A stretch of DNA of 64,000 nucleotides, from positions 186,001 through 250,000 of the forward strand of contig NZ_ML660182.1 of NCBI RefSeq assembly GCF_007004735.1, read 5' to 3'. The translations under genes and the position numbers were made by a program. This document shows, piece by piece, positions 1-64,000 of this stretch. Source of the stretch: Salinigranum halophilum. GTDB taxonomy: Archaea; Halobacteriota; Halobacteria; Halobacteriales; Haloferacaceae. Under the pieces are notes generated by a model, which was not told the DNA's origin, did no database searches, and saw only the letters and a list, made by a program, of their open reading frames with translations. The first letter of the stretch is position 1. Every line of letters begins with the position of its first letter.

Positions 1-243
1 CTGACGTTCGACCCCGACCGCTGGCGGGAGACGAAGCCCGCCGAGGTCGCCGCGTACTTCCCGTTCGGAGCGGGACCGCGCGCGTGTATCGGGCGACAGT
101 TGGCCATCGTCGAGGCGAAGCTCATCCTCGTGACGCTGTTCGCCGAGTGGGACGTCGCAGTCACCACCGACGAGCTGCCGCGGCGGGCGGCCATCACGAT
201 GCAGCCGACGGAGCCGGTTCCGGCCGTGGTCCGCCGCCGGTGA
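1..243 (+). CDS. Cytochrome P450, C-terminal fragment (5' end outside window)
   Basis: This is the last 80 residues of a cytochrome P450, a heme-thiolate monooxygenase; the rest lies upstream of the window. The heme-binding signature FGAGPRACIG is visible at fragment residues 22-31, and Cys29 (codon at 85-87) would be the axial heme ligand. The following helix (RQLAIVEAKLILVTLFAEW) is the usual L-helix. The gene ends with TGA at 241-243, three bases before the end of a convergent DUF371 gene. The substrate and redox partner cannot be judged from this piece. Confidence 0.93.
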   Translation: MTFDPDRWRETKPAEVAAYFPFGAGPRACIGRQLAIVEAKLILVTLFAEWDVAVTTDELPRRAAITMQPTEPVPAVVRRR

Positions 244-245
244 GT

Positions 246-674
246 TCACTCGCGCTCGTCGGCGTCGACCCGGAGGGTGAACACGAGGTCGGCTCCCGCT
301 CGAAGCGCGTCGACCATCTCCCGGTCGAAGCCGGCGGCGGCGTGGTCGGCATCGACCAGCACCGTCCGGTCGTCGACGTAGTCGCTCGTCCGGGCGACGG
401 CCGAACGGTCGTTCTCGAACGTCAGGTCCGGATGTCCGCGCCCCTCGACGGTCTGGACGTGGTCGCCGACCCTGACTTCGCAGGTGATTCGGGCGTCCGC
501 TGACCGACACGCCTCGACGAACGCGGGGTCGAAGTCCGCGGGGGTTCGGTCGGCTTCCACCGCGAGAATACAGTCGCCCGCGGGGGTGAGCCAGTCGTCT
601 GTCGTCACCTCGAACGTGCTCGCGTGCTCGGCGCGGACGTTGTCGTGTCCCCGTGCGTGGATGACCTCTCTCAT
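246..674 (-). CDS. DUF371 family protein
   Basis: The 142-residue protein begins MREVIHARGHDNVRAEH and contains TPAGDCILAV, a pattern I associate with the archaeal DUF371 family, whose function is unknown. It is acidic and has no signal peptide or membrane segment, so it should be cytoplasmic. I chose the ATG at 674 because homologous proteins start at this Met; a GTG nine codons upstream (701) would only add a weak extension. It converges on the P450 gene. A TATA-like stretch on the same strand near 780-790 could be its promoter, leaving a leader of several tens of bases. Confidence 0.85.
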   Translation of the reverse strand: MREVIHARGHDNVRAEHASTFEVTTDDWLTPAGDCILAVEADRTPADFDPAFVEACRSADARITCEVRVGDHVQTVEGRGHPDLTFENDRSAVARTSDYVDDRTVLVDADHAAAGFDREMVDALRAGADLVFTLRVDADERE

Positions 675-1030
675 GGCTGGGCCTGGCGGACCGACGGACA
701 AGTCGACATCGGTTCGCCACCGCCGAATCGGCCGCTCCTGTCGCTGTACCGTCCATTTCTGCCGGCCCGGTGCCGCGATTATTTATATACGTAGTGAAAT
801 CCGTGGGAACGACACACACGGGCGTTTCGAGCGGTATGACAGCGGTTTTCACACGTTTCACCACCGAAGTTTTTATATGGTAACCGATTGTATCTGTAAG
901 TACCTGAACGCCACCGGCGTTCCGGCGGCACAGCACGCAGAATGATCGGGAGTTCTCTTACACGGCCGGTCGCACTCATCCGCGCAGCCGCCGCGCTCGG
1001 CAGGGTGATGGTACAGAGGTTCGATTACGC
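675..1030. other. Intergenic region with two AT-rich boxes, a hairpin and a possible short ORF
   Basis: These 356 bases separate two divergent genes. Two TATA-like stretches stand out of the GC-rich background: about 779-790 and 870-880. A perfect 7-bp inverted repeat with a 3-base loop lies at 906-922. A 31-codon frame from ATG 942 ends with a TAA that overlaps the ATG at 1031 of the next gene. I see no convincing larger gene here. The distance from the 870-880 box to the downstream start implies a leader of roughly 130 bases, which is long for a haloarchaeon. Confidence 0.6.
870..880 (+). promoter_or_regulatory. TATA-like promoter for the coiled-coil protein gene
   Basis: The stretch tttttatatgg follows a purine-rich element (ccgaag) that could be the TFB recognition element. 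Transcription would start near 900-905, just before the hairpin at 906-922, so the hairpin would sit at the 5' end of the mRNA. Confidence 0.5.
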
Positions 1031-1954
1031 ATGGTAACAAAACAAGAAGTCCTCGAAGAATTCGATGTCAACGAGCTCGACACAGCGAACAACGTCGAGC
1101 TGTCCGATGAAAAGCTCGAAAACGGTTCTAAAGGTCAGCTCATCAAGCTCGCAGGCCAGCTGCGAGACCGACGAAACGAGCTGAACCAGATGGCCTCGGA
1201 GCGCGCGTCCAAGCGCGACGACCTGAACGCCAAGACGCGCGAGAAGGTCGACGAAGCCCAACAGCACCGCGAGAAGCGCGACGAGCTCAACGAACAGGTC
1301 CAAGAGCACAAGCAGAGCCGCAACGAGCTCAACGCGAACGCCAACGAGCTGTTCGACCAGGTCGAGGAGATGAAGAGCGACCTGGAACTGGACGACGGTA
1401 CGGACATCGAGGAACTCGAAGAGGAAATCGAGAAACTCGAGTTCCGTCAGCAGACGGAGGTCCTCTCCACCGAGGACGAGCGCGAACTCATCGAGAAGAT
1501 CGAGAACAAGCGCAAAGAGCTCAAACAGCGCAAGGAGAAGGTCGAAGACTCGGGCGAGCTCGAGGAGCTCATCGAGGAAGCTGAGTCAGTCCGCTCGGAG
1601 GCCTCCCAGCACCACCAGAAGGTCACGGAGCTGGCCGACGAGGCCCAAGAGCACCACAACCAGATGATCGAGGCCTACCGCGCGGCCGACGAGATCCGCG
1701 ACAAGGCCGACGAGATGCACGAGCTCTTCGTCGAGGCACAGGAGGCGGCTGACCGTCACCACGAGGACTTCGTCCGCGTCCAGAAGCGCCTGCGCGAACT
1801 GGACAAAGAAGAGGAAGCAGAGCGCAAAGACGAGCGCGCCGAACAGCGCGAGAAGGCGAAAGAAGAGGCCGAGGAGATCTACCAGCAGTTCAAGGAAGGC
1901 GAGACGCTGGACACCGAGGACCTCATGAAGCTGCAGAAGGCCGGTCTGCTCTAA
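1031..1954 (+). CDS. Large coiled-coil protein (COG1340-like)
   Basis: The 307-residue protein is very rich in Glu, Lys, Arg and Gln and is almost entirely predicted long helix with heptad-like spacing from about residue 25 to 290. There is no signal peptide or membrane segment. It resembles the archaeal coiled-coil family (COG1340) sometimes mislabelled phosphoserine phosphatase; I see no HAD catalytic motif (DxDxT), so that name would be wrong. Its codon usage, rich in AAG and GAG, looks like that of a highly expressed gene. The ATG at 1031 is preceded by a long leader with a hairpin. A structural or scaffolding role is only inferred from the coiled coil. Confidence 0.85.
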   Translation: MVTKQEVLEEFDVNELDTANNVELSDEKLENGSKGQLIKLAGQLRDRRNELNQMASERASKRDDLNAKTREKVDEAQQHREKRDELNEQVQEHKQSRNELNANANELFDQVEEMKSDLELDDGTDIEELEEEIEKLEFRQQTEVLSTEDERELIEKIENKRKELKQRKEKVEDSGELEELIEEAESVRSEASQHHQKVTELADEAQEHHNQMIEAYRAADEIRDKADEMHELFVEAQEAADRHHEDFVRVQKRLRELDKEEEAERKDERAEQREKAKEEAEEIYQQFKEGETLDTEDLMKLQKAGLL

Positions 1955-2020
1955 GTTCGGTTCGAGTCTACGAGTTTCTCACTGTCTTTTTACCAGACGC
2001 GCCCTGACCCCCGTACAGCC

Positions 2021-3028
2021 ATGAGTGAACGTTCACGAACCGTCGTCACCGGAGGTGCCGTCCTCTCCGCGGCAGCCGTCGCGGCCGTCGTCGGCTGGGT
2101 ACTCCTCGTCGAGTTCCCGGCCGACCTCGCAGAGTTGGTCGGTGTCCTCCTCGTCATCGGCCTCGTCGTCGTCGCGGTTCGCTTCGCCGGCCGCGCCGTG
2201 AGCGCCCGCTACCCCGACTACGACGTGGCCGAGGTCGCCGTCACCGGCCCGATCTCCCGGGATGGCGGCCCCGGACCACTCCCCACGGGCACGCGGGGCA
2301 CCCCTGCCGACGACATCGTCGAACAGATCGAGCGTGCGGACGAAGACGACGCGGCCGACGGCCTCCTCGTCAAACTGAACACGCCCGGTGGCGAGGTCGT
2401 TCCCAGTGACGACATCCGCCGCGCGGCGATGAACTTCGACGGGCCGACGCTCGCGTACGCGACCGACACCTGCGCCAGCGGCGGCTACTGGATCGCCAGC
2501 GGCTGTGACGAACTCTGGGCGCGCGACGCCTCCATCGTGGGCAGCATCGGCGTCATCGGCTCACGGGTGAACGTCTCCGACCTCGCCGACAGGCTGGGAA
2601 TCTCCTACGAGCGGTTCGCCGCCGGCCAGTACAAGGACGCCGGCGTCGCCCTCAAGGAGATGGACGACGACGAGCGAGCCTATCTGCAAGGCATCATCGA
2701 CGATTTCTACGACAACTTCGTCGAACGCGTCGCCGAGGGTCGCGACATGGACGAGGCGGCCGTCCGCGACACCGAGGCGCGCGTGTTCGTCGGGACCGAC
2801 GCCCACGAGCGCGGCCTCGTCGACGGCCTCGGTGCCCGAGACGCGGTCGAAGAACGCCTCGCGGACCTGCTCGAGCGGGACGAAGTGAGCGTCGAGGAGT
2901 TCACGCCACAGCAGTCGCTCGCAGCGCGCCTGCGCGGCGGTGCCGAGTCGGTCGCCTACGCGCTCGGTGCCGGCGTCGCCGGTCGGGTCGTCGGCGACAC
3001 CGAAGAGCCGCTGAAACTCCGGTTCTGA
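2021..3028 (+). CDS. S49 family signal-peptide-peptidase-like protease (SppA type)
   Basis: This 335-residue membrane-anchored serine peptidase should degrade residual signal peptides or membrane protein fragments. Two hydrophobic segments occupy about residues 9-30 and 36-55, followed by the protease domain. The catalytic serine is Ser153 in CASGGYW and the general base is Lys205 in QYKDAG, the Ser-Lys dyad of the S49 family. The VKLNTPGGEV and IVGSIGVI stretches are also typical. A T-rich box (ctttttacc, about 1986-1992) lies about 30 bases before the ATG, consistent with a nearly leaderless transcript of its own. Confidence 0.9.
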   Translation: MSERSRTVVTGGAVLSAAAVAAVVGWVLLVEFPADLAELVGVLLVIGLVVVAVRFAGRAVSARYPDYDVAEVAVTGPISRDGGPGPLPTGTRGTPADDIVEQIERADEDDAADGLLVKLNTPGGEVVPSDDIRRAAMNFDGPTLAYATDTCASGGYWIASGCDELWARDASIVGSIGVIGSRVNVSDLADRLGISYERFAAGQYKDAGVALKEMDDDERAYLQGIIDDFYDNFVERVAEGRDMDEAAVRDTEARVFVGTDAHERGLVDGLGARDAVEERLADLLERDEVSVEEFTPQQSLAARLRGGAESVAYALGAGVAGRVVGDTEEPLKLRF

Positions 3029-3109
3029 GCACGCGGCCGCTGTCGGTGACAGTCCTCCCATCACCTGACAGCGACCAGGTATATGTTGGTCGGTGACGGA
3101 GCGGTGTGT

Positions 3110-3838
3110 ATGACCTCCACGGGCCCGGCTGGTTCGCTCTCGGAGACCGAGTTCACGCGCACACAGCAGGTCCGTGGACTCGCCCTGCTCGGGGCGTTCG
3201 TTGGCCTCCGCGCGCTCTTCGCCCGGGCCTGGGCTCGGTACTTTCCCGGCGGGTACAGTACCGATCCGGCGTTCCTCGCGTTCCTCGCGTTCCTCGCCGG
3301 TATCTTCCTCCTCCTCTCTGTCGGTCTGGTCTACCTCGGTTTCACGCGCTGGGTCGGCGTCGACCTCCGTGCGTGGTGGGTCGACCGACGACGGGTGCGG
3401 GGGGACCTCCGCTGGAGCCTCGTGGGTATCGTCGCCGTCCTCGTCGTCACGGTGGCGAGCGTGCTCGTACTCACGGCGTTCGTCCCGTCGCTGGCCCCAC
3501 CCGGCCCGACGGCGGCCGACCCTGGTCCACCCGGGGCCAGCGGTGCGTCGACCACACCCCTCGCGGTGACGCTCCTGCTCGGCTGGTTCTTCGGATTCGC
3601 CATCGCCGCGTTCCAAGAGGAGACGCTCTTCCGAGGGTTCCTCCAGCGCCTCCTCGAGACGCGGTACGGCCGCGGGCCGGCTATCGTCGGGCAAGCGGTC
3701 GTGTTCACCCTCGCGCACCTCGGGTACTACCCCGTCTCGTCGTGGCCGCTCCTCGTCGTCGGCCTCGTCACCGGTTGGCTGGTCGACCGGCGTGGGACGC
3801 TCCTCGCCGCCGGCATCGCACACGGCTTCGTCGGCTGA
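3110..3838 (+). CDS. CPBP (CAAX-protease/bacteriocin-processing) family membrane protease
   Basis: The 242-residue polytopic membrane protein has the CPBP metalloprotease motifs: Glu170-Glu171 and Arg175 in QEETLFRGF, His203 in FTLAHLGYY, and a final His238 in GIAHGFVG. The family includes Rce1-like proteases; the substrate here is unknown. I chose ATG 3110 over the in-frame ATG 3083 because a TATA-like box (ggtatatg, about 3078-3085) overlaps the earlier codon. The reading frame stops only four residues after His238, so the last helix is shorter than usual. A 9-bp unit repeated three times (about 3271-3297) encodes AFLAFLAFLA within one transmembrane helix. Confidence 0.85.
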   Translation: MTSTGPAGSLSETEFTRTQQVRGLALLGAFVGLRALFARAWARYFPGGYSTDPAFLAFLAFLAGIFLLLSVGLVYLGFTRWVGVDLRAWWVDRRRVRGDLRWSLVGIVAVLVVTVASVLVLTAFVPSLAPPGPTAADPGPPGASGASTTPLAVTLLLGWFFGFAIAAFQEETLFRGFLQRLLETRYGRGPAIVGQAVVFTLAHLGYYPVSSWPLLVVGLVTGWLVDRRGTLLAAGIAHGFVG

Positions 3839-3887
3839 TTCGGTCGCGGCTCTCACCCGGGCGGTGAACGACCGTCGATGGTCGTGT

Positions 3888-3915
3888 TCGCGGTTTGCTG
3901 CTCGCGGTTTGCTGC
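3888..3915. repeat. 14-bp tandem repeat, two exact copies
   Basis: The unit tcgcggtttgctgc occurs twice head to tail at 3888-3901 and 3902-3915, in the 218-base gap between the CPBP protease gene and the DUF373 gene. It looks like a small replication-slippage duplication. I see no other function in this gap. Confidence 0.8.
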
Positions 3916-4056
3916 GGGTCGTCGACCCCGGCGGCGACGGACGGCGTCCCACACCCGCCACACGGAGCGACGGCGCACACCTGGCGATGCTCCGCGACGG
4001 CGCGCGAGAGCCCGGTGACCGGGACTGTTTTACCCGGCCCACGCGTCAAATCGGCT

Positions 4057-5196
4057 GTGACGACGCTCGTTCTGTGTGTCGACCGGACCGACGACATCGG
4101 CCGGAAGACGGGGCTCACGACGCCGGTTGTCGGCTGGGAAGCCGTCCAGTCGCTCGTCACGGAGGTCGGCCTCGCCGACCCCGAGGACTCGAGCGTCAAC
4201 TGCCTGCTGGAGACGCTGCGGGTCGCGCGCGAACTCCGCGACGACGACGACGAGGCGATTGTCGCCGTCGTCGCCGGCGGCAGCGACTCCATCGTCGGGG
4301 GCGACCGCTCCGTCGCCGCCCAGCTCGACAGCCTCGTCGAGGAGTACGCTCCCGACTCCGCGGTGGTGGTCATCGACAGCGTCCAGGACGAGCGACTGGT
4401 CCCCGTCGTCGAGTCGCGGCTCCCGGTCGACGCCGTCGACCGCGTCGTCGTCCGGCAGGCGCACGACCTCGAGTCGACGTACTACCTCCTGAAGCAGTTC
4501 CTCGCCGACGAGGAGTTGCGGACGACGCTCTTGGTGCCGACGGGAATCGGCCTGCTCCTCCTCCCCGTCCTGCTGAGTCAGTTCTCGCCCACCATCGCGT
4601 TGGCGGGACTCGCCTCGCTGTTGGGTGCGGTGCTGTTGTACAAGGGACTCGCCATCGACGAACTGCTCGCGAACCTCCCCGAGCGGGTTCGCGCGGCGAT
4701 GTACTCCGGGCAGGTGTCCGTCGTGACGTACGTCGTCGCCGCGGGACTCGCGCTCGTCGGGGTGTTCCTCGGTGCGCTCTCGGTGTCGAACGCCCCGGTC
4801 GGCGAGACGGCGCTGCTCCCGACGATGCAGTTCACCTACGCCGCCGTCCCGTGGCTCGCGCTCGCGGCACTCACCGCCAGCACGGGTCGGCTCCTCGACG
4901 AACTCATCAGCGCCGAAGGGGTCCGGACCCCCTACCTGAACCTCCCGTTCGGCGTCGTCGCGCTCGGCCTCGTCGTTCGGGGCTTCTCGGGCTACTTCCT
5001 CGAGCGCGAGGGGGTCCTCCCCAACCTCGTGCTGTTCGACCGCCTCCTCCTCACCGCGACCCAGCGGCTCGCGCTGTTCATCGTCGCCGGCATCGTCGTC
5101 TCGCTCGTCGGGGTCCGCGTCGCTGTTCGGGTGACGGACGAGGACGGACTCGACGAGGTGGTCGACGCGGGTGGCGGAGAAGACGCCGAGGCGTGA
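4057..5196 (+). CDS. DUF373 family membrane protein
   Basis: The 379-residue protein has a soluble N-terminal domain (about residues 1-145, starting VTTLVLCVDRTDDIG) and then about seven hydrophobic segments, the layout of the archaeal DUF373 family, whose function is unknown. The N-terminal domain contains AVVAGGSDSIVGGDRSVA and a DSAVVVIDSVQDERLVP strand, suggesting an alpha/beta fold. I chose GTG 4057, not an upstream ATG, because the family starts at this point and a tttta box lies about 27 bases before it. The next genes are on the other strand, so it is probably transcribed alone. Confidence 0.87.
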   Translation: MTTLVLCVDRTDDIGRKTGLTTPVVGWEAVQSLVTEVGLADPEDSSVNCLLETLRVARELRDDDDEAIVAVVAGGSDSIVGGDRSVAAQLDSLVEEYAPDSAVVVIDSVQDERLVPVVESRLPVDAVDRVVVRQAHDLESTYYLLKQFLADEELRTTLLVPTGIGLLLLPVLLSQFSPTIALAGLASLLGAVLLYKGLAIDELLANLPERVRAAMYSGQVSVVTYVVAAGLALVGVFLGALSVSNAPVGETALLPTMQFTYAAVPWLALAALTASTGRLLDELISAEGVRTPYLNLPFGVVALGLVVRGFSGYFLEREGVLPNLVLFDRLLLTATQRLALFIVAGIVVSLVGVRVAVRVTDEDGLDEVVDAGGGEDAEA

Positions 5197-5204
5197 CGCC
5201 GTCT

Positions 5205-5396
5205 CTACCGGGTACTGCGGTACTCGCCGTGTTTGACGCCGATGCCGAGGCAGATGGCCCCGAAGACGACCATCGCGGGCGTTACCATCATCAACACTGT
5301 GCCTGTCGCCATCACGCCCATCCCGACGAGTGCGGTCGTCCCGACGGCGATGAGGACGGCGAAGACCAGCACGGTCTTTCCGAGGTCGAACTCCAT
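5205..5396 (-). CDS. Small two-helix membrane protein (haloarchaeal)
   Basis: This 63-residue protein has two hydrophobic segments (about residues 7-30 and 32-52) linked by Gly- and Met-rich sequence, and a short basic tail GVKHGEYRSTR. It is not recognisable as a characterised protein, although haloarchaea carry many similar small DUF membrane proteins. It lies tail to tail with the DUF373 gene (9-base gap) and begins with ATG at 5396. Codon usage matches its neighbours, which supports it as a real gene. Confidence 0.75.
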   Translation of the reverse strand: MEFDLGKTVLVFAVLIAVGTTALVGMGVMATGTVLMMVTPAMVVFGAICLGIGVKHGEYRSTR

Positions 5397-5459
5397 ACCG
5401 CCTCTCGGGACGGTCCGAACTAAGCCGTTACGGCATCGCCGCGCGGGGTCGCCGCCGCC

Positions 5460-6290
5460 TCAGTGCCACGGCGCCCAGTCGGGGTCGACGCGGCGGTCAG
5501 TCTCTTCGATCGCGTCGATGCGTGCCACGTCCTCGTCGTCGAGGTCGACCGCGAGCGACTCCCAGTTGTCGCGGATGTGGTCCGTCGAGGTCGCCTTCGG
5601 GATGGCCGTGACGCCCTTCGCGCGGAGCCACGCGAGCGAGACCCCTGCGGCGCTCGTGTCGTAGTCGTCGGCCAGTTCCTGGAGGAGCGGCACGTCGAAC
5701 ACCTTCCCTCTCGCGAGGGGGGAGTAGGCGACGACCTCGACGTCGTGTTCGGCACACGCTTCCCTGACCGTCTCCTGGGGGAGAAGCGGATGGAGTTCGA
5801 CCTGGTTGGCGAAGACCGGCGCGTCCAGGAGGTCGACCGCTTCGTCGAGGTGTCGGGGCTCGAAGTTCGAGACGCCGACGCGGTCGATGGTCCCCTCGTC
5901 GTACAGTTCGTCGAACGCCGCGAGGGTCTCCTCGGCGTCGTAAGCGTTCGTCGGCCAGTGGACGTACAGTAGGTCGAGCGAGTCGACGCCGAGGCGGTCG
6001 AGCGACGCTCGGGTCGTGGCGAGGACGTCGTCGTACGCGAGGTTCGCGGTCCACACCTTCGTCGCGAGGAAGACGTCGTCGCGGGAGACGTCGGCGGCGG
6101 CGATTCCCTCACCGACCTCCGTCTCGTTGTCGTACGCCTGGGCGGTGTCGATGTGGCGGTAGCCCATCTCCAGCGCCTCGCGCACGGCGGTCCGGCACTC
6201 GTCGGGGTTCGTGTTCTGCCAGGTGCCGAGGCCGAGCATGGGCATGCCGTTCGCGAGCGGGGCCGCGCCGCTGCCGATGGTGTCTGTCAT
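5460..6290 (-). CDS. Aldo/keto reductase
   Basis: The 276-residue NADPH-dependent oxidoreductase of the AKR superfamily reduces aldehydes or ketones; the substrate is unknown. The catalytic tetrad is complete: Asp48 and Tyr53 in IDTAQAYDNE, Lys78 in FLATKVW and His111 in LLYVHWP. The GVSNF stretch and the C-terminal IPKATSTDHIRDNW cofactor-binding segment are also in place. I chose ATG 6290; an upstream alternative at 6311 adds only seven residues. It is probably monocistronic, divergent from the flavoprotein gene at 6500. Confidence 0.93.
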   Translation of the reverse strand: MTDTIGSGAAPLANGMPMLGLGTWQNTNPDECRTAVREALEMGYRHIDTAQAYDNETEVGEGIAAADVSRDDVFLATKVWTANLAYDDVLATTRASLDRLGVDSLDLLYVHWPTNAYDAEETLAAFDELYDEGTIDRVGVSNFEPRHLDEAVDLLDAPVFANQVELHPLLPQETVREACAEHDVEVVAYSPLARGKVFDVPLLQELADDYDTSAAGVSLAWLRAKGVTAIPKATSTDHIRDNWESLAVDLDDEDVARIDAIEETDRRVDPDWAPWH

Positions 6291-6499
6291 CGTCGGAAGG
6301 AGGGACGGCATGCCGAAAGCGGTTGTGGAACCCTTCGGTTGTGCCGCGTTCGCGCACGGCTGCCGACCGCGTCGTGGCCCGTCGTCCTCTCGTCACCCCT
6401 CGCCGTCGCCGAGTCGGCCGCGTGCGCCGGTCTTCGCTCGTTGCGCTCACCGACGGGAGAGAAAGGAACACTGATTACCGGGAGGCAACAGCGTGACGT

Positions 6500-7732
6500 A
6501 TGGACGAGCGTTTCGACGTGGTAATCGCCGGTGCCGGACCGGCGGGCGCACAGTGTGCACGAGACCTTGCCACGAGAGACTACGACGTGCTCGTTCTGGA
6601 GACCGAGGCCGAAGACGGCTTCCCGAGACAGAGCAACAAGTCGACGGGAGGAACGTTCCCCTCGATGCTGACGTCGTTCAACGTCCCCGACGACGTCGTG
6701 ATGCAGTTCACCGACAGCATCGTGTTGGAGTCGCCGAACCACTCGTACTCGCGCCCGCAGACCGGTGCCGTGTTGGAGTTCGCCGACTTCAAGCAGTTCC
6801 TCGTCGACGACGGGCGAGCACAGGGCGCAGAGTACTGGTTCGACACGCGCGTCTCCGGCCCCATCGTCGAGGGTGGCGAGGTCGTCGGCGTCCGCTACAA
6901 CGGCGGCGACGAGGTGTACGCCGACGTCGTCATCGACGCGACCGGGCCGAGCGCCCCACTCGCTCGCGCCCTGGACGTCGTCGACCTCCAGCGCGAGAAG
7001 CAGGCCATCGGCGTCGAGTACGAGTTCGAAGGCGTCGACCTCGACCACCCCGGCTACGCCGACCTCCACGACGCGATGATGCTCCGGCTGGACCACGACC
7101 TCGCCCCCGGTGGCTACTCGTGGATCTTCCACACCGGTGACGACACGGCGAAGGTCGGCCTCTGTTACATCCAGAACGACGCCCACCACGAGTACGGCAA
7201 GGACGGCATGACCATCGACGGCTATCTCGACTACTGGCTCGAGCGGGACCCGCGCTTCGCCGACGCGACGAAACTCGAAGGGAAACAGCACCGCGGTTCG
7301 GCGCACATCCAGATGCCGACCGGGCTCAGCACGGACAGCTTCATGGCCATCGGGGATACGGTGCCGACCATCGACCCGCTCTGGGGAGAGGGCATCCACA
7401 AAGGGATGAAGTCCGCACGCGCGGCGGCCATCACCGTCGATTACTGTCTCACCCCGGACGAGAAAGACACCTCCGCGGCGGAGATGGCACTGTACGACCA
7501 CCTCTGGCACACGGAGGTCGCTCCGAAGATGCGGACGCGTCTGTTGATGACCGAACTGCTGTATCTCGCGCCGAACGAGCGCTACGATACGCTGATGCGC
7601 GACCTCAACCAGGCCCCTCCAGAGACGCTGAACGAGGCGAACCGAGGCAACGTCTGGGCGCTGTTGAAACTCCTCAAACTCGAGGACGCCTCGACGGTCA
7701 AGCAGTTGATCGCAGAGCGCTTCCTGAACTGA
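6500..7732 (+). CDS. FAD-dependent geranylgeranyl reductase family protein
   Basis: The 410-residue flavoprotein begins with a dinucleotide-binding fold (VVIAGAGPAGAQ, residues 8-18) and carries the second FAD-binding segment GDTVPTIDPLWGEGIHKGM typical of geranylgeranyl reductases. Such enzymes saturate isoprenoid chains of archaeal lipids or of quinones and carotenoid-like compounds. Haloarchaea encode several paralogues, so the precise substrate cannot be assigned from sequence. It has no signal peptide. It is divergent from the aldo/keto reductase and followed by a small zinc-ribbon gene 100 bases downstream. Confidence 0.88.
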   Translation: MDERFDVVIAGAGPAGAQCARDLATRDYDVLVLETEAEDGFPRQSNKSTGGTFPSMLTSFNVPDDVVMQFTDSIVLESPNHSYSRPQTGAVLEFADFKQFLVDDGRAQGAEYWFDTRVSGPIVEGGEVVGVRYNGGDEVYADVVIDATGPSAPLARALDVVDLQREKQAIGVEYEFEGVDLDHPGYADLHDAMMLRLDHDLAPGGYSWIFHTGDDTAKVGLCYIQNDAHHEYGKDGMTIDGYLDYWLERDPRFADATKLEGKQHRGSAHIQMPTGLSTDSFMAIGDTVPTIDPLWGEGIHKGMKSARAAAITVDYCLTPDEKDTSAAEMALYDHLWHTEVAPKMRTRLLMTELLYLAPNERYDTLMRDLNQAPPETLNEANRGNVWALLKLLKLEDASTVKQLIAERFLN

Positions 7733-7812
7733 CCGACGCGACGCCGTGTCTCGGCTTCGAGACGACGCGTCCGGACCGCGCGGCGACAGAGCTATTGTGG
7801 TAACCGTTGTCA

Positions 7813-7824
7813 ACCCACGTGGGT
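7813..7824. promoter_or_regulatory. 12-bp perfect palindrome upstream of the zinc-ribbon gene
   Basis: The sequence acccacgtgggt is perfectly symmetrical and ends 7 bases before the ATG at 7832. Related ggtaac motifs flank it (about 7799-7804 and 7822-7827). Position and symmetry suggest an operator that would block initiation at a nearly leaderless start; this is inference. Confidence 0.4.
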
Positions 7825-7831
7825 AACACAT

Positions 7832-8017
7832 ATGGTCGAACTCTCCGCGGACAACACCAACGCCGTCGCGCACCGCATCGCGGGCGACTCGCTCGTCTAC
7901 GACTGTCCGAACTGTGCGTTCGGGGAGGTGCCCGTCGTCGCGCTCCTCGACCGCGACGAGGCACGGTGTCTCGACTGCGGGGCCCGGTACCGACTTCGGG
8001 TCGAGCCAGTCGAGTGA
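7832..8017 (+). CDS. Small zinc-ribbon protein
   Basis: The 61-residue protein has two CxxC pairs (Cys25/Cys28 in CPNC and Cys46/Cys49 in CLDCG), 17 residues apart, which should bind one zinc ion. Haloarchaea encode many such small CPxCG-related zinc-finger proteins, mostly of unknown function. There is no DNA-binding helix I can recognise. A perfect palindrome lies just upstream, hinting at regulated expression. It stands alone between a flavoprotein gene and a lipoprotein gene. Confidence 0.8.
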   Translation: MVELSADNTNAVAHRIAGDSLVYDCPNCAFGEVPVVALLDRDEARCLDCGARYRLRVEPVE

Positions 8018-8115
8018 CCGGCCGCCCGGGTCGCCGCGCGCCCACGCGTTCGTCCGCCCGGCACTCTTACCGGACGGAAACGGTGATGCCCCCGCGTGAC
8101 GTATCTGGGTGAGTC

Positions 8116-8850
8116 ATGCGCGCCGTTGCCCCCTCGCTCGTCGTGGTCCTCGTCGTCGTCGCCGGCTGTACGGGCACGCTCGCGGAAGTGCGCTCGGGGC
8201 CGGCGACGATTCCGGAGGCGGCGCTCTCCCCTGTCGGATACATTCACGGGAACACCACCGAGGTGCCGCTCACCTATCCGCTGGGCGTCGGCCCCGTCTC
8301 ACGCGACGTGACCGTCTACGTCTGGGTCTCCGGGTACTCTCGAACCGTCACGGACGCCTCGGGCGCGAACGATACCGCCGCGCTGCTCGTCGTGAGTTCG
8401 CCCAACCGGCGAGTGGAGGGCCAGTCGGTCAACCCCTTCACACAGCTCTCGAACCGCGGCGTCGTCTCTGAACTCTTCGAGGTGGTCGCAGCGGCGGACA
8501 ACACGACCGGCGGCGTGGTCGACGGCGTGAGCGCGAACGTGACCGAAATCGCCCGCTTCGAAGAACAGCGCGCCCAGAACCGGACCGTCCTCGGCCAGCG
8601 CGTCGAGGTCGTCACCTACGCCGCGACGGTGCAGGTCGACACCGCGGCAGCGACCAGTGCGGTGACCACGCCGGCGGACGCCAGCGACGACGGCGGGACG
8701 ACCCAGACACTCCTCGTCCACCTGATGGCCGTCGAACACGGCGAGGACGTCGTCTTCGCGATGGGCGTCCACGGCGAGGAGATGGACGAGGCGGCGACGA
8801 TTGCGGCGCTGATGGAGGCCATCGAACACGAGACGACGGGCGAGGCCTGA
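8116..8850 (+). CDS. DUF6517-like haloarchaeal lipoprotein
   Basis: The 244-residue protein starts with a Sec-type signal (MRAVAPSLVVVLVVVAGC); Cys18 in the lipobox VAGC would be lipidated, anchoring the protein outside the membrane. The mature part has a conserved-looking pattern (VYVWVSGYSRTV, ALLVVSSPNRRVEGQSVNPF, VVFAMGVHGEE) that I associate with the haloarchaeal DUF6517 family, of unknown function. It converges on the TrmB-like gene. The assignment to DUF6517 is from memory of the family pattern, while the lipoprotein call is direct. Confidence 0.78.
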   Translation: MRAVAPSLVVVLVVVAGCTGTLAEVRSGPATIPEAALSPVGYIHGNTTEVPLTYPLGVGPVSRDVTVYVWVSGYSRTVTDASGANDTAALLVVSSPNRRVEGQSVNPFTQLSNRGVVSELFEVVAAADNTTGGVVDGVSANVTEIARFEEQRAQNRTVLGQRVEVVTYAATVQVDTAAATSAVTTPADASDDGGTTQTLLVHLMAVEHGEDVVFAMGVHGEEMDEAATIAALMEAIEHETTGEA

Positions 8851-8878
8851 CGGCGCGCGGTCCGAGCGGTTCGGGGTT

Positions 8879-9769
8879 CTACGACTCTCCGCGGTCCGCA
8901 GCCGTGCGGCTTCCCCCGCCGTCTCCGTCGCCCGCGTCGTCCTCGCCCTCACCCCGAACACGGTTCTCGACCCGTTCGAGCATGAGATTCCGGAGCGCGA
9001 GGACCAGACCGTCACCCGCGCCGCCACCGGACGTCCACACCGCCGACTCGTCAGGCGCGCCCCGAACCTGTTCGTGTCCGAGCACTGTACTCACGAGGAT
9101 GTGTTGGTCGTCGACGACGAGGATGCGGCCGATCTTCCCTTCGAGTTCCGGGGTGTGCTCCCACGCCTGTTCGGGCGTCATCACATCGACGTGTGGGGCC
9201 ACCTCGAACCGCGCGACGAGCTCCTCGTCGACCGTCTCGACGACGATTTCGACCCCTTCGTTCGCCGCTTCGAGCGAAGCGGCCGTCTCCTCGTCGAACA
9301 CCTCCTCGCTCGCGATGCCGAAGATGATTCGCTCGGTCGCCTCGTCGATGAATCGTCGCTCCAGTGATGAAACGCGGTCCCGCTCGGTGACGACCCAGAC
9401 GCCCTCCTGCGTGACGTCCGGCGTCTCCTCGTCCGTGTTGACGTCGGCGAGCGCAGCGCGGACGCGGTCTTCGTTCTCTCGGTACCTGGTCTCGAGCACG
9501 TCGATGGCGCTCTCGACCGGGACGGCGAGATACTCGCGCGGCGTCGACTGCTGGATATCGACGATGCCGCGGTCGTGCAGGGCGTTGAGCGTGTCGTACA
9601 CGCGTGCTCGAGGCACGCCGCTCGCGTCGGCCACCTCACGGGCCGTCCCGGAATGAATCCGGGAGAGCCCCACGTACACGCGAGCCTGGTACTCCGTGAG
9701 TCCGATTTGCGTGAGCGCCGAGACGCCCGTCTCGAACGCGTCGTCGTCGACGTCACGGGGACCGTTCAT
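8879..9769 (-). CDS. TrmB family transcriptional regulator
   Basis: The 296-residue protein has a winged-helix domain at about residues 18-85 (GLTEYQARVYVGLSRI, GTAREVADASGVPRARVYDTL) followed by a TrmB-type middle domain with VTQEGVWVVTERDRVSSLERRFIDEA. TrmB relatives respond to sugars or other metabolites and repress or activate nearby operons. The C-terminal tail is low-complexity acidic and Gly-rich. It is divergent from a DUF7344-like gene 129 bases away, so autoregulation of a shared intergenic promoter is plausible. The regulated genes are unknown. Confidence 0.9.
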   Translation of the reverse strand: MNGPRDVDDDAFETGVSALTQIGLTEYQARVYVGLSRIHSGTAREVADASGVPRARVYDTLNALHDRGIVDIQQSTPREYLAVPVESAIDVLETRYRENEDRVRAALADVNTDEETPDVTQEGVWVVTERDRVSSLERRFIDEATERIIFGIASEEVFDEETAASLEAANEGVEIVVETVDEELVARFEVAPHVDVMTPEQAWEHTPELEGKIGRILVVDDQHILVSTVLGHEQVRGAPDESAVWTSGGGAGDGLVLALRNLMLERVENRVRGEGEDDAGDGDGGGSRTAADRGES

Positions 9770-9898
9770 GATGACATTCGTCGATTTGATACATTAATTC
9801 TATTGACACTGACTGGACATAATCAGCAGAGACATCCGCGGTGTTACCACGCACGTGCTCACACTACGGATAAGACGCCAAGCGACCTCTCTGAACGT

Positions 9899-10351
9899 AT
9901 GTCTCACCTTGATGAATCCGAATTGTTCGAGACGTTCATCGAGTCACAGATCAGACTGTCCGTCGTGGAGTGGCTCTCGACGCGGGAGGGACCAGTCGAC
10001 CTCGAGGAACTGAGCCGGACCGTCACCGACGAGCACGAACTCCCGAGGGACATCGTCGAGATGCGGCTGCACCACGTTCACCTCCCGAAGCTCGCACGAC
10101 TCGGGCTGTTCACGTACGACGCCCCGGAGCAGACAGTCGACGGGTACTCGACGGACCAACTGGATGACGTGGTCGAGTCGTTCATCGCGTCGTTCCCGGC
10201 AGCCGAGCGAACGTTCGAGCGGACCGAGCGCGTTTCCGAACGAGGGGAGCAGACGGCAGACGGTGGCGCCGACTACGCCGCCGCCGCGTCAATGGACGAT
10301 GCGGGACACGTCGAGGTACCGCCGCCTCACGGCAGCGACGAGGACGACTGA
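9899..10351 (+). CDS. DUF7344-like haloarchaeal protein with winged-helix-like domain
   Basis: The 150-residue protein contains RLSVVEWLSTREGPVDLEELSRTV and MRLHHVHLPKLARLGLFTYD, the pattern of the DUF7344-type helix-turn-helix domain frequent in haloarchaea (strand-helix-helix followed by 'HVHLPKL...G'). The C-terminal 60 residues are acidic and low complexity. I chose ATG 9899, where the conserved domain begins soon after; longer forms would read into the promoter region. A role in gene regulation is inferred from the fold pattern and the divergent TrmB neighbour. Confidence 0.72.
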   Translation: MSHLDESELFETFIESQIRLSVVEWLSTREGPVDLEELSRTVTDEHELPRDIVEMRLHHVHLPKLARLGLFTYDAPEQTVDGYSTDQLDDVVESFIASFPAAERTFERTERVSERGEQTADGGADYAAAASMDDAGHVEVPPPHGSDEDD

Positions 10352-10460
10352 CCGAGGGGGTGTGGCCGTGCCGACGGCTCGGTGGGTGGGAGCTGAGAGG
10401 GAGACGAGAGATGGGGGAGAAGCGGGAACACAACCGACGACGGGCGGTCCGTCGGACGCG

Positions 10461-11324
10461 TCAGTAGAACTCGCGGACGAGGTCCATCGCGTCCGCGGGC
10501 GCGCCGTCTTCGACCTCGGCCATGTTCTCGGTGAGGCCGTGTTTCTCCTCGTACGGAACTGAATCCTCGTCCTGGTAGAGGATACCCATGTACTCCTTCG
10601 AGGAGTCGAGGATCTTCTCTTTGGCCTGGTCTCTATCCGAGGGGTCGTGGTCGGTCTCGGCGAGGTCGACCAGGTTGTCGCGGAAGTAGTCGTACGTGTC
10701 GACGTCGTTGAACGTCACACAGGGGGAGAAGACGTTGACGAAGCCGAAGCCGTCGTGCTCGATGGCCTGCTGGACGAGTTCGGCGTGGCGCTTCGCGTCC
10801 GTCGAGAAGGACTGGGCGATGAACGTCCCCCCCGCAGCGAGCGCGAGCGCGAGCGGGTTGACCGGGGGCTGCTGGGGACCTTCGGGCGTCGTCGACGTCT
10901 CGAAGTCCTCCCGCGAGGTGGGTGAGGCCTGCCCCTTCGTGAGCCCGTAGATGCGGTTGTCCATGACGATGTAGGACATGTTCACGTTCCGGCGGACGGC
11001 GTGGATGAAGTGACCCGCGCCGATGGAGTAGCCGTCACCGTCGCCGCCGGCGACCATCACTTCGAGGTTCGGGTTGGCGAGTTTGACACCGGTGCCGACC
11101 GGGAGCGCGCGCCCGTGGACGCCGTGGATGGCGTACGAGTGCATGTACGTCCCGATCTTGCCCGAGCAGCCGATACCGGCGACGATGAACGTGTCGTCGG
11201 GGTGGTTGCCCGTCTCCGCGAGTGCTTTCATCATGCCGTTCATCGTCCCGAAGTCACCGCACCCGGGACACCACGTCGGCTGCTTGTCCGATTTGAAATC
11301 CGTGAATCTGACGTCTGAGCTCAT
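10461..11324 (-). CDS. korB: 2-oxoacid:ferredoxin oxidoreductase, beta subunit (probably 2-oxoglutarate type)
   Basis: The 287-residue subunit binds thiamine diphosphate and works with the alpha subunit encoded just upstream to oxidise a 2-oxoacid plus CoA to acyl-CoA, CO2 and reduced ferredoxin. Visible motifs are the N-terminal WCPGCGDFG cluster region, GIGCSGKIG, and the cofactor motif GGDGDGYSIG followed by IVMDNRIYGLTKGQ. Its length (287) and that of its partner (587) match the haloarchaeal 2-oxoglutarate enzyme better than the longer pyruvate enzyme. Its ATG overlaps the korA stop in ATGA, so the two are translationally coupled. Confidence 0.92.
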   Translation of the reverse strand: MSSDVRFTDFKSDKQPTWCPGCGDFGTMNGMMKALAETGNHPDDTFIVAGIGCSGKIGTYMHSYAIHGVHGRALPVGTGVKLANPNLEVMVAGGDGDGYSIGAGHFIHAVRRNVNMSYIVMDNRIYGLTKGQASPTSREDFETSTTPEGPQQPPVNPLALALAAGGTFIAQSFSTDAKRHAELVQQAIEHDGFGFVNVFSPCVTFNDVDTYDYFRDNLVDLAETDHDPSDRDQAKEKILDSSKEYMGILYQDEDSVPYEEKHGLTENMAEVEDGAPADAMDLVREFY

Positions 11325-13084
11325 GCTTCGACCTCCTGGTCTGTCGCGAGTGCCGCCTTGATATCCTCGGCGAGTTCGTCCGCCTTGAATCGAACGCCGT
11401 TGTACTTGTTGACGCGGTCGACGCGCGTCAGCGTGTCGTGTTCGATGAGGTCGGCGAACTGGCCGTTGGCGTTACACTCGACCACGATGACGGTGTCCGC
11501 CGCAGCGACCTCGTCGGAGAGGTCCGGCCGCGGGAAGATGTACGGGACCGAGAGGAACCGGACGTCGATGTCCTCTTCCTCGAGGAAGGCGATGGCCTCC
11601 TCCATCGCGCCCTCGTTCGACCCCCACGAGATGACGAGGTTCGACGAGTCGGGGTCGCCGAACTCCCGGGGGCTCCAGTCCTCGGTGTCGCGGGCCGTCT
11701 GGACCTTCCGGTTGCGCTTGTCGACCTGTTCGACGCGCATACCGGTGTCCTCGGTCCGCCGGCCGAGTTCGTCGTGTTCGAGCCCCGTGGACATGTGCGC
11801 CCCGCCCGCCGTGCCGGGTGCCGCCCGCGGACTGACGCCGTCGTCGGTGATGGCGTGGGCTTTGAACTGGCCCTTCTCGTTCTGCCACTCGCCGATCGAG
11901 TCCTCGTCGACGAGCTTCCCGCGGTCGATCTCGACGGCGTCCATGTCGAACGCCTCCGGCGGGAAGGTCTGCTCTGTGACCGCGAGCGCGAGGTCCGAGA
12001 GCAGGTAGACGGGCGTGTTGTACTTCTCGGCGAGGTTGAACGCCTCGACGGTCTTCCAGAAGCACTCCGAGACCGACGTGGGGGCGAGGACGAACCGCGG
12101 AATCTCGCCGTGGCCGCCGAACAGCGCCATGTTGAGGTCGCCCTGCTCTTGCTTCGTCGGCATCCCCGTCGAGGGCCCAGACCGCATCACGTCACAGATG
12201 ACGAGCGGCGTCTCACTCGTAGCGATTAAGCCAAAGGTCTCGGCCATCAGGTCGATACCGGGACCCGAAGTCGCGGTCATCGAGCGCGCGCCCGCTCGCG
12301 CCGCACCGAGGGCCATGTTGATGGCCGAGAGTTCGTCCTCCGCCTGGACGACGTGACCGCCGTACTGTTCGATGTGGCCCGTGAGGTACTCCATGACCTC
12401 CGTCGCCGGCGTGATGGGGTAGCCGGCGTAGAAGCGACAGCCTGCGGCGATCGCACCCATGCCGATGGCCTGGTCGCCGTTGAGGAGCACGTAGTCGTTG
12501 TCCGTCGTCTCGAGGTCGTAGTCGAACTCGTGGTCGTACTCCTCTTCGACGTACGCCTGGCCCTTCCGCGCGGCCTGTTTGTTGTTGTCGACGATGGCCT
12601 GCCCCTTGCCACCGAAGCGCTTCTGCAGCGCGGAGTCGAGGTTCTCGATGGGGAAGTCCGCGACGGCACACGCGGCACCCAGTGCGACGACGTTGCGCAT
12701 GATGGCACCGCCGGCCTCCTCGGCGAGGCCCTTGAGGGGGACGTCCAGCCCGATCATCCCCTCCGGGACCTCTACGTCCTGCATCGTGGTTCGCTCGCCG
12801 TCGTAGATGATCACCGAGCCCTCGTGCAGTTCGTCGAGGTTCTCGTCGATCGTCCGCGGCGTGAGCGCGATGAGAACGTCGAGTCTATCGACGACACTCT
12901 GGACCGGGTCGACGCCCGTCCGCACCTTGTACGCCGTGTAGCCACCGCGGATACGCGACGCGAAATCTTTCGAGGTGAAGACGTGTCGTCCAGCCCGTGA
13001 GAGTGCCTGGGCGAATATCTTCCCCGTGGAGTCGATGCCATCGCCAGCCTCGCCGCCGATGGCCCAATTGAAGTCCGCAGGCAT
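11321..13084 (-). CDS. korA: 2-oxoacid:ferredoxin oxidoreductase, alpha subunit (fused gamma-alpha)
   Basis: The 587-residue subunit starts with a gamma domain (WAIGGEAGDGIDSTGKIFAQ, about residues 5-190) fused to the alpha domain (GDQAIGMGAIAAGCRFYAGY PITPATE from about 220), the arrangement of haloarchaeal KorA. It replaces the NAD-linked 2-oxoacid dehydrogenase complexes of aerobic bacteria and feeds electrons to ferredoxin. I chose ATG 13084 (MPADFNWAIGG); an upstream extension to 13174 is basic and unlike the family. The gene overlaps korB by four bases. A divergent flavin-reductase-like gene starts 190 bases away. Confidence 0.93.
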   Translation of the reverse strand: MPADFNWAIGGEAGDGIDSTGKIFAQALSRAGRHVFTSKDFASRIRGGYTAYKVRTGVDPVQSVVDRLDVLIALTPRTIDENLDELHEGSVIIYDGERTTMQDVEVPEGMIGLDVPLKGLAEEAGGAIMRNVVALGAACAVADFPIENLDSALQKRFGGKGQAIVDNNKQAARKGQAYVEEEYDHEFDYDLETTDNDYVLLNGDQAIGMGAIAAGCRFYAGYPITPATEVMEYLTGHIEQYGGHVVQAEDELSAINMALGAARAGARSMTATSGPGIDLMAETFGLIATSETPLVICDVMRSGPSTGMPTKQEQGDLNMALFGGHGEIPRFVLAPTSVSECFWKTVEAFNLAEKYNTPVYLLSDLALAVTEQTFPPEAFDMDAVEIDRGKLVDEDSIGEWQNEKGQFKAHAITDDGVSPRAAPGTAGGAHMSTGLEHDELGRRTEDTGMRVEQVDKRNRKVQTARDTEDWSPREFGDPDSSNLVISWGSNEGAMEEAIAFLEEEDIDVRFLSVPYIFPRPDLSDEVAAADTVIVVECNANGQFADLIEHDTLTRVDRVNKYNGVRFKADELAEDIKAALATDQEVEA

Positions 13085-13273
13085 GCTAAATTTCCCTACC
13101 CAACGCCCCATGAAAAGCCTTCTGAAAGGGGGCATGCAGGACCGTGAAAGATGCCGCACGAACGGCCGAGGCACACGTTATGGCACGTCTAGACGTACCA
13201 CGGAAACTGGCCGGTCGACGCGGCCGGTGACGGCGAACGAGGCGCTTTTCCCTCGTGCGGTGTCACGACACGT

Positions 13274-13912
13274 ATGAACGCGACAGTCACCGTCGTCTCG
13301 GTCCACGACGTGGGACCGGACACCGTCGCCATCGAGTTCGAAACTCCTGCGGAGTTCTCGGCGCTCCCCGGTCAGTTCGTGAAACTCGCCGGCGAGGTCG
13401 ACGGCGAGGAGTACGCCCGCTTCTACACCCTCTCGTCGCCCGACGTCGAGGACAGCTTCGAGGTCACCGTCGGCGTCAGCGAGGAGGGCGGCCCGTTCTC
13501 GCGACATCTCGCGGCGCTCGAACCCGGGGACACACTGGAGATGCAGGGACCCTTCGGCTCGGACCACTACGAGGGCGAGTCACGGGTGGTGGTCCTCGCG
13601 GGCGGCCCCGGCGTCGGCCCCGCGGTGGGCATCGGCGAGCGCGCGCTCGCCGACGGGCACGACGTGGCCATCGTCTACCTCGACGACGCGCCCGCACACG
13701 AGACACGCCTCGAGGAACTCGCCGCCGTCGGTGCCACCGTGATGATGGACGACGCCGACGCGGACCTCGTGGTCCACCTGCGAGACGCGCTCTCGGGCGC
13801 GAGAGACGACACGGTGTTCGTCTACGGCTTCGCCGACTTCGTCGACCGGGCGACGGCCGCCCTCGACGAACTGGGACACGGCGGCGAACTGAAGGTCGAG
13901 AACTTCGGCTGA
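13274..13912 (+). CDS. FAD/NAD(P)-binding ferredoxin reductase-like protein
   Basis: The 212-residue protein has the two-domain ferredoxin-NADP reductase fold: a flavin-binding barrel with RFYTLSSP (the RxYS motif, about residue 55) and PFSRHL, then a nucleotide-binding domain with LAGGPGVGPAVGIGE. It lacks a ferredoxin domain, so its electron partner must be separate. It lies divergent from korAB, whose product is reduced ferredoxin, so a link between the two is possible but only inferred. A T-rich box (gcttttccc, about 13241-13249) about 25-33 bases before the ATG indicates a leaderless promoter. Confidence 0.87.
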   Translation: MNATVTVVSVHDVGPDTVAIEFETPAEFSALPGQFVKLAGEVDGEEYARFYTLSSPDVEDSFEVTVGVSEEGGPFSRHLAALEPGDTLEMQGPFGSDHYEGESRVVVLAGGPGVGPAVGIGERALADGHDVAIVYLDDAPAHETRLEELAAVGATVMMDDADADLVVHLRDALSGARDDTVFVYGFADFVDRATAALDELGHGGELKVENFG

Positions 13913-13913
13913 G

Positions 13914-14729
13914 TCACTCCCAGACCGTCGCGACGGCCACGAGGAGCGACCCGCCGAACCACCCCACGAGCCCGACGACCCCGGCGAGCGCGCTCCCCGC
14001 ATCGCGTCCGCTCACCGCGCCGACGACGAGGTCGAGGACGAGTCCGCGGAACGCACTCGCGGGCGAGAGCGCGACCGTCAACGGCAACACCTCAGGCGAG
14101 AGGCCGCCGGCCAGCCCCGCGACGACGCTCGCGTCGATTCCGACGAGGAACGCCACGGCGAGCGCGACGACGACCGCGAGCGCCTGGCGGACGCTCCGGG
14201 CGGCCGCCGACACCGCGAGCGCGACCGCGAGCGCGACGAGACCGAAGACGACGGTGAGGACGGTGAAACGGACGAACAGCCAGAACGAGTCGGCCGCCTC
14301 GTTCGCCGCGATGAGGTCCGTCCGCCCGGGTGCGAGCGTCGAGCCGACCACGCCCGCGACGACGAGCGTGACGATGAGGACGCTCGCGACGAACACCGCC
14401 CGTCCGAGATACGCGCCGAGGACGTACTCCACACGGGTGAGCGGGTACGTGCGGATGGCCTCCAACTCCCCCGAGGCGCGGTCGTCGAGCGCGGCTCGAT
14501 AGCCCGCCGCGAAGGCGAATAGCGGGACGAGCACCTCGACGGCGAACAGCAGGTCGAGCGCGAGCGGGACGAACCCGCCCGCGCCGCTCCCCGCGACGAC
14601 GACGCCGACGACGCTGACGAAGACGACGGCCCCGAGCGCGAGGACGGACCAGGTCCGCACGACGGACCGGAGTTCACGCGCGGCGACGGTGAGCGCGCGG
14701 GCACGACCCGCACGCTCGACGAGGCTCAC
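13914..14729 (-). CDS. nosY: NosY-like ABC transporter permease
   Basis: The 271-residue protein has about six transmembrane segments and the ABC-2-type permease features of NosY (LVERAGRARALTVAARELRSVVRTW at the start, SGELEAIRTYPLTRVEYVLGAYLGR in the loop). With NosF and NosD it should move sulfur or copper-related cargo needed for copper-centre assembly. Its GTG start at 14729 overlaps the nosF stop in GTGA, so it is the last gene of a coupled nosL-nosD-nosF-nosY operon. No nosZ occurs in the window. Confidence 0.85.
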   Translation of the reverse strand: MSLVERAGRARALTVAARELRSVVRTWSVLALGAVVFVSVVGVVVAGSGAGGFVPLALDLLFAVEVLVPLFAFAAGYRAALDDRASGELEAIRTYPLTRVEYVLGAYLGRAVFVASVLIVTLVVAGVVGSTLAPGRTDLIAANEAADSFWLFVRFTVLTVVFGLVALAVALAVSAAARSVRQALAVVVALAVAFLVGIDASVVAGLAGGLSPEVLPLTVALSPASAFRGLVLDLVVGAVSGRDAGSALAGVVGLVGWFGGSLLVAVATVWE

Positions 14730-15613
14730 CGGCGCTCACCCCCTCGTTCGAGACCGGTCCGGACGGTGGGTGCCTCGTCCGCACCGCCGGAGATGGCGTC
14801 GAGGAAGACGTCGACGAGGCCGTCGGCGTCGGCCGTCCGGACCAGGTCGTCCGGTGCGCCGTCGGCGACGAACGCGCCGCGGTCGAGGACGACCACCCGG
14901 TCGGCGGTCCGCTCGACGGAGACGAGGTCGTGTGAGGCGAGCAGCACCGTCCGGCCGTCGTCCGTAAGGGCTCGGACCGTCTCGAAGATGTGCGCCGAGA
15001 TGGCCGGGTCGAGACCGCTCGCGGGTTCGTCGAGGACGAGCACCGTTGGGTCGCCGAGGAGCGCCTGCGCGAGGCCGAGCAGCCGCGTCATTCCGCCCGA
15101 GAGCGCCTCGACCTTCCGATTGCGGACCCCCGCGAGGCCGACCTGGTCGAGCACCGCGTCGACGTCGACGTCCTGTGCCGCCTCGGGACCGAGCAGGTCC
15201 GCGTAGAACCGCAGCGTGTCCACGACAGAGAAGCCGGGGCGAAACGACGGCTGCTGTGGGAGGTAGCCGACCGGACGCACGCCACGGCCCGTGACGTCGA
15301 CCCGGCCGCTGTCGGCGGCGAGGACGCCCGCGACGATCCGGAGGAGCGTCGACTTCCCCGACCCGTTGGGGCCGACGAGACTCACGAGCGTCCCGGCGTC
15401 GACGGCGAGCGAGACGCCGTCGAGCACGGTCACGTCGCCGAAGCCGTGACGGAGGTCGGTGACCGCCACCGCCGACCCACGCTCGTCCGCCCGTGGAGCG
15501 TCCTCGCCGTCGCCCTCGCGCTCGCCGTCGCCGCTCGACGCCTGCTCGTCGCGCCGCCCGGCGTGGTCGCTGTCTGACCGTGCCGTCCGGGTCTCCGAGT
15601 TCGGCTCGGTCAC
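14726..15613 (-). CDS. nosF: NosF-like ABC transporter ATP-binding protein
   Basis: The 295-residue ATPase carries Walker A GPNGSGKST, the signature LSGGMTRLLGLAQALL, Walker B VLVLDEPASGLD and the His-switch ASHDL. It starts with an unusual acidic N-terminal extension of about 50 residues before the ABC domain (VAVTDLRHGFGDV). I chose GTG 15613 because it forms a TGA/GTG arrangement with nosD that was altered by a 35-bp tandem duplication; other GTG codons at 15664 and 15629 come from the duplicated segment or other frames. It energises the NosY permease. Confidence 0.87.
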   Translation of the reverse strand: MTEPNSETRTARSDSDHAGRRDEQASSGDGEREGDGEDAPRADERGSAVAVTDLRHGFGDVTVLDGVSLAVDAGTLVSLVGPNGSGKSTLLRIVAGVLAADSGRVDVTGRGVRPVGYLPQQPSFRPGFSVVDTLRFYADLLGPEAAQDVDVDAVLDQVGLAGVRNRKVEALSGGMTRLLGLAQALLGDPTVLVLDEPASGLDPAISAHIFETVRALTDDGRTVLLASHDLVSVERTADRVVVLDRGAFVADGAPDDLVRTADADGLVDVFLDAISGGADEAPTVRTGLERGGERR

Positions 15614-15685
15614 GTGGGCACCCTCCCACGCTGTTCGCCGTCGGTCACGTGGGCACCCTCCCACGCTGTTCGCCGTCGGTCACGT
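15606..15685. repeat. 35-bp tandem duplication at the nosD-nosF junction
   Basis: A 35-bp unit runs from 15606 to 15640 and again, identically, from 15641 to 15675, followed by a further 10 matching bases (15676-15685). On the coding strand each copy contains a GTGACCGA element; the first copy supplies the nosD stop (TGA at 15645-15647) and the second supplies the nosF GTG start at 15613. Because 35 is not a multiple of three, the duplication separated a probable GTGA stop/start overlap into a 31-base gap. Confidence 0.95.
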
Positions 15686-17591
15686 TCGCGACGACGACCG
15701 GATTGACCGGCGACGCCCGCGGCGACTGGTCGACGACGCCCGCCGACCGGAGTCCCGAGAGGTCCGTGCCGGTCGCCCGCAGCGCGACGGCCGACGGGGC
15801 CTGCGAGACGGTCCACGCCGCCGGCTGTTCGCGGAGCGCGCCGTCGACCGGTCCAGTGGGTCGGTACGGTCGGTCGAGCGAGCCGTCCCCGTCGGCGTCG
15901 GGGATGGGCAGGTCACCCCAGTAGTTGCCCTCGCCGCTCCGAGACCAGGTCCGGAGGGGGCCACGGCCGGTCTCGACCTGCAGGTCGTTGTCGACGAAGT
16001 CGTTCCGGACGACCCAGTTCGTCGGGAAGAGGGTTGTCGCGCGGACGCCGACGTCGTTGCCGGCGACGACGTTCTCCTCGTACACCGAGCGGTGGCCCGA
16101 CACGGAGAGGCCGTGGCCGTTGTCGACGAGGACGTTCCGCGCGTAGTAGCTGTCGCTGCCGACGGGGATGAAGCCGTACTCGGAGTCGCGGATGTCGTTG
16201 CCCACGACGACGTTCTCGACCGGCCGGGTCATGATGATGACGCCCGCCCGGGTGTCCCGGATGGTGTTGTCCGCGACCGTCCCCCGGGAGGTGTACATGA
16301 AGTGGACGCCGTACCGGCCGCCGGTCATGTGGTTGTCGCGGACGACGAAGCCGTCCGCGCGGTGGGTGTAGACCGCATCGCGCCCGCCGACGAACGTGGT
16401 CCCCTCGACGAGCGCTCGCGACTGCATCAGGACGACGCCCATGAACCCCTCGCGGGGGTCGTCCGTCCCTTCGACCCTCGAATCGAGCACCGCCGCCCGG
16501 TCGGAGAAGCGGACGATGACGCCGCTGGCCGGCGTGTCGACGGTGACGTCGTGGACGACGGAGCCGTTCGCGCGGTGCATGACGACGCCGGCGTCGCCCT
16601 GGCCGTACGCGAACTCGACCACCCGCGACCAGTCCTCCTGGGTGAGGTTCTCGCCGTGTGGTCGGCGCTGGGTTCCGTTCGGGCCGACGCCGTCGATGCG
16701 GAGCGACGACACCGCGACGCGGGCGTGTCGAAGCGTCAGCACCGAGTCGGTGCCGTTCCCCCGGAGCACCGTCGCGTTCCCCGCACCGACGAGCGTGACC
16801 GGCTTCTCGACGGAGAGGTTCGTCACGTTGTAGACCCCCGCTGGGAGCCGAACCGTCGTGTTCGGTGGGGCCGCCTCGAGCGCGGCCGCGAGCGTCGGCG
16901 CGTCCGCTCCGACGACGACCGACGTCGGGCGGTCCAGCAGTGTGCGAGCGTCGGTCGCGACACCGTCGGCCCACGCGTGGTCGGCCGCGACGCGCGACTC
17001 GAACCGCTCGCGGCGGCGGTCGAGCGGGTTCTCCGCGGTCCGCTGGAGCGTCTCCCAGTCGACGACCCGGCCGCCGTGTTCGTCGCGGAACGACTCGGCG
17101 TCGGCCCGGTCGGAGAAGGAGACGGCGAGTTCGCGGCTCGGTGCCCGCGCGGCGCTCCCGACGACGAAGGCAGCGTCCTCGGCGCGGGTCCAGCCGACGG
17201 CCCGGCCGCGCTCCGTCGTGAGGTAGCCCTCGGCGGTGAGCACGGGCGTAACCGTCGAGAAGTCGGAGACGAACACGGCGAGCGGCTCGCCGAAGCCCGC
17301 GCGCGTCTCGGGTGAGGCGAGCTCTCCGGCGGCCGTCTCGACGCCGTAGTAGCCGACGACGAAGCGGTACTGCGAGAAGTACACCTCCGCGCGAGGGATG
17401 TGGAAGTCCTCGGTCTCGGCGCGGTTGACGTCGACGTAGGTCATCCCAGTCGACAGCGTCCTGTCGAACGGGACCGGCCTGAGCTGGTCGCCCGCGGTGG
17501 GGCCGAGTGCGAACGCGCCGCTGGAGACGACGAGCACGCCGAGGAGGACCGCCGCGACGACGCGCACGGCCCCGGGTGTGACGAACGTCAT
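15645..17591 (-). CDS. nosD: NosD-like beta-helix protein with N-terminal NosL-like domain
   Basis: The 648-residue exported protein starts with a hydrophobic signal/anchor (about residues 8-30). Residues about 50-190 resemble the nosL product: AVFVSDFSTVTPV matches AFYVTDYSTVDYR of NosL, and residues 159-174 are identical to NosL 166-181. The CxxCGM metal-binding motif of NosL is missing from this copy. From about residue 225 to the end it is a right-handed beta-helix (VVIGN/DN repeats, ENYWGDLPIPDADGDG), the NosD/CASH fold. NosD with NosF and NosY is required for copper-sulfur centre maturation in denitrifiers. The gene is 25 bases downstream of nosL. Confidence 0.88.
   Translation of the reverse strand: MTFVTPGAVRVVAAVLLGVLVVSSGAFALGPTAGDQLRPVPFDRTLSTGMTYVDVNRAETEDFHIPRAEVYFSQYRFVVGYYGVETAAGELASPETRAGFGEPLAVFVSDFSTVTPVLTAEGYLTTERGRAVGWTRAEDAAFVVGSAARAPSRELAVSFSDRADAESFRDEHGGRVVDWETLQRTAENPLDRRRERFESRVAADHAWADGVATDARTLLDRPTSVVVGADAPTLAAALEAAPPNTTVRLPAGVYNVTNLSVEKPVTLVGAGNATVLRGNGTDSVLTLRHARVAVSSLRIDGVGPNGTQRRPHGENLTQEDWSRVVEFAYGQGDAGVVMHRANGSVVHDVTVDTPASGVIVRFSDRAAVLDSRVEGTDDPREGFMGVVLMQSRALVEGTTFVGGRDAVYTHRADGFVVRDNHMTGGRYGVHFMYTSRGTVADNTIRDTRAGVIIMTRPVENVVVGNDIRDSEYGFIPVGSDSYYARNVLVDNGHGLSVSGHRSVYEENVVAGNDVGVRATTLFPTNWVVRNDFVDNDLQVETGRGPLRTWSRSGEGNYWGDLPIPDADGDGSLDRPYRPTGPVDGALREQPAAWTVSQAPSAVALRATGTDLSGLRSAGVVDQSPRASPVNPVVVANVTDGEQRGRVPT
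17071..17118. repeat. 48-bp direct repeat, copy inside nosD
   Basis: Positions 17071-17118 are identical base for base to 17675-17722 in nosL, in the same reading frame. The segment encodes residues 159-174 of NosD (FSDRADAESFRDEHGG). Flanking bases differ at once on both sides. Confidence 0.95.
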
Positions 17592-17616
17592 CTATCCGGC
17601 CACCTCCATGCCGGCG

Positions 17617-18216
17617 TCACCGTCCGAGGCTCGCGATGGTCGCTGGGGTGACGTCCCCGTGACGCATCAACTGCCCGCCGTGTTCGTCGCGGAACGACTC
17701 GGCGTCGGCCCGGTCGGAGAAGCCGATGAGGTCTCGGCCCATCGCGCCTTTCACTTCGCTGGCGACGACGTACGTGACCGTCTCGGCCGAGACGAACGCC
17801 TCGGCCTCGGGGTGGGTCGAGATGAGCGTGTCACCCCCCTCGGTGAACGTCCGGTAGTCGACGGTAGAGTAGTCCGTCACGTAGAACGCGGCGGCCTCCC
17901 AGCCCTCGTCGCGGCGTTCGAAGTGGAACTGATACGCCTCCCAGGTGCTGTCGAACCGCGCCGGGTTGGCGTGCCCCGCGGGCTCGCGGCCGGGGTAGAA
18001 TATCTCGGTCGAGGGACCGGGATGGTTCGGGATGACCATCCCGCAGACGTCGCAGCTGTGTTCCTGGGTGAGGGTGATGGCTGCGGGGACGTCGCCCCCA
18101 CTCGCACCCCCATCTCCGGAGAGGGCGCTGCACCCGGCGAGAGAGGCGGTACCGAGCGCCGCCGCCCCTGCGAGGACCGTCCGTCGGGAGACCGGAGACC
18201 GCGTCTGTTCGCACAT
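17617..18216 (-). CDS. nosL: NosL-like copper-binding lipoprotein
   Basis: The 199-residue lipoprotein has a twin-arginine signal (SRRTVLAGAAALG) and a lipobox LAGC, so it is exported folded and anchored outside the membrane. The metal-binding motif CDVCGMVI follows at about residue 54-61; NosL proteins bind Cu(I) through such Cys/Met residues and deliver it to the copper centre of nitrous oxide reductase. Residues 166-181 are identical to part of NosD. It is the first gene of the nosL-nosD-nosF-nosY operon; a TATA-like cgaataagc (minus strand, 18240-18249) points to a leaderless start at 18216. Confidence 0.92.
   Translation of the reverse strand: MCEQTRSPVSRRTVLAGAAALGTASLAGCSALSGDGGASGGDVPAAITLTQEHSCDVCGMVIPNHPGPSTEIFYPGREPAGHANPARFDSTWEAYQFHFERRDEGWEAAAFYVTDYSTVDYRTFTEGGDTLISTHPEAEAFVSAETVTYVVASEVKGAMGRDLIGFSDRADAESFRDEHGGQLMRHGDVTPATIASLGR
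17675..17722. repeat. 48-bp direct repeat, copy inside nosL
   Basis: This copy matches 17071-17118 exactly and encodes residues 166-181 of NosL. The two copies are 604 bp apart in direct orientation, so recombination between them would fuse nosL to nosD in frame. Confidence 0.95.
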
Positions 18217-18310
18217 GGCATTAGGGCTAGGACTCGCGTGCGCTTATTCGTACTCGCCGTTCCCACGCGATGGGAATCGGGTCGCGGGCGGGACGGTCGT
18301 CGACCCGAAT

Positions 18311-18319
18311 CCTTAATCA
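18311..18319 (+). promoter_or_regulatory. TATA-like promoter of the methylmalonyl-CoA mutase gene
   Basis: The box ccttaatca lies about 25-31 bases before the ATG at 18342, the spacing expected for a leaderless archaeal transcript. It also fixes the start codon, because the in-frame codons further upstream fall before the box. Confidence 0.55.
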
Positions 18320-18341
18320 TCGTCCCTCGGTAATTCGACCC

Positions 18342-20042
18342 ATGTACGACGAGGACGACCTCGACGAGATCCGTGCCTCACGCGACGAGTGGGAAGCAGA
18401 GACGCGTGACCCGACCATCGACCGCTTCGGCGAGCGCAAGGAGCGCTTCGCGACCGTCTCGAACCACGCTGTCGACGACCTGTACACCCCCGCGGACGTG
18501 GCGGACATCGACTACGACGAGGACCTCGGCTTCCCGGGCGAGTTCCCGTACACGCGCGGCCCGTACGCGACGATGTACCGTGGACGGACGTGGACGATGC
18601 GGCAGTTCGCCGGCTTCGGGACGGCCCAGGAGACGAACGAGCGCTTCCACTACCTCATCGAACACGGCCAGACCGGGCTGTCGACGGCGTTCGATATGCC
18701 CTCGCTGATGGGGAAAGACTCCGACGACCCGCTCTCAGACGGCGAGGTCGGGAAGGAGGGGGTCGCCGTCGACACGCTCCGTGACATGGAGGTCCTCTTC
18801 GACGGCATCGACATCGCCGACGTGACCACGTCGTTCACCATCAACCCCTCCGCCCCGGTCATCTACGCGATGTACGTGGCACTCGCGGACCAGCGCGGCG
18901 TCCCGCGCGAAGAGATCGACGGCACCCTCCAGAACGACATGCTGAAGGAGTTCATCGCACAGAAAGAGTGGGTCATCCCGCCGGAGCCCTCGCTGAAGCT
19001 CGTGACGGACACGGTGGAGTTCGCCGCCCAGGAGACGCCGAAGTTCAGCCCCATCTCCATCTCGGGGTATCACATCCGCGAGGCCGGCTCGACGGCGATT
19101 CAGGAACTCGCGTTCACGCTCGCCGACGGGTTCGCCTACGTCGAGGACGCCGTCGACAGAGGCCTGGCCGTCGACGAGTTCGCGCCGCAACTGTCCTTCT
19201 TCTTCAACTCACACAACTCCATCTTCGAGGAGGTGGCGAAGTTCCGCGCGGGCCGGCGCATCTACGCCCGCGTGATGGACGAGTGGTACGACGCCGAGCG
19301 GCCCGAGTCGAAGCGGCTGAAGTTCCACACCCAGACGGCGGGACAGTCGCTCACGGCCCAGCAGCCGCTGAACAACATCGTCCGGGTGACGATTCAGGCG
19401 CTCGCGGGCGTCCTCGGCGGGACACAGAGCCTCCACACCAACTCCTACGACGAGGCGCTCGCGCTCCCGGGTGAGGAGGCCGTCCGCGTCGCCCTCCGGA
19501 CCCAGCAGATCATCGCCGAAGAGAGCGGCGCGGCCGACGTCATCGACCCGCTCGGGGGTTCGTTCTTCGTCGAGTCGCTCACCGAGGAGGTGGAGGCCGA
19601 GGCGATGGCCTACCTCGAGGAGATCCGCGAGATGGGCGACGGCTCCGTCCGCGACGGCGTGTTGGATGGAATCCAGCAGGGCTACTTCCACCGCGAAATC
19701 CAGGACGCCTCCTATGAGTATCAAGAACGGGTCGAAGACGGCGAGGAAGTCGTCGTCGGGGTCAACAAGTACACGATGGACGAGGACACCCGCCCCGACC
19801 TGCTGCACGTCTCCGAGGAGGTCCAAGAACGCCAGCTCACGCGGCTCGAGGAGGTCAAGGCCGAACGCGACGAGGCGGCCGTCGAGGAGGCGCTCGACGC
19901 CGTCCGTGAGGCGACGGAGAACGAGGAGAACGTGATGCCCGCGCTCGTCGACGCGGTGAAGGCCTACGCGACGATGGGCGAGATAATGCAGGTGTTCGAG
20001 ACGCAGTACGGCCAGTACCGCGAGACGGTCGGACTGGTCTGA
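18342..20042 (+). CDS. mcmA: Methylmalonyl-CoA mutase, catalytic (large) subunit
   Basis: The 566-residue subunit binds methylmalonyl-CoA/succinyl-CoA in a TIM barrel. Typical motifs are RGPYATMYRGRTWTMRQFAGFG, TTSFTINPSAPVI, ISISGYHIREAGS and FKFHTQTAGQSLTAQQPLNN-like sequence (here LKFHTQTAGQSLT). The chain stops at the end of the barrel and linker, so the adenosylcobalamin-binding domain (DxHxxG) is absent and must come from a separate small subunit, as is usual in archaea; that gene is not in the window. Its reaction links propionyl-CoA, odd-chain or branched amino acid breakdown to succinyl-CoA. The acyl-CoA ligase genes that follow fit this pathway. Confidence 0.94.
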   Translation: MYDEDDLDEIRASRDEWEAETRDPTIDRFGERKERFATVSNHAVDDLYTPADVADIDYDEDLGFPGEFPYTRGPYATMYRGRTWTMRQFAGFGTAQETNERFHYLIEHGQTGLSTAFDMPSLMGKDSDDPLSDGEVGKEGVAVDTLRDMEVLFDGIDIADVTTSFTINPSAPVIYAMYVALADQRGVPREEIDGTLQNDMLKEFIAQKEWVIPPEPSLKLVTDTVEFAAQETPKFSPISISGYHIREAGSTAIQELAFTLADGFAYVEDAVDRGLAVDEFAPQLSFFFNSHNSIFEEVAKFRAGRRIYARVMDEWYDAERPESKRLKFHTQTAGQSLTAQQPLNNIVRVTIQALAGVLGGTQSLHTNSYDEALALPGEEAVRVALRTQQIIAEESGAADVIDPLGGSFFVESLTEEVEAEAMAYLEEIREMGDGSVRDGVLDGIQQGYFHREIQDASYEYQERVEDGEEVVVGVNKYTMDEDTRPDLLHVSEEVQERQLTRLEEVKAERDEAAVEEALDAVREATENEENVMPALVDAVKAYATMGEIMQVFETQYGQYRETVGLV

Positions 20043-20112
20043 AGCGGTCGGGCGGGGTGTCGCCTCGCGCCCTCGCCGTGTCTGAGACACTCTCACATAT
20101 TTCAGCGGCTGG

Positions 20113-20128
20113 AAACCAATGGTTTATC
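20113..20128 (+). promoter_or_regulatory. Promoter of acs with overlapping inverted repeat
   Basis: The box ggtttatc (20121-20128) sits about 31-38 bases before the ATG at 20159. The left half of the box is also the right arm of an aaacc-aat-ggttt dyad (20113-20125), so a protein bound to the dyad would compete with TBP/TFB. The regulatory role is inferred. Confidence 0.45.
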
Positions 20129-20158
20129 ATGGATGATTCGGAACCTCCCTAGTGAGCT

Positions 20159-22153
20159 ATGTCAGAAGGTGACGCGGAACTCGAGGCACGGTTGGCAGAG
20201 CAGGAGGAGTTCGAACCGCCGGAAGCGTTCGTCGAGCAGGCGAACGTCTCAGACCCTGACATCTACGACGAGTTCGAGGAGAACTGGCCCGACTGCTGGG
20301 AGAGCGCGGCCGACCTCCTCGACTGGTACGAGGGCTACGACCAGGTGCTGGACGACTCGAACCCACCCTTCTACGAGTGGTTCACGGGCGGGAAGCTGAA
20401 CGTCTCACACAACTGTCTGGACCGCCACCTCGACGAGCGGGGCGACGAGGCCGCCATCGAGTGGGTCGGCGAGCCCGTCGAAGAGGACGACATCACCTAC
20501 ACCTACGAGGAACTGCACCGCGAGGTCAACGAGTTCGCGGCCGCGCTGAAGGAGATGGGCGTCGGCGAGGACGACGTCGTGACGATGTACATGCCGATGA
20601 TTCCCGAACTGCCCATCGCCATGCTCGCCTGTGCGCGCATCGGCGCGCCGCACTCGGTGGTGTTCGCGGGCTTCTCCGCGGACGCGCTGGCGACGCGGAT
20701 GAACTCGGCGGACTCGGAGTATCTCGTCACGTGCGACGGCTACTACCGCCGCGGCGACCCGCTCGACCACCTGAAGAAGGCGAACGAGGGGCTCGGTGGC
20801 GTCGACCACGACGTCCAGGGCGTCGTGGTCGCCGAGCGCCTGATGGACGGCGACGGCTTCGGACACGGCTACACGAAGAACCAGCACAGCTACGCCGACC
20901 TCGTCGCCGCCCACGAAGGCGCGACGGTCGACCCCGTCGAGCGGGACGCCGAGGACATGCTCTTTCTCATGTACACCTCGGGGACGACGGGGATGCCCAA
21001 GGGCGTGAAACACACCACCGGCGGCTACCTCGCGTGGGCGGCGTGGACCTCCCAGGCCGTCCTCGACATCAAGCCCGAGGACACGTACTTCTGTTCGGCC
21101 GACATCGGCTGGATTACCGGGCACTCGTACATCGTCTACGGCCCGCTCGCGCTGGGCACGACGACGATGATGTACGAGGGCACGCCCGACTACCCCGAGC
21201 GCGACCGCCTCTGGGAGATCATCGAGGAGTACGAGGCGACACAGCTGTACACCGCGCCCACGGCCATCCGGGCGTTCATGAAGTGGGGGAGCCAGTTCCC
21301 CGAGGGACACGACCTCTCCAGCCTCCGCCTGCTCGGCACGGTGGGTGAGCCCATCAACCCGCGCGCGTGGAAGTGGTACTACCAGCACATCGGCGACGAG
21401 GAGTGTCCCGTCGTCGACACGTGGTGGCAGACCGAGACGGGCGGCATGATGATCACGGGCCTGCCGGCGCTCAAGAAGATGAAGCCCGGCAGCGCCGGCC
21501 CGCCGCTTCCCGGGCTGGACGTGCGCATCGTCGACACCAAGGGTGAGCAGGTCGAGGCCGGTCGCGCCGGCTACCTCACGGTGCAGAAGCCGTGGCCCGG
21601 CATGCTCCGAACCCTGTACAAGAACGACGAGCGTTTCATCGAGGAGTACTGGGCCGAGTACTCCGACACCGAGTCGTCGGACGCCGCGGACTGGGTCTAC
21701 TTCCCCGAGGACGGCGCGAAGATCGACGACGAGGGCTACATCACGGTGCTGGGTCGCGTCGACGACGTCATCAACGTCTCCGGCCACCGGCTGGGGACGA
21801 TGGAGATCGAGTCGGCAATCGTCGGCGTCGAGGGCGTCGCCGAGGCGGCCGTCGTCGGCGGTGAACACGACATCAAGGGCGAGGCGGTGTACGCCTACGT
21901 CATCCTCGAGGACGGCTTCGAGGGCGACGACGAGATGAGCGCGGCCATCGTCGAGGGTGTCGAGGACGCTATCGGCCCCATCGCACGACCCGAGCAGGTC
22001 GTCTTCACGCCCGAACTCCCCAAGACGCGGTCGGGGAAGATCATGCGCCGCCTCCTCGAACAGATCGCCAACGAGGAGGAACTCGGCGACACGACGACGC
22101 TACGCAACCCCGAGATCGTCGAGGACATCCAAGAGCAGGTCCAGAGCGACTGA
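20159..22153 (+). CDS. acs: Acetyl-CoA synthetase (AMP-forming)
   Basis: The 664-residue enzyme activates acetate with ATP and CoA to acetyl-CoA, AMP and pyrophosphate. The adenylation signature is YTSGTTGMPKGVKHTTGGYL at about residue 270, the WWQTETGG motif follows at about 421, and the hinge and C-terminal domain show GRVDDVINVSGHRLGTMEIE. The catalytic lysine, often acetylated in this family, is in PKTRSGKIMRR near the C terminus. Length and motifs match true Acs rather than medium-chain ligases. It is followed by a T-rich stretch and a 420-base gap. Confidence 0.94.
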   Translation: MSEGDAELEARLAEQEEFEPPEAFVEQANVSDPDIYDEFEENWPDCWESAADLLDWYEGYDQVLDDSNPPFYEWFTGGKLNVSHNCLDRHLDERGDEAAIEWVGEPVEEDDITYTYEELHREVNEFAAALKEMGVGEDDVVTMYMPMIPELPIAMLACARIGAPHSVVFAGFSADALATRMNSADSEYLVTCDGYYRRGDPLDHLKKANEGLGGVDHDVQGVVVAERLMDGDGFGHGYTKNQHSYADLVAAHEGATVDPVERDAEDMLFLMYTSGTTGMPKGVKHTTGGYLAWAAWTSQAVLDIKPEDTYFCSADIGWITGHSYIVYGPLALGTTTMMYEGTPDYPERDRLWEIIEEYEATQLYTAPTAIRAFMKWGSQFPEGHDLSSLRLLGTVGEPINPRAWKWYYQHIGDEECPVVDTWWQTETGGMMITGLPALKKMKPGSAGPPLPGLDVRIVDTKGEQVEAGRAGYLTVQKPWPGMLRTLYKNDERFIEEYWAEYSDTESSDAADWVYFPEDGAKIDDEGYITVLGRVDDVINVSGHRLGTMEIESAIVGVEGVAEAAVVGGEHDIKGEAVYAYVILEDGFEGDDEMSAAIVEGVEDAIGPIARPEQVVFTPELPKTRSGKIMRRLLEQIANEEELGDTTTLRNPEIVEDIQEQVQSD

Positions 22154-22573
22154 GCGGGGCGCGTCGACCACTCGAACTCGCGTTTTTTGTACCGTTCACC
22201 CCTCGAGCACCTGCGCTCCTCGTCGTCGGCCGTGCCGTCGACGCGGAGTTCGTCGCCCGACCCGTGTCCGGCGTTCCGTCGTGGACCCGCGTGCGACACC
22301 CGTCGACGGGACCGACTCCCACCTACAGTGTCAGACGGGGTATCTGTCCGAGCGAGATGGCGCGTCCAGTGTCGTATCACCCAGTCGGTAACTGTGTCGC
22401 CGAGACGGCGGCGTGTCGGTGGGCCTCACCTGTGCAGCGGTGCTTCGCGGCGTTTACCCTCTTTTTCGCCGTTCGACCGCTCGTGCGCCGTGGTATCGTT
22501 TGTGAAATATCGAGAAGCGTATAACATTGACTCCAGTATCCTTATTTTCCCGTGTGTCGAACGGTTGATATCG
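22154..22573. other. Intergenic region, no convincing gene
   Basis: These 420 bases contain a T6 run at 22183-22188 shortly after the acs stop and an AT-rich stretch at about 22500-22555 before the HalOD1 gene. Open frames here have mixed, Cys- and Arg-rich compositions on both strands and lack the acidic bias of real genes, so I leave them out. Confidence 0.6.
22183..22188 (+). terminator. T-run after acs
   Basis: Six T residues on the coding strand, 30 bases after the acs stop codon, are the commonest form of archaeal transcription terminator. No clear hairpin precedes it, which is usual for archaeal termination. Confidence 0.45.
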
Positions 22574-22879
22574 ATGGTGTCTCCTCCCGATATCCGCCCA
22601 CCCGACTCGGACCGCCTCTTGCAGTACGAGGTGTCGGTGGAGGAGTCGCTCAGCGACGCGGTGTTGCGCGCCGCTGGAACGCTCCTCGACGACCTCACGT
22701 CGGTCCGGCCCCTGTCGTCGGTCATCGACGTCGAATCGATCGATACCCTCTTCGACCACCGTCGCGACGCCGAGAGCGGGTCGGACACACGCGTCATCGC
22801 GTTCGTCGCCTGGGACCTCCAGTTCGTCGTCACCGCGAGCACCATCGAAGTGTACGAGGCGGACACGCCGCTCGAGTGA
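22574..22879 (+). CDS. HalOD1 output-domain-like protein
   Basis: The 101-residue protein matches the pattern of the haloarchaeal HalOD1 domain: VSVEESLSDAVLRAAGTLLDDLTSVRPLSSVIDVESIDTLFDH..., then a strand pair VIAFVAWDLQFVVTASTIEVYE. The domain is found alone or at the end of sensory proteins and is thought to be a signalling output module; the biochemical role is unknown. I chose ATG 22574, where the acidic domain begins. It stands alone between two ligase genes. Confidence 0.75.
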   Translation: MVSPPDIRPPDSDRLLQYEVSVEESLSDAVLRAAGTLLDDLTSVRPLSSVIDVESIDTLFDHRRDAESGSDTRVIAFVAWDLQFVVTASTIEVYEADTPLE

Positions 22880-22949
22880 CGACCGACGGTCGGTGTAAAG
22901 ACCGCCGTGCCCGCAATCTATTTCATGAACGTCCGTAAACGACCCTCGT

Positions 22950-24560
22950 ATGGAGAAACCACTCCTCGTGACCGACTTTCTGGACCGGGCGCGACGACAC
23001 TACGCCGACCAGGAAGCGGTACTCGCGACGACCGGTGAACGCTACACGTACGCGGAACTCGGCGACCGGGTCGACGGGTTCGCCGCCGCGCTCCAGTCCC
23101 GTGGTATCGAGAAGGGCGACCGCGTGGCCGTCTTGGACCCGAACACGCACTACCACCTCGAAGCGGCCTACGCCTCCTTCGAGTGTGGCGCGGTCCACAC
23201 ACCGCTGAACTACCGACTGGTGGCGAGCGACTTCGAGTACATCCTGAACGACGCCGGCGTGAAGGCCATCTACGCCGACTACGACTACGCGGACAAGATC
23301 GAGGCGGTCCGCGACGAGGTGCCCACCGAGGTGTTCATCACGAACGACACCGAGAAGGTCGACGGCGACTGGCTGTCGTTCGACGACCTCGTCGAGGAGG
23401 AGGGGACTCACGAGCGCCCCGAGATGCACGAAGACGAGATCGTCACCATCAACTACACCTCGGGGACGACCGGCGACCCGAAGGGCGTCTGCCGCACCCA
23501 CCGGACCGAGACCATCCACGCGTACCTCGTCAGCATCCACCAGGAGATCACCGACGGCGACGTCTACTACTGGACGCTCCCGATGTTCCACGTCAACGGC
23601 TGGGGTCACATCTACGCCGTCACGGGGCTGGGCGCGCGCCACGTCTGCACCCGTGGGGTCGACGCCGAACACATCTTCGAGTCCATCCGGAACGAGGACG
23701 TCTCGTACCTCTGTGCCGCGCCGACGGTGCTGAAACTGCTGATGGAGTACTACGAGGAACACGACCCCGAACCGACGGGCGCGAACCCGGTGCGCGTCGC
23801 AACGGCCGGTGCGGCCCCGCCGGAAGCGACCATCCGCGCGGTCGAAGACGAGTTCGGCTGGTACCTGAAACACGTCTACGGCGCGACCGAGACGGGGCCG
23901 CTCATCACCACCTCCGACACGAAGCGGCTGTTCGACCCCGACTCCGACTCCCGGTTCGCGGTCAAGAAGAAGCAGGGAATCGGCTACCTCGGGACCGAGG
24001 TTCGCGTCGTCGACGAGGACGGCAACGACGTGCCCAGAGACGGCACGACCATCGGGGAGATCGTCGTCCGCGGCAACCAGGTGATGGACGGCTACTGGGA
24101 GAAACCCGAAGCCACCGAGGAGGCGTTCAACGACCGCGTCGAGGGGTACTACCACATGGGCGACCTCGCCGCGATGGACGAACACGGGATGCTCATCATC
24201 CAGGACCGCAAGAAGGACATCATCATCTCCGGCGGGGAGAACATCTCGTCGCTCGAACTGGAAGACACCCTGTTCGACCACCCCCAGGTCGGCGACGTCG
24301 CGGTCATCCCCGCACCCTCCGACGAGTGGGGCGAGGTCCCGAAGGCGTTCGTCGTCCCGAAGAGCGGCGACCCGAACGACCCCGGCACCTCGGAGTCCGA
24401 ACTCGTCGAGTTCTGCCGTGAGCGCATCGCGACGTACAAGGTGCCCAAAGAGATCGAGTTCGTGAAGGCGCTTCCGAAGACCGCGACCGGGAAAATCCAG
24501 AAGTACGAACTCCGCGAGCAGGAGTGGGAAGACGAAGACCGGATGGTCGGCCAGGGATAG
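22950..24560 (+). CDS. Acyl-CoA synthetase (AMP-forming, fatty acid or aromatic acid ligase type)
   Basis: The 536-residue enzyme belongs to the acyl-adenylate superfamily. Motifs are YTSGTTGDPKGVCRTH (about residue 166), YGATETGPLI (about 311), HMGDLAAMDEHGML, the hinge DRKKDIIISGGENISS (about 417) and the catalytic lysine in PKTATGKIQK. It lacks the N-terminal domain of Acs and is closer to medium/long-chain acyl-CoA ligases; the acid it activates is unknown. It could feed beta-oxidation or the methylmalonyl route next door. It converges on the first MinD-like gene, six bases away. Confidence 0.9.
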   Translation: MEKPLLVTDFLDRARRHYADQEAVLATTGERYTYAELGDRVDGFAAALQSRGIEKGDRVAVLDPNTHYHLEAAYASFECGAVHTPLNYRLVASDFEYILNDAGVKAIYADYDYADKIEAVRDEVPTEVFITNDTEKVDGDWLSFDDLVEEEGTHERPEMHEDEIVTINYTSGTTGDPKGVCRTHRTETIHAYLVSIHQEITDGDVYYWTLPMFHVNGWGHIYAVTGLGARHVCTRGVDAEHIFESIRNEDVSYLCAAPTVLKLLMEYYEEHDPEPTGANPVRVATAGAAPPEATIRAVEDEFGWYLKHVYGATETGPLITTSDTKRLFDPDSDSRFAVKKKQGIGYLGTEVRVVDEDGNDVPRDGTTIGEIVVRGNQVMDGYWEKPEATEEAFNDRVEGYYHMGDLAAMDEHGMLIIQDRKKDIIISGGENISSLELEDTLFDHPQVGDVAVIPAPSDEWGEVPKAFVVPKSGDPNDPGTSESELVEFCRERIATYKVPKEIEFVKALPKTATGKIQKYELREQEWEDEDRMVGQG

Positions 24561-24566
24561 CGAACG

Positions 24567-26114
24567 TCAGTCGTTCCGGCGGTCGACGAGGTCGATCGCC
24601 CGGTCGATGAACCGTCGCGGCGTCGAGCGCGTCGACGCCGCAGCGTCGTCTTCGGTGTTCCGTGCTTCGTCTGCGTCCGCGTCCGCGTCTGCGTCCGTAT
24701 CTCGCGTCCCCACAGCAGCGGCACCGTCCGACGCGACCGTCTCGATGTCGTCGTCCCCGGGGACTGGCGCCCCCGTGTCATCGTCCGCGTCGGTGAGCCC
24801 TCCCGTGTCATCGCCGGCCGCTGTCGTGGCCGATTCCGCGTCGTCGGACGCTGTGGTGGGTGCGTCCGTCTCTTCGTCGTCTCCGGGACGAGCGGACGCC
24901 GTCGTCCGGTCGGCCACGTCGGCGGACGCGCCGCCGTCGGGGTCAACCCGCTCGGCGTCGTCACCGTCGATGTCCTCGCTTCCGACGGTGCCGGGGTCGA
25001 CATCGCCCTCGTCTTCGTGCTCGTCGTCGTCCGGGTCCCTGTCGTCGGAGATGGCGGATATCACTCGGCCAGTCGTCTCGGGCGGAGCCGTTCCCGCCTC
25101 ATCGGTGACGGCGTCCGCGTCGTGGACCGCCGTCGTACGTGGCCCGGCGTCCTCCCCGTTCGTCCGGATCGACGAGGAAGCGGCCGTCGTCCCGTTCTCC
25201 GGTCGACCGTTCGTCGCTTCGGTGACGACGCCCGTTGGCCGCACCTCGGGTTTCGTGTCGACATCGTCCGTGTCGTCGGCGTCCACGTCGCCCTCGTCCT
25301 CTTCGGTGCTATCGACGAACGCGAAGCCGCTCCCTTCGCCGTCGAGCCTGTCCGCAGAGAGGACCGTCGACCTGGTCGCACCGAGGGCGTCGACCCGCTC
25401 CGCGACGCGCTCGCCGAGGGCTCGATACGCCGCCGCGGCGTCGCTGTCGCGCTCGGCGACGACAACCGGCCGTCCGGTGTCCTGGGCGTCCGCGACGGCG
25501 GTGTCCTCCGGGACGTGTCCGAGCAGGTCCACGGAGAGGAAGTCGGCGATGTGGTCGACGCCGGGCGACCGGCCGGTCCCGGACCTGACGAAGACGACGC
25601 CGGCGACGCTCCCACCGACCTGTCGTGTGAGGTCGCGCGTCTTCTTCGTGTCGCGGACGGACGCGACGCGCGGCGACGAGACCAACACCGTCTCGTCGGC
25701 GAGTGCGAGCGCGAGGACGGCGCTCGGCATCACCCCCGCGCCGGTGTCGAGGACCACCACGTCGTACGCGAACCGGAGGGTCTCGAGGACGCCCGGCATC
25801 GCGTCGACGTCGGCGTTCACGAACCCTCGGAGCGTCGCCCCGCTCGGCAGCACGTCGAAGCCACCTGGCGCGTCGTAGGTGGCGTCTACCACACTCACCG
25901 TCCCACCCAGCACCTCGTGCAGCGTCGGGTCTTCCCCCTCGAGTCGGACGTCGATGTCCAGAAAGTCGCCGACGTTGGCCATCGCCAGGTCGAGTTCGAC
26001 GAGGACGACGTCGTAGCCCGTCTCGGACAGAACCGTACTGAGATTGATACTGGTCGTCGTCTTCCCGACACCTCCTTTCGACCCCGCCACCGCGAACACC
26101 ACCCCGTTACCCAT
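24567..26114 (-). CDS. MinD/ParA-like ATPase with long acidic tail (paralogue 1)
   Basis: The 515-residue protein has a MinD-type ATPase domain (about residues 1-245) with the deviant Walker A AGSKGGVGKTT, switch segment ELDLAMANVGDFLD and the VVVLDTGAG strand. Then comes an acidic, Thr/Asp/Glu-rich linker of about 255 residues, including a DADADADADE repeat, and a C-terminal peptide FIDRAIDLVDRR. That peptide also ends the neighbouring paralogue and could be an amphipathic membrane- or partner-binding helix. I chose ATG 26114; ATG 26120 is two codons earlier. MinD-like proteins position machinery in haloarchaea, but the cargo here is unknown. Confidence 0.88.
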   Translation of the reverse strand: MGNGVVFAVAGSKGGVGKTTTSINLSTVLSETGYDVVLVELDLAMANVGDFLDIDVRLEGEDPTLHEVLGGTVSVVDATYDAPGGFDVLPSGATLRGFVNADVDAMPGVLETLRFAYDVVVLDTGAGVMPSAVLALALADETVLVSSPRVASVRDTKKTRDLTRQVGGSVAGVVFVRSGTGRSPGVDHIADFLSVDLLGHVPEDTAVADAQDTGRPVVVAERDSDAAAAYRALGERVAERVDALGATRSTVLSADRLDGEGSGFAFVDSTEEDEGDVDADDTDDVDTKPEVRPTGVVTEATNGRPENGTTAASSSIRTNGEDAGPRTTAVHDADAVTDEAGTAPPETTGRVISAISDDRDPDDDEHEDEGDVDPGTVGSEDIDGDDAERVDPDGGASADVADRTTASARPGDDEETDAPTTASDDAESATTAAGDDTGGLTDADDDTGAPVPGDDDIETVASDGAAAVGTRDTDADADADADEARNTEDDAAASTRSTPRRFIDRAIDLVDRRND

Positions 26115-26287
26115 GCGCATACGTCCATCTGCTCCGCTGTCGGACCTGTATGTTTCTAGCCGGATATCAATAGAGATACTCAGGACGGACCGCGCGCCGA
26201 CCGACGCTCGCGGACGTGGTGGCCGAGTGACGAGAGTCGAGCACTCGCCCGAGTCCGGACGGCCACGAGGTGTCGCCAGGTCCCGAT

Positions 26288-27712
26288 TCAGTCGGTCCGT
26301 CGGTCGACGAGGTCGATCGCCCGGTCGATGAACCGCTTCGTAGCCGACTGCTTCGACCCCCACGACTCGTCTTCCGGTTGCGGCTCCGCCGGCCCGTCAG
26401 CCAGCGTGAGCGACTCCTCGGGCGAGCGGTCCTCGTCTTCCGTGTGCCGACCGTTACTCGCGTGCCGACCGGTGTGTTCCTGCGGTTCGTGACCCTGCGG
26501 TCGGTCGGCTTCGCCCTCCCGGTCGCTTGCTCCGTCCGCGTCGTCCGACTGACCGTCTCCGTCGGTCTCGATGGATTCGAGTCGGGCCGCGATCTCGTCG
26601 TCGGTCGCCCCGGCCGGCGCGTGGTCGTCGTCCGCTCGCTGGACGCGTCTCCTCCCCCGTCGCGTCCGGGCCGAGTCGTCGTCCGTCTGTCGTCTGGTCT
26701 CGTCGCCAGAGAGCTCGGGTGACCGGTCGACCGTGGTCCCGTTCGTCGTGGCGGTCGCGGCCGTCTGTCCGTTCGCGGCCTCCACCCCGACGCTCGGTGC
26801 GTCCGGCGGGTCGGCGGCTGTGGTCCCCGCGTCGTCACCGTCGTCGCTCCCCGCGTCCCCGTCGACGAAGCTGAACCCGTCGGCGTCGTTCTCGTCGCCC
26901 GTCGAGAGCGCCGTGTCGTCTGGTCCCCCGGCGTCGACCATCGCCGCTTGCTCTTCGTCGCGCGTGTTGGCCGCCTTGAGCGTCCCGACGCGCTCGTGGA
27001 TGCGAGAGCCGAGGGCCCGGTACGCCGCCGCGGCGTCGCTGTCCCCTCTGGCGACGACGACCGGCCGTCCCACGTCCTGTGCGCTCGCGACGGCGGTGTC
27101 CTCCGGGACGTGTCCGAGCAGGTCCACGGAGAGGAAGTCGGCGATGCGGTCGACGCCGGGTGACCGACCGCTCCCGGACTTGATGAAGACGACGCCGGCG
27201 ACGCTCCCGCCGACGTGTCGGACCAAGTCGCGCGTCTTCTTCGTGTCGCGGACGGACGCGACGCGCGGTGACGAGACCAACACCGTCTCGTCCGCGAGCG
27301 AGAGAGGGAGGACCGTCTCGGCACCCAGCCCCGCTCCGGTGTCGAGGACCACCACGTCGTAGGCCGCACGAACCTCTCGGACGACGTCGGCGGCCGCGTC
27401 GATGTTCGCGTTCGCGAACCCCTGGAGCGTCGCCCCGCTCGGCACCACGTCGAAGCCGCCGGGGGCCTCGTAGGTGGCGTCGGCCACGCTCGCGGCGTCC
27501 GCCAGCACCTCGTGCAGCGTCGGGTCGCGGCCGTGTTCGAGGCGCACGTCGAGGTCGAGGAAGTCGCCGACGTTCGCCATCGCCAGGTCGAGTTCGACGA
27601 GGACGACGTCGTGACCGACCTCCGCCAACACCGCGCTGAGGTTGATACTGGTCGTGGTCTTTCCGACCCCCCCTTTCGCCCCCGCGATTGCGAGGACCAC
27701 TCCAGTAGCCAT
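26288..27712 (-). CDS. MinD/ParA-like ATPase with long acidic tail (paralogue 2)
   Basis: The 474-residue protein is a tandem paralogue of the downstream gene. Its ATPase domain (AGAKGGVGKTT, ELDLAMANVGDFLDLD, VVVLDTGAG) is closely similar, while the acidic linker (about residues 250-455) has diverged almost completely. The last residues, KRFIDRAIDLVDRR, match the other copy. The two ATPase domains also keep long stretches of nearly identical DNA, pointing to a fairly recent duplication or gene conversion. I chose ATG 27712; an in-frame ATG at 27718 adds two residues. It is 173 bases upstream of paralogue 1, probably with its own promoter. Confidence 0.88.
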   Translation of the reverse strand: MATGVVLAIAGAKGGVGKTTTSINLSAVLAEVGHDVVLVELDLAMANVGDFLDLDVRLEHGRDPTLHEVLADAASVADATYEAPGGFDVVPSGATLQGFANANIDAAADVVREVRAAYDVVVLDTGAGLGAETVLPLSLADETVLVSSPRVASVRDTKKTRDLVRHVGGSVAGVVFIKSGSGRSPGVDRIADFLSVDLLGHVPEDTAVASAQDVGRPVVVARGDSDAAAAYRALGSRIHERVGTLKAANTRDEEQAAMVDAGGPDDTALSTGDENDADGFSFVDGDAGSDDGDDAGTTAADPPDAPSVGVEAANGQTAATATTNGTTVDRSPELSGDETRRQTDDDSARTRRGRRRVQRADDDHAPAGATDDEIAARLESIETDGDGQSDDADGASDREGEADRPQGHEPQEHTGRHASNGRHTEDEDRSPEESLTLADGPAEPQPEDESWGSKQSATKRFIDRAIDLVDRRTD

Positions 27713-27805
27713 ACACACCGGTTACGGCTCTAACATTTGTACGTTTTCACCCAAGTATCGAACATGAGAACTCCGAGACAGGTGTGTCGGCGAGGGAAGA
27801 CGCGC

Positions 27806-28555
27806 TCAGAGGTAAGCCGCGTCCCACCGGGTCGCCTTGCTCCGATTCCCGCACGCACCGCACTCGAGGCGTTCCATGGTGTCCATGACGACGCCCGTGT
27901 TCCCGCACGAACACGCCCAGCCGTAGCGTTCCTCGCGGTCGGTGTCCAGATACATCGCGTGGAAGACGCCGCCGGAGCCACGGACGGTCTCGTCGTGTGC
28001 GACGTACACCGTCCGACCGTTGACGGCCCGCTCCTCGAGGTCGCCGTCGTACTCGCCGGGGTCGGGGAACTTGACGTACACGCGCTCGGCGAACTCCTTC
28101 CCACTGATGTTGATGATCCGTTCGCCCGCGGCCGTGAAGCCGTGGTCGTCGTAGAACTCCGTTCCCATCTCGTTGGCGACGAGGACGGCCCCCTCGAGTC
28201 GCTCGACGCCCGCGCCGAGGAGTTCGTCCTCCAGCGCCGCCAGCAACTCCGCGCCGATGCCTCGACCGCGGTGGTCGGGGGCGACGTGGAGCCAGTCGAT
28301 CTCGCCGACGACCTCGCGCCGGGAGACGACGTAGCTCTGGACGAAGCCGACGAGTTCGCCGTCGTCCTCGGCGACGACGAAGTAGGTATCCTCGGCCGCG
28401 AGGTCGTCGGCGAGGTCCGCCGAGTCGTACCAGCGCTCGATGACGGAGTCGATGAGGTCGTGGTCCAGCGCGTGCCCGTACGATTCCGCGAGCGATTCGC
28501 GTGCGACACGCCGTATCTCTGCAACGTCGTCGGCCGTTGCCTGACGGATGTCCAT
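27806..28555 (-). CDS. GNAT N-acetyltransferase fused to a C-terminal zinc-ribbon domain
   Basis: The 249-residue protein has a GNAT domain at residues 1-155 (MDIRQATADDVAEIRRVARE, the acetyl-CoA loop HRGRGIGAELLAALEDELL, and YDDHGFTAAGER) and a C-terminal domain with Cys residues in GWACSCGNTG and LECGACGNRS that should bind zinc; this module resembles the haloarchaeal DUF5816 family. The acetylated substrate is unknown. The zinc module may recognise a nucleic acid or protein partner, which is inference. It is divergent from a HAD hydrolase gene. Confidence 0.87.
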   Translation of the reverse strand: MDIRQATADDVAEIRRVARESLAESYGHALDHDLIDSVIERWYDSADLADDLAAEDTYFVVAEDDGELVGFVQSYVVSRREVVGEIDWLHVAPDHRGRGIGAELLAALEDELLGAGVERLEGAVLVANEMGTEFYDDHGFTAAGERIINISGKEFAERVYVKFPDPGEYDGDLEERAVNGRTVYVAHDETVRGSGGVFHAMYLDTDREERYGWACSCGNTGVVMDTMERLECGACGNRSKATRWDAAYL

Positions 28556-28645
28556 ATCTAGTACACACTTCGATACGCCTTAACAATGTTACTCCCTCGC
28601 ACTCGCTCACGTGGATTGATTACGCCCGAGAGTGAGGTGGGGGCC

Positions 28646-29332
28646 ATGTCCGAGACGACGGCGCTGTGCTTCGACATGTACGGGACGCTGTGTGACACGT
28701 CGAGCGTCACGCGACGGCTCGGTGAGGTCCTCGACCTCTCGGGTGTCCTCACCGACGCGGTCGACGCGACGTGGCGCCGAAAACAGCTCCAGTACTCGTA
28801 TCAGGCGGCACAGATGGACGCGTACGAGCCGTTCTGGGAGGTCACGGGGCGTGCGCTCGACTACGCGCTCGCGGAGTACGACATCGACCCGACGCCCGAG
28901 GAACGCGAACGGGTCGTCGAGGCGTACGACCACCTCTCGCCGTACCCCGACGCCGCTGCGACGCTCGAGGAACTCGGCGACGCGGGCTACACGGTGACGG
29001 TCCTCTCGAACGGCAACCCGGCGATGCTGGAACGACTCGCGGAGAACGCGGGGCTCACACCACATCTCGACGACATCATCAGCGCGGACGAGGTGAGGAC
29101 GTTCAAGCCCGACCCCGCAGTGTACGAGAACGCGGCGCGTCGACTCGGCGAGGACATCGGTGCGTGCCGACTCGTCTCCGCGAACGCCTGGGACGCCGCG
29201 GGTGCGGGCAACGCCGGGATGGGCGTCGCGTGGGTCAACCGTCGGCGTGACCCTCCGGAGGCGATTGGTCCGGTGCCCGAGACGGTCGTCGACTCGCTCG
29301 CTCGACTCCCGGACGCGCTCGGCCGCGCGTAG
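28646..29332 (+). CDS. HAD-type hydrolase (haloacid dehalogenase type II-like)
   Basis: The 228-residue enzyme has HAD motif I in CFDMYGTLCD (nucleophile Asp at about residue 10), motif II in VLSNGNP, the Lys in RTFKPDPAVYE and motif IV in VSANAWDAAGAGNAGM. The Tyr after the nucleophile and the SANAWDxxGA pattern fit type II haloacid dehalogenases, but related enzymes are phosphatases, so the substrate is open. I chose ATG 28646, 90 bases from the divergent GNAT gene. No partner gene is evident. Confidence 0.88.
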   Translation: MSETTALCFDMYGTLCDTSSVTRRLGEVLDLSGVLTDAVDATWRRKQLQYSYQAAQMDAYEPFWEVTGRALDYALAEYDIDPTPEERERVVEAYDHLSPYPDAAATLEELGDAGYTVTVLSNGNPAMLERLAENAGLTPHLDDIISADEVRTFKPDPAVYENAARRLGEDIGACRLVSANAWDAAGAGNAGMGVAWVNRRRDPPEAIGPVPETVVDSLARLPDALGRA

Positions 29333-29427
29333 GGCGAGCGCCGCGCTCGTTTCACCCGACCGAGCCGCCTCTGTCATTTCATCTACTAATACTTTTCGGC
29401 ACGGACGTGCCACCGCATATCCATAAC

Positions 29428-29438
29428 AATTATTAAGG
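29428..29438 (+). promoter_or_regulatory. TATA-like promoter of the liv substrate-binding protein gene
   Basis: The box aattattaagg lies 20-30 bases before the ATG at 29458 in an unusually AT-rich stretch (29380-29440). Spacing fits a leaderless or very short leader transcript and suggests a strong promoter. Confidence 0.6.
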
Positions 29439-29457
29439 AAACCTTCTGGGTCTAAGT

Positions 29458-30879
29458 ATGGCACGGGATAACACCTCGCCAAATCGCCGAGACGTGTTGA
29501 AAGCAGCAGGTGCCGCTGGCGTGGCTGGGCTGGCCGGGCTGGCTGGCTGCAGTGGCGGTGGCGGAGGCGGCGGAGGCGGCGGAGATGGCGGTGACGGTGG
29601 CGGCGGAGGCGGCGACGGGGGCAACGGTGGCGGAGGCGGCGGTTCCGGTGACGACTATCCGGAGCTCGGTAACTATCCCGTCGAGGGCGACGAGGTCGTC
29701 TTCGGCTTCAACGTCCCGCAGTCGGGGTCGTACTCTCAGGAGGGGGCGGACGAGCTTCGCGCGTACAACCTCGCAGTGCAGCACCTGAACAACGGCGGCG
29801 GCTGGGTCGACGAGTGGGACGACCTCTCCGGTGACGGCGTCTTGGGGAAGACAGTCGTCTCCGTCGAGGGTGACACCGCGACCGACCCCGACACGGCCCG
29901 CCAGTCCGCCTCGCGGATGATCAGCCGTGACGAGGCGATCATGGTGACCGGGGGGTCCTCGTCCGGTGTGGCCATCGCGGTGCAGCAGCTGTGTCAAGAA
30001 GAACGGGTCATGTTCATGGCCTGTCTGACCCACTCGAACGACACCACGGGGCCGGAGTGTGTCCGCTACAGCTTCCGCGAGATGTTCAACGCCTACATGA
30101 CGGGGCAGGCACTGGCGCCAGTCCTCGCCGAGGAGTACGGCGAGGACCTCAACTTCTACCAGCTGTACGCCGACTACTCGTGGGGACAGACCCAGCAAGA
30201 GTCGATGAACCAGTTCTTCACCGAGGTCGGCGGCTGGACGCAGCTCGACTCCGTCCCGACGCCCCTTGGGACCTCCGACTACTCGTCGTACCTCTCGGAA
30301 GTCCCGAGCGACGCCGACGTGCTCGTGTTGAACCACTACGGGCTGGACGCGGCGAACTCCCTCCCGCAGGCCATCAACCAGGGTCTCGACGAGGAGATGG
30401 AGATCGTCGTCCCGCTGTACAATCGGCTGATGGCGGAGGCCGCGAGCGACTCCATCGAGGACATCTTCGGCACGGCCGACTGGTCGTGGCAGCTCGAAGA
30501 CAGCGCCTCCCAGGCGTTCACCGAGGCGTTCCAGAGCGAGTTCGACAAGGTACCCTCGTACGCCGCCCGGCTGGCGTACACCCAGGCCTTGCAGTACGCC
30601 GCGGCCTGCGAGCGCGCGGGGACGTTCTACCCGCCCGAAGTCATCCGTGCGCTGGAGGACTACGACTTCAGCGGTGCCGGCCTCGGCGAAGAGACGATGC
30701 GTGGCTGCGACCACCAGGCACAGCGCGACGTGCTGGTCATGCGCGGGCTCGCTTCGGGCGACCAGACCGAGAGTCGACTGCTCGAGATCGTCAACCAGAC
30801 CGGCCGGGACCAGCTCGGCTACGCCTGTGACGCGGGCCCGGCAGCCGACTGCGAACTCGGCGAGTACGGCGACGAGTAA
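29458..30879 (+). CDS. livK: Branched-chain amino-acid-type ABC transporter substrate-binding lipoprotein
   Basis: The 473-residue protein is exported by the Tat route (NRRDVLKAAG) and lipidated at the Cys in GLAGC. A Gly/Asp-rich linker of about 34 residues spaces the binding domain from the membrane. The periplasmic-binding-protein fold (VVFGFNVPQSGSYSQEGADE, VTGGSSSGVAIAVQQLC, YADYSWGQTQQ) is the family-6 type that binds branched-chain amino acids, amides, urea or related solutes, so the ligand is uncertain. Four transporter genes follow. A strong hairpin in the gap before livH may favour excess binding protein. Confidence 0.9.
   Translation: MARDNTSPNRRDVLKAAGAAGVAGLAGLAGCSGGGGGGGGGGDGGDGGGGGGDGGNGGGGGGSGDDYPELGNYPVEGDEVVFGFNVPQSGSYSQEGADELRAYNLAVQHLNNGGGWVDEWDDLSGDGVLGKTVVSVEGDTATDPDTARQSASRMISRDEAIMVTGGSSSGVAIAVQQLCQEERVMFMACLTHSNDTTGPECVRYSFREMFNAYMTGQALAPVLAEEYGEDLNFYQLYADYSWGQTQQESMNQFFTEVGGWTQLDSVPTPLGTSDYSSYLSEVPSDADVLVLNHYGLDAANSLPQAINQGLDEEMEIVVPLYNRLMAEAASDSIEDIFGTADWSWQLEDSASQAFTEAFQSEFDKVPSYAARLAYTQALQYAAACERAGTFYPPEVIRALEDYDFSGAGLGEETMRGCDHQAQRDVLVMRGLASGDQTESRLLEIVNQTGRDQLGYACDAGPAADCELGEYGDE
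29553..29650 (+). repeat. Gly-codon microsatellite in the lipoprotein linker
   Basis: About 95 bases of GGN codons with a few GAY, AAC and TCC codons encode the Gly/Asp linker of the liv binding protein. The run of G-rich triplets is prone to slippage in multiples of three and might form G-quadruplex structures on the coding strand. Confidence 0.8.
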
Positions 30880-30901
30880 CCGACTCCAGACTACGTCCAC
30901 C

Positions 30902-30932
30902 GACTTTCTTCGTCGTACCGAGACGAAGAGTC
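30902..30932 (+). terminator. Hairpin in the livK-livH gap (attenuator or mRNA stabiliser)
   Basis: The arms at 30902-30914 and 30922-30932 pair over 11 bp with one 2-base bulge, closing a 7-base loop (gtaccga). It lies 23 bases after the livK stop and about 68 bases before livH. Such structures often make the binding-protein mRNA more abundant than the permease mRNA. Confidence 0.5.
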
Positions 30933-30999
30933 CCACGCGAATGTCAACACCGACAAATACTAACAGGTACCACGGGAACCGGAATTTGTACGAACAATC

Positions 31000-31953
31000 A
31001 TGAGTCTCCTGTCGCAAGCCGTAACGATACTCCTCAACGGGCTCCAGCAGGGCGCGATATTCGCGCTGCTGGGGATCGGGTTGACCATCATCCTGGGCAC
31101 GATGCGGTTTCTCAATCTCGCCCACGGGGCACTCTACCTCGTCGGCGCGTACATTGGGATGTTCGTCGTCCGGGAGACGACCCTCACCAACGGAGTGTTG
31201 CAGAGCCTCGGAATCACCAACTACGGTGTGGGACTCGGCTTCCTCGCCGCGCTCGTCCTCGTCCCCATCATCGGGGTCGTCGTCGGAGCGTTCATGGAGC
31301 GGTTCATCGCCGAGCCGTTCTACGACCGCCCCGAGACCGACCAGCTCCTCGTGACGTTCGGGCTCGCGCTCGTGGTCGAAGAGCTCATCAAGCAGGTCGT
31401 GGGGGGGAACACCTTCCAGCCGATTCCCCCACAGACCATCCTCGGCTTCCAGATGTCGGGGCCGATCACCCTCCCCATCGTCGGGTCGTTCCCGCGGTGG
31501 CGGCTCTATCTCGTCCTCCTCGCTGGCATCGTCATCGTCCTGACGTACCTCGTCATCGAGCGGACGGACTTCGGGCTGGTCGTCCAGGCGGGGACGCGTG
31601 ACTCCGAGATGGTCAGACTGCTCGGAATCCCCATCAACCGGTCGTACACGCTCGTGTTCGCCGTCGGCGCGTCGCTGGCGGCCTTCGCGGGCCTCGTCGG
31701 TGCGTCCATCCAGACCATCAGCCCGCAGATCGGCACCCAGCAGGCGCTGATTCCCGCGTTCCTCACCATCGTCGTCGGCGGGGCGGGCTCCGTCGTCGGT
31801 GCCATCGCGGGTGGGATGGTGCTCGGCCTCATCGTCGCCGCGTTCCAGCAGACGTTCTCACAGTGGGCGTTCATCATGATGTACCTCTTCGTCGCGCTCG
31901 TGTTGGTGTTCAAACCAGAGGGCCTCTTCGGGGGCGTGGAGGTGGGCGAGTGA
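31000..31953 (+). CDS. livH: Branched-chain amino-acid-type ABC transporter permease LivH
   Basis: The 317-residue protein has about eight transmembrane segments and the LivH-type features LLNGLQQGAIFALLGIGLTIILG at the N terminus and the coupling loop VVQAGTRDSEMVRLLGIPINR. It forms the membrane channel with LivM. The ATG at 31000 is the first in frame after an AT-rich stretch (about 30953-30995). Its TGA overlaps the livM GTG, so livH, livM, livG and livF are translationally coupled. Confidence 0.93.
   Translation: MSLLSQAVTILLNGLQQGAIFALLGIGLTIILGTMRFLNLAHGALYLVGAYIGMFVVRETTLTNGVLQSLGITNYGVGLGFLAALVLVPIIGVVVGAFMERFIAEPFYDRPETDQLLVTFGLALVVEELIKQVVGGNTFQPIPPQTILGFQMSGPITLPIVGSFPRWRLYLVLLAGIVIVLTYLVIERTDFGLVVQAGTRDSEMVRLLGIPINRSYTLVFAVGASLAAFAGLVGASIQTISPQIGTQQALIPAFLTIVVGGAGSVVGAIAGGMVLGLIVAAFQQTFSQWAFIMMYLFVALVLVFKPEGLFGGVEVGE
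31938..31944 (+). promoter_or_regulatory. Shine-Dalgarno site of livM inside livH
   Basis: The sequence ggaggtg ends five bases before GTG 31950 and supports that start over any upstream in-frame codon. Strong sites like this are rare at first genes of haloarchaeal operons but normal inside operons. Confidence 0.6.
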
Positions 31954-33095
31954 GCCCCGACCCAGAAAGCGACGGGGGCACTGTCGTCGACGACGCGACC
32001 GGCGCTCGCTCCGAGCAGAGCTTCTTCGAGCGGATGCAAGAGAGCGACACGATGTCGCTCGCCGGCTTCGCCGCGATGATCGTCGTCTTCCCGGTCCTCT
32101 TGGTGCAGGGGCTCGGCACCCTCGGCGACATCGTCGGCCTGCGGATCGGCGGCTACGTCGGCCTGCCGGATCTGGTGCTCATCTTCGGCATCGCCGTCAT
32201 CGGCTTCAACCTCCTCTTGGGCTACACCGAACTGCTGTCGTTCGGTCACGCCGCGTTCTTCGGGTCGGCCGCCTACGCCGCGGCCATCTTCAGCGGCGTC
32301 CTCGACAGTCCGGTCGTGATGGTCGGCGTCGGCACGCTCGTCGCCATCGTCATCGCCTGGCCCATCGGCTACGTCTCCATCCGTCGGAGCGGGGTGTACT
32401 TCGCGGTCCTCACCCTGACGTTCGGGCAGATGCTGTACTTCTACGCGCTCGGGCCGGGGTCGTGGATCACCAACGGTGACAACGGCTACTCCGACATCTC
32501 GGTCGGACACCTGCTGACGGTGTTCGAACTCGACGAGGCCATCGTCGGCATCGACCTGCTCGAAGCGTACACCTGGCAGTACGTCTTCGTCGCGCTCTGT
32601 GCACTCTTCGCCCTGTGGTTCGGCTACCGCATCATCAACTCGCCGTACGGCCTCATCTTCAAGGCGCTCGGCGAGAACGAAGAGCGCGTCTCCTTCGTCG
32701 GGCTCAACGTCTTCCGGTACAAGCACATGGCGTTCATCATCTCCGCGGGCTACGCCGGCGCTGCGGGCGCGCTGTTCGTCATCCACGAGACGTACATCCA
32801 CCCGACGACCGGTCTCTTCTGGATCACCTCCGGCGACTTCGTCATCATGACCGTCCTCGGCGGGACCGGTTCGCTCATCGGCCCCGTCTTCGGGGCGCTC
32901 ATCTTCGAGTACGTCTCGAACGTCATCTCCGGCGTCTCGCTGCCTGTCATCGGCTCTATCGGCTCGTTGTGGCGCATCGTCCTCGGCGCGGTGTTCATCG
33001 CCGTCGTCTGGGTGTTCCCACAGGGCGTCTGGGGCGCTATCTGGGACGGTATCAGGTGGCTGACGAGCCTCGGTGGCGGAGGTGACGACCGATGA
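31950..33095 (+). CDS. livM: Branched-chain amino-acid-type ABC transporter permease LivM
   Basis: The 381-residue protein has about nine hydrophobic segments after a polar N-terminal tail of about 30 residues. LivM features are GYTELLSFGHAAFFGSAAYAAA and the coupling loop SPYGLIFKALGENEERVSFVGLNVFRYK. It pairs with LivH. I chose GTG 31950, which overlaps the livH stop (GTGA) and follows a Shine-Dalgarno site; the longer in-frame reading would overlap livH by about 90 bases. Its stop overlaps livG in ATGA. Confidence 0.92.
   Translation: MSPDPESDGGTVVDDATGARSEQSFFERMQESDTMSLAGFAAMIVVFPVLLVQGLGTLGDIVGLRIGGYVGLPDLVLIFGIAVIGFNLLLGYTELLSFGHAAFFGSAAYAAAIFSGVLDSPVVMVGVGTLVAIVIAWPIGYVSIRRSGVYFAVLTLTFGQMLYFYALGPGSWITNGDNGYSDISVGHLLTVFELDEAIVGIDLLEAYTWQYVFVALCALFALWFGYRIINSPYGLIFKALGENEERVSFVGLNVFRYKHMAFIISAGYAGAAGALFVIHETYIHPTTGLFWITSGDFVIMTVLGGTGSLIGPVFGALIFEYVSNVISGVSLPVIGSIGSLWRIVLGAVFIAVVWVFPQGVWGAIWDGIRWLTSLGGGGDDR
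33078..33085 (+). promoter_or_regulatory. Shine-Dalgarno site of livG inside livM
   Basis: The sequence ggaggtga lies six bases before the livG ATG at 33092 and is complementary to the 3' end of archaeal 16S rRNA. It supports coupled re-initiation at the ATGA overlap. Confidence 0.65.
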
Positions 33096-33850
33096 GTCTC
33101 CTCGAGACAGAGGACCTCCGGAAGCAGTTCGGCGGGCTGACCGCTGTCGACGACGTCTCGTTCCAGGTCGAACGCGGTGAGACCCGCGCCGTCATCGGTC
33201 CCAACGGGGCCGGCAAGTCGACGCTCATCAACTGCATCACCGGGATGCTCGAGCCGACCGCGGGGTCGGTCTACTTCGACGGCGACGACATCACGGGGAT
33301 GGACCCACACGTGGCGGTCCAGACGGGTATCTCGAAGTCGTTCCAGACGGCCTCCATCTTCCCCAACATGACGGTCAAAGAGAACGTCGAAATCGCCGCC
33401 CTGGCGGCCGAACACGGGTCCTTCCAGCTCAACTTCTTCAAAAACCGGGGGTCGTTCGAGGAGGTCCACCGTATCTCCGAGCGGATGCTTGACGCGGTCG
33501 GGTTGCTCGAACACCGCGACAAGACCGCCGGGAGCCTCCCGTACGGCGACAAGCGCCGTCTCGAGATCGCCATCGCGCTCGCTTCCGAGCCCGAGATGCT
33601 GTTCATGGACGAGCCGACGGCGGGCATGTCGCCCGAAGAGACCAACTCGACGGTCGACCTCATCGAGGAACTCCAGGACGACCTGGGGCTGACCATCCTC
33701 ATCGTCGAACACGACATGGAGATCATCTTCCGTATCTCGGACCGAATTTTGGTGTTGAACCGTGGCCGCGTCATCGCCGACGGGACGCCCGAAGAGGTGC
33801 GTGACAACGAGGACGTCCAGGAGGCGTACCTGGGGGGTGTCGAACTGTGA
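33092..33850 (+). CDS. livG: ABC transporter ATP-binding protein LivG
   Basis: The 252-residue ATPase has Walker A GPNGAGKST, the LivG-type signature LPYGDKRRLEIAIAL (in place of LSGGQ), Walker B MLFMDEPTAGM and the switch His in IVEHDMEII. The insert after Walker A with AVQTGISKSFQTASIFPNMTVKEN is typical of LivG. It energises uptake with LivF. It overlaps livM by four bases and livF by four bases (GTGA). Confidence 0.93.
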   Translation: MSLLETEDLRKQFGGLTAVDDVSFQVERGETRAVIGPNGAGKSTLINCITGMLEPTAGSVYFDGDDITGMDPHVAVQTGISKSFQTASIFPNMTVKENVEIAALAAEHGSFQLNFFKNRGSFEEVHRISERMLDAVGLLEHRDKTAGSLPYGDKRRLEIAIALASEPEMLFMDEPTAGMSPEETNSTVDLIEELQDDLGLTILIVEHDMEIIFRISDRILVLNRGRVIADGTPEEVRDNEDVQEAYLGGVEL

Positions 33851-34599
33851 GCGACGACCCACTCCTCCGACTCGAGAACGTCGACTCGTACTACGGGCAG
33901 AGCCACATCCTGCGGGACATCTCGATGGAGGTCCGAGAGGGTGAGATCTGTGCGCTGCTCGGTCGTAACGGCGCGGGCAAGACGACCACGCTCCGCTCTA
34001 TCGCCGGCGCGCGGCCGCCGGACGTCCGGGACGGACGCGTCCTCTTCGAGGGCCGAGACGTCACCGGGGAGACGACGGAGGACATCTCTTCGGGGGGCAT
34101 CGCGCTCGTCCCCGAGGAACGCCGTGTCTTCCCGAACCTCTCCGTCGAGGAGAACCTGCACCTGCCCGACGTCGCGCGGAACTGGTCGAACACGTTCGGC
34201 CGGAACATCAGCGTCTCGAAGACCGGGTTGACGAACGAGGAGATATACGAGGACTTCCCCCGACTCGACGAGCGACGCACGCAGAAGGCGGGGACGCTCT
34301 CCGGCGGCGAGCAGCAGATGCTCGCCATCGCGCGCGCGCTCAAGCAGGGCGCGGACCTCCTGATGCTCGACGAGCCCTACGAGGGGCTCGCTCCACAGAT
34401 CATCGAGAGCGTCGAAGACGCCATCGAGCGGATCCGCGACTCCGGCAAGACCATCCTGCTCGTCGAACAGAACGCGGTCGCCGCCATCAACATCGCCGAC
34501 CGCGCGTACGTCGTCGACCAGGGTGAGGTCGTCTTCGACGGGAGCGCCGAGGAACTGCGCGACGACGAGGAGACGCGACAGCGGTATCTGGGGGTCTGA
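33847..34599 (+). CDS. livF: ABC transporter ATP-binding protein LivF
   Basis: The 250-residue ATPase has Walker A GRNGAGKTT, signature LSGGEQQMLAIARAL, Walker B LLMLDEPYEGL and a C-terminal LivF-type VEQNAVAAINIADRAYVVDQGEVVF. The GTG start at 33847 overlaps the livG stop. A thioredoxin-fold gene follows after two bases, so it is probably cotranscribed. Confidence 0.93.
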   Translation: MSDDPLLRLENVDSYYGQSHILRDISMEVREGEICALLGRNGAGKTTTLRSIAGARPPDVRDGRVLFEGRDVTGETTEDISSGGIALVPEERRVFPNLSVEENLHLPDVARNWSNTFGRNISVSKTGLTNEEIYEDFPRLDERRTQKAGTLSGGEQQMLAIARALKQGADLLMLDEPYEGLAPQIIESVEDAIERIRDSGKTILLVEQNAVAAINIADRAYVVDQGEVVFDGSAEELRDDEETRQRYLGV

Positions 34600-34601
34600 C
34601 G

Positions 34602-35381
34602 ATGGCCGCACACACCAGCGTCGACCCCGAGTCCGCGCTCGACCGCCTTGTCGACGAGGGCGTCGTCGAAGCACACGCCGACGGGTCGCTGACGACCACA
34701 GAGGCGTACGAGCGGACCCGCGTCGTCTACCACGATACGTACGGGAACGCGGACGAAGCGACCGTCGTTCAGGCGCTCTCGGAGGTCTTCGACGTCGACC
34801 GGGAGGCCGTCGCGGCGTACGTCGACGAACACGACGTCGGACCGGCAGACCTCGTCGCGTACCTGTCGTTACAGTCGTTTCTCGACCCGGTGCCCGACCG
34901 GGAGCTCCTCGCGACGATGGCCGCCCTCGTCGTTGAGGTCGGACCGGGCTCGCCGGTCCCCGGCCAACTCGACGAACTCGACGACGACAGCTACGAGGCG
35001 TTCCTCGCCGAACATCCCGACGCCGTGCTGACGGTGTGGAAGACGGGCTGTCATCCCTGCGACGCGATGAAGGACGACCTCGACGAGATCCTCGGTCGCG
35101 TCCCGGACGGCGTCGCCGTCGCCGGCCTCGACGGTGAGTCGATCCCGTCGTTCCGACTCGAGTACGGGGTCGACTCAGCGCCGGCCGTCCTCGCGTTCAG
35201 CGACGGCACTCTCGTCGAGTCGCTCACCGGTCGCCGGTCGCCCGTCGCGCTCGAACAGTTCTTCGCTGTCGTCTACGGGGACGACGACACCGTCGACCCC
35301 GTCGCCGCCGTCGAGGCGGCGGCCGACCGTGACGACGGTTCGGTGGAGTTCGTCGACGCCGACGCCGACGTCGACGAGTAA
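34602..35381 (+). CDS. Thioredoxin-fold protein with CHPC motif, last gene of the liv operon
   Basis: The 259-residue cytoplasmic protein has an N-terminal helical domain (residues 1-125, SVDPESALDRLVDEGVVEAH, a repeated 'DRxAVxxYVDEH' style) and a thioredoxin-like domain from about residue 128. The redox motif is VWKTGCHPCDAMKDDL with Cys150 and Cys153; a cis-Pro follows in GVDSAPAVLAF. There is no signal peptide, so it does not act on the exported binding protein. Its ATG is two bases after the livF stop, indicating cotranscription, but its role in transport or in amino-acid metabolism is unknown. Confidence 0.85.
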   Translation: MAAHTSVDPESALDRLVDEGVVEAHADGSLTTTEAYERTRVVYHDTYGNADEATVVQALSEVFDVDREAVAAYVDEHDVGPADLVAYLSLQSFLDPVPDRELLATMAALVVEVGPGSPVPGQLDELDDDSYEAFLAEHPDAVLTVWKTGCHPCDAMKDDLDEILGRVPDGVAVAGLDGESIPSFRLEYGVDSAPAVLAFSDGTLVESLTGRRSPVALEQFFAVVYGDDDTVDPVAAVEAAADRDDGSVEFVDADADVDE

Positions 35382-35476
35382 CGGTCTCCGCTCTCTTTCG
35401 CCTTCCGCGTCACCGTCGCTCGTCGTCCTACTTTTTGGCCGTCGAGAAGCCGCACGTCTACCGCTCGTCCCGCGCC

Positions 35477-35878
35477 TCAGCTCGTCTCCGGCACGCCCGT
35501 GACCATCACGGGGCGACCCGCGTTGAGGATGACCGTCTGGGTGACGCTCCCGAACAGGGCCTTGCCGGCCGGCGAGCGCTTTCGCCCCCCGATGACGATG
35601 AGGTCGGCGTCGGCCTCGTCGCCGGCGTCGACGATGGCCTCCGCGGGGTCGCCGCTCGACTCCGTCACGTCGAACTCGATGCCGGCCTCGTCGAGGACGT
35701 CACCGGCTGCTCTGACGGGGGCGAGCTGTGTCGCCGAGGCACCGCTCGGGTTGTCGGTGAAGCTGTGGATGAGCGTGACACGCTTCTCCGAGCCATCGCC
35801 CGGCATCCCGGCGACTTCCTCGGCGCAGAGCTTCGCGTGGTCCTCGTCCTCGTCGACCCCGATAATGACGTGGTACAT
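35477..35878 (-). CDS. Universal stress protein (UspA family)
   Basis: The 133-residue protein begins MYHVIIGVDEDEDHAKL and ends with the ATP-binding-type motif VIGGRKRSPAGKALFGSVTQTVI, consistent with the nucleotide-binding branch of the Usp fold. It should be a cytoplasmic dimer. Haloarchaea encode dozens of Usp proteins, often next to transporters; here it lies tail to tail with the liv operon. The specific signal is unknown. Confidence 0.9.
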   Translation of the reverse strand: MYHVIIGVDEDEDHAKLCAEEVAGMPGDGSEKRVTLIHSFTDNPSGASATQLAPVRAAGDVLDEAGIEFDVTESSGDPAEAIVDAGDEADADLIVIGGRKRSPAGKALFGSVTQTVILNAGRPVMVTGVPETS

Positions 35879-35937
35879 ACATCACACGTCCGACGGTGAT
35901 GGCTTAGTCCTTTGGGGATTCGGTCGACTGCGCCGCC

Positions 35938-36243
35938 TTACTCGATGTCGTCGCGTCCGACGGCGTCGACGTCGTCGACGAACTCCGAGACAGCGACGAC
36001 GAACAGGAGCGGGATTCCGAGGACGACGGCGACAGTGAGACCGCCGTAGAGTCCGAAGCCAATCGCCGTCGGCGGAAGCTCGAAGACGAAGAACAGCGCC
36101 GGTGCCGACGGGTCGTCGACCGCGACGGTGAACAGCACGCCCATGACTGCCGCGATTCCGACCAGGACGGCGTAGAGGACGACGACGAACCGTCGGCCCC
36201 CGAATCCGTCGCCACCGTCGGCTGTCGACTCGGTGGGTGTCAC
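35938..36243 (-). CDS. Small membrane protein of the cytochrome-oxidase locus ('cox cluster' type)
   Basis: The 101-residue protein has two transmembrane segments (about residues 20-43 and 62-86) with a FGGRRFVVVLYAVLVGIAAVMG start that resembles small proteins annotated as 'cox cluster protein' in haloarchaea. The start is GTG 36243. It may assist assembly or stability of the terminal oxidase, but this is inferred from position, 0.65 kb from coxA. A divergent tiny membrane ORF begins 94 bases away. Confidence 0.7.
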   Translation of the reverse strand: MTPTESTADGGDGFGGRRFVVVLYAVLVGIAAVMGVLFTVAVDDPSAPALFFVFELPPTAIGFGLYGGLTVAVVLGIPLLFVVAVSEFVDDVDAVGRDDIE

Positions 36244-36307
36244 ACGCGTCGTTCGGGACGGCGGCGGATTAGCCCTTTCGACCGGGGACGAACCGCGGAC
36301 CGATTGA

Positions 36308-36316
36308 CCTTTACTC
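36308..36316 (+). promoter_or_regulatory. TATA-like box of the 27-residue membrane ORF
   Basis: The box cctttactc lies 21-29 bases before the ATG at 36337, matching leaderless spacing and supporting expression of the tiny ORF that follows. Confidence 0.45.
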
Positions 36317-36336
36317 CCGGCACCCGAGATACGAGT

Positions 36337-36420
36337 ATGTCGGATAAGGACCTTCTCGCGCTCGTCCTCGGTGGGGTCGCGCTCCTCATGTTCGCGACAG
36401 GAATCATCCTCGCGGTCTGA
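36337..36420 (+). CDS. 27-residue single-helix membrane protein
   Basis: The predicted peptide starts MSDKDLLALVLGGVALLMFA and is a charged hexapeptide followed by one clean transmembrane helix to the stop. It uses high-GC codons like its neighbours and has a well-placed TATA-like box. Heme-copper oxidases of the ba3 type carry a similar single-helix subunit (CbaD/subunit IIa), so an oxidase accessory subunit is a reasonable guess. Its size limits confidence; conservation in other haloarchaea would settle it. Confidence 0.6.
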   Translation: MSDKDLLALVLGGVALLMFATGIILAV

Positions 36421-36893
36421 GACGACGACTCACTGTGACGGTGTCTCCGCGTCGTGTTCGACCCGCGCCAACACTCGTCCGGGGACGTACCCGACGAACG
36501 GACGCACGAGGTGTCAGTACACCTCGAACTACCACGCGGCGACCGGGTCGGGCCCTGCGGTCCGCGTCTCGTCGGTGACGGGTGTCCGCTCCTCGCCGTA
36601 CGGACCGAACGAGAGGCCGGCGATGGTTTTTGCGTATCCACGAGGTCCGGGGTGGTCGACCGCCAGCACCGCCTCGTACCGTAGCCCGGTGGGTATCCCG
36701 GCCCCGTCGGTGACCGGCAACGGTCCGACGGCTCGGCCGGGACGCGTCGTGTGCACGTGGTCTCACCGTCCGAACGGCGGGAGCCGGCGCGAAGTACTCG
36801 TGAACTGGGCTCGCGAGTCGAGAGTCGTGACTCGGACCCGGTGAGGACGAACCGTAACGCGGGCGCGAAAAGTGTCGGGAGTCGTGTCGCGTC
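36421..36893. other. Gap downstream of coxA holding one degraded-looking reading frame
   Basis: These 473 bases between the 27-residue ORF and the coxA stop contain no intact gene of normal length. The only coding-like signal is on the minus strand (36529-36833), interrupted by TGA at 36763-36765. Plus-strand frames here are Arg/Ser rich and look like shadows. Confidence 0.55.
36529..36833 (-). pseudogene. Interrupted reading frame downstream of coxA
   Basis: From GTG 36756 a 75-residue frame contains PLPVTDGAGIPTGLRYEAVL and FGPYGEERTPVTDETRTAG, with about 80% G/C at third codon positions and an acidic, haloarchaeal composition. The same frame continues upstream (VRVTTLDSRAQFTSTSRRLP, from about 36833) but is cut by TGA at 36763-36765, and no ATG/GTG start precedes it. 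I read this as a formerly longer gene with an internal stop and a lost start. A functional short gene starting at 36756 is the alternative. No function is recognisable. Confidence 0.4.
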
Positions 36894-38741
36894 TCAGGCG
36901 TCGTCGGCTTCCGTGTCGACGTCAGCGTCGCCGTCGACCGCCCCGCCGTCGGTCGCGACTTCGAGTTCCTCCTCGCCGCCGTCGGCGATGGCCGTCTCGA
37001 GCTTGCGCTCGTACCACTGCCACTCAGCGGTCTCGAGGCCGTAATCCTTGAGATTCCACGGGTCGCCGTCTTCGACCTTCGGGCCCTCGAGCCAGGAGTT
37101 GACGAAGTTCCAGAGCCAGATGAGCTGCCCGACGAAGATGATGAGCGCGCCCAGCGTGGCGACCTGGTGGAGCGTGGCGAACTCGGGGAGGTAGGTCGCA
37201 TAGCGCCGCGGCATGCCGCCGTAGCCGAGCAGGATCATCGCGATGAACGTCACGTTCGTCCCGATCATCGAGAGCCAGAAGTGTGCCTTCCCCAGGGTCT
37301 TCTGGTACATCCGCCCCGTGTAGAGCGGGAACCAGTAGTAGAGGCCCGCGAAGCCGGCGAACGCGATACAGCCCATGACGATGTAGTGGAAGTGACCGAC
37401 CACGTAGTAGGTGTCGTGGAGCACGAGGTTGACGGGAATCGAGGCGAGGAAGACGCCCGTCACGCCCCCAATGATGAAGTTGGAGACGAAGCCGATGCAG
37501 AACAGCATCGGCGTCGTCAGTCTGACCTTCCCGTTCCACAGCGTCGTGATCCAGTTGAACGTCTTGACTGCCGAGGGAATCGCGATGGCGAGCGAGACGG
37601 CCATGAACGAGGCGCGGAGGCGCGGGTCGATACCCGTCGCGAACATGTGGTGCGCCCAGACGCCGAACGAGAGCACGCCGATGGCGAGCGTCGAGTAGAC
37701 GACGAACTTGAAGCCGAACAGCCGTCGTCCCGCAAAGCGTGGCAGGACGTACGAGACGATGCCCATCGGCGGGAGCACGAGGATGTACACCTCGGGATGG
37801 CCGAAGAACCAGAAGAGGTGCTGCCAGAGGATGTAGCCGCCGTCGACGGAGAAGAACGTCGTGCCGAGGTTGCGGTCCATGAGCAGCATGATGATGGCGC
37901 TGCCGAGCAGCGGGAACGCGAAGAGGATGAGCCCCGACTGGGTGAGGATGGTCCACGAGAAGATGTCGAGGTTCGCCCAGGTCACCTCCTCGGCACGCTC
38001 GGTGAAGATGGTCGCGATGAAGTTGATCGCACCCATCGTCGCCGAGACACCGGTGAGGTGGAGCCCGAGCAGCATCAGGTCGACGCCGGCGTTGGCCTGG
38101 TTGCCCGACCCGACGCCCGACGACAGCGGCGTGTACATCGTCCACGCGGTCTGTGCCGGAATGAGGTCCGGGATGGGGAAGAAGCCGGCCCAGATGAGCA
38201 GCGCACCGGGCGGGAGGAGCCAGAAGGCGATGGCGTTGATGCGCGGGAACGCCATGTCGTCCGCGTCGATGATGAGCGGGACGAGGTAGTTCGCAAAGGC
38301 TGCGATGATGGGCGTTCCGAACAGGAACAGCATCGTGATGCCGTGGCTCGTGAGCATCGAGTTGTAGAACGTGTTCGAGATGAGGGTCATGCCGGGGTCG
38401 GCGAGTTCGATTCGCATCAGCGTGACCATCACCCCACCGACGACGAACGCGACGACCGCGTACGCGCCGTAGAGGATGCCGATGTCCTTGTGGTCGACCG
38501 TCGTGAGCCAGCGGATGATTCCCGCGGGCTTCTCGCGCGACACGTAGGTACTCTCGCCGCCGAAGCCGCCACCTCCGGCCAGCGGTGTGTACGAGCGCCA
38601 GTTCTCGACCCGTGCGAGCCAGACGGCGACGATGACGAGGAACACCCCCATGAGAACCGTCAATGCCAGCTGTCCACTCATCCCCGAACCGCCGGATGAC
38701 GATTGGAGAAGAGCCGACGCCAGCTGTCCGTTAGCAACCAT
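36894..38741 (-). CDS. coxA: Cytochrome c oxidase subunit I (heme-copper oxidase)
   Basis: The 615-residue subunit has about twelve to fourteen transmembrane helices and all redox-centre ligands: the low-spin heme His in MLTSHGITMLF, FGHPEVYILVLP (CuB His and the proton-path Glu), AHHMFATG (two CuB His) and HDTYYVVGHFHYI (two heme His). The Glu in GHPEVY marks an A-type oxidase. The C-terminal tail of about 35 residues is acidic. I chose ATG 38741; Met 20 residues later is an alternative. It reduces O2 and pumps protons. Subunit II with CuA is not encoded next to it. Confidence 0.95.
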   Translation of the reverse strand: MVANGQLASALLQSSSGGSGMSGQLALTVLMGVFLVIVAVWLARVENWRSYTPLAGGGGFGGESTYVSREKPAGIIRWLTTVDHKDIGILYGAYAVVAFVVGGVMVTLMRIELADPGMTLISNTFYNSMLTSHGITMLFLFGTPIIAAFANYLVPLIIDADDMAFPRINAIAFWLLPPGALLIWAGFFPIPDLIPAQTAWTMYTPLSSGVGSGNQANAGVDLMLLGLHLTGVSATMGAINFIATIFTERAEEVTWANLDIFSWTILTQSGLILFAFPLLGSAIIMLLMDRNLGTTFFSVDGGYILWQHLFWFFGHPEVYILVLPPMGIVSYVLPRFAGRRLFGFKFVVYSTLAIGVLSFGVWAHHMFATGIDPRLRASFMAVSLAIAIPSAVKTFNWITTLWNGKVRLTTPMLFCIGFVSNFIIGGVTGVFLASIPVNLVLHDTYYVVGHFHYIVMGCIAFAGFAGLYYWFPLYTGRMYQKTLGKAHFWLSMIGTNVTFIAMILLGYGGMPRRYATYLPEFATLHQVATLGALIIFVGQLIWLWNFVNSWLEGPKVEDGDPWNLKDYGLETAEWQWYERKLETAIADGGEEELEVATDGGAVDGDADVDTEADDA

Positions 38742-38911
38742 GAGTATGCCTGAGGATTGGAGCGTAATGAAAGATTCGGGATGCACGCCATCGGGCGTTT
38801 GTCCACAGCGACCGCCGTCACATCGCCCGAACGCCGACGTCGCGAGCGCGGTGGGCACTCGTGGCCGTCCGTGACGCCCTTCGTCGCTACCGCACGGCGG
38901 GGAACGGGGAC

Positions 38912-38916
38912 AAAAA
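38912..38916 (-). terminator. T-run after the DUF6684-like gene
   Basis: A run of five T on the minus strand begins six bases after the stop of the gene ending at 38922, in a 180-base gap before coxA. It would separate that transcript from coxA, although read-through is possible. Confidence 0.35.
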
Positions 38917-38921
38917 GGACG

Positions 38922-39281
38922 TTACCCGTCGGTGTCGGACCGCTCGTCGCCGGCTTCGAGCTGCGGCTCGTCCGCATCGGCCTCGGCTTCGGCTTCGAGG
39001 TCGTGCAGGGGCTTCGCGCCCGTCACCGTCGCCTGGCCCGGCAGGTAGACCGTGTAGTCCTTCTCCGCGCCCGCGATGGCCTTCCCGGAGATGTACGTCA
39101 GGATCGCCAGGAGGATGAACGGGGCGATGAGCAGGCCGAACTGGATGCCTGTCGGCAGCGTCTCGACGCCGAACGGGTTGAACACCACGAACGCGACGAT
39201 GAAGAAGAAGATGATGAACAGCGGGATGATGTTCACCACCAGGTCGAGCATCGTGTCCCGGTCGAATATCTCGTTCGCCAT
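38922..39281 (-). CDS. Small membrane protein, DUF6684-like, of the cox locus
   Basis: The 119-residue protein has two transmembrane helices (about residues 13-37 and 49-67) followed by an acidic tail. The NIIPLFIIFFFIVAFVVFNPFG stretch and the following LLIAPFILLAILTYISGKAI match small haloarchaeal proteins (DUF6684) found near cytochrome oxidase genes. It is transcribed in the same direction as coxA and just upstream of it. A role in oxidase assembly is inferred from location. Confidence 0.78.
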   Translation of the reverse strand: MANEIFDRDTMLDLVVNIIPLFIIFFFIVAFVVFNPFGVETLPTGIQFGLLIAPFILLAILTYISGKAIAGAEKDYTVYLPGQATVTGAKPLHDLEAEAEADADEPQLEAGDERSDTDG

Positions 39282-39347
39282 ATCTCTCGCTTACGACCAG
39301 CACTCAAATAGGTTGTCGATTCTCGCTCGTGGCTGGAGCCCGCGCCG

Positions 39348-39713
39348 TCAGACCGCCGGGGCGTCGTCGGTGACGAAGAGCTCCCCCGCGGCCGCACCGA
39401 CGACGAGGAGTACGCCGGTGACGATGATGGCGTACCCCCGAGTGACGAGGTTCAGGTCCGTGAAGGTGAACGCCGCCCCGATTCCGAGGAGGACGACGGC
39501 GAGGACGCCGAGCGCCCGCCACGGTGACTCGACGTAGCCTGCCTCCTGCAGGATGCCCGAGACGCTGCCGCAGAAGAGGATGAGCCCGCCGACCGAGAGG
39601 GGAAACAGGTCGAAGAGGATGCCCAGTTCGGCGATAGGAATCCCCAGCGCGATGAATATCGGCCACGGGCTGGCCATCCGGTACTGCTCTGAGAGCCCCG
39701 GTTGCTCGTCCAT
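39348..39713 (-). CDS. Small membrane protein, DUF7541-like, of the cox locus
   Basis: The 121-residue protein begins MDEQPGLSEQYRMASPWPIF and has three or four transmembrane helices (about residues 16-34, 38-55, 65-82, 90-112). The short Gln/Tyr-containing N-terminal motif before the first helix is typical of a haloarchaeal family that accompanies oxidase genes. I chose ATG 39713 at the conserved N terminus. It is 66 bases upstream of the DUF6684-like gene, so both may form one transcript leading to coxA. Confidence 0.76.
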   Translation of the reverse strand: MDEQPGLSEQYRMASPWPIFIALGIPIAELGILFDLFPLSVGGLILFCGSVSGILQEAGYVESPWRALGVLAVVLLGIGAAFTFTDLNLVTRGYAIIVTGVLLVVGAAAGELFVTDDAPAV

Positions 39714-39939
39714 ACGCTCTCTGGGGAGTGAACGGTAAGAAGCGCTTCGGTCCTCGGTAGTGGCTTCAGTGGAGTTGGTGACGCACTCAGTCGTACTCGT
39801 TGCCGTGCCCGTCCGCACGTCGCCACGCAGAATACCCGGTACGGACACGGTCATACTTACCCTCACCCGACTCGACCCCGGCGGTCACGTAGCGTCGTAA
39901 TGAACAGGTTTTTCGACGGGCGTGACGGACCGTCGGACA

Positions 39940-41052
39940 ATGGGACTGGAGGAGGAGATCGAGGAACTCCGCGAGGAGATCTCGAACACGCCCTACAACA
40001 AGTCGACCGAGCAGCATATCGGCCGGCTGAAGGCGAAGCTCGCGGAGAAGAAGGAGAAACTCGAGAATCAGTCCTCCGCGGGCGGCGGCCACGGCTACGC
40101 CGTCGAGAAGACCGGCGACGCCACGGTGGCGCTCGTCGGGTTCCCCTCCGTGGGCAAGTCCACGCTCATCAACGCGCTCACGAACGCCGACAGCGAGGTC
40201 GGTGAGTACGAGTTCACCACGCTGAACGTGAACCCGGGCATGCTGAAGTACAACGGCGCGAACATCCAGATCCTCGACGTCCCGGGGCTCATCGAGGGTG
40301 CGGCGGGCGGACGCGGCGGCGGGAAGGAAGTCCTCTCGGTCGTCCGAACCGCCGACCTCGTCGTCTTCATGCTGTCGGTGTTCGAGATCGAGAAGTACGA
40401 ACGCCTCAACGAGGAGCTGTACTACAACAAGGTCCGCCTCGACACCACCCCAGCGAGCCTTTCGATCAACAAGACGGCCAAGGGCGGCATCCGGGTGACC
40501 AAGAGCGACGCCGTCTCACTCGACGAGGACACCATCAAGAGCGTCCTCCGCGAGCACGGCTTCGTCAACGCCGACGTCACCGTCCGTGGCGACTGTGACA
40601 TCGACGAACTCATCGACGGCATCATGGACAACCGCGTCTACCTGCCGTCGATGGTCGCGGTGAACAAGGCCGACCTCATCGACCGCGACTACCTCCCCAC
40701 GGTGGAAGAGAACCTCCGCGAGTGCGGCATCGACCCCGACGAGGCCGTCTTCATCAGCGCCGAGAAGGAGAAGGGCCTCGACGCGCTGAAAGAGAAGATG
40801 TGGGAGTCGCTCGGCCTCATCCGGGTGTACATGGACAAGCCCGGCCGCGGCGTCGACTACGACGAACCGCTGGTGCTCAAGATGGGGGAGAACACGGTCG
40901 AGGACGCCCTGCACAAACTGGGCGGCAACTTCGACGAGCGGTTCCGTTTCGCCCGCGTGACGGGGCCGAGCGCCAAACACGACGAACAACAGGTCGGTCG
41001 CAGCCACGAACTCGCAGACGAGGACGTCATGCGCATCGTCGCGCGGAAGTGA
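39940..41052 (+). CDS. drg: Drg-type GTP-binding protein (Obg superfamily)
   Basis: The 370-residue GTPase has an N-terminal coiled coil (residues 1-50), G1 GFPSVGKST (67-75), G3 DVPG (113-116), NKAD (G4, about 237) and a C-terminal TGS domain (RVYMDKPGRGVDYDEPLVL onwards). Drg proteins are conserved in archaea and eukaryotes and act on the ribosome or translation factors. I chose ATG 39940 because the family starts MGLEEEIEEL; the earlier in-frame start adds six residues. It is monocistronic to judge from the spacing. Confidence 0.93.
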   Translation: MGLEEEIEELREEISNTPYNKSTEQHIGRLKAKLAEKKEKLENQSSAGGGHGYAVEKTGDATVALVGFPSVGKSTLINALTNADSEVGEYEFTTLNVNPGMLKYNGANIQILDVPGLIEGAAGGRGGGKEVLSVVRTADLVVFMLSVFEIEKYERLNEELYYNKVRLDTTPASLSINKTAKGGIRVTKSDAVSLDEDTIKSVLREHGFVNADVTVRGDCDIDELIDGIMDNRVYLPSMVAVNKADLIDRDYLPTVEENLRECGIDPDEAVFISAEKEKGLDALKEKMWESLGLIRVYMDKPGRGVDYDEPLVLKMGENTVEDALHKLGGNFDERFRFARVTGPSAKHDEQQVGRSHELADEDVMRIVARK

Positions 41053-41118
41053 CCCGCCACCTGCGGAAGCTCCCGTCCACCTCAGAGGGCTTTTCTTCGC
41101 CGACGACAACTCCCGGCC

Positions 41119-41577
41119 ATGCCCGACCGGACCGACCGCGCCTCGTTCGTCGTGCTGCTACTCCTCGTCGCCATCCCCTGGTCGGTCCAGACCTTCTCGC
41201 GCGGCGGTGGGACGACGTTCGTCTTCGCGTGGGGCCTGTTCAACACGGCACCGCCAAACGCGACGTACATCTGGGACTTCTTCTTCGTCTACACGCAGGG
41301 ACTTCCCGGGTACATCTACGCGTGGCCGCTCAGCGTGTGTTGTTACCTCGGGGCCGTCGTGAGCGGGTTCGTCGGCCTCGTCTTCGGCCGAGAGGACCCC
41401 CGCGTGACCGGTGGGTTGCTGGTCGTCGCGGGCGTGGCACAGCTGTCGCTCGCGCGTGACTTCTCGGTGCAGCCGTACCGGACCGCGTGGCCCCTCGGGA
41501 CCTTCGCCTTCCTCGTCGTCGCCTGGTGGCTCTACTGGCCCGCGGCGAAGCGGCGCTTTCAGTCCGTGTGGTCCTGA
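41119..41577 (+). CDS. Haloarchaeal membrane protein (TIGR04206-like)
   Basis: The 152-residue protein has four transmembrane segments and many aromatic residues (WSVQTFSRGG, YIWDFFFVYTQGLPGYIYAWP). It resembles a conserved haloarchaeal family (TIGR04206) of unknown function. A T-rich box (gcttttctt, about 41089-41097) lies about 25 bases before the ATG. It sits between Drg and a glyoxalase-like gene, a few kb from archaeosortase A. Confidence 0.75.
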   Translation: MPDRTDRASFVVLLLLVAIPWSVQTFSRGGGTTFVFAWGLFNTAPPNATYIWDFFFVYTQGLPGYIYAWPLSVCCYLGAVVSGFVGLVFGREDPRVTGGLLVVAGVAQLSLARDFSVQPYRTAWPLGTFAFLVVAWWLYWPAAKRRFQSVWS

Positions 41578-41674
41578 GCAGTTCGGCCCGCCGACCGCGT
41601 GAACCGGGCTTCGAAAGGCCGACGATTCGACCGATACCACACCCTTTTTCGCGCACGCACGCGTGCTGTGATGC

Positions 41675-42466
41675 ATGTCCGGAGTACTCGACCACGTCAT
41701 GATTCGGGCGGAGGACCTCGACGCCTCCCTCGACTGGTATCAGACACACCTCGACTACGAGGAGAAGGACCGCTACGAGGGCGACGGCTTCACCATCGTC
41801 TACCTCGGTCCCGAGGTGATGCACGAAGACGGGGCGATGCTCGAAATCACCGCCAACCACGACGACTCCGACCTCGAGATGGGCGACGCGTGGGGCCACA
41901 TCGCCGTGCGCGTCCCCGAGGACGAACTCGAGTCCTCCTACCAGCAACTCATGGACGAGGGCGTCGAGGACTACCGCGACCCCGAGTCCTGCGGCGGCCG
42001 CTACGCCTTCGTGAAAGACCCCGACGGCCACGAGGTCGAGATCGTCAAGCGCGACCACGGCGAGAAGTGGAGCATCGACCACACGATGATTCGCGTCGAG
42101 GACGCCGACGAGGCGCTCGGCTACTGGACCCGCAAGTTCGAGTACGAACACACCGGCCGCTGGGAGTCCGACACGTTCGCCAACTACTTCATGAAGCCCG
42201 AGGGGGCCTCCGAGGAGGCGATGGCGGTCGAACTCACCTACAACTACGACGGCCGCTCGTACACGATGGGCGACGCGTGGGGCCACCTCTGTGTCCGTGT
42301 CGACGACCTCCACGACGACTGGGACGAGTTGATGGTGCGTGAGGCCCCCGACTACCGTGACCCCGCGTCCTGTGACGACATGTACGCGTTCACGAAGGAC
42401 CCCGATGGCCACGAGGTCGAACTCATCGAGCGCGACCCCGAGGCCGACTCGCTGTTCCCGTTCTGA
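41675..42466 (+). CDS. Two-domain VOC/glyoxalase-like protein
   Basis: The 263-residue protein is an internal duplication of the vicinal-oxygen-chelate fold: domain 1 starts LDHVMIRAEDLDASLDWYQT and domain 2 starts IDHTMIRVEDADEALGYWTR. Each half carries the metal-ligand pattern (His near the start, GHIAVRV/GHLCVRV, and DPDGHEVEI/DPDGHEVEL with Glu). This layout fits lactoylglutathione-lyase-like or extradiol-dioxygenase-like enzymes. Haloarchaea lack glutathione, so the thiol and substrate are unclear. Confidence 0.88.
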   Translation: MSGVLDHVMIRAEDLDASLDWYQTHLDYEEKDRYEGDGFTIVYLGPEVMHEDGAMLEITANHDDSDLEMGDAWGHIAVRVPEDELESSYQQLMDEGVEDYRDPESCGGRYAFVKDPDGHEVEIVKRDHGEKWSIDHTMIRVEDADEALGYWTRKFEYEHTGRWESDTFANYFMKPEGASEEAMAVELTYNYDGRSYTMGDAWGHLCVRVDDLHDDWDELMVREAPDYRDPASCDDMYAFTKDPDGHEVELIERDPEADSLFPF

Positions 42467-42600
42467 GCGGTCGGACTCCTCACTCGCGGTTTTCTCGCGT
42501 CGCACCGCCGGCAACGTGGGAGCGGCCCGTGGAAACACGGCTCGCGTGCCGTGTCAACATCCGAGCAGTTGTGCAACCGGGACGTCACTAACGACAAGGA

Positions 42601-42608
42601 CTTTAGTT
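42601..42608 (+). promoter_or_regulatory. TATA-like promoter of artA
   Basis: The box ctttagtt lies 23-30 bases before the ATG at 42631, the spacing of a leaderless transcript. Confidence 0.5.
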
Positions 42609-42630
42609 CGAGACGCACATCTCGGGGTGT

Positions 42631-43575
42631 ATGCCGGGATTGCTCTCTGACCTGCTCGGATGGGGCGTCATCCTCCTGTTCACCACCGGGGCGCTCCTCG
42701 TCGACCGCGACCGCGACCAGGCTCGCCTGGTGACGACTGCGGCCTGGGGCGGCTTCGCCGTCTTCTGGGCGCAGCTCGTCCCCTGGTTCGCCTTCAGCCA
42801 CAAGAGCTACGTCGAGGGCTTCCTCTCGCTCGCGGCCGTCCCCGCCTGTCTGTACGCGGGCTATCTGGTCTACTCCGGGCGGGACACGCTGTTCGTCCTC
42901 TCGCGGGCCGTCGCGGCGATGGGCCTCGTCTACCTCCCGTTCGAGACCATCCCCGCCATCACCGTCATGGGGCTGTCGCTCCCCGCACCACAGCAGGTGC
43001 TCATCGAGACCGTCGCCGCTCAGACCGGCTTCATCACCAACCTGCTCGGCTACTCGCCCGCGCTCATTCCGGGCCCGAAAGGGTACATGAACACCTACCG
43101 CTTCGTCGAGCCGAGCGGCCACCGGTTGGAGTACACGGTCGTCCTCGCCTGTACGGGGCTCGGGAGCATGGCTATCTTCGCCGGCCTCATCGCCGCGGTC
43201 CGCGCGCCCCTCGACCGGAAGCTCCGGGCGTTCGCCATCTCCATCCCCATCATCTACGCGCTCAACATCGCCCGCGTGACGTTCATCGGCATCGTCTTCG
43301 GGAACCAGTACATGCAGTGGTTCGTCGACGAGGTGCTGTTCCTCTTCGGCGCGACCGACCCCTACCGGGTCTCGTTTTTCCTCTCCGACCGCGTCATCTC
43401 ACAGATCGGCGCGGTGTTCGCACTCGTCGGCGTCATCTATCTGGTGGTGCGTGAACTCCCCGAACTCCTCACGGTCATCGAGGACGTCCTCTTCATGATG
43501 ACCGGCGACGAGTACGACCTCGCCCGCCAACTGGACCTCCCGCGGGTGCCGGACGGCGGCGAGGAAGTGGAGTAG
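42631..43575 (+). CDS. artA: Archaeosortase A
   Basis: The 314-residue polytopic membrane protease/transpeptidase removes the C-terminal PGF-CTERM tripartite signal from surface proteins and attaches them to lipid. The catalytic Cys174 is in VVLACTGLGSM, with Arg215 in LNIARVTFIG and Arg254 in FFLSDRVIS; these positions are one more than the essential residues reported for the Haloferax volcanii enzyme (Cys173, Arg214, Arg253). About eight transmembrane segments precede a charged cytoplasmic tail. No PGF-CTERM protein is encoded in this window. Confidence 0.95.
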   Translation: MPGLLSDLLGWGVILLFTTGALLVDRDRDQARLVTTAAWGGFAVFWAQLVPWFAFSHKSYVEGFLSLAAVPACLYAGYLVYSGRDTLFVLSRAVAAMGLVYLPFETIPAITVMGLSLPAPQQVLIETVAAQTGFITNLLGYSPALIPGPKGYMNTYRFVEPSGHRLEYTVVLACTGLGSMAIFAGLIAAVRAPLDRKLRAFAISIPIIYALNIARVTFIGIVFGNQYMQWFVDEVLFLFGATDPYRVSFFLSDRVISQIGAVFALVGVIYLVVRELPELLTVIEDVLFMMTGDEYDLARQLDLPRVPDGGEEVE

Positions 43576-43592
43576 ACCGCCGTTTCGCGCCT

Positions 43593-44393
43593 TCACACCA
43601 GCGACGCTTCGACCAGGTCGGCCGGCGCACCACACAGGTCACACAGCGCGTCGGCTTCGAGGTGATGGAGCGTCCCCGGGATAACGAGCAGGTGCAGCGG
43701 GCCGCCGAACTCCCTCTCCGAGAGGGCGGAGAGTCGGTCGGCGACGACGGTCGGCTCTGGACTCCCCGCGCGGGCGACGACCACCCCCAGGACGTCGTCC
43801 CACTCCTGTAAGAGCGAGGCCGCGACGTCGCCCGTCATGAACTCGTCGTCGTCGCTCTCCTTTCCGGGGACCTCCCCGACCTTGATGTCGAGGTAGACGA
43901 GCGTGTGCAGGCCGCGCTCGCGGTTGGCCTCGATGGACTCGACCATCGACGGCGGGACCCCCTCGCCGCCGTGGGCGTACGGGAACGGGAGCGTGACGGC
44001 CTTGCCGAACCGGTAGTTCTGGAGCCCGGTCAGCCCCGCCGCCGCGGACTGGGCGGTCACGCCGTGGACCACGCGCGTGTCGATGCCGCGCTCGACGGCA
44101 CGCATCCGCAGGTCGACGTGTGTCGTCGAGATCATCGTATCCCCCGCGGTGAGAAAGACCACGTCCTCGTCTTCGGCCGCATCGAGCATGTCTTCGGGGT
44201 GCTGTTCGACCCCCGCACGGTCGCGTACCTCGATGGACTGGCCGTGATACGCTTCGAGGTCCTCGACGGTGGTGCCGACGAGGCGACTCGTGTAGAACTC
44301 CGCGTAGGCGCGGTCGGCGTTCCGGAGGGCGTCCTGCCCCTCGACGGTGACCGAGCGCTCGTCGTACAGGCCGAGGCCAACGAACGTGAGCAT
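43593..44393 (-). CDS. dph5: Diphthine synthase (Dph5/DphB)
   Basis: The 266-residue S-adenosylmethionine-dependent methyltransferase modifies the histidine of elongation factor 2 during diphthamide synthesis. It starts MLTFVGLGLYDERSVTVEG and has the family motifs AEFYTSRLVG, VFLTAGDTMISTTHVDLR, VVHGVTAQSAAAGLTGLQNYRFG-like sequence and a C-terminal HLLVIPGTLHHLEADAL. Length fits archaeal Dph5. A TATA-like gtttaactg (minus strand, about 44415-44423) precedes the ATG at 44393. It converges on artA. Confidence 0.94.
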   Translation of the reverse strand: MLTFVGLGLYDERSVTVEGQDALRNADRAYAEFYTSRLVGTTVEDLEAYHGQSIEVRDRAGVEQHPEDMLDAAEDEDVVFLTAGDTMISTTHVDLRMRAVERGIDTRVVHGVTAQSAAAGLTGLQNYRFGKAVTLPFPYAHGGEGVPPSMVESIEANRERGLHTLVYLDIKVGEVPGKESDDDEFMTGDVAASLLQEWDDVLGVVVARAGSPEPTVVADRLSALSEREFGGPLHLLVIPGTLHHLEADALCDLCGAPADLVEASLV

Positions 44394-44462
44394 ACGCTCT
44401 CCTGGCGAGTGGAACAGTTAAACGGCGTGGAGTGGCGGCGAGGCGTGGGCCGTCGTCCCCGC

Positions 44463-44870
44463 TCAGGTCATGTCGGTGGCCGTCCGGTACGAGAGGTAGG
44501 CGGTGATGTCCATCGTCGAGACCATCCCGACGACGGCCCCCTCGTCGTCGACGACCGGGAGGTGGTGGACCCCCCTGCCGATCATCTTCGCGGCGGCGTC
44601 GCGAGCGCCGTTGCGCGCGTCCAGCGTGTAGAAGTCCTCGGTCATATACTCCTCGACGGTCGTCTCCGTCGCCGGGTTCCCGGCCGAGACGGCCCGCGCG
44701 AGGTCGGTCGTCGTGAACATCCCCACGGGCTGGCTCGCGTCGTCCACGACGACCAGCGACCCGATTCCCTCCTCGACCAGCGTCTCCGCCGCCTCCGTGA
44801 TGGTCGTCTCGGGGGTGACCGTCCGGATGTTCGTCGACATCAGCTCTGTGACCGGAGCACCTTCGTCCAT
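44463..44870 (-). CDS. Tandem CBS-domain protein
   Basis: The 135-residue cytoplasmic protein consists of two CBS domains (VTELMSTNIRTVTPETTITEAAETL and VEEYMTEDFYTLDARNGARDAAAKM), which together bind an adenine nucleotide. Such stand-alone modules act as energy or redox sensors for partner enzymes. A TATA-like gtattagcg (minus strand, about 44895-44903) precedes the ATG. The partner is not evident from the neighbours. Confidence 0.9.
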   Translation of the reverse strand: MDEGAPVTELMSTNIRTVTPETTITEAAETLVEEGIGSLVVVDDASQPVGMFTTTDLARAVSAGNPATETTVEEYMTEDFYTLDARNGARDAAAKMIGRGVHHLPVVDDEGAVVGMVSTMDITAYLSYRTATDMT

Positions 44871-45078
44871 ACTGCCCCGAACGGGTGAGAGTCGCTAATA
44901 CCTGTCGGCGAATTTGTATTTATTCGCGGGCGAGTACCTTTCCAGCCTCGGGTACGTCGGGCGACGTCGCACTCGACGTGTCGGTCGTGGAGACGAGACC
45001 GTGACGCACGGCCGGTTCGTTCGCTCCGCGTCAACTCTCTACGCGGGGTTCTTCGGCCTCACTTCGTTCGGCAGAAAG

Positions 45079-45151
45079 AGCCGGTGGAGGGATTTGAACC
45101 CTCGGCCTATTCCTTACGAAGGAATCGCTCTGCCAGCTGAGCTACACCGGC
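45079..45151 (-). tRNA. tRNA-Thr (anticodon CGT)
   Basis: On the minus strand the 73-base gene folds as a cloverleaf: acceptor stem gccggtg/caccggc, D arm tagctcagctggcagagc, a 5-bp anticodon stem with loop ttcgtaa giving anticodon CGT (reads ACG, Thr), and T arm gagggttcaaatccctc. The discriminator base is T, CCA is not encoded, and there is no intron. Confidence 0.95.
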
Positions 45152-45181
45152 GCGCCGTCGTGCATCACCACGTACCCGCAA

Positions 45182-45193
45182 GAAGAAAATAAG
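45182..45193 (-). promoter_or_regulatory. TATA-like promoter of tRNA-Thr
   Basis: The minus-strand box ccttattttctt ends about 31 bases before the tRNA 5' end at 45151, typical of an archaeal tRNA promoter. Confidence 0.55.
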
Positions 45194-45235
45194 GCTTCCG
45201 AATCGACTGCAGTACCTCGTGCACCCGAGCACTCG

Positions 45236-46231
45236 TCACCGGTCCCGGCGAACCAACCGCACGTCGAGACAGACGTTCACCTCGTGGGGGGCGTACGACC
45301 GCACGACGTGTTCGGTCTCGACCGTGACGTCGTACGCGGGTTCGGCAGCGGCCCGAATCGCGTCGAGTCCCGGGCCGAACGGGTCGTCCTCGTGCTGGAT
45401 GTCGTAGTAATGGACGACACACTCGTCGCCGGCCAGCGCGACGGCCGTCTCGAGGAAGTCGTCGGCGGAGTGTGGGAGGTTCATGACGACGCGCGTCGCC
45501 CAGCCCTCGTAGTCGGCGGCGACGTCCCGGACGTCGCCCTCGATGGCCGTCACCCGTTCTTCGACGCCGTTGCGCCGGGCGTTCTCGCGGAGGTACGCCA
45601 CCGCGTCGGGGTTGAGGTCGACGCCGACTACCTCGGCACTGCTCGCGGCCATCGGCACCACGAACGGGCCGACACCGGCGAACATGTCGAAGACGCGTTC
45701 GCCCGCCTGCACCTGCGAGACCACGCGGTGGCGCTCGGTGGCGAGGCGAGGGGAGAAGTACACCCGGGCGATGTCGAGGGCGAAGGCGTGGCCGTACTCG
45801 CGGTGGACGGTCTCGGTTTCCGCCCCGACGAGGACGTCCCAGTCGCGCACGCGGAGTTCACCCTTGACCTTCGAGGCGCGGTTCACCACGGTCTCGACGG
45901 GGAGGGCGGACTCGACGAGCGCGGCCGCGATTTCCCGCGCCCGTTCGTCGTCGTCCTCGTCGATGATGACGATGTCACCCAGCCGCTCGTAACTCGGTTC
46001 GAAGCCGAGGAGGTCGGCAGGCGTCACCTGCGCCTCTCGCGCGGGGGCGTCTCGGCGGACGACGTCGGCGTCGACGTGCTCGGCGGCGGCCGTCGGGTCC
46101 GTCACGGGGATGTATATCGACCCCTCCGCGACGGTAATCTCGTGGTCGTTGTCCAGTACGCCCGCGGCGGCGAGTTCGCGGCGGGTCGCCTCGCCAGCCT
46201 CGCGGGGGACGCACACGCAGGGGACGCTCAT
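45236..46231 (-). CDS. trm5: tRNA (guanine37-N1)-methyltransferase Trm5
   Basis: The 331-residue S-adenosylmethionine-dependent enzyme methylates G37 next to the anticodon, preventing frameshifting, and acts on many archaeal tRNAs. Class-I methyltransferase motifs are VFDMFAGVGPFVVPMA (motif I), EVVGVDLNPDAVAYLREN and VVMNLPHSADDFLE (the NPPY-like NLPH motif). An N-terminal D1/D2-type recognition region precedes the catalytic domain. I chose ATG 46231; a GTG directly before it is possible. Confidence 0.94.
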   Translation of the reverse strand: MSVPCVCVPREAGEATRRELAAAGVLDNDHEITVAEGSIYIPVTDPTAAAEHVDADVVRRDAPAREAQVTPADLLGFEPSYERLGDIVIIDEDDDERAREIAAALVESALPVETVVNRASKVKGELRVRDWDVLVGAETETVHREYGHAFALDIARVYFSPRLATERHRVVSQVQAGERVFDMFAGVGPFVVPMAASSAEVVGVDLNPDAVAYLRENARRNGVEERVTAIEGDVRDVAADYEGWATRVVMNLPHSADDFLETAVALAGDECVVHYYDIQHEDDPFGPGLDAIRAAAEPAYDVTVETEHVVRSYAPHEVNVCLDVRLVRRDR

Positions 46232-46293
46232 CACTCCCGAGGAGACCAGCGGCGCGAGTAAGGCTGACGCTTCGCGATGCCCGCGCCCCGGTC

Positions 46294-46767
46294 TCAGGCG
46301 ATGAGTACCGGGCCCGCCTCACAGCCGGGTGCCGCCCCGTCCGCGGCGGCGTCGACCCACTCCCACGGCGTGTGTTCGACGCCGTCTTCGACACAGGGTG
46401 CGACCCACTGGAGTCGCCCGCCGCGCCGGACCGCCAGTGCGGTCTGTGGAAGCCGCAGCGCCGTACACTCCGGTCCCATCCGCCCGACACCCGTCGTCAC
46501 TCGGTCGTCGAACGCCGGCAGCGCCACGCCCGCCCGCGCCGCCCACCGTCTGAACTCGCGGACCCGGTCGGCGATGGCGCTGTCTCGCGCCGTCGCGGGC
46601 TCGTCGACGACAACCTCGTGTGGCCACGTGCGGACCCGAACCGACTCGACCACGCCGCGGCGGTCGAGCGCGGCGAGCCGTCGCCGGAGCTCGTCGTGTT
46701 CTTCTCCCTCCCCGGTGGGGAGCGTGCGAATCCACAGTTCGACCGTGGGACGAGTCATCGCGGGCAT
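46294..46767 (-). CDS. Haloarchaeal protein of unknown function (regulator-like)
   Basis: The 157-residue soluble protein starts (M)PAMTRPTVELWIRTLPTGEGE and contains EFRRWAARAGVALPAF and ECTALRLPQTALAV. Haloarchaea have a family with this VELW...LRLP pattern, often labelled as an HTH protein, but I cannot see a clear helix-turn-helix. The start is uncertain among ATG 46767, ATG 46758 and GTG 46776. It is divergent from a TVP38-like membrane protein gene. Confidence 0.7.
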   Translation of the reverse strand: MPAMTRPTVELWIRTLPTGEGEEHDELRRRLAALDRRGVVESVRVRTWPHEVVVDEPATARDSAIADRVREFRRWAARAGVALPAFDDRVTTGVGRMGPECTALRLPQTALAVRRGGRLQWVAPCVEDGVEHTPWEWVDAAADGAAPGCEAGPVLIA

Positions 46768-46865
46768 TGTGCTCACCAGCTAGCGATACGTCTGTGCGAT
46801 GAAAAGAGACGGCACACGGTTCCCACCACGCGGGAATCCGTCGGCGCGTCCGGGCACGCACCATC

Positions 46866-46872
46866 GGTTTTT
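46866..46872 (+). promoter_or_regulatory. T-rich promoter box of the TVP38-like gene
   Basis: The stretch ggttttt lies 26-32 bases before the GTG at 46898. It favours that start over the longer reading frame beginning at 46799. Confidence 0.4.
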
Positions 46873-46897
46873 GTCGTCTGCGCACGACGGCTTCCGC

Positions 46898-47602
46898 GTG
46901 CGCCGCCCCAGCGTGTTCGTCTCCGCCCGTGACCGCCGCCGCGCCATCGCGTTCCTCGCGGGGTACGTCCTCCTCGCGGCGTTCGTCACGTTCGGCCTCC
47001 CGGAACTCGTCCCGGCAGTGACCGACCCCGTCGCCGTCCGGACGTTCATCGACGGGGCCGGCGTGTTCGCCCCCGCCGTCTTCCTCGCCGTGCAGGCACT
47101 ACAGGTCCTCATCGCGCCCGTTCCCGGGCAGGTGCTCGGCTTCGTCGCCGGCTACCTGTTCGGGGCCGTCTGGGGCACCGTGCTCAGCGTGGCGGGCGCG
47201 ACGGTTGGCGGCTACGTCGCCTTCGTTCTCGCCCGGCGCTACGGCCGCCCGGTCGTGGAACGACTCGTCGAAGCGGAGGCGGTCGGCCTGTTCGACTCCT
47301 TCTCCTCGAGACACGGCGACGTCGCCCTCTTCGCAGTCTTCTTGATTCCAGGCCTGCCCGACGACGCCATCTGCTTCCTCGCGGGCGTGAGCGACATCGA
47401 CGCTCGCTCGTTCCTGCTCGCCTCCATCGTCGGTCGTCTCCCGGGCTACTTCCTCGTCGCGCTCGCGGGGGCGCGCCTCGCGGAGGCGCGCACCGCCGAG
47501 ACGACCGTCCTCCTCGTCGTCCTCGCGGTCGTCTCGACCGCCGGGTATCTCCTCCGTGGCTGGGTCGCCCGCTGGCTCGACGATACGGCCGACGAGTCGT
47601 GA
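46898..47602 (+). CDS. TVP38/TMEM64 (DedA-like VTT domain) membrane protein
   Basis: The 234-residue protein has five or six transmembrane segments and the VTT-domain hallmarks PGQVLGFVAGYLFGAVWGT and RYGRPVVERLVEAEAV-FDSF followed by FLIPGLPDDAICFLAGVS. Relatives are lipid scramblases or transporters. I chose GTG 46898 because the in-frame ATG at 46799 adds an Arg/His-rich segment and lies before the likely promoter box. The gene is followed 97 bases later by the molybdoenzyme gene. Confidence 0.85.
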   Translation: MRRPSVFVSARDRRRAIAFLAGYVLLAAFVTFGLPELVPAVTDPVAVRTFIDGAGVFAPAVFLAVQALQVLIAPVPGQVLGFVAGYLFGAVWGTVLSVAGATVGGYVAFVLARRYGRPVVERLVEAEAVGLFDSFSSRHGDVALFAVFLIPGLPDDAICFLAGVSDIDARSFLLASIVGRLPGYFLVALAGARLAEARTAETTVLLVVLAVVSTAGYLLRGWVARWLDDTADES

Positions 47603-47661
47603 GCGGCCCCACGCCCCACACCGAGCCAAACGGCTATGTCGACTGCGCCGGTTGTATCGCT

Positions 47662-47703
47662 ATGGTCGAGTCAGTGACACGCACCCGGGGGGAGGACGGA
47701 TGA
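47662..47703 (+). CDS. Possible 13-residue upstream ORF of the formate dehydrogenase gene
   Basis: From ATG 47662 a 13-codon frame (MVESVTRTRGEDG) ends with a TGA that overlaps the ATG of the molybdoenzyme in ATGA. The overlap could couple translation of the large gene to that of the leader. I see no conserved codon pattern to prove it is translated. Confidence 0.3.
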   Translation: MVESVTRTRGEDG

Positions 47704-49757
47704 GCGACAGCGGCGAGCACGACCGGCAGTTCGCGGCCGCGGAGAGCATCTGTCCCTTCTGCGGCGTCGGCTGTGGCATCCAGTACATGGACGGCGGCAA
47801 GGCGACCGGCTGGAAGGGCCCGGTCAACACGAAGGGTGAGATCTGTCCGAAGGGGGCGGCCGCGTGGGACGTCATCGACCACCCCGACCGACTGACGGCC
47901 CCGCTCGTCCGCGACGGTGGCGTCCTCCGGGAGGCGACGTGGGACGAGGCGCTCGACCGGGTCGTCGAGCCGTTCGAGCGCGTCCGACGCGCACACGGCC
48001 CCGACGCGCTGGCCTTCTTCGCCTCCTCGAACTGCACGAACGAGGAGAACTACGTCCTCCAGAAACTCGCCCGCGCGCTGGGGACGAACAACGTCGACAA
48101 CTGTGCGCGACTGTGTCACGCCTCGACCGTCGCCGCGATGGGAGACAGATTCGGCGCGGGGGCGATGACGAACTCCCTCGACGACCTCCGTGAGGCCGAC
48201 GTCTTCTTCCTCATCGGCGCGAACCCCGCCGACCAACACCCCATCATCTTCCGGTCGTACCTCCTCCCCGCGCTCAAGGCGGGCACGAAACTCGTCCACG
48301 TCGACCCACGGGAGACGACGACCACGCAGGCGGCGGACCTCCACCTCCCCGTCAGGCCGGGGTACGACATCCCGCTCCTGAACGCGATGGCGGCCGTGGT
48401 CGTCGAGGACGGACTCGTGGACGACGCGTTCGTCGCCGAACGGACCACGGGCTTCGAGTCGTATCGGGAGTTCCTCGACGGCGTCGACGTCGACGCCGCG
48501 GCCGAGCAGGCGGGCGTCGACCCCGCGGACCTCCGCGAGGCGGCCCGACTGTACGGCGAGGCCGACCGCGCGGCCGCGTTCACCGGCATGGGGATGAGCC
48601 AGCACCACTACGGGACGGAGAACGTCCACGCGCTCATCAACCTCGCGCTGCTCACGGGCAACGTCGGGCGACGCGGCACCGGCGTCAACCCGCTGCGCGG
48701 ACAGAACAACGTCCAGGGCGCGGGCGACGTCGGTGCCCTCCCGAACGTGCTCCCGGGCTACCAGTCGGTCACCGACGCCGACGCCCGCGCCCGGGTCAGC
48801 GAGGTGTGGGGCTTCGAGCCCCCGGCCCTCCCGGGCCGTACCGAGGTCGAACTGACCCACGCCGCCGGCGACACGGTCCACGCGGCCTACGTCTTCGGCG
48901 AGAACCCCGCCGTCACCGAGCCCAATCAGGAACGGGTCCGGGCGGCCCTCGAGCGCTTCGACTGCCTCGTCGTCCACGACGGCTTCCTGACCGAGACGGC
49001 CGAGTACGCCGACGTCGTGCTTCCCGGGAGCCTCTGGGCCGAGAAGAGCGGAACCGTCACGAACACCGACCGGCAGGTGATGCGGATGCGGCCCAACACG
49101 ACGCCACCCGGTGACGCCCGGACCGACCTCGACATCCTCTGTGCGCTCGCTGGACGCCTCACGGACCTCGACTTCGACTATCCCGACCCGGAGTCAGTCT
49201 TCGACGAACTCGCGCGCGTCTCGCCCGACTACGACGGGATGACCTACGACGGCATCGGGACGGGAAGCCAGCGATGGCCGTTCGACCGAGAGAAGGGAGA
49301 GGGAACGGCCGTCCTCCACCGCGAGGCGTTCGAGTCCGGGTCGAAGACGGCACCCTTCCGCATCGTCGACCACGTCGACCCCGCCGACGCAGTCGAGGGA
49401 GACGCGCTCGTCCTCACCACCGGCCGAGTCATCCAGCACTTCAACAGCGGGGCGCTCACCCGCCGGTCGGGGACGCTGATGCGGATGCGCGGCGAGGACG
49501 TCCTGCAGATTCACCCCGACGACGCCGACGCCCGGAGTATCGAGGACGGCACTCGGGTCGTCGTCGAGAACGACCGGGGACGCGTCGCACTCGCCGCGGA
49601 GGTGACCCCCGCTATCCGTCCCGGGACGGTGTTCATGACGTTCCACTACGCGGACCCGCTCGCGAACCGACTGACGGGCGACGCGCTCGACCCCGTCGCC
49701 AAGATTCCCGAGTTCAAACACAGCGCCGTCCACGTGCGGGTCGCGTCCGACGACTAG
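47700..49757 (+). CDS. fdhA: Molybdopterin oxidoreductase, formate dehydrogenase alpha-subunit-like
   Basis: The 685-residue enzyme binds a [4Fe-4S] cluster through Cys18, Cys21, Cys25 and Cys49 (CPFCGVGC...ICPKG) and bis-molybdopterin guanine dinucleotide in later domains. The active-site segment NNVDNCARLCHAS has Cys139 (Mo/W ligand, in place of Sec) followed by His140, the arrangement of formate dehydrogenases; nitrate reductases of the Nas type lack the following His. Other typical stretches are GMGMSQHHYGTENVHALINL and NVQGAGDVGALPN. There is no Tat signal, so it is cytoplasmic. No beta subunit or FdhD is adjacent. Confidence 0.88.
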   Translation: MSDSGEHDRQFAAAESICPFCGVGCGIQYMDGGKATGWKGPVNTKGEICPKGAAAWDVIDHPDRLTAPLVRDGGVLREATWDEALDRVVEPFERVRRAHGPDALAFFASSNCTNEENYVLQKLARALGTNNVDNCARLCHASTVAAMGDRFGAGAMTNSLDDLREADVFFLIGANPADQHPIIFRSYLLPALKAGTKLVHVDPRETTTTQAADLHLPVRPGYDIPLLNAMAAVVVEDGLVDDAFVAERTTGFESYREFLDGVDVDAAAEQAGVDPADLREAARLYGEADRAAAFTGMGMSQHHYGTENVHALINLALLTGNVGRRGTGVNPLRGQNNVQGAGDVGALPNVLPGYQSVTDADARARVSEVWGFEPPALPGRTEVELTHAAGDTVHAAYVFGENPAVTEPNQERVRAALERFDCLVVHDGFLTETAEYADVVLPGSLWAEKSGTVTNTDRQVMRMRPNTTPPGDARTDLDILCALAGRLTDLDFDYPDPESVFDELARVSPDYDGMTYDGIGTGSQRWPFDREKGEGTAVLHREAFESGSKTAPFRIVDHVDPADAVEGDALVLTTGRVIQHFNSGALTRRSGTLMRMRGEDVLQIHPDDADARSIEDGTRVVVENDRGRVALAAEVTPAIRPGTVFMTFHYADPLANRLTGDALDPVAKIPEFKHSAVHVRVASDD

Positions 49758-49766
49758 GCTCGGCTG

Positions 49767-50207
49767 TCAGCCGAACCGCGGCGTCTGCCGCCCCGTCACC
49801 GACTCGATGTCGAGTTCGAACAGCCGGACGTCGGTGTCGCCGATGTCCTCGTCGAAGATTCGAGCGGGGCCGAACCGCTCGTTGATGGCGGCCTCGTCGT
49901 ACTGGTCGGGGTCGTCGACGGGCGTGACCGGACCACGGACGAGGACGCTCCACGAGTCGCCGTTCGTCGCCTCGTAGAGGACGAACGACGCCTCGGTGGT
50001 GGCGTCGAGGAACGTCAGCTTCTCGCTGTCGGCGTCGTCGGTCAGTCGGAAGAGGAGAACGCCGTCCTCGTACTTACAGTGCACCGGGACGGCGTACGCC
50101 CGGCTCTCGTCGGCGAGCGACAGCACTCCCGTCTCGGCCGCCGCGAGGTGTCGTTCGACGTCTTCCTCACTCATCCCCACCGTGTACACGTAGTCGATGT
50201 GTTCCAC
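49767..50207 (-). CDS. Pyridoxamine 5'-phosphate oxidase family (flavin-binding split barrel) protein
   Basis: The 146-residue protein has the split-barrel pattern of the family: GVLSLADESRAYAVPVHCKYEDGVLLFRL, then ASFVLYEATNGDSWSVLVRG. It probably binds FMN or F420 and may reduce a small molecule; true PdxH activity is unlikely at this length. The start is GTG 50207; ATG 50174 is an alternative. It converges on the formate-dehydrogenase-like gene and is followed upstream by Usp genes. Confidence 0.85.
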   Translation of the reverse strand: MEHIDYVYTVGMSEEDVERHLAAAETGVLSLADESRAYAVPVHCKYEDGVLLFRLTDDADSEKLTFLDATTEASFVLYEATNGDSWSVLVRGPVTPVDDPDQYDEAAINERFGPARIFDEDIGDTDVRLFELDIESVTGRQTPRFG

Positions 50208-50245
50208 GCTCTGGGCACCTCCGTCGGCGTACGTCCCGTGGACGG

Positions 50246-50683
50246 TTAATCGTGCCCCTCGTCGGCGGACAGCGGCGTCGTCAACACCGGCACCGACGAC
50301 GTCCGGACGACGCGCTCGGTGACGCTTCCGAGGTGTCTAAGCCGGTCGAGACCGCTCCGGCCGTGAGTCCCCATCACGACGAGGTCGCTGTCGTAGTCGG
50401 CGGCGGCGACGACAATCTCCTCGTGGGGCCGCCCGCGCCGGAGGTGTGGCTTGGCGTCGACGCCCGCGCGTTCGCACGCCGTCGTCACCGCCGCGAGCGC
50501 CGCTTCGGCCTCCGCCTCCAACCCCTCGACCACCACGTCGTACTCCGTGGCGGCCGCCGTCTCGTCGACGACTGAGAGCGCGTCGACGTGCGCGTCGAAC
50601 CGCGTCGCGACGGCGACTGCCTGGTCGACGACGCGTTCGGTCCCCGGACTCCCATCGGTCGGTACCAGGAGGCTCTCGTACAT
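50246..50683 (-). CDS. Universal stress protein (UspA family)
   Basis: The 145-residue protein begins MYESLLVPTDGSPGTERVVD and carries the ATP-binding motif VVMGTHGRSGLDRLRHLGSVTERVV. It is divergent from a second Usp gene, the two starts being about 100 bases apart. Such pairs near an amino-acid permease are common in haloarchaea. Confidence 0.92.
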   Translation of the reverse strand: MYESLLVPTDGSPGTERVVDQAVAVATRFDAHVDALSVVDETAAATEYDVVVEGLEAEAEAALAAVTTACERAGVDAKPHLRRGRPHEEIVVAAADYDSDLVVMGTHGRSGLDRLRHLGSVTERVVRTSSVPVLTTPLSADEGHD

Positions 50684-50787
50684 CGTGGTACTTTATCGCA
50701 CACCACGGGTATAGCTCTCTCGCCGCCGTGACCCCGCCACCACCCGCCGCCACAACGGTTAGGACGGTCCGTGTCCTGACAACGAGT

Positions 50788-51222
50788 ATGTACGAGGTCG
50801 TCGTCCTCGCGACGGACGGGAGCACGCCCGCACGCGACGCGTGTGACCAGGCAATCGCGCTCGCTCGGGCGGAGGCGGCGACGCTGCACGTCCTCTCCGT
50901 CGTCGACGAGGGCGACCTCGACCTGTTCTCGAGCGGCGAGCTCCCGACCGTCGACGACCTGCTCAGGGGCGCGGCCGAGGACGCCGTCGACGACGCGGCC
51001 GAGCGCGCAGGTGACACGGGCGTCGACGCCGTCCGCGCGGTCCGGGTGGGGACCCCCCACCGCGAGATTGCCGACTACGCCGACGAAGTGGGTGCCGACC
51101 TCGTCGTCGTCGGCACCCACGGCCGCCGCGGGCTCTCGCGGGCGCTCCTCGGAAGCGTCGCCGCCAGGCTGCTCCGACAGTCGCCCGTCCCCGTGCTGGT
51201 CGTTCCCCAGTCGCCACCCTGA
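50788..51222 (+). CDS. Universal stress protein (UspA family)
   Basis: The 144-residue protein begins MYEVVVLATDGSTPARDACD and ends with VVVGTHGRRGLSRALLGSVAARLLRQSPVPVLVV, the ATP-binding Usp motif. It differs clearly from the divergent Usp, so the two are not recent duplicates. It converges on the TrkA-type gene. Confidence 0.92.
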   Translation: MYEVVVLATDGSTPARDACDQAIALARAEAATLHVLSVVDEGDLDLFSSGELPTVDDLLRGAAEDAVDDAAERAGDTGVDAVRAVRVGTPHREIADYADEVGADLVVVGTHGRRGLSRALLGSVAARLLRQSPVPVLVVPQSPP

Positions 51223-51264
51223 GCGTCGGTCCCCGGACGGACGTGAGCACGCGCGGTCGGTGAC

Positions 51265-51918
51265 TCATCCGCGCAGCAGGTTCAACACCTCGTCGACGAC
51301 CTCGGGTTCGACGGCGACGACGTACTGCCGGCCGGGGTCGAGTGTCGTCTCCGGGCGGGCGATACGCTCACCGTCGTCGTCGCTGATGACGAGCGTCCCC
51401 GACGGGAAGCGTACCTCCTTCAGCGTCCGTCCGGCGGCCGGGGCACCCTCCTCGACGCGAATCTGCATGATGTCGAGCGTCCCCGTGACGTCGGCGAGCG
51501 TGCGGACGTCGCTGCCGACGATCTCGTTCGCGGCGACGCGCGCACCGGCCCGCTCGGGGAACAGGACGGCGTCGACGAATCTCGTGTACGCCTCGCTGGC
51601 GGCCCGGTCGATACGACAGACCGTCCGGGTGCCCGGGGACAGTTCGCGCGCGGCCATACAGGCCGCGAGGTTCACGCCGGTCTCGCCCGTCAGCGCTGCG
51701 ACGACGTCGGCGCGTTCGACGTCGGCCTGTTCGAGGATGTCGGGGTTGGCCGCGTCGCCCTCGACGACCGTCGCGAGGTACGCGTCCGAGAGGTCGTCAC
51801 AGCGGTCCTCGTCGCGCTCGATGATGCTGACGTCGTGGCCCTGGTCGTCGAGTATCTCTGCTGTCTGAAAGCCGACACGTCCGCCGCCCGCGATGATGAC
51901 GTCGAGTTTGGATTTCAT
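51265..51918 (-). CDS. trkA: TrkA-type nucleotide-binding regulatory protein (RCK N and C domains)
   Basis: The 217-residue protein has an N-terminal Rossmann fold (VIIAGGGRVGFQTAEIL, acidic ribose contact in IIERDEDRC) and a C-terminal TrkA-C domain (GTLDIMQIRVEEGAPAAGRTL onwards). It binds NAD(H) or another nucleotide and gates a transporter. Because it lies 21 bases downstream of an APC permease in the same orientation, it may regulate that permease and not a Trk potassium channel. Confidence 0.88.
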   Translation of the reverse strand: MKSKLDVIIAGGGRVGFQTAEILDDQGHDVSIIERDEDRCDDLSDAYLATVVEGDAANPDILEQADVERADVVAALTGETGVNLAACMAARELSPGTRTVCRIDRAASEAYTRFVDAVLFPERAGARVAANEIVGSDVRTLADVTGTLDIMQIRVEEGAPAAGRTLKEVRFPSGTLVISDDDGERIARPETTLDPGRQYVVAVEPEVVDEVLNLLRG

Positions 51919-51938
51919 GATTCTGGCTGAGTTCTCGG

Positions 51939-53429
51939 TCAGTCCTCGTCGGTGACTGCTCCGCGCTCGGAGTCCGTCGGAGTCGGTTCGTGGTCCGCTG
52001 CCGCGGCCGTCGCTGTGGGCTCTCCGGACTCGCCGCCCCCGCGCCTGTCGAGTGCGACGTACGCTATCACCCCGAGGATAATCCACCCCGCGCTGAGTAT
52101 CAGCGCGAGTGGGTCCGTCCGGACGAGGAAGCTGATGAGGACGCCCGTCAGGACGAGGTTCAACACGATCCCGAGGATCGGCGGCAGCGGGTAAAAGGGC
52201 ATCTCGTACGGGCGGCGCATGTTCGGCCGCTCCCGGCGGAGTTTGATGACCGCACCGTTCACGACCACGAACGAGAGCAAGAAGAACAGGCTAGACATGT
52301 TGCCCGCACTCTGTGTCGGGAGGACGACGGAGCCGAGCATGACGATGGCGCTAGAGACGATGGCGATGAACGGCGTCCCGAAGCGGTGGTGAATCTGGCC
52401 GAATCGGGGGAGGAGTTGCCCCTCCCGGCCCATCGAGAACGCCACGCGCGAGGAGGCGATGACGACCGCGTTGAGCGCCGTGAGCGTCGAGAACACCGCC
52501 CCGAAGACGATGACCGCGCCGCCGTTCTTGATGACCGGCAGTCCGGTCGGCATGAACTCGGTGGCCGCCGCGGCGATGCCGGCTTCGCCCGCCTCGGCCA
52601 GGCCGCTCGCGCCGAGCGTCCCGATCGCGACGGTGACGACGAGCAGGTAGACGACGACGGTCACGGCGAGACTGACGAAGATGGCTTTCGGGATGTTCTC
52701 GCGGGGGTTCTTCACCTCCTCTGTCACCGTCGTGATGAGGTCGTACCCCTCGAAGGCGATGAACGTCAGCCCCATCGCCGGCAGGATGGAGAACGCCGTC
52801 TTGTCGCCGGGGAACAGCGGCTGGAACTCCGCCGTCGTGAACATCGGTGAGGTGACGCCGAAGCCGACGAAGACCATCAGGATGGTGACCTTCGTCGCGG
52901 TGAAGATGGTCTCGATACTCCCGCTCGCGGCCGTCGAGACGGCGTTCAGCGCAACGAACAACAGGACGGCCGAGAAGGCCAGTCCGACCCCCGCGGGAAT
53001 CCCGACGTCGACGACCGGGAGCGCGACGGCACCGACCTCGCCCGGCGGCGGCACGATGCCGTAGACGTGGAGCAGTTCGAGGAAGTTCGGTGCGAAGCCG
53101 AGCGCGTACAGCGCACCAGCAATCATGTACGCGAACCACAGCATCCAGCCCATCAGGAACGACTGGAGGTCGGCGAACACTTCCCGGACGAAGGCGTAGC
53201 CCCCGCCCGACTTCGGGATGGCCGACGCGAGTTCGGCATAGGAGAGCCCGGTGAACGCCGTGACGACGCCGTTGAGCGCGAAGACGAAGATGGCTGCCGG
53301 CCCCGACAACTCCGCCGCGAGCCCCGTGAGGACGAAGATGCCCGCGCCGATCATCGCGCCCATCCCGATCATCGTCGCGTCGAGGAGGCCGAGTTCGGCT
53401 TCCGGCGCACGCTCGCCGTGGCTACTCAT
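51939..53429 (-). CDS. APC superfamily amino acid permease
   Basis: The 496-residue transporter has about twelve transmembrane segments. The N-terminal LGLLDATMIGMGAMIGAGIFVLTG is the substrate-binding GxG helix of the APC family, and ALNGVVTAFTGLSYAELASAIPKSGGGYAF is also typical. The C-terminal tail is short and polar. Paired with the TrkA-type protein and near Usp genes, it probably imports amino acids under nucleotide control. The substrate is unknown. A ctacaaatacc box on the minus strand (about 53484-53494) precedes the start. Confidence 0.92.
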   Translation of the reverse strand: MSSHGERAPEAELGLLDATMIGMGAMIGAGIFVLTGLAAELSGPAAIFVFALNGVVTAFTGLSYAELASAIPKSGGGYAFVREVFADLQSFLMGWMLWFAYMIAGALYALGFAPNFLELLHVYGIVPPPGEVGAVALPVVDVGIPAGVGLAFSAVLLFVALNAVSTAASGSIETIFTATKVTILMVFVGFGVTSPMFTTAEFQPLFPGDKTAFSILPAMGLTFIAFEGYDLITTVTEEVKNPRENIPKAIFVSLAVTVVVYLLVVTVAIGTLGASGLAEAGEAGIAAAATEFMPTGLPVIKNGGAVIVFGAVFSTLTALNAVVIASSRVAFSMGREGQLLPRFGQIHHRFGTPFIAIVSSAIVMLGSVVLPTQSAGNMSSLFFLLSFVVVNGAVIKLRRERPNMRRPYEMPFYPLPPILGIVLNLVLTGVLISFLVRTDPLALILSAGWIILGVIAYVALDRRGGGESGEPTATAAAADHEPTPTDSERGAVTDED

Positions 53430-53614
53430 GAGCGTCTCCTCACCCCGCGAGCGGGTGTCCGCTTCCCGCTCGTCTGTGGCTCCGGTATTTGTAGTTCAGC
53501 GGCCCGATACACTGTCGTCGACCGCGACGTCGACGCCCCCATGGCTGCCCTGATACAGTCGAACCCCTTTGTTTCTCTGGCTCGGTCTCGGCGACCGAGA
53601 ACCGTCCCCGGCGC

Positions 53615-54412
53615 TCACCAGCCCGGGGGCCGGGTGTCGTCCGCGCGGCCGACCGTCCGCGTGACCGCCCGCCGTCCCGTGTCGAGGTCCCGACCGACCG
53701 ATGCAATCGCCGCGAGTCCCGGGCGTCCCTCGTACAGGTACTCGGTGACGTCCGCGTCGACCGTCGTGAGTGACCGGCGGTGGCTGGCGAGCGTCGCCTG
53801 TCGGTCGTCGGCCGCCGCGTCGAGGACCGCGGCGAGGTCGTCGAGTCGGTCCCACGCGGCCAACGCGGCGTCGAAATCGGCCGACGTCGGCGCTGTCTCC
53901 CACGCTCGGGCGCGACGGAGTTCGGCCCGGACGCGCTGACAGGCCGTCTCGACCGCCTCGAGCGACGCGTCTTCGCGGTCCAGTACGGCAACGAACGACG
54001 TCCGGGCGTCGAGTGCGAGGTCGACCCGGTCGAGCAGTGCCTGTCGGTGCTGGGGTGTCAGCGACCCCGTGCAGACGACCGCCGCGAGGTCGGGGCCGAG
54101 TTCGGCCGAGACGTGCTCGGCGACCGATTCGTCGGTCTGTGTTCCGTCCGCCATCACCCGCTGGCGATAGGTTCGAACGAGCGACGTCTCCGTGGCCTCT
54201 CGAGTGGCCGCCCCGGTGCCGGGGAGCCCGCGCGTGGCGGTCGCCCCCCGAGCGACGTCGACAGCGGGCACGGCTGTCGTCGGCCCCACTCCGCCGCCGG
54301 TGTCGGCCCGAACGACCGCCGCCCGGAAGTGGCGGAACGCCTTGCACTCGGTGACGCACTCGCGCCGCTCGGCCGCGACGGCTCGTCTCGCCGCCGCCAG
54401 CGTCAACGCCAC
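53615..54412 (-). CDS. Haloarchaeal DUF7260-like protein
   Basis: The 265-residue acidic protein is mostly helical and shows ALTLAAARRAVAAERRECVTECKAFRHF at the start and ADVTEYLYEGRPGLAAIASVGRDL near the end, a pattern I associate with the haloarchaeal DUF7260 family; its function is unknown. No membrane segment is present. Its GTG start (54412) overlaps the end of the phosphoesterase gene by 10 bases, so the two are cotranscribed and coupled. The C-terminal PGW end is unusual. Confidence 0.72.
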   Translation of the reverse strand: MALTLAAARRAVAAERRECVTECKAFRHFRAAVVRADTGGGVGPTTAVPAVDVARGATATRGLPGTGAATREATETSLVRTYRQRVMADGTQTDESVAEHVSAELGPDLAAVVCTGSLTPQHRQALLDRVDLALDARTSFVAVLDREDASLEAVETACQRVRAELRRARAWETAPTSADFDAALAAWDRLDDLAAVLDAAADDRQATLASHRRSLTTVDADVTEYLYEGRPGLAAIASVGRDLDTGRRAVTRTVGRADDTRPPGW

Positions 54413-55392
54413 CGTAGCGCCCCGGGCACGTCCGCGCCGACCACGTCCGTGTCGACGCGTTCGTCGGCTTGCGGGAGGTCCGTGACCAGCCCGTCGTCGG
54501 CGTGCGCCGCGATACCCTGTCCGTGTGCGTTGCCGGCGGCGGCGCGGACGTACGCCTCTGCCATCCCGGCACCCTCCGCGAGCGGGACGAGGCGGACCGT
54601 CGTCCCCGCCGGGCCCGCCTCGAAAAGTAGTCCTGCCGGCGGGAACGAGCAGGTCGACGGCGCGGCGAGCTCTCGGACACCGTCGCGGGCCGCCGTCGAG
54701 GGGAGATGGACGTGTCCCGCGAGCGTGAGGACGTCACCGCGGTCCGCGAGCAGCGTGTGGAGGGTGGCGTGGTTCCGGAGCTGATAGAAGTCGCTCTCGG
54801 GGAAGGAGCCGACGTGGTCACGTGGATGAAAGAGCGGGTGGTGCATCGCCACGACGGGGTGGTCGACTTCGTCGACCGTCCGCCGAAGCCAGTCGAGGGT
54901 CGCGGCGCTCACCGCCCCTTCGTGAGTCTCCGTGAGCCGACCGCCGGCGCTCGCCGTGTCGAGACAGAGCAAATCGAGGCCGCCGACCGTCACGCGGCGC
55001 GGGTACGTCCCCAGTCCGTACCGCTCGCCGAACGCCGCGGCACTGGGGGCGACGTAGTCGTCCCACACTTTGGGGACGTCGTGGTTCCCCGGTACTGCGA
55101 CGAGCGGCGACGACAGCTCCGCGAGCACGGCGTCGGCGGCGGCGTACTCACGGTCGCGACCGTCGCGTGTCAGGTCGCCGAGGAAGACGAACGCGTCGAC
55201 CGCGAGGTCGTTGGCGACGTCGACGGCCGTTCGGAGACGGGTCTCGGACCGGTGGAGTACCTTCCAGGTCCCCGACGCCGTCGGTGAGACGTGGGAGTCG
55301 GCGGCGACGAACAGTCGTGTCGGCGTCTCCGGTCGGGGTCGAGCGAGATGTGCGAGGACCGGACCGAGCGTGGGACCGGCGGCCGTCCTCAT
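54403..55392 (-). CDS. Calcineurin-like metallophosphoesterase
   Basis: The 329-residue enzyme has the family's metal-ligand motifs in order: VAADSHVSPTA (Asp-x-His), FVFLGDLTRDG (Gly-Asp), VAVPGNHDVPK (Gly-Asn-His-Asp/Glu), VVAMHHPLF and TLAGHVHLPS. It hydrolyses a phosphodiester or phosphomonoester in the cytoplasm; the substrate is unknown. Its ATG overlaps the stop of a 40-residue ORF (ATGA) and its end overlaps the DUF7260-like gene, so all three form a tight operon. Confidence 0.9.
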   Translation of the reverse strand: MRTAAGPTLGPVLAHLARPRPETPTRLFVAADSHVSPTASGTWKVLHRSETRLRTAVDVANDLAVDAFVFLGDLTRDGRDREYAAADAVLAELSSPLVAVPGNHDVPKVWDDYVAPSAAAFGERYGLGTYPRRVTVGGLDLLCLDTASAGGRLTETHEGAVSAATLDWLRRTVDEVDHPVVAMHHPLFHPRDHVGSFPESDFYQLRNHATLHTLLADRGDVLTLAGHVHLPSTAARDGVRELAAPSTCSFPPAGLLFEAGPAGTTVRLVPLAEGAGMAEAYVRAAAGNAHGQGIAAHADDGLVTDLPQADERVDTDVVGADVPGALRWR

Positions 55393-55511
55393 CGCTCGAT
55401 AGTCTCCGTGAACGTTCCCAGCGGCGTCGAACGGTGCAGACGGATCCGGCCCGTCTCTGCACAGAGGTCGATACGGAGGTCGGGTGTCAGTGGCTCGTCG
55501 TCACCCGTCAT
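55389..55511 (-). CDS. Small 40-residue protein, first gene of the phosphoesterase operon
   Basis: The acidic peptide starts MTGDDEPLTPDLRIDLCAET and ends TFTETIER. Its stop overlaps the phosphoesterase ATG in ATGA, the same coupling used elsewhere in the window, and a strong TATA-like box lies about 40 bases upstream. These two points support it as a real gene. There is no recognisable domain. Confidence 0.55.
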   Translation of the reverse strand: MTGDDEPLTPDLRIDLCAETGRIRLHRSTPLGTFTETIER

Positions 55512-55550
55512 CGAGCGATGCTCCGACGCTCTCTCACCTAAACGTATCGA

Positions 55551-55568
55551 ACATATTATATATTGTGG
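55551..55568 (-). promoter_or_regulatory. AT-rich promoter of the phosphoesterase operon
   Basis: The stretch acatattatatattgtgg (shown on the plus strand) is the most AT-rich in this area. On the minus strand it lies 40-57 bases before ATG 55511, giving a short leader. A second AT-rich box (about 55591-55603) lies between it and the CopD-like gene. Confidence 0.5.
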
Positions 55569-55617
55569 TAAGTATCTAGGTAGTGTAGGCCGAAGTCTAT
55601 ATAGTAATCTTCCCGCC

Positions 55618-56064
55618 TCAGCCGACGATGGCACCCGCCGTCAGGAAGACGAGCGCGCCGGCGACGGCGGCACCGCGGAAGAGGCCGAGCGCGTTCGCGG
55701 CCGGCTCGCGGACTTTCTTCCGGTCGAGGCCGTCCCGGAGGCGGCTGCTGCCGACCTCGACGAGCGCGGTGAGGCCGAGCCAGAGCGCGAGCATCACGAG
55801 GACGAGGTTACCGTTCGTGGTCGACGCGAGCGTCTCGAACGTGTACCGGGTGCCGGTGAGGTGGCCGCCGGTGAGGAACATCACCACGGCGGCGACTCGC
55901 GACCCGCGCGTCAGCGACCCCGCCATCGAGTCGAGGGGCCCGGCGTTCAGGGCCCCGCCGCGAGCGGCAGGGAGTACGACCACGGCGAAGAAGACGACGC
56001 TTCCGACCCAGAGTGCGCCGACGACGAGGTGGGTCGTCGCGAGCGCAGTATCGATGAGAGCCAT
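55618..56064 (-). CDS. CopD-like membrane protein
   Basis: The 148-residue protein has four transmembrane helices and starts MALIDTALATTHLVVGALWVG, with a His in the first helix and GSVVFFAVVVLP following, as in CopD-domain and related haloarchaeal membrane proteins. The RGSRVAAVVMFLTGGHL segment carries another His. CopD has been linked to copper uptake or resistance, but many relatives have unknown roles. I chose ATG 56064; an upstream GTG at 56076 adds four residues. It may share a transcript with the DUF2071 gene 57 bases upstream. Confidence 0.78.
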   Translation of the reverse strand: MALIDTALATTHLVVGALWVGSVVFFAVVVLPAARGGALNAGPLDSMAGSLTRGSRVAAVVMFLTGGHLTGTRYTFETLASTTNGNLVLVMLALWLGLTALVEVGSSRLRDGLDRKKVREPAANALGLFRGAAVAGALVFLTAGAIVG

Positions 56065-56121
56065 ACCGCGAGCCACGAACCCACCCGTCTTGAACGTACT
56101 CGTCTCCGTGCCGTCGGGCCG

Positions 56122-56808
56122 TCACTCGACCCGCGTGAGCGTCCCCGCCGTGACGTCGAGCGGGGCCGCGATGTGGACGAGCGGGTCTCCGCTGGGGGGT
56201 TCGAAGCCCGCCGCACGGAACAGCGACTCCTCGTGGACGGTCGCGTCGGCGGGGGCGAGTCGCCACGGTTCGTGGGCGATATCACCCCGGTAGAGGTGGG
56301 TACCACGGGTGAAAAAGCGGTAGTTCTCGGTGAGAAAGGCCGACAGCGAGTCGGCCTCCGGGACGGACGCCTCGCCGTCGACGCGCTCGTACGAGAGGTC
56401 GAGACGGGCGCGCGGTTCGCCCGCGTGGTCCCGTTCGCTCCGCAGTCGGAGGTGGTCGTCGTCGCGGTCGACGTGCATCCGCGCGCGGTAGTACGGGAGC
56501 GCGTACAACGACCGCGCAATCGACACCGAGAGGCGGTCGTCGGCGTCGAGGCTGAAGAAGTACACGCCCGACGTCCCGTCTCGCGTGACGTAGGTCCGGA
56601 GGTTCACCTCGGGGAAGCTCCGCCCTACCGGCGAGCCGCGCGGCCGGATGTCCTCCATCACGAACGCGACGATGCCGAGCCACGCGTCCCCGTCGTGGGT
56701 CGCTACCTCGACACTGTCGGGGAGGTGTCGAGCTACGACGGCCGGGTCGGCCCGCCAGTGTGCGAACACCCCGTCGCGCCAGCGCATCGAGAGCAGGTCC
56801 GTGTCCAT
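56122..56808 (-). CDS. DUF2071 (YqjF-like) family protein
   Basis: The 228-residue soluble protein starts MDTDLLSMRWRDGVFAHWRA and shows the DUF2071 pattern: VVARHLPDSVEVATHDGDAW, LGIVAFVMEDIRPRG, EVNLRTYVTRDGTSGVYFFS and FLTENYRFFTRG. The family has an acetoacetate-decarboxylase-like fold and unknown function. I chose ATG 56808; the GTG at 56871 would include part of the promoter region. Confidence 0.88.
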   Translation of the reverse strand: MDTDLLSMRWRDGVFAHWRADPAVVARHLPDSVEVATHDGDAWLGIVAFVMEDIRPRGSPVGRSFPEVNLRTYVTRDGTSGVYFFSLDADDRLSVSIARSLYALPYYRARMHVDRDDDHLRLRSERDHAGEPRARLDLSYERVDGEASVPEADSLSAFLTENYRFFTRGTHLYRGDIAHEPWRLAPADATVHEESLFRAAGFEPPSGDPLVHIAAPLDVTAGTLTRVE

Positions 56809-56874
56809 ATCGGAGCCACGGGCGCGGCGTACTTCTGGGTTCCTCGTCGCCTCGTCGATGTGGGGAAACACAAG

Positions 56875-56885
56875 AGATATAATCG
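56875..56885 (-). promoter_or_regulatory. TATA-like promoter of the DUF2071 gene
   Basis: The plus-strand sequence gatataatcgg reads ccgattatatc on the minus strand, 67-77 bases before ATG 56808, which would leave a leader of about 45 bases. Confidence 0.45.
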
Positions 56886-57048
56886 GTTTTGAGAGAGTAG
56901 TACGCTGGGGACGGCGCGGCGTCGTGCCGATCCCGTGTATGCCATACCCACCTTACACGGACCCGTCCCCTTCTCTCGAAGCCACTCACCGAGAGCCGTC
57001 GGTCGAACGCACGCTGGATTCTTCAGACCGCCGGCCGAACGCCGACGT

Positions 57049-57570
57049 ATGGAGTTCACCGTCGTCCAGGGCGACATCGCCGCACAGTCCGCCGACGCCC
57101 TCGTCAACGCGGCGGGTACCAGCCTCCGGATGGGCTCGGGCGTCGCCGGCGCACTCCGCCGCGGCGGCGGCCCGGAACTGAACGAGGCGGCCGTCGCGAA
57201 GGGGCCTGTCGACCTCGGCGCGGCCGCGGTCACGGACGCGTACGACCTCGACGCAGAGTACGTGGTTCACGCGGCCGCGATGCCACACGACGGCGACGGG
57301 CAAGCCACGGCCGAGAGCATCCACGACGCGACACGGAACGCGCTCGACGCGGCCGACGAACGCGGCTGCACCTCGCTCGTCATCCCCGCACTCGGCTGCG
57401 GCGTCGCGGGGTTCGACCTCGCGGACGGCGCGCGGCTCATCTGTGAGGTCGTCGACGCGTACGAGCCAACCTCGCTCTCTGACGTGCGGTTCATCGCCTA
57501 CAGCGACGCCGAGTACGAGACGGTCAGCGCGGTCGCACGGGAGTTCCAGGGCCGCGACGACCGGGAGTAG
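57049..57570 (+). CDS. Macro-domain protein (ADP-ribose binding)
   Basis: The 173-residue protein is a single macro domain: VVQGDIAAQSADALVNAAGTSLRMGSGVAGALRRGGG (ADP-ribose pocket) and IPALGCGVAGFDLADGARLI (phosphate-binding loop). Such proteins bind or hydrolyse ADP-ribose derivatives and can remove ADP-ribose from proteins. It is cytoplasmic. A small Cys-containing protein follows 32 bases downstream. The substrate is not known. Confidence 0.92.
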   Translation: MEFTVVQGDIAAQSADALVNAAGTSLRMGSGVAGALRRGGGPELNEAAVAKGPVDLGAAAVTDAYDLDAEYVVHAAAMPHDGDGQATAESIHDATRNALDAADERGCTSLVIPALGCGVAGFDLADGARLICEVVDAYEPTSLSDVRFIAYSDAEYETVSAVAREFQGRDDRE

Positions 57571-57602
57571 CCTTTTGTCTCGGCGGTCCTCCTGGTCAGT
57601 CG

Positions 57603-57887
57603 ATGGACGTCCCCGAGGACGCGCCCGACGTCTGCCCCGTCTGTGAGACCGCGTACGACTCGGTCTCCCGGCACGACGCGGGCCTCATGGTGAACCTCCT
57701 CGACAACGCGCGCTACCGGCGGGTGTGTTTCGAGCCCGTCTCCGAAGACGGTGTGGCGCTCGTTCGCTTCTACCACCACACCCACGACCAGGTCGGTGTG
57801 ACGGCGGGAGGACCGACCGACGACGCCACCGACGCCGCCGTCCTCTCCGACCCCGTCTCGGGAGACACGCCGAGCGACTGTGGGTGA
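57603..57887 (+). CDS. Small CPVC-containing haloarchaeal protein
   Basis: The 94-residue protein starts with a CPVC pair (Cys11, Cys14) and has further Cys at about residues 42 and 93 plus two His (RFYHHTHDQ), enough to bind one zinc ion. I do not recognise the family. A cctttt box about 20-25 bases before the ATG suggests its own promoter, although it could be cotranscribed with the macro-domain gene. Its function is unknown. Confidence 0.65.
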   Translation: MDVPEDAPDVCPVCETAYDSVSRHDAGLMVNLLDNARYRRVCFEPVSEDGVALVRFYHHTHDQVGVTAGGPTDDATDAAVLSDPVSGDTPSDCG

Positions 57888-58083
57888 CGAGAGCTCGCGT
57901 CGTCGCCTGTCTGTCCGAGCGCCCGAGCGTTCTTATCCGAAGCGGGGGCCACTCCGTCCCGTGACCTGACGAGAGCCGTGAGGTGGTCTGCGACGCGACG
58001 GCACCACCGCCTCACGACGAGCGAGCGCTCCGTGCCGTCCGCACGCCCCCCGACGTTTTGCCCCTCGAGCGCCTTCGTGTCCC

Positions 58084-59400
58084 ATGGCTCGACTCGAGGA
58101 GCCGCTCGATATCGGCGGCCTCACCGTTCCGAACCGGCTCTACCGCGCGCCTCTCCTCGAATGTGCGGGCAACGGAGCCGATGCCGTCGACGCGCTCGTC
58201 TCGCATCTCGAACCCGCCGCGGCTGCGGGTGCCGGGCTCGTCTGTCAGGGCGCGACCATCGTCCGTGGGCCCGGTGGCTGTGCCGCACCGAACATGACGT
58301 ACGTCGACGACCCGGCGTTCGTCTCGCGGCTCTCGGCGCTCACCGACGCCGTCCACGACCACGGCTCGACCATCGCCATCCAGCTCGAACACGGCGGCCT
58401 CCGGAGCATGGAGACGTGGCACGCCGGGTATCGGGAGGACCACCCCGACTACCGTCAGCTGGCGGTCTCCCCACTCCCGCCGCTCCTCGGACTCGCCGAC
58501 CGGCTCGGCGTCCTCTCGTACGACCTCGACGTGCTGGCGACCGACGAGGTGTACGGCCTCGCCGCGGACTTCGGCCGCGCCGCGGGCTACGCGGTCGACG
58601 CCGGCTACGACGCGGTTCATATCGCCGGCGCGAACATGGGCATCGTCCACCAGTTCCTCTCGCCGTTCTACAACCGCCGCGACGACGAGTTCGCCGACGG
58701 CGTCCGGTTCCTGGAGGTGGTCCACGACGAGATTCGCGACCACGCCGGCGATGTTCCGCTCCTGACCAAGGTGCCTGCGGAGACGGAGGCCCCGCCGGGC
58801 GTCCCGCACATCTCCAGCCGCGAGGCGGTCCACGTCTGCCGTCGGCTCGCCGACTACGGCTACGACGCGCTCGTGCCGGTCACCGGGAGCGTGTTCTGGG
58901 ACGCCAGCATCGTCCGCGGCGCGTTCCCCGACGTCGCCTGGCGCGACGAGCGGTTCCACGACGGCTACGTCGAAGCGTTCGGCGGTCGGCTCCGCGCGGG
59001 CCTCGTCGCGCTCGGGAACTGGCTGGAGTCGCTCGTCTACGACTTCGAACCCGCCTGGAACGCTGGTCTCTGCCGCGCCGTGCGCCGCGTCGTCGACGTG
59101 CCGGTCCTCGCCGAGGGCGGCATCCGAACCCGCGGAGAGATCGACCGCCTCCTCGGGACCTCCTGTGACATGGTCGGGATGGGTCGGCCGTTCTACGCCG
59201 AGCCCCGACTCCCTGCGCGCCTCCTCGATTCGCCGCCCGAGACGAGTGTCGTCTGCGCCAGTTGCAACAACTGCACCGTCCCCCAGGTGACCGGTGCAGG
59301 AGGTGTCTGCCGGACCCCAGACGTGCTCAGAGAGGCGGGACGGCTGCGGCGAGATGGCGCCTACGACGGGTCGGACGACGCCGACGACCCGAGCGGGTGA
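58084..59400 (+). CDS. Old-yellow-enzyme-like NADH:flavin oxidoreductase with Cys cluster but no C-terminal reductase domains
   Basis: The 438-residue enzyme has the FMN-binding TIM barrel of the OYE family (LDIGGLTVPNRLYRAPL, QLEHGG, GADAVHIAGAN-like segment, VPVLAEGGIRTRGEIDRLL, CDMVGMGRPFYAEP). Near the end it carries VVCASCNNCTVPQVTGAGGVC, the start of the Cys cluster of 2,4-dienoyl-CoA reductase-type enzymes, but the flavodoxin-like FAD and NAD(P) domains that normally follow are absent. An enoate reductase that takes electrons from a separate partner is likely. The product of its reaction is unknown. Confidence 0.87.
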   Translation: MARLEEPLDIGGLTVPNRLYRAPLLECAGNGADAVDALVSHLEPAAAAGAGLVCQGATIVRGPGGCAAPNMTYVDDPAFVSRLSALTDAVHDHGSTIAIQLEHGGLRSMETWHAGYREDHPDYRQLAVSPLPPLLGLADRLGVLSYDLDVLATDEVYGLAADFGRAAGYAVDAGYDAVHIAGANMGIVHQFLSPFYNRRDDEFADGVRFLEVVHDEIRDHAGDVPLLTKVPAETEAPPGVPHISSREAVHVCRRLADYGYDALVPVTGSVFWDASIVRGAFPDVAWRDERFHDGYVEAFGGRLRAGLVALGNWLESLVYDFEPAWNAGLCRAVRRVVDVPVLAEGGIRTRGEIDRLLGTSCDMVGMGRPFYAEPRLPARLLDSPPETSVVCASCNNCTVPQVTGAGGVCRTPDVLREAGRLRRDGAYDGSDDADDPSG

Positions 59401-59484
59401 CGGCGAGTAACCGGCCGCTGAGACGGGCGACCTACGGCCGAGTGGTCGGTCCAGCAGCCGTCACGTCGGGCGGAAACCCCCGAA

Positions 59485-59492
59485 GGTTATTA
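59485..59492 (+). promoter_or_regulatory. TATA-like promoter of the wHTH regulator gene
   Basis: The box ggttatta lies 25-32 bases before ATG 59517, the leaderless spacing, and supports that start codon. Confidence 0.55.
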
Positions 59493-59516
59493 GTGGCCGA
59501 AACCGACCGAGTCGTA

Positions 59517-59891
59517 ATGGCTCGCGACCGCTCGGGCGAGGAACCAGACGAGTTACAGTCCGTCCTCGACGCACTCGACGACGCGGACGCGAGAACCATC
59601 ATTCGTGGTCTCGAAGACCCGATGACCGCGAGCGAGATCTCCGAGCGCTGTGACATCCCACTCTCGACGACGTACCGAAAACTCGACCTCCTGACCGACG
59701 CCTCGCTTCTCACTGAGGGGACGGCGATCCGGGCGGACGGCCATCACGCGACCACGTACGAGGTTTCGTTCGAGGCCGTCCGCGTGTTGCTCACCGAGGG
59801 ACGAGAGTTCGAGGTCGAGATCGAAGGCGGCGAGCAGGGACCCGACGAGCGCCTCGCAGACATCTGGTCGAAGGTCCGGAGGGAAACGTAA
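59517..59891 (+). CDS. Winged-helix transcriptional regulator (ArsR-like)
   Basis: The 124-residue protein has a winged-helix domain: DELQSVLDALDDADARTIIRGL, then MTASEISERCDIPLSTTYRKLDLLTDASLL (helix-turn-helix) and the wing YEVSFEAVRVLL. It should bind DNA as a dimer. The stop TAA overlaps the ATG of the next gene (TAATG), a two-gene unit with a small membrane protein that is often seen in haloarchaea. The regulated signal is unknown. Confidence 0.88.
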   Translation: MARDRSGEEPDELQSVLDALDDADARTIIRGLEDPMTASEISERCDIPLSTTYRKLDLLTDASLLTEGTAIRADGHHATTYEVSFEAVRVLLTEGREFEVEIEGGEQGPDERLADIWSKVRRET

Positions 59892-60184
59892 TGGTTCACA
59901 CGACAGCCTCACAGACGGTCGTATCGCTCATCATCGCGGTGAAGACAGGCATCCTCGTCCTGGGTGGGCTCATCACCTACTTCAGCTATAAGGCCCACCG
60001 CCGCACCGGCGAGGAGTCGCTGCGCGCGCTGGCGCTCGGCTTCGGTATCATCACGTTCGGGGCGCTGACCGCGGGCGTGCTCGACGCCCTCCTGAACGTC
60101 TCGCTCGCCGTCGGTGTCCTCGTCGATGCGGCCCTGACGTTCCTCGGCTTCGCCGTCATCACCTACTCGCTGTACACCGACTGA
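59891..60184 (+). CDS. Small membrane protein (DUF7521-like), partner of the regulator
   Basis: The 97-residue protein has three transmembrane helices (about residues 10-29, 43-65, 70-94). A short basic loop HRRTGEESLRAL follows the first. It matches a haloarchaeal family (DUF7521) that sits next to winged-helix regulators. Coupling through TAATG suggests the pair works together, perhaps with the membrane protein sensing a signal, which is inference. Confidence 0.78.
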   Translation: MVHTTASQTVVSLIIAVKTGILVLGGLITYFSYKAHRRTGEESLRALALGFGIITFGALTAGVLDALLNVSLAVGVLVDAALTFLGFAVITYSLYTD

Positions 60185-60215
60185 GCTGGCGTGAGTGTTG
60201 CCTGTTCCGCGCAAA

Positions 60216-60225
60216 ACCGTTAAGC
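60216..60225 (+). promoter_or_regulatory. TATA-like promoter of the thioredoxin gene
   Basis: The box accgttaagc lies 23-32 bases before ATG 60248, consistent with a leaderless transcript. Confidence 0.5.
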
Positions 60226-60247
60226 TCCGTGCCCGAGTAGTTCGGGT

Positions 60248-60682
60248 ATGTCCGATTCGGAGGAACTGGCCGACATCAGGCGAAGAAAGCGCGAGGAACT
60301 CGAACGTCGACTCGAAGGGGGCGACGCTGACGTGGACGACACGTCCGACGTGACGACGGCTCCGACGACCCCACAACAGATCGAGAGCGCGGACGACCTC
60401 GCCGAGTTCGTCGCCACACACGACGTCGTCCTCGTCGACTTCTACGCCGACTGGTGTGGCCCGTGCAAGATGCTCGAGCCGACAGTCGAGCAAGTCGCTC
60501 GCGAGACGGCCGCGGCGGTCGCGAAGGTCGACATCGACGCGCTCCAGGGGCTCGCCACACAGTACCAGGTCCGCGGCGTCCCGACCCTGCTGCTGTTCGC
60601 GGGCGGCGAACCGGCCGAGCGTGTCGTCGGCGTCCGCGACTACGGGACGCTCGCGTCGCTCGTCGCCGACTACGCTGGCTGA
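60248..60682 (+). CDS. trxA: Thioredoxin
   Basis: The 144-residue thioredoxin has an unusual N-terminal charged extension (residues 1-45, with an RRRKREELERRLEGG helix) before the fold. The active site is FYADWCGPCK with Cys70 and Cys73; the cis-Pro is in VRGVPTLLLF. It reduces disulfides in the cytoplasm. The N-terminal helix may bind a partner or be a haloarchaeal adaptation. It is followed by the AMP phosphorylase gene. Confidence 0.93.
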   Translation: MSDSEELADIRRRKREELERRLEGGDADVDDTSDVTTAPTTPQQIESADDLAEFVATHDVVLVDFYADWCGPCKMLEPTVEQVARETAAAVAKVDIDALQGLATQYQVRGVPTLLLFAGGEPAERVVGVRDYGTLASLVADYAG

Positions 60683-60704
60683 GGTGTCCGTTGCGTCCGG
60701 CCTA

Positions 60705-60715
60705 GAGTTATACAC
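60705..60715 (+). promoter_or_regulatory. TATA-like promoter of deoA
   Basis: The box gagttatacac lies 21-31 bases before ATG 60736. It separates the AMP phosphorylase transcript from thioredoxin. Confidence 0.5.
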
Positions 60716-60735
60716 CTGACAGCTGTTCTCCGCAC

Positions 60736-62214
60736 ATGCAGTTCACCGTCGAACCGGTCGACATCGCCTCGCGGTCGCCGACAGTGCTGTTGAACGAGAG
60801 CGACGCGGCCGAACTCGGCGTGCACCCGCTCGACCGAGTCCACCTCGACCACGAGGGCGGGACGACCGTCGGCATCGTCGAACTCACCGACCAGCTCGTC
60901 CCGCCCGGCGTCGTCGGGACGACGCGTCGGCTCGATGCCGTCACAGGCCCCGTCGACGTCTCCCTGGCACCGACACCGGCGTCGGTCCGATACATCCGTA
61001 AGAAGCTCGACGACATCGAACTCGAGAGCCGCGAGTTCGAGCGAATCGTCCACGACATCACCGAAGAGCGGCTCGCTGACGTCGAACTCGGTGCCTACGT
61101 CGCTGGTGTGTACGCGAACGGCCTCTCGCTGCAGGAGACGCTGCACCTCACAGAACAGATGACGGCCGTCGGCGAGGTCATCACCTGGGACCGCGACGTC
61201 GTCGCGGACAAACACTCCATCGGGGGGGTCCCGGGCAACCGCGTCACCCCGGTACTGGTCCCGCTCGTCGCCAGTGCGGGGCTCACGATACCGAAGACGT
61301 CGTCGCGCGCCGTGACGTCGGCCGCGGGGACCGCAGACACGATGGAGGTGTTCTGCGACGTCTCTTTTACCCGCGCCGAGGTCGAACGGCTCGTCGACGA
61401 GGTCGGCGCGTGTATCGTCTGGGGGGGTGCGGTGAACCTCTCGCCGGTCGACGACAAGATCATCCGCGCGGAGACACCGCTCTCGTTGGACCCCCCTGGA
61501 CAGCTCATCGCCTCGGTCCTCTCGAAGAAAAAGAGCGCGGGCTCGACCCACGTCGTCGTCGACATCCCGTACGGCGAGGGCGCGAAGATGGAGAGCCTGG
61601 CGCGCGCCCGGGAGTTCGCGACCGACATCCGTCGGGTGGGCGAACACATCGGACTGTCCGTCGAGTGTGCCATCACGCTCGGGTCACAACCCATCGGACG
61701 CGGGGTCGGACCGACGCTCGAGGCGCGCGACGTGCTCGAGACGCTCGACGGGGCGGGACCGGCCGACCTCCGACTCAAGAGCATCCGCCTCGCGGACGTG
61801 CTGTTCGAGTGCTGTGACGTCGACGCCGACGCGACCGAACTCCTCGACTCCGGCGCGGCGCTCGACCGGTTCAGGCGCATCGTCGCCGCCCAGGGCGGCG
61901 ACCCGGACGTCTCGCCCGGCGACCTCTCCGCCGGGAGACACACCCGAGTCGTCCACGCCGACCGCAGTGGCATCGTCACCCACGTCGACAACCGCCTCGT
62001 GAACGACGTCGCGAGGCGGGCGGGGGCCCCGAGAGACCACGGTGCCGGCGTCGACCTCCACTGCCGCGCCGGCGACACCGTCGAAGCAGGGGAGCCGCTC
62101 TGTACCGTCCACGCCGACGTCGATGCCAAACTCGACGACGCCTCGTCGCTCATCGACCGGTCGGAGCTGATTCGCGTCCGCGGGGCGCGAGAGACGCTCG
62201 TCGAGCGCGTCTGA
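60736..62214 (+). CDS. deoA: AMP phosphorylase (thymidine phosphorylase family)
   Basis: The 492-residue enzyme phosphorolyses AMP (and other NMPs) to ribose-1,5-bisphosphate and free base. It has an archaeal N-terminal domain (about residues 1-90), the phosphate-binding KHSIGGVPGNRVTP motif (about 158), the TSSRAVTSAAGTADTMEV segment, and a barrel-sandwich domain at the C terminus. The N-terminal domain separates AMP phosphorylase from bacterial thymidine phosphorylase. The next gene encodes the isomerase for its product. Confidence 0.92.
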   Translation: MQFTVEPVDIASRSPTVLLNESDAAELGVHPLDRVHLDHEGGTTVGIVELTDQLVPPGVVGTTRRLDAVTGPVDVSLAPTPASVRYIRKKLDDIELESREFERIVHDITEERLADVELGAYVAGVYANGLSLQETLHLTEQMTAVGEVITWDRDVVADKHSIGGVPGNRVTPVLVPLVASAGLTIPKTSSRAVTSAAGTADTMEVFCDVSFTRAEVERLVDEVGACIVWGGAVNLSPVDDKIIRAETPLSLDPPGQLIASVLSKKKSAGSTHVVVDIPYGEGAKMESLARAREFATDIRRVGEHIGLSVECAITLGSQPIGRGVGPTLEARDVLETLDGAGPADLRLKSIRLADVLFECCDVDADATELLDSGAALDRFRRIVAAQGGDPDVSPGDLSAGRHTRVVHADRSGIVTHVDNRLVNDVARRAGAPRDHGAGVDLHCRAGDTVEAGEPLCTVHADVDAKLDDASSLIDRSELIRVRGARETLVERV

Positions 62215-62256
62215 CTCCCCGTCCAACTTTTCAGCCCCCGCGTGCTAGCCTGATAC

Positions 62257-63204
62257 ATGGACGTGCACAGGGAGGTCCACGAGACGGCTGCGGCCATCGA
62301 CGCCATGGAGACACGTGGTGCCGCGGCTATCGCGGACGCGGCCGCTCGGGCCCTTCGTTCGCAGGCACGGACGAGCGACGCGGAGACGCCCGAGGCGTTT
62401 CGAGCGGAGTTACGGGCGGCGGCGCGGACCCTGTTCGAGACCCGCCCGACGGCGGTGAGCCTGCCGAACGCGCTTCGGTACGTGCTCCACGGCGCGGACG
62501 GACAGACCGTCGCGGCGCTCCGCGAGTCGGTGGAGACGACCGTCGCGGAGTTCTGCGCCCGCCTGGAGCACGCGCAGGCGGACCTCGGCGAGGTGGGCGC
62601 GAACCGGCTCCGCGACGGTGACGTCGTCATGACGCACTGTCACTCGACGGACGCGCTCGCGTGCGTCGAGGCCGCCGTCGACCAGGGCAAGGAACTGAGA
62701 GCCATCGTCAAGGAGACTCGACCCCGAAACCAGGGGCACATCACCGCGGAGGCGCTGTCCGAGTTGGGCGTCCCCGTGACGCTCATCGTCGACAGCGCGG
62801 CGCGACACTACCTGAACGACGTCGACCACGTCCTCGTCGGCGCGGACTCCATCGCCGCCGACGGGAGCGTCATCAACAAGATCGGCACCTCGGGCCTCGC
62901 GGTGAACGCCCGCGACCGGGGGACGCCCATCATGGTCGCCGCCCAGACGCTGAAGCTCCACCCGGCGACGCTCACGGGCCACACCGTCGACATCGAGACC
63001 CGGGACGTCACAGAGGTCATCGACGAGGCGACCCGGGCGAGCATCGGTGCCCCCGACGTGGTGAACCCGGCGTTCGACGTGACGCCCCCGAGATACGTCG
63101 ACGCCATCGTGACCGAACGCGGCCAGTTCCCCCCGGAGAGCATCGTCACGCTGATGCGCGAACTGTTCGGCGAGGGGACGACCCGTCCGTGGGAAGAGCC
63201 GTGA
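62257..63204 (+). CDS. Ribose-1,5-bisphosphate isomerase (eIF2B-like)
   Basis: The 315-residue enzyme converts ribose-1,5-bisphosphate to ribulose-1,5-bisphosphate, the substrate of a form III Rubisco or of later haloarchaeal pentose-bisphosphate steps. The catalytic pair is visible as Cys128 in VVMTHCHSTDAL and Asp197 in LVGADSIAADGSVINKIGTSG. ETRPRNQGHITA marks this subgroup and distinguishes it from methylthioribose-1-phosphate isomerase. It lies 42 bases after deoA; together they form an AMP degradation route. Rubisco itself is not in the window. Confidence 0.92.
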   Translation: MDVHREVHETAAAIDAMETRGAAAIADAAARALRSQARTSDAETPEAFRAELRAAARTLFETRPTAVSLPNALRYVLHGADGQTVAALRESVETTVAEFCARLEHAQADLGEVGANRLRDGDVVMTHCHSTDALACVEAAVDQGKELRAIVKETRPRNQGHITAEALSELGVPVTLIVDSAARHYLNDVDHVLVGADSIAADGSVINKIGTSGLAVNARDRGTPIMVAAQTLKLHPATLTGHTVDIETRDVTEVIDEATRASIGAPDVVNPAFDVTPPRYVDAIVTERGQFPPESIVTLMRELFGEGTTRPWEEP

Positions 63205-63466
63205 GGTCGTGAGTCGCGACCGGAGGGCCGGCCAGTCGGGGTGGGGGCGCGCGGCTCCGCGGCCTCCGTGCCGCGGGGCGCTCGTGCGAGGGATGAGGAC
63301 ACGAGCGAACGACCGTGAGCGAGTGTCCGAAGCGGCTGGGGAGGGGGTGGGTACACCGCCCTGGCGACTCCGCCGTCGTGTTGCACCGTCGCTGGTCACG
63401 TCGGCGGCGTCATGGTCGTGTTGCACCCCCCTCGCGTGGCCACGTCTACCGCCGTAGCGGAACGGC
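63205..63466. other. GC-rich intergenic region with a short direct repeat
   Basis: These 262 bases before the convergent antiporter gene hold no clear gene. The sequence cgtgttgcacc occurs twice, at about 63388-63398 and 63417-63427. A GC-rich inverted segment (about 63247-63290, with cggcc/ggccg-type arms) is also visible. No T-run terminator is obvious. Confidence 0.45.
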
Positions 63467-64000
63467 TCACACGAACAGGAACGACGGCAGATACAGCGCG
63501 AGACAGCCGAGCGCCGCCCGGCGGCCGATGCCGCGACGCCAGTAGAACAGTCCGAGCACGAGAAGCGAGACGACGAGCATGTACGCCGCCGCCGACTGGA
63601 CGGCTCCGAGGTCCGTCACGACCACGTCGGTGACGAGCGCGCCGACTCCGAGCGAGAAGACGGGGTCGGTGATGTTGCTCCCGAGAATAGACCCGACGGA
63701 GATGCCCGAATCGCCCCGGTGGGCGGCCAGTCCCGCGACGAAGACCTCCGGTGCCGTCGTCCCGAGGCCGGTGAGGATGCCGATGAGGAACTCCGACACA
63801 CCGACGACACGGGCGATAGCGACTCCGTTGGTCACGAGCAGGTGTCCCCCGACGACGACCAGGGCGAGCCCACCGACGACCAGCGGTAACGCCCGCTCGG
63901 GGGGTTCGGACTCCTCGACGATCTCCTCGGCGACCTCGCTCCCGCCCTCGTTGGTGTACAGCGTGTAGACGAAGTTCACGTACGCGAGCATCATCAACAC
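63467..64000 (-). CDS. Cation/calcium exchanger family (CaCA) antiporter, C-terminal part
   Basis: This 177-residue piece continues beyond the window's right edge, so the start is missing. It has five transmembrane segments and the second alpha-repeat signature: VGVSEFLIGILTGLGTTAPEVF followed by VGSILGSNITDPVFSLG. That pattern is typical of Na+/Ca2+ or K+-dependent exchangers of the CaCA superfamily. An acidic cytoplasmic loop EEIVEESEPPE precedes it. The ion pair exchanged is not determinable here. Confidence 0.88.
   Translation of the reverse strand: MLMMLAYVNFVYTLYTNEGGSEVAEEIVEESEPPERALPLVVGGLALVVVGGHLLVTNGVAIARVVGVSEFLIGILTGLGTTAPEVFVAGLAAHRGDSGISVGSILGSNITDPVFSLGVGALVTDVVVTDLGAVQSAAAYMLVVSLLVLGLFYWRRGIGRRAALGCLALYLPSFLFV

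Follow-up and report, generated by a model that had tools for sequence, protein, structure and literature searches.

Among the closest described counterparts of the locus reported here is the NosDFY(L) complex of P. stutzeri (PDB 7o0y, 7osf-7osj and 7znq), which has the same gene set of NosL, a beta-helix NosD, NosF and NosY. In that system NosD carries no NosL-like domain and serves NosZ, while copper binding by bacterial NosL has been discussed in terms of Cys and Met ligands (Cys-x-Met/CxxCGM; PMC6530538). The presence of nosD, nosL or nosF is taken as a marker of the ability to reduce N2O. Within the haloarchaea, the NosZ-linked NosD of Haloferax larsenii (plasmid NZ_CP078065.1) is likewise a beta-helix protein encoded beside an ABC ATPase and a permease. 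A fused protein has already been annotated as 'NosL/NosD' in GenBank (Natrinema thermotolerans, CP031304.1, DVR14_20635), and the NosD of H. mediterranei is listed as 'NosL family', with no nosFY reported there (PMC9240420), a likeness by annotation. Neither the CP031304.1 record nor PMC9240420 describes a paralog split, independence from NosZ or a client. The fusion is therefore already visible in database annotation (Pfam, GenBank), while no description of a NosL domain in NosD, or of a NosZ-independent archaeal nosD, was found in the open-access PMC literature. With respect to sequence exchange between neighbouring genes, the most similar known case is that of mtrA-1 and mtrA-2 of methanogens, operon-mate paralogs of which one has an extra fused domain and which are homogenised by gene conversion (PMC4632066); rare long-lasting concerted evolution in prokaryotes has also been described (PMC6053082).

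The locus analyzed here lies in Salinigranum halophilum (assembly GCF_007004735.1), on contig NZ_ML660182.1 at positions 186,001-250,000; this whole stretch of 64,000 nt is referred to as the window, and coordinates are given within it. The operon, read on the minus strand, consists of the following features.

17617-18216, minus strand: nosL, encoding 199 aa with a Tat/lipobox-like N terminus; a separate copper-chaperone gene (PF05573, E=5e-41 over positions 2-130 of 131)
18037-18054, minus strand: CxxCGM copper motif (NosL residues 55-60), which 77/78 haloarchaeal NosLs retain
17740-17742, minus strand: second conserved Met of NosL (Met159, in KGAMG), Met in 78/78 NosLs
17675-17722, minus strand: 48-bp patch, nosL copy, the likely donor
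15645-17591, minus strand: nosD-like gene, 648 aa (PF05573 and PF05048; AlphaFold2 mean pLDDT 90.4)
17034-17456, minus strand: degenerate NosL-like domain of NosD, residues ~46-186
17071-17118, minus strand: 48-bp patch, nosD copy, the likely recipient as judged by the exact repeat and ortholog comparison
16938-17027, minus strand: helix of 30 residues (189-218), predicted to connect the NosL-like domain with the beta-helix (AlphaFold2, DSSP)
15912-16925, minus strand: right-handed beta-helix, NosD-like, residues ~223-560 (PF05048, E=2e-28; Foldseek match to 7osf_A, E=8e-15)
14726-15613, minus strand: nosF-like ABC ATPase, with a GTG start at 15613 (PF00005, E=3e-28)
13914-14729, minus strand: nosY-like ABC-2 permease (PF12679, E=4e-15)

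The NosD-like protein is thus arranged as a membrane or signal helix, a NosL-like domain, a long helix and a beta-helix. Its NosL-like domain had been proposed from the DNA letters, as a diverged copy that had lost the copper motif, and both parts of this proposal were borne out. Residues 62-184 matched PF05573 (NosL) with 47.8 bits against a curated cutoff of 24 (E=2e-12), and BLAST aligned NosL with NosD at 41% identity across 78 residues (E=4e-13), with YVTDYSTV of NosL paired with FVSDFSTV of NosD as originally noted. Of the two structure predictions that had been suggested as a check, that of NosD was carried out using AlphaFold2, which modelled the domain alone with a pLDDT of 89.7. When this model was compared with the PDB by Foldseek, only NosL chains gave significant matches (probability 1.00; 7og7, 7znq and the 7osf-7osj series, 2hpu), the best being 7og7 (E=1.3e-7, TM-score 0.66 by target length). 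On the strength of this predicted model, residues ~46-186 of NosD almost certainly adopt the NosL fold. The model of the full protein best matched the NosD of 7osf and 7o0y; both the beta-helix and NosL folds of P. stutzeri therefore match the haloarchaeal models, although the sequence match of P. stutzeri NosD is limited to residues 351-625 of the haloarchaeal protein.

To follow the domain through the order, 101 fused NosDs from 96 Halobacteriales genomes were collected by similarity to the fused protein. Every one of them had kept the domain complete and in frame, which means that it was never lost within this subfamily and is not a statement on every haloarchaeal NosD. The CxxCGM motif was found in none of the 101 proteins, and at the position of the second conserved Met, which the S. 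halophilum protein also lacks, nearly all of them have Ser, Ala or Gly. Residues P66, G80, G101, A165, G174 and W179 were invariant in the fused domain. A profile of the domain detected fused NosDs only inside the order when 393 genomes of the phylum were searched, the sole outside match being a 167-residue frame, and all 22 matches among 72,556 plasmids were haloarchaeal. A search for related loci with the single protein returned mostly Haloferax. Several genomes (G063, G294 and G058; loci including L074 and L091) were observed to have two fused NosD paralogs, in tandem or nearby, so the subfamily itself has duplicated.

The original prediction named this protein NosD without distinguishing it from the NosD of nitrous-oxide reductase, and missed that it belongs to a separate, fused group. 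If it were an ordinary NosD whose nosZ had been overlooked or recently lost, the adjoining nosL, nosF and nosY genes would be expected, and NosZ is indeed present in 21 of 80 genomes with a fused NosD. It is absent, however, from the other 59, S. halophilum included. Full-length NosZ was found neither in the S. halophilum genome (a draft assembly with an estimated completeness of 100%) nor in its three congeners, both operon-bearing ones among them, nor in several relatives, as searched with models TIGR04246 and TIGR04244, for which Haloferax G314 served as a positive control (738 bits); PF18764 matched no genome, was uninformative for NosZ and was replaced by these models. Moreover, haloarchaeal nosZ loci carry a separate, short NosD in 20/20 cases, mostly of ~460-510 residues and lacking the NosL domain (Pfam was run on six); that of H. 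larsenii, at ~460 aa, passes TIGR04247 and belongs to a different clade. Against the 300-bit cutoff of TIGR04247, five fused NosDs tested scored 174-208 bits (S. halophilum, 204) while three NosZ-linked NosDs scored 350-376. A beta-helix tree of 28 fused and 13 NosZ-linked proteins resolved two groups, both of them supported at 99% or more. The split of the fused clade, an old one, from NosZ-linked plus bacterial NosD was supported at 100/100, with four proteobacterial NosDs on the same side as the NosZ-linked proteins. An ordinary NosD is accordingly quite improbable, and the fused NosD is very likely a distinct paralog. Taken together, the distribution of NosZ, the short NosD at nosZ loci, and the tree and model scores indicate that nosLDFY here is a NosZ-independent paralog system. 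A further possibility is that the fused domain is a functionless relic of a NosL that fused early and is decaying. While the loss of all copper ligands would agree with this, decay would have deleted the domain in some lineages, and its retention in every fused NosD, with invariant residues of its own, makes a relic improbable. As a whole, the interpretation of the nosL, nosL-nosD fusion, nosF and nosY operon as encoding a haloarchaeal complex for copper-site assembly that is paralogous to NosDFY(L) is probably correct. In two Haloferax genomes, a NosL near nosZ was itself observed to be devoid of CxxCGM (L148:14037-15551 and L165:4423-5583); in the former the copper site reads KRDDQGGM, with both cysteines gone.

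An exact scan together with a repeat search agreed with the initial observation that 17071-17118 and 17675-17722 are identical over 48 nt and in the same codon phase. No third copy at three mismatches or fewer was found within the window, and shuffled sequences gave an expectation of 0. Both copies encode FSDRADAESFRDEHGG, which corresponds to residues 159-174 of NosD and 166-181 of NosL. The tract begins with the third base of the codon preceding this peptide and ends at the second base of the final Gly codon, the third base of which differs (GGC in nosD, GGG in nosL). In the predicted NosD model the patch forms a strand (157-159), a helix (162-172) and the turn which follows. The original prediction had attributed the identity to either recent gene conversion or strong constraint on the peptide, and as a check had proposed asking whether the patch is more similar within genomes than between species.

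The operon is carried by only three genomes of the genus, and the patch peptide is identical in the NosLs of all three (3/3). The other two NosDs of the genus read FSARADAEAFADAHGG and FGDRADAATFAAEYGG; they depart from that of S. halophilum by 4 and 7 residues out of 16 and, in the DNA, by 7 and 10 bases out of 48. At the patch, S. halophilum NosD matches its own NosL at 47/48 bases and its orthologs at 41 and 38/48, while immediately outside the patch it resembles the orthologs and not NosL. These comparisons show that its patch peptide has shifted from the state of the NosD orthologs to the NosL state of the genus. A near relative as well as a NosL from the same genome was available for 47 NosDs, and only two of these were nearer to the own NosL at the patch: S. 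halophilum, by 9 nt over the nearest NosD ortholog, and the next best, G161, by 1 nt. With respect to within-genome similarity, the proposed excess was marginal. The S. halophilum NosD is nearly as close to the NosL of congener G394 (46/48; 44/48 for the other congener) as to its own; the quartet comparison therefore showed no within-genome excess (within versus cross, 86 versus 87 with G394; 84 versus 82, or +2, with G392). Across the clade the expectation was not upheld, as no general within-genome excess of NosL/NosD similarity was detected over 82 same-genome pairs (Wilcoxon p=0.56), and on this basis it was rejected that the two genes evolve in concert across haloarchaea in general. In this respect the locus differs from mtrA-1/mtrA-2, where conversion has been long-lasting and covers the domain; here a single short patch is concerned.

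The appropriate baseline for chance identity is provided by homologous NosL/NosD pairs and not by random DNA. Four patch positions (F1, A7, F10 and G16) are nearly invariant in both proteins, and this could be read as ancestral retention, in which the identity dates back to the common ancestor of nosL and nosD and strong constraint has preserved it since. However, strong constraint on the peptide is not supported because 4 and 7 of the 16 residues are different in the two congeneric NosD orthologs, and the 101 NosDs show 95 different patch peptides; retention is thus very improbable. A more serious alternative requires no conversion, the identity having arisen by chance from the most conserved NosL motif, GC-biased codons and a few parallel substitutions. 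Codon bias and the shared motif do bring unrelated genomes to 25-30 nt of NosL/NosD identity, 10 of 16 codons are expected to be identical when the same peptide is given, and the congener's NosL, to which the S. halophilum NosD is identical at 46/48, could not have been a donor. Nevertheless, the longest run in 7,796 cross-genome pairs was 33 nt and involved the same S. halophilum NosD; once this was excluded the longest was 30 nt, as compared with 48 in the S. halophilum pair. Runs of at least 33 nt occurred in 2/82 same-genome pairs (S. halophilum, 48 nt; G265, 33 nt) versus 0/7,719 cross-genome pairs, S. halophilum NosD again excluded. Given the peptide and local codon usage, identical codons at the first 15 positions have P~2.6e-4, before the uptake of NosL residues by NosD is explained. 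In addition, patch position 11 is Arg in 1/101 NosDs (that of S. halophilum) versus 16/78 NosLs, and this Arg reflects a two-base change from the congeners' GCC to CGC, both copies use the minority Glu codon GAA (0.20), and both borders of the tract are sharp. Chance identity is consequently unlikely, although it retains appreciable weight. As a single genome is available, an artefact of assembly or sequencing that duplicated the patch can also be envisaged; it is hardly credible, as each copy is part of an open frame and has flanks of its own and the independent lineage G265 has a 33-nt identical tract in the same place. Of the two explanations first offered, conversion is the one favoured by these data, and we infer that the patch is likely the product of one short, recent gene conversion with the polarity nosL to nosD.

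The signal of this conversion rests on only about four nucleotides, and these diagnostic positions would lie in patch codons 9, 11 and 13. The converted tract would be at most 48 bp, with a minimum of ~13 bp, and may have been seeded by motif DNA that was already near-identical and ~0.6 kb apart. Such an event is probably of little functional consequence. It would illustrate, on a small scale and with a defined polarity, ectopic conversion between neighbouring genes of an archaeal operon. A second candidate conversion was noted at L040 (G265), with 33 identical bases that end at the same Gly codon and include the minority codon GAA; the relatives G191 and G286 differ in NosD at the patch region.

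The neighbourhood of fused nosD genes was surveyed for indications of a client. NosL was encoded within 300 bp of fused nosD in 63 of 78 genomes, and fused nosD was usually followed by NosF and NosY genes, with homologs of the ATPase beside it in 54 genomes and of the permease in 70. A tally of neighbours by Pfam and NCBIfam yielded mainly NosL, NosF, NosY and HTH regulators, and protein clustering then revealed SCO1 and DUF420. SCO1 is well established as a chaperone that supplies copper to CuA, and DUF420 proteins have been linked to oxidase assembly. SCO1/SenC (PF02630) was found near 14/80 fused loci, as was DUF420 (14/80), versus 0/20 nosZ loci in each case (~395 kb in total), the links being concentrated in a few genera. 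At L079 fused nosD lies directly next to a COX2 gene that has a CuA motif, and at L088 a COX2-like gene lies 2.4 kb away. Within the 64-kb S. halophilum window no homologs of SCO1, DUF420 or COX2 were found; SCO1 homologs exist elsewhere in the genome. The SCO1, DUF420 and COX2 neighbours suggest loading of a CuA-type site, and from this genome context a client such as COX2 of cytochrome oxidase may be put forward tentatively. An HVO_0163-type winged-helix regulator was encoded near fused nosD in 18 genomes (L058, L087 and others), and in 13 genomes this was the case for a small membrane protein of the DUF7471 type. The two may be further parts of the fused-nosD system.

A working model can be outlined, based on the predicted structure and the bacterial complex. 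The exported beta-helix subunit bears an N-terminal NosL-fold domain free of copper ligands, while the separate NosL retains them. The fused domain could then act as a built-in, ligand-free docking or adaptor module, placed where the NosL subunit binds in bacterial NosDFYL, and ATP-driven changes in NosFY might be relayed through it. Cu(I)-loaded NosL would subsequently pass copper to a client protein other than NosZ, for which a CuA-type site, for example that of COX2, would be the likeliest. Whereas P. stutzeri NosD serves NosZ, the S. halophilum protein occurs in a genome in which no full-length NosZ was found. That the haloarchaea possess a second NosDFY-type machine, independent of NosZ, in which a fused non-copper NosL domain is a permanent docking subunit and which matures CuA of respiratory heme-copper oxidases, is a conceivable but speculative extension of this model. 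Should the fused form act on another copper site, gene names would wrongly mark most haloarchaeal carriers (59/80) as capable of N2O reduction, and if the machine matures CuA, the 'nos' genes in most such genomes would be uninformative about N2O reduction. The fusion also makes it possible to test cleanly the role of NosL on NosD besides copper binding.

Two further features of the locus were observed. A FAD-binding oxidoreductase gene (13274-13912, plus strand) is convergent to the nosY-like gene, and a homolog occurs near fused nosD in 10 genomes of the same family. A perfect 35-bp tandem duplication (15606-15675) spans the nosD stop and the nosF start. The two congeners have a 4-base overlap (GTGA) of the nosD stop with the nosF GTG. 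In S. halophilum, the duplication leaves the nosD stop (15645) 31 bases ahead of the usable nosF start (15613), while the GTG of the other copy opens only a 12-codon frame; translational coupling of nosD and nosF is possibly weakened as a result.

Follow-up and report, generated by a model that had tools for sequence, protein, structure and literature searches.

A conserved single-helix protein gene beside coxA in haloarchaea, a candidate partner of the A-type terminal oxidase

Very small subunits have been described for several oxidases. CcoM is a subunit of a cbb3 oxidase. A length of 36 amino acids is given for the Pseudomonas stutzeri protein (PMC10433244). Subunit IIa, or CbaD, of the ba3 oxidases of Thermus and Aquifex is a tiny protein with a single helix, encoded beside the oxidase gene. 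The pages of PMC3128077 cited here give it a length of 34 amino acids and a single helix, and state that it is often missed by annotation. Of the assembly proteins, Cox11 associates with subunit I at an early stage of oxidase assembly (PMC9145763).

Here we describe a short open reading frame (sORF) beside coxA of the haloarchaeon Salinigranum halophilum. The window analysed is a stretch of 64,000 nucleotides (NZ_ML660182.1, positions 186,001 to 250,000). The literature searched did not mention the encoded protein, which may still be in print.

Reading frame, promoter and conservation

The sORF consists of an ATG, 26 further codons and a TGA and encodes the 27-amino acid product MSDKDLLALVLGGVALLMFATGIILAV. 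The features of the locus are:

35938..36243, minus strand: DUF7520, two-helix membrane protein, divergent neighbour of the sORF (Pfam E=1.8e-25)
36309..36315, plus strand: TATA-like box CTTTACT, first base 28 nt ahead of the sORF ATG
36337..36420, plus strand: sORF, gene for a 27-amino acid single-helix protein (frame, homologues, substitution pattern, helix periodicity)
36894..38741, minus strand: coxA, A-type COX1 (aa3-like) by Pfam, NCBIfam and PDB matches, convergent with the sORF
38922..39281, minus strand: DUF6684, two-helix protein, upstream of coxA (Pfam; co-occurs with the sORF)
39348..39713, minus strand: DUF7541, weak likeness to actinobacterial oxidase subunit IV, CtaF (PF12270 and PDB profile matches)

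The initial annotation had credited the 27-residue frame with a hydrophobic helix, appropriate codon use and a correctly spaced TATA-like box, and all three were confirmed. The product contains one hydrophobic helix (residues 9-27, Kyte-Doolittle mean 2.57), 22 of the 27 codons have G or C in the third position, and the box at -28 has counterparts in homologous loci, 71 of 75 distinct ones displaying a [CTA]TTT box that starts at -28 to -31. Translation starts with ATG in 72 and with GTG in three of these 75 loci. This set excludes nine sORF loci that have no start codon near the model start; in two of the nine (L159 and L185) an upstream ATG gives rise to a longer N-terminus. A box at this distance corresponds to the spacing expected for leaderless haloarchaeal transcripts, and its position at -28 therefore suggests that the sORF transcript is probably leaderless.

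The sORF stands alone, with the divergent DUF7520 gene on one side and the convergent 3' end of coxA on the other. As sORF and coxA are arranged tail to tail, the two do not form an operon. The intervening region contains a 75-amino acid ORF (36529-36756, minus strand). Three congeners show partial matches to it (59-65%), and the other 20 compared loci show none; it may be a gene of genus level or a remnant. A thioredoxin-like gene (34602-35381, plus strand) and a universal stress protein gene (35477-35878, minus strand) are often found near DUF7520 and the sORF in relatives of family f1.

The frame was matched in 23 of 40 relatives at E<=10, and in 20 of these at E<=3.6e-4. With a profile of 19 homologues (profile A1; a wider profile, A2, has 58 rows), sORF homologues at E<=1e-4 were detected in 208 of the 391 genomes and in 52 of the 86 genera of the class. 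A search of 392 genomes of the phylum, not broken down by class, yielded 47 matches at E<=1e-5, all of them in the order of the window. In the plasmid collection neither the sORF nor DUF6684 was matched. Five of six named haloarchaeal loci contain the sORF, namely those of archaeon SHRA6 (L034), Halalkalirubrum salinum (L035), QS_4_62_28 (L036), a Halococcaceae MAG (L037) and Halocatena marina (L039); the locus of Haladaptatus pallidirubidus (L038), with a COX1 of 54% identity, is without it.

The five nearest sORF sequences, that of the window included, differ pairwise at 6-10 bases, of which 4-8 are third positions and none are second positions (pS 0.18-0.37, pN 0-0.036), and no pair has more than two amino-acid changes. 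Such third-position-biased change among close sequences indicates that the frame is translated. Judged by its sequence evolution, the sORF is a genuine conserved haloarchaeal gene under purifying selection. Lack of conservation in close relatives had been named beforehand as one of the results that would speak against the proposal; the frame is conserved there, an outcome in its favour. If the frame were open by chance, or if the stretch were non-coding (a promoter or an antisense RNA, for instance), this would agree with the small size and with nothing else. The codon-position pattern of change and the occurrence in 208 of 391 genomes make this explanation extremely improbable, and the chance ORF was rejected on both grounds.

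Association with coxA and with neighbouring genes

Linkage was surveyed in 80 genomes of 76 genera, which are non-independent samples. The window COX1 matches 60 of them at E<=1e-150, and 47 possess a copy of at least 66% identity. The sORF is present in all 47 (profile A2, E<=3.5e-8). In 45 it is located at most 4 kb downstream of coxA, and at most 700 bp in 40 of these. Convergent orientation is found in 43 of the 45 linked cases. The median gap is 162 bp (range 34-3402), with the COX1 match rather than the coxA gene defining the end point, and for one coxA copy per genome, either the linked or the nearest one. Linked sORFs of six genomes (G027, G178, G075, G111, G392 and G200) occupy the usual place despite scores of 7-23 bits with the narrower profile. 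The unlinked exceptions are G023, in which 318 kb separate sORF and coxA, and G083, in which the nearest copy is 18.7 kb away. In both, the sORF adjoins DUF7520, while DUF6684 has remained together with a coxA copy, at a distance from the sORF of 318 kb in G023 and of approximately 175 kb in G083.

Stretches of approximately 3 kb on the downstream side of coxA copies were searched separately (L195 is shorter due to a contig end). Downstream of close coxA copies (L136-L195), 44 of 60 stretches harbor the sORF. The 16 others belong to twelve second coxA copies, for which the first copy of the same genome has a linked sORF, to all three copies of G083 and to the one of G023. Downstream of distant COX1 paralogues (L196-L215), a convincing sORF was found in none of 20 stretches; the candidates in L206 and L208 score weakly, with 13.8 and 10.4 bits. 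A partnership with every COX1 was rejected, since the twelve second coxA copies and the distant paralogues have no convincing sORF in the stretch downstream. Whole-genome searches revealed one clear sORF copy per genome, with a second, weak match (E=9.3e-4) in G039. The genome of the window has a second coxA (contig C2, 143348-145072), which is 80% identical to that of the window; no sORF is present in the 3 kb downstream of it.

DUF6684 (PF20389) was detected in 60 of the 80 surveyed genomes and, among 14 named controls, in Haloferax volcanii only. The sORF is carried by 58 of the 60 DUF6684-positive genomes (E<=3.4e-7) and by none of the 20 DUF6684-negative genomes at E<=0.01 (best match 0.0135), a co-occurrence with a Fisher p of 6.5e-17, uncorrected for shared ancestry. 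G099 and G257 contain DUF6684 together with weak sORF candidates beside a COX1 (13.8 and 10.4 bits). DUF7520, present in 55 of 80 genomes, follows the sORF less strictly than DUF6684.

The DUF7541 protein may be a remote version of the actinobacterial oxidase subunit IV (CtaF). Thirteen of 30 members match the subunit IV family PF12270 at E<=1 (best 8.9e-4); the window protein scores 13.7-16.5 bits, which is below the cut-off of 26.9. The members share the pattern SPWP...GGLLLF...SVxGI..ESGY. A DUF7541 profile detected subunit IV chains in the PDB at E values of 0.027, 0.14 and 6.7, with the unrelated enzyme IR104 scoring better (0.0041), and the single window sequence had no PDB match. The structural model gave nothing at E<=0.001 with Foldseek. 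VIA-align retrieved the actinobacterial oxidase-supercomplex chains 7q21_K, 8hcr_H and 6hwh_S at Z 6.7-8.3, alongside unrelated helical proteins at similar Z; these matches cover a hairpin (model residues 64-122) and not the part that is similar in sequence. The resemblance of DUF7541 to subunit IV weakly supports the view of this cluster as a source of accessory subunits for the oxidase. For DUF6684, one of 31 members matches PF12270 (E=0.0094), the basis of the idea of a split subunit IV. Its predicted model is poor (pLDDT 57.8), and PDB searches with its profile returned repeat-protein artefacts.

The COX1 class was checked in 22 genomes. A COX1 above 450 bits is present in 13 of 14 sORF carriers, a number that includes G099 and G257 with their weak candidates, and in none of eight non-carriers. 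The sORF thus follows an oxidase class, also in genomes in which the contact with coxA has been lost. This link is not absolute because G073 has kept sORF, DUF6684 and DUF7541 with a sole COX1 of 430 bits, outside the usual class. G073 agrees with another explanation, in which sORF, DUF6684, DUF7541 and often DUF7520 form a small membrane module for heme/copper supply or another respiratory function and coxA is a neighbour by chance. Also in favour of this explanation are 11 genomes, G208 and ten from family f7, in which the sORF is located 13-498 bp from DUF6684, always convergent and with no coxA between them. These clusters (L246-L256) comprise sORF and DUF6684 in 11 of 11 cases, DUF7541 in nine and DUF7520 in seven, and only L248 (G192) has a nearby COX1, with 56% identity and about 2 kb away. 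In G012, G089 and G092, the situation is reversed, with the sORF next to coxA and no DUF6684 nearby. The distribution of the COX1 class between carriers and non-carriers, the presence of the sORF in every genome with a close coxA and the weak similarity of DUF7541 to subunit IV argue against an independent module, which we regard as unlikely but to be taken seriously.

Type of the neighbouring oxidase

The window COX1 reaches 668.8 bits with its best NCBIfam model, TIGR02891 (CtaD_CoxA; cut-off 670.75). Its nearest solved relatives in the PDB are actinobacterial aa3 oxidases, with E values down to 8.3e-139. The top relatives are subunits 1 of mycobacterial supercomplexes. According to these matches the window COX1 is an A-type (aa3-like) and not a ba3 enzyme. 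The sORF had been introduced as a possible missed subunit of the archaeal oxidase by analogy to ba3-type oxidases. The idea of a missed oxidase partner is partly supported, as a gene for a single helix is conserved and associated with the coxA cluster; the ba3 analogy is not supported. HVO_0907 (coxA1) of Haloferax volcanii, the presumed orthologue of the window coxA, is listed as experimentally studied in PMC8305020.

The genome contains five COX1 and four COX2 matches. There is no COX2 in the window, the nearest matches being at C1:147489 and C1:318398 with the sORF at C1:222337 of the same contig. Three of the four COX2s (L025-L027) have two helices, and two of these three start with an extra hydrophobic segment that is probably a signal peptide. 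One of them (L025, near C1:318398) has no COX1 within its 1.5 kb flanks; the gene beside it presumably encodes a fused CtaA-CtaB heme A/O synthase. At the other position (L028, near C1:147489), a distant COX1 with 102.5 bits to TIGR02891 follows a one-helix COX2, which is preceded by a 396-amino acid protein that contains two halocyanin-domain stretches and terminates in two hydrophobic segments. Fusions of halocyanin and IIa are described for haloarchaea in the text cited from PMC3128077. As L028 fits these fusions, it is probably the ba3 locus of the genome and would have its own fused IIa.

These data bear on the possibility that the sORF is itself the subunit IIa of a ba3-type oxidase, standing in for the missing subunit II helix. 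Like IIa, its product is a single helix of comparable size encoded beside an oxidase gene. In contrast to the sORF with its A-type COX1 neighbour, IIa/CbaD belongs to a B-type oxidase and its gene is located upstream of subunit II; COX1 as partner of the sORF is assigned from position. With CbaD, subunit II has a single membrane helix; L025-L027 have two besides any signal peptide, and the COX2 that pairs with the window COX1 may or may not be one of these. Moreover, IIa possesses a PxGT motif and a conserved Trp in the passage cited from PMC3128077, whereas the sORF product contains neither Pro nor Trp. The reading fails because the neighbouring COX1 is A-type and the likely ba3 locus, which seems to have its own IIa, is elsewhere. 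Together with the two-helix COX2s, the missing Pro and Trp and a window without COX2, this led us to reject it as very improbable.

Helix face and comparison with known small oxidase proteins

Conservation along the sORF helix follows a 100-degree period, and none of 20,000 permutations was as strong. The conserved face is composed of L7, L11, A15, M18, T21/G22 and L25. A single conserved face suggests that one side packs on a partner. We consider it likely, though by no means certain, that the sORF encodes a single-helix protein which works with the A-type terminal oxidase through one helix face and aids its assembly or stability. The gene would be expressed from a probably leaderless transcript to give a single-helix membrane protein, whose conserved face would pack against another membrane protein. 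The most likely candidates are COX1 and two small proteins encoded in the cluster, DUF6684 and DUF7541. In this way the helix would help to assemble or stabilise the A-type (coxA1/aa3-like) oxidase. The data demonstrate the coding frame, its purifying selection, its co-occurrence and synteny and the conserved face; the oxidase as partner and assembly or stabilisation as role are inferred. The 11 genomes without coxA between sORF and DUF6684, G073, the separated genes of G023 and G083 and the weak candidates of G099 and G257 speak against the partnership. The product is probably either a stoichiometric subunit or an assembly factor, which fit equally well.

A tiny hydrophobic peptide that apparently has its own promoter might also be a regulatory membrane peptide, controlling signalling or proteolysis of its neighbours, or resemble type I toxins. 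The single clear copy, the binding to one cluster, the class-wide occurrence and the conserved face are unlike mobile toxin peptides and render this explanation improbable.

The window peptide matched no Pfam or NCBIfam model. Among 58 sORF members, 25 touch a mycobacteriophage membrane-helix model in Pfam (best E=0.0018), a match that was judged compositional, and the best NCBIfam value was E=0.0038 (Psb34, two of 58), so that no convincing model was found. Searches of the PDB with sORF profiles gave best E values of 0.38 and 1.2, to a putative transmembrane protein.

A scan of bacterial COX1 loci with the sORF profile retrieved a small ORF directly after coxA of a Massilia MAG (E=0.038 over 25,145 ORFs). 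This ORF (L050:4274-4375) has 34 amino acids from its ATG, starts about 60 bases past the coxA stop and encodes one helix. It belongs to NF038351 (cyt_ox_assem_30, 'cytochrome oxidase small assembly protein'; 30.1 bits, E=3.1e-7). An iterated profile found 23 related ORFs in 74 bacterial coxA loci, confirmed by NCBIfam for L050 only. Profile comparison of the sORF with these bacterial small assembly ORFs resulted in a probability of 72-79%, and none of 150 column shuffles was as good. The NF038351 model itself matched two of the 58 sORF members at E<=10 (best E=0.15), below its cut-off of 27.5 bits. As the direct match fails, the sORF is not a member of NF038351. Both helices are encoded just 3' of coxA. 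The NF038351 gene has the same orientation as coxA and directly precedes cox11 in L049 and L050, whereas the sORF is on the opposite strand.

The anchor helix of Cox11/CtaG (PF04442) was matched by the sORF profile with a probability of 81-88%. It is the best non-self match of the sORF among 97 membrane-helix windows (24.1, next 17.2), all from loci fetched around oxidase genes or the sORF cluster, including COX1 loci of the viral collection. The Cox11 identity of the anchor profile was confirmed with Pfam on two members. The Cox11 score was reached by one of 150 column shuffles and by none of 150 face-preserving shuffles, and the latter also holds true for the small assembly protein. Profiles of the bacterial small assembly protein and of the Cox11 anchor match each other with a probability of 74%, and these two may have a common origin. 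The sORF and Cox11 helices share an M-x-x-x-G pattern. The sORF product contains no Cys and lacks the copper-binding CXC domain that Cox11 exposes outside the membrane. Because the match spans just 18-23 membrane residues, the likeness of sORF and Cox11 is indistinguishable from convergence. The sORF product could be imagined as a free-standing archaeal counterpart of the Cox11 anchor, which docks to COX1 by its conserved M-x-x-x-G face and, although it has no copper domain, directs the assembly of heme a3/CuB; DUF6684 and DUF7541 would then be a split archaeal version of actinobacterial subunit IV; we consider this specific scheme doubtful at best.

Returning to the oxidase partnership, the Cox11 anchor and the small assembly protein are the most similar of the helices compared, which lets an assembly role compete with a structural one. 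In size, the sORF product is also comparable to CcoM, a tiny oxidase-type subunit. The sORF family occurs in more than half of the genera of its class without a convincing Pfam or NCBIfam model, and it offers a deletable candidate for a missing small part of the archaeal aa3 oxidase. It thereby makes testable whether archaeal A-type oxidases use a partner of one helix, in the manner of subunit IIa in the B-type enzymes.
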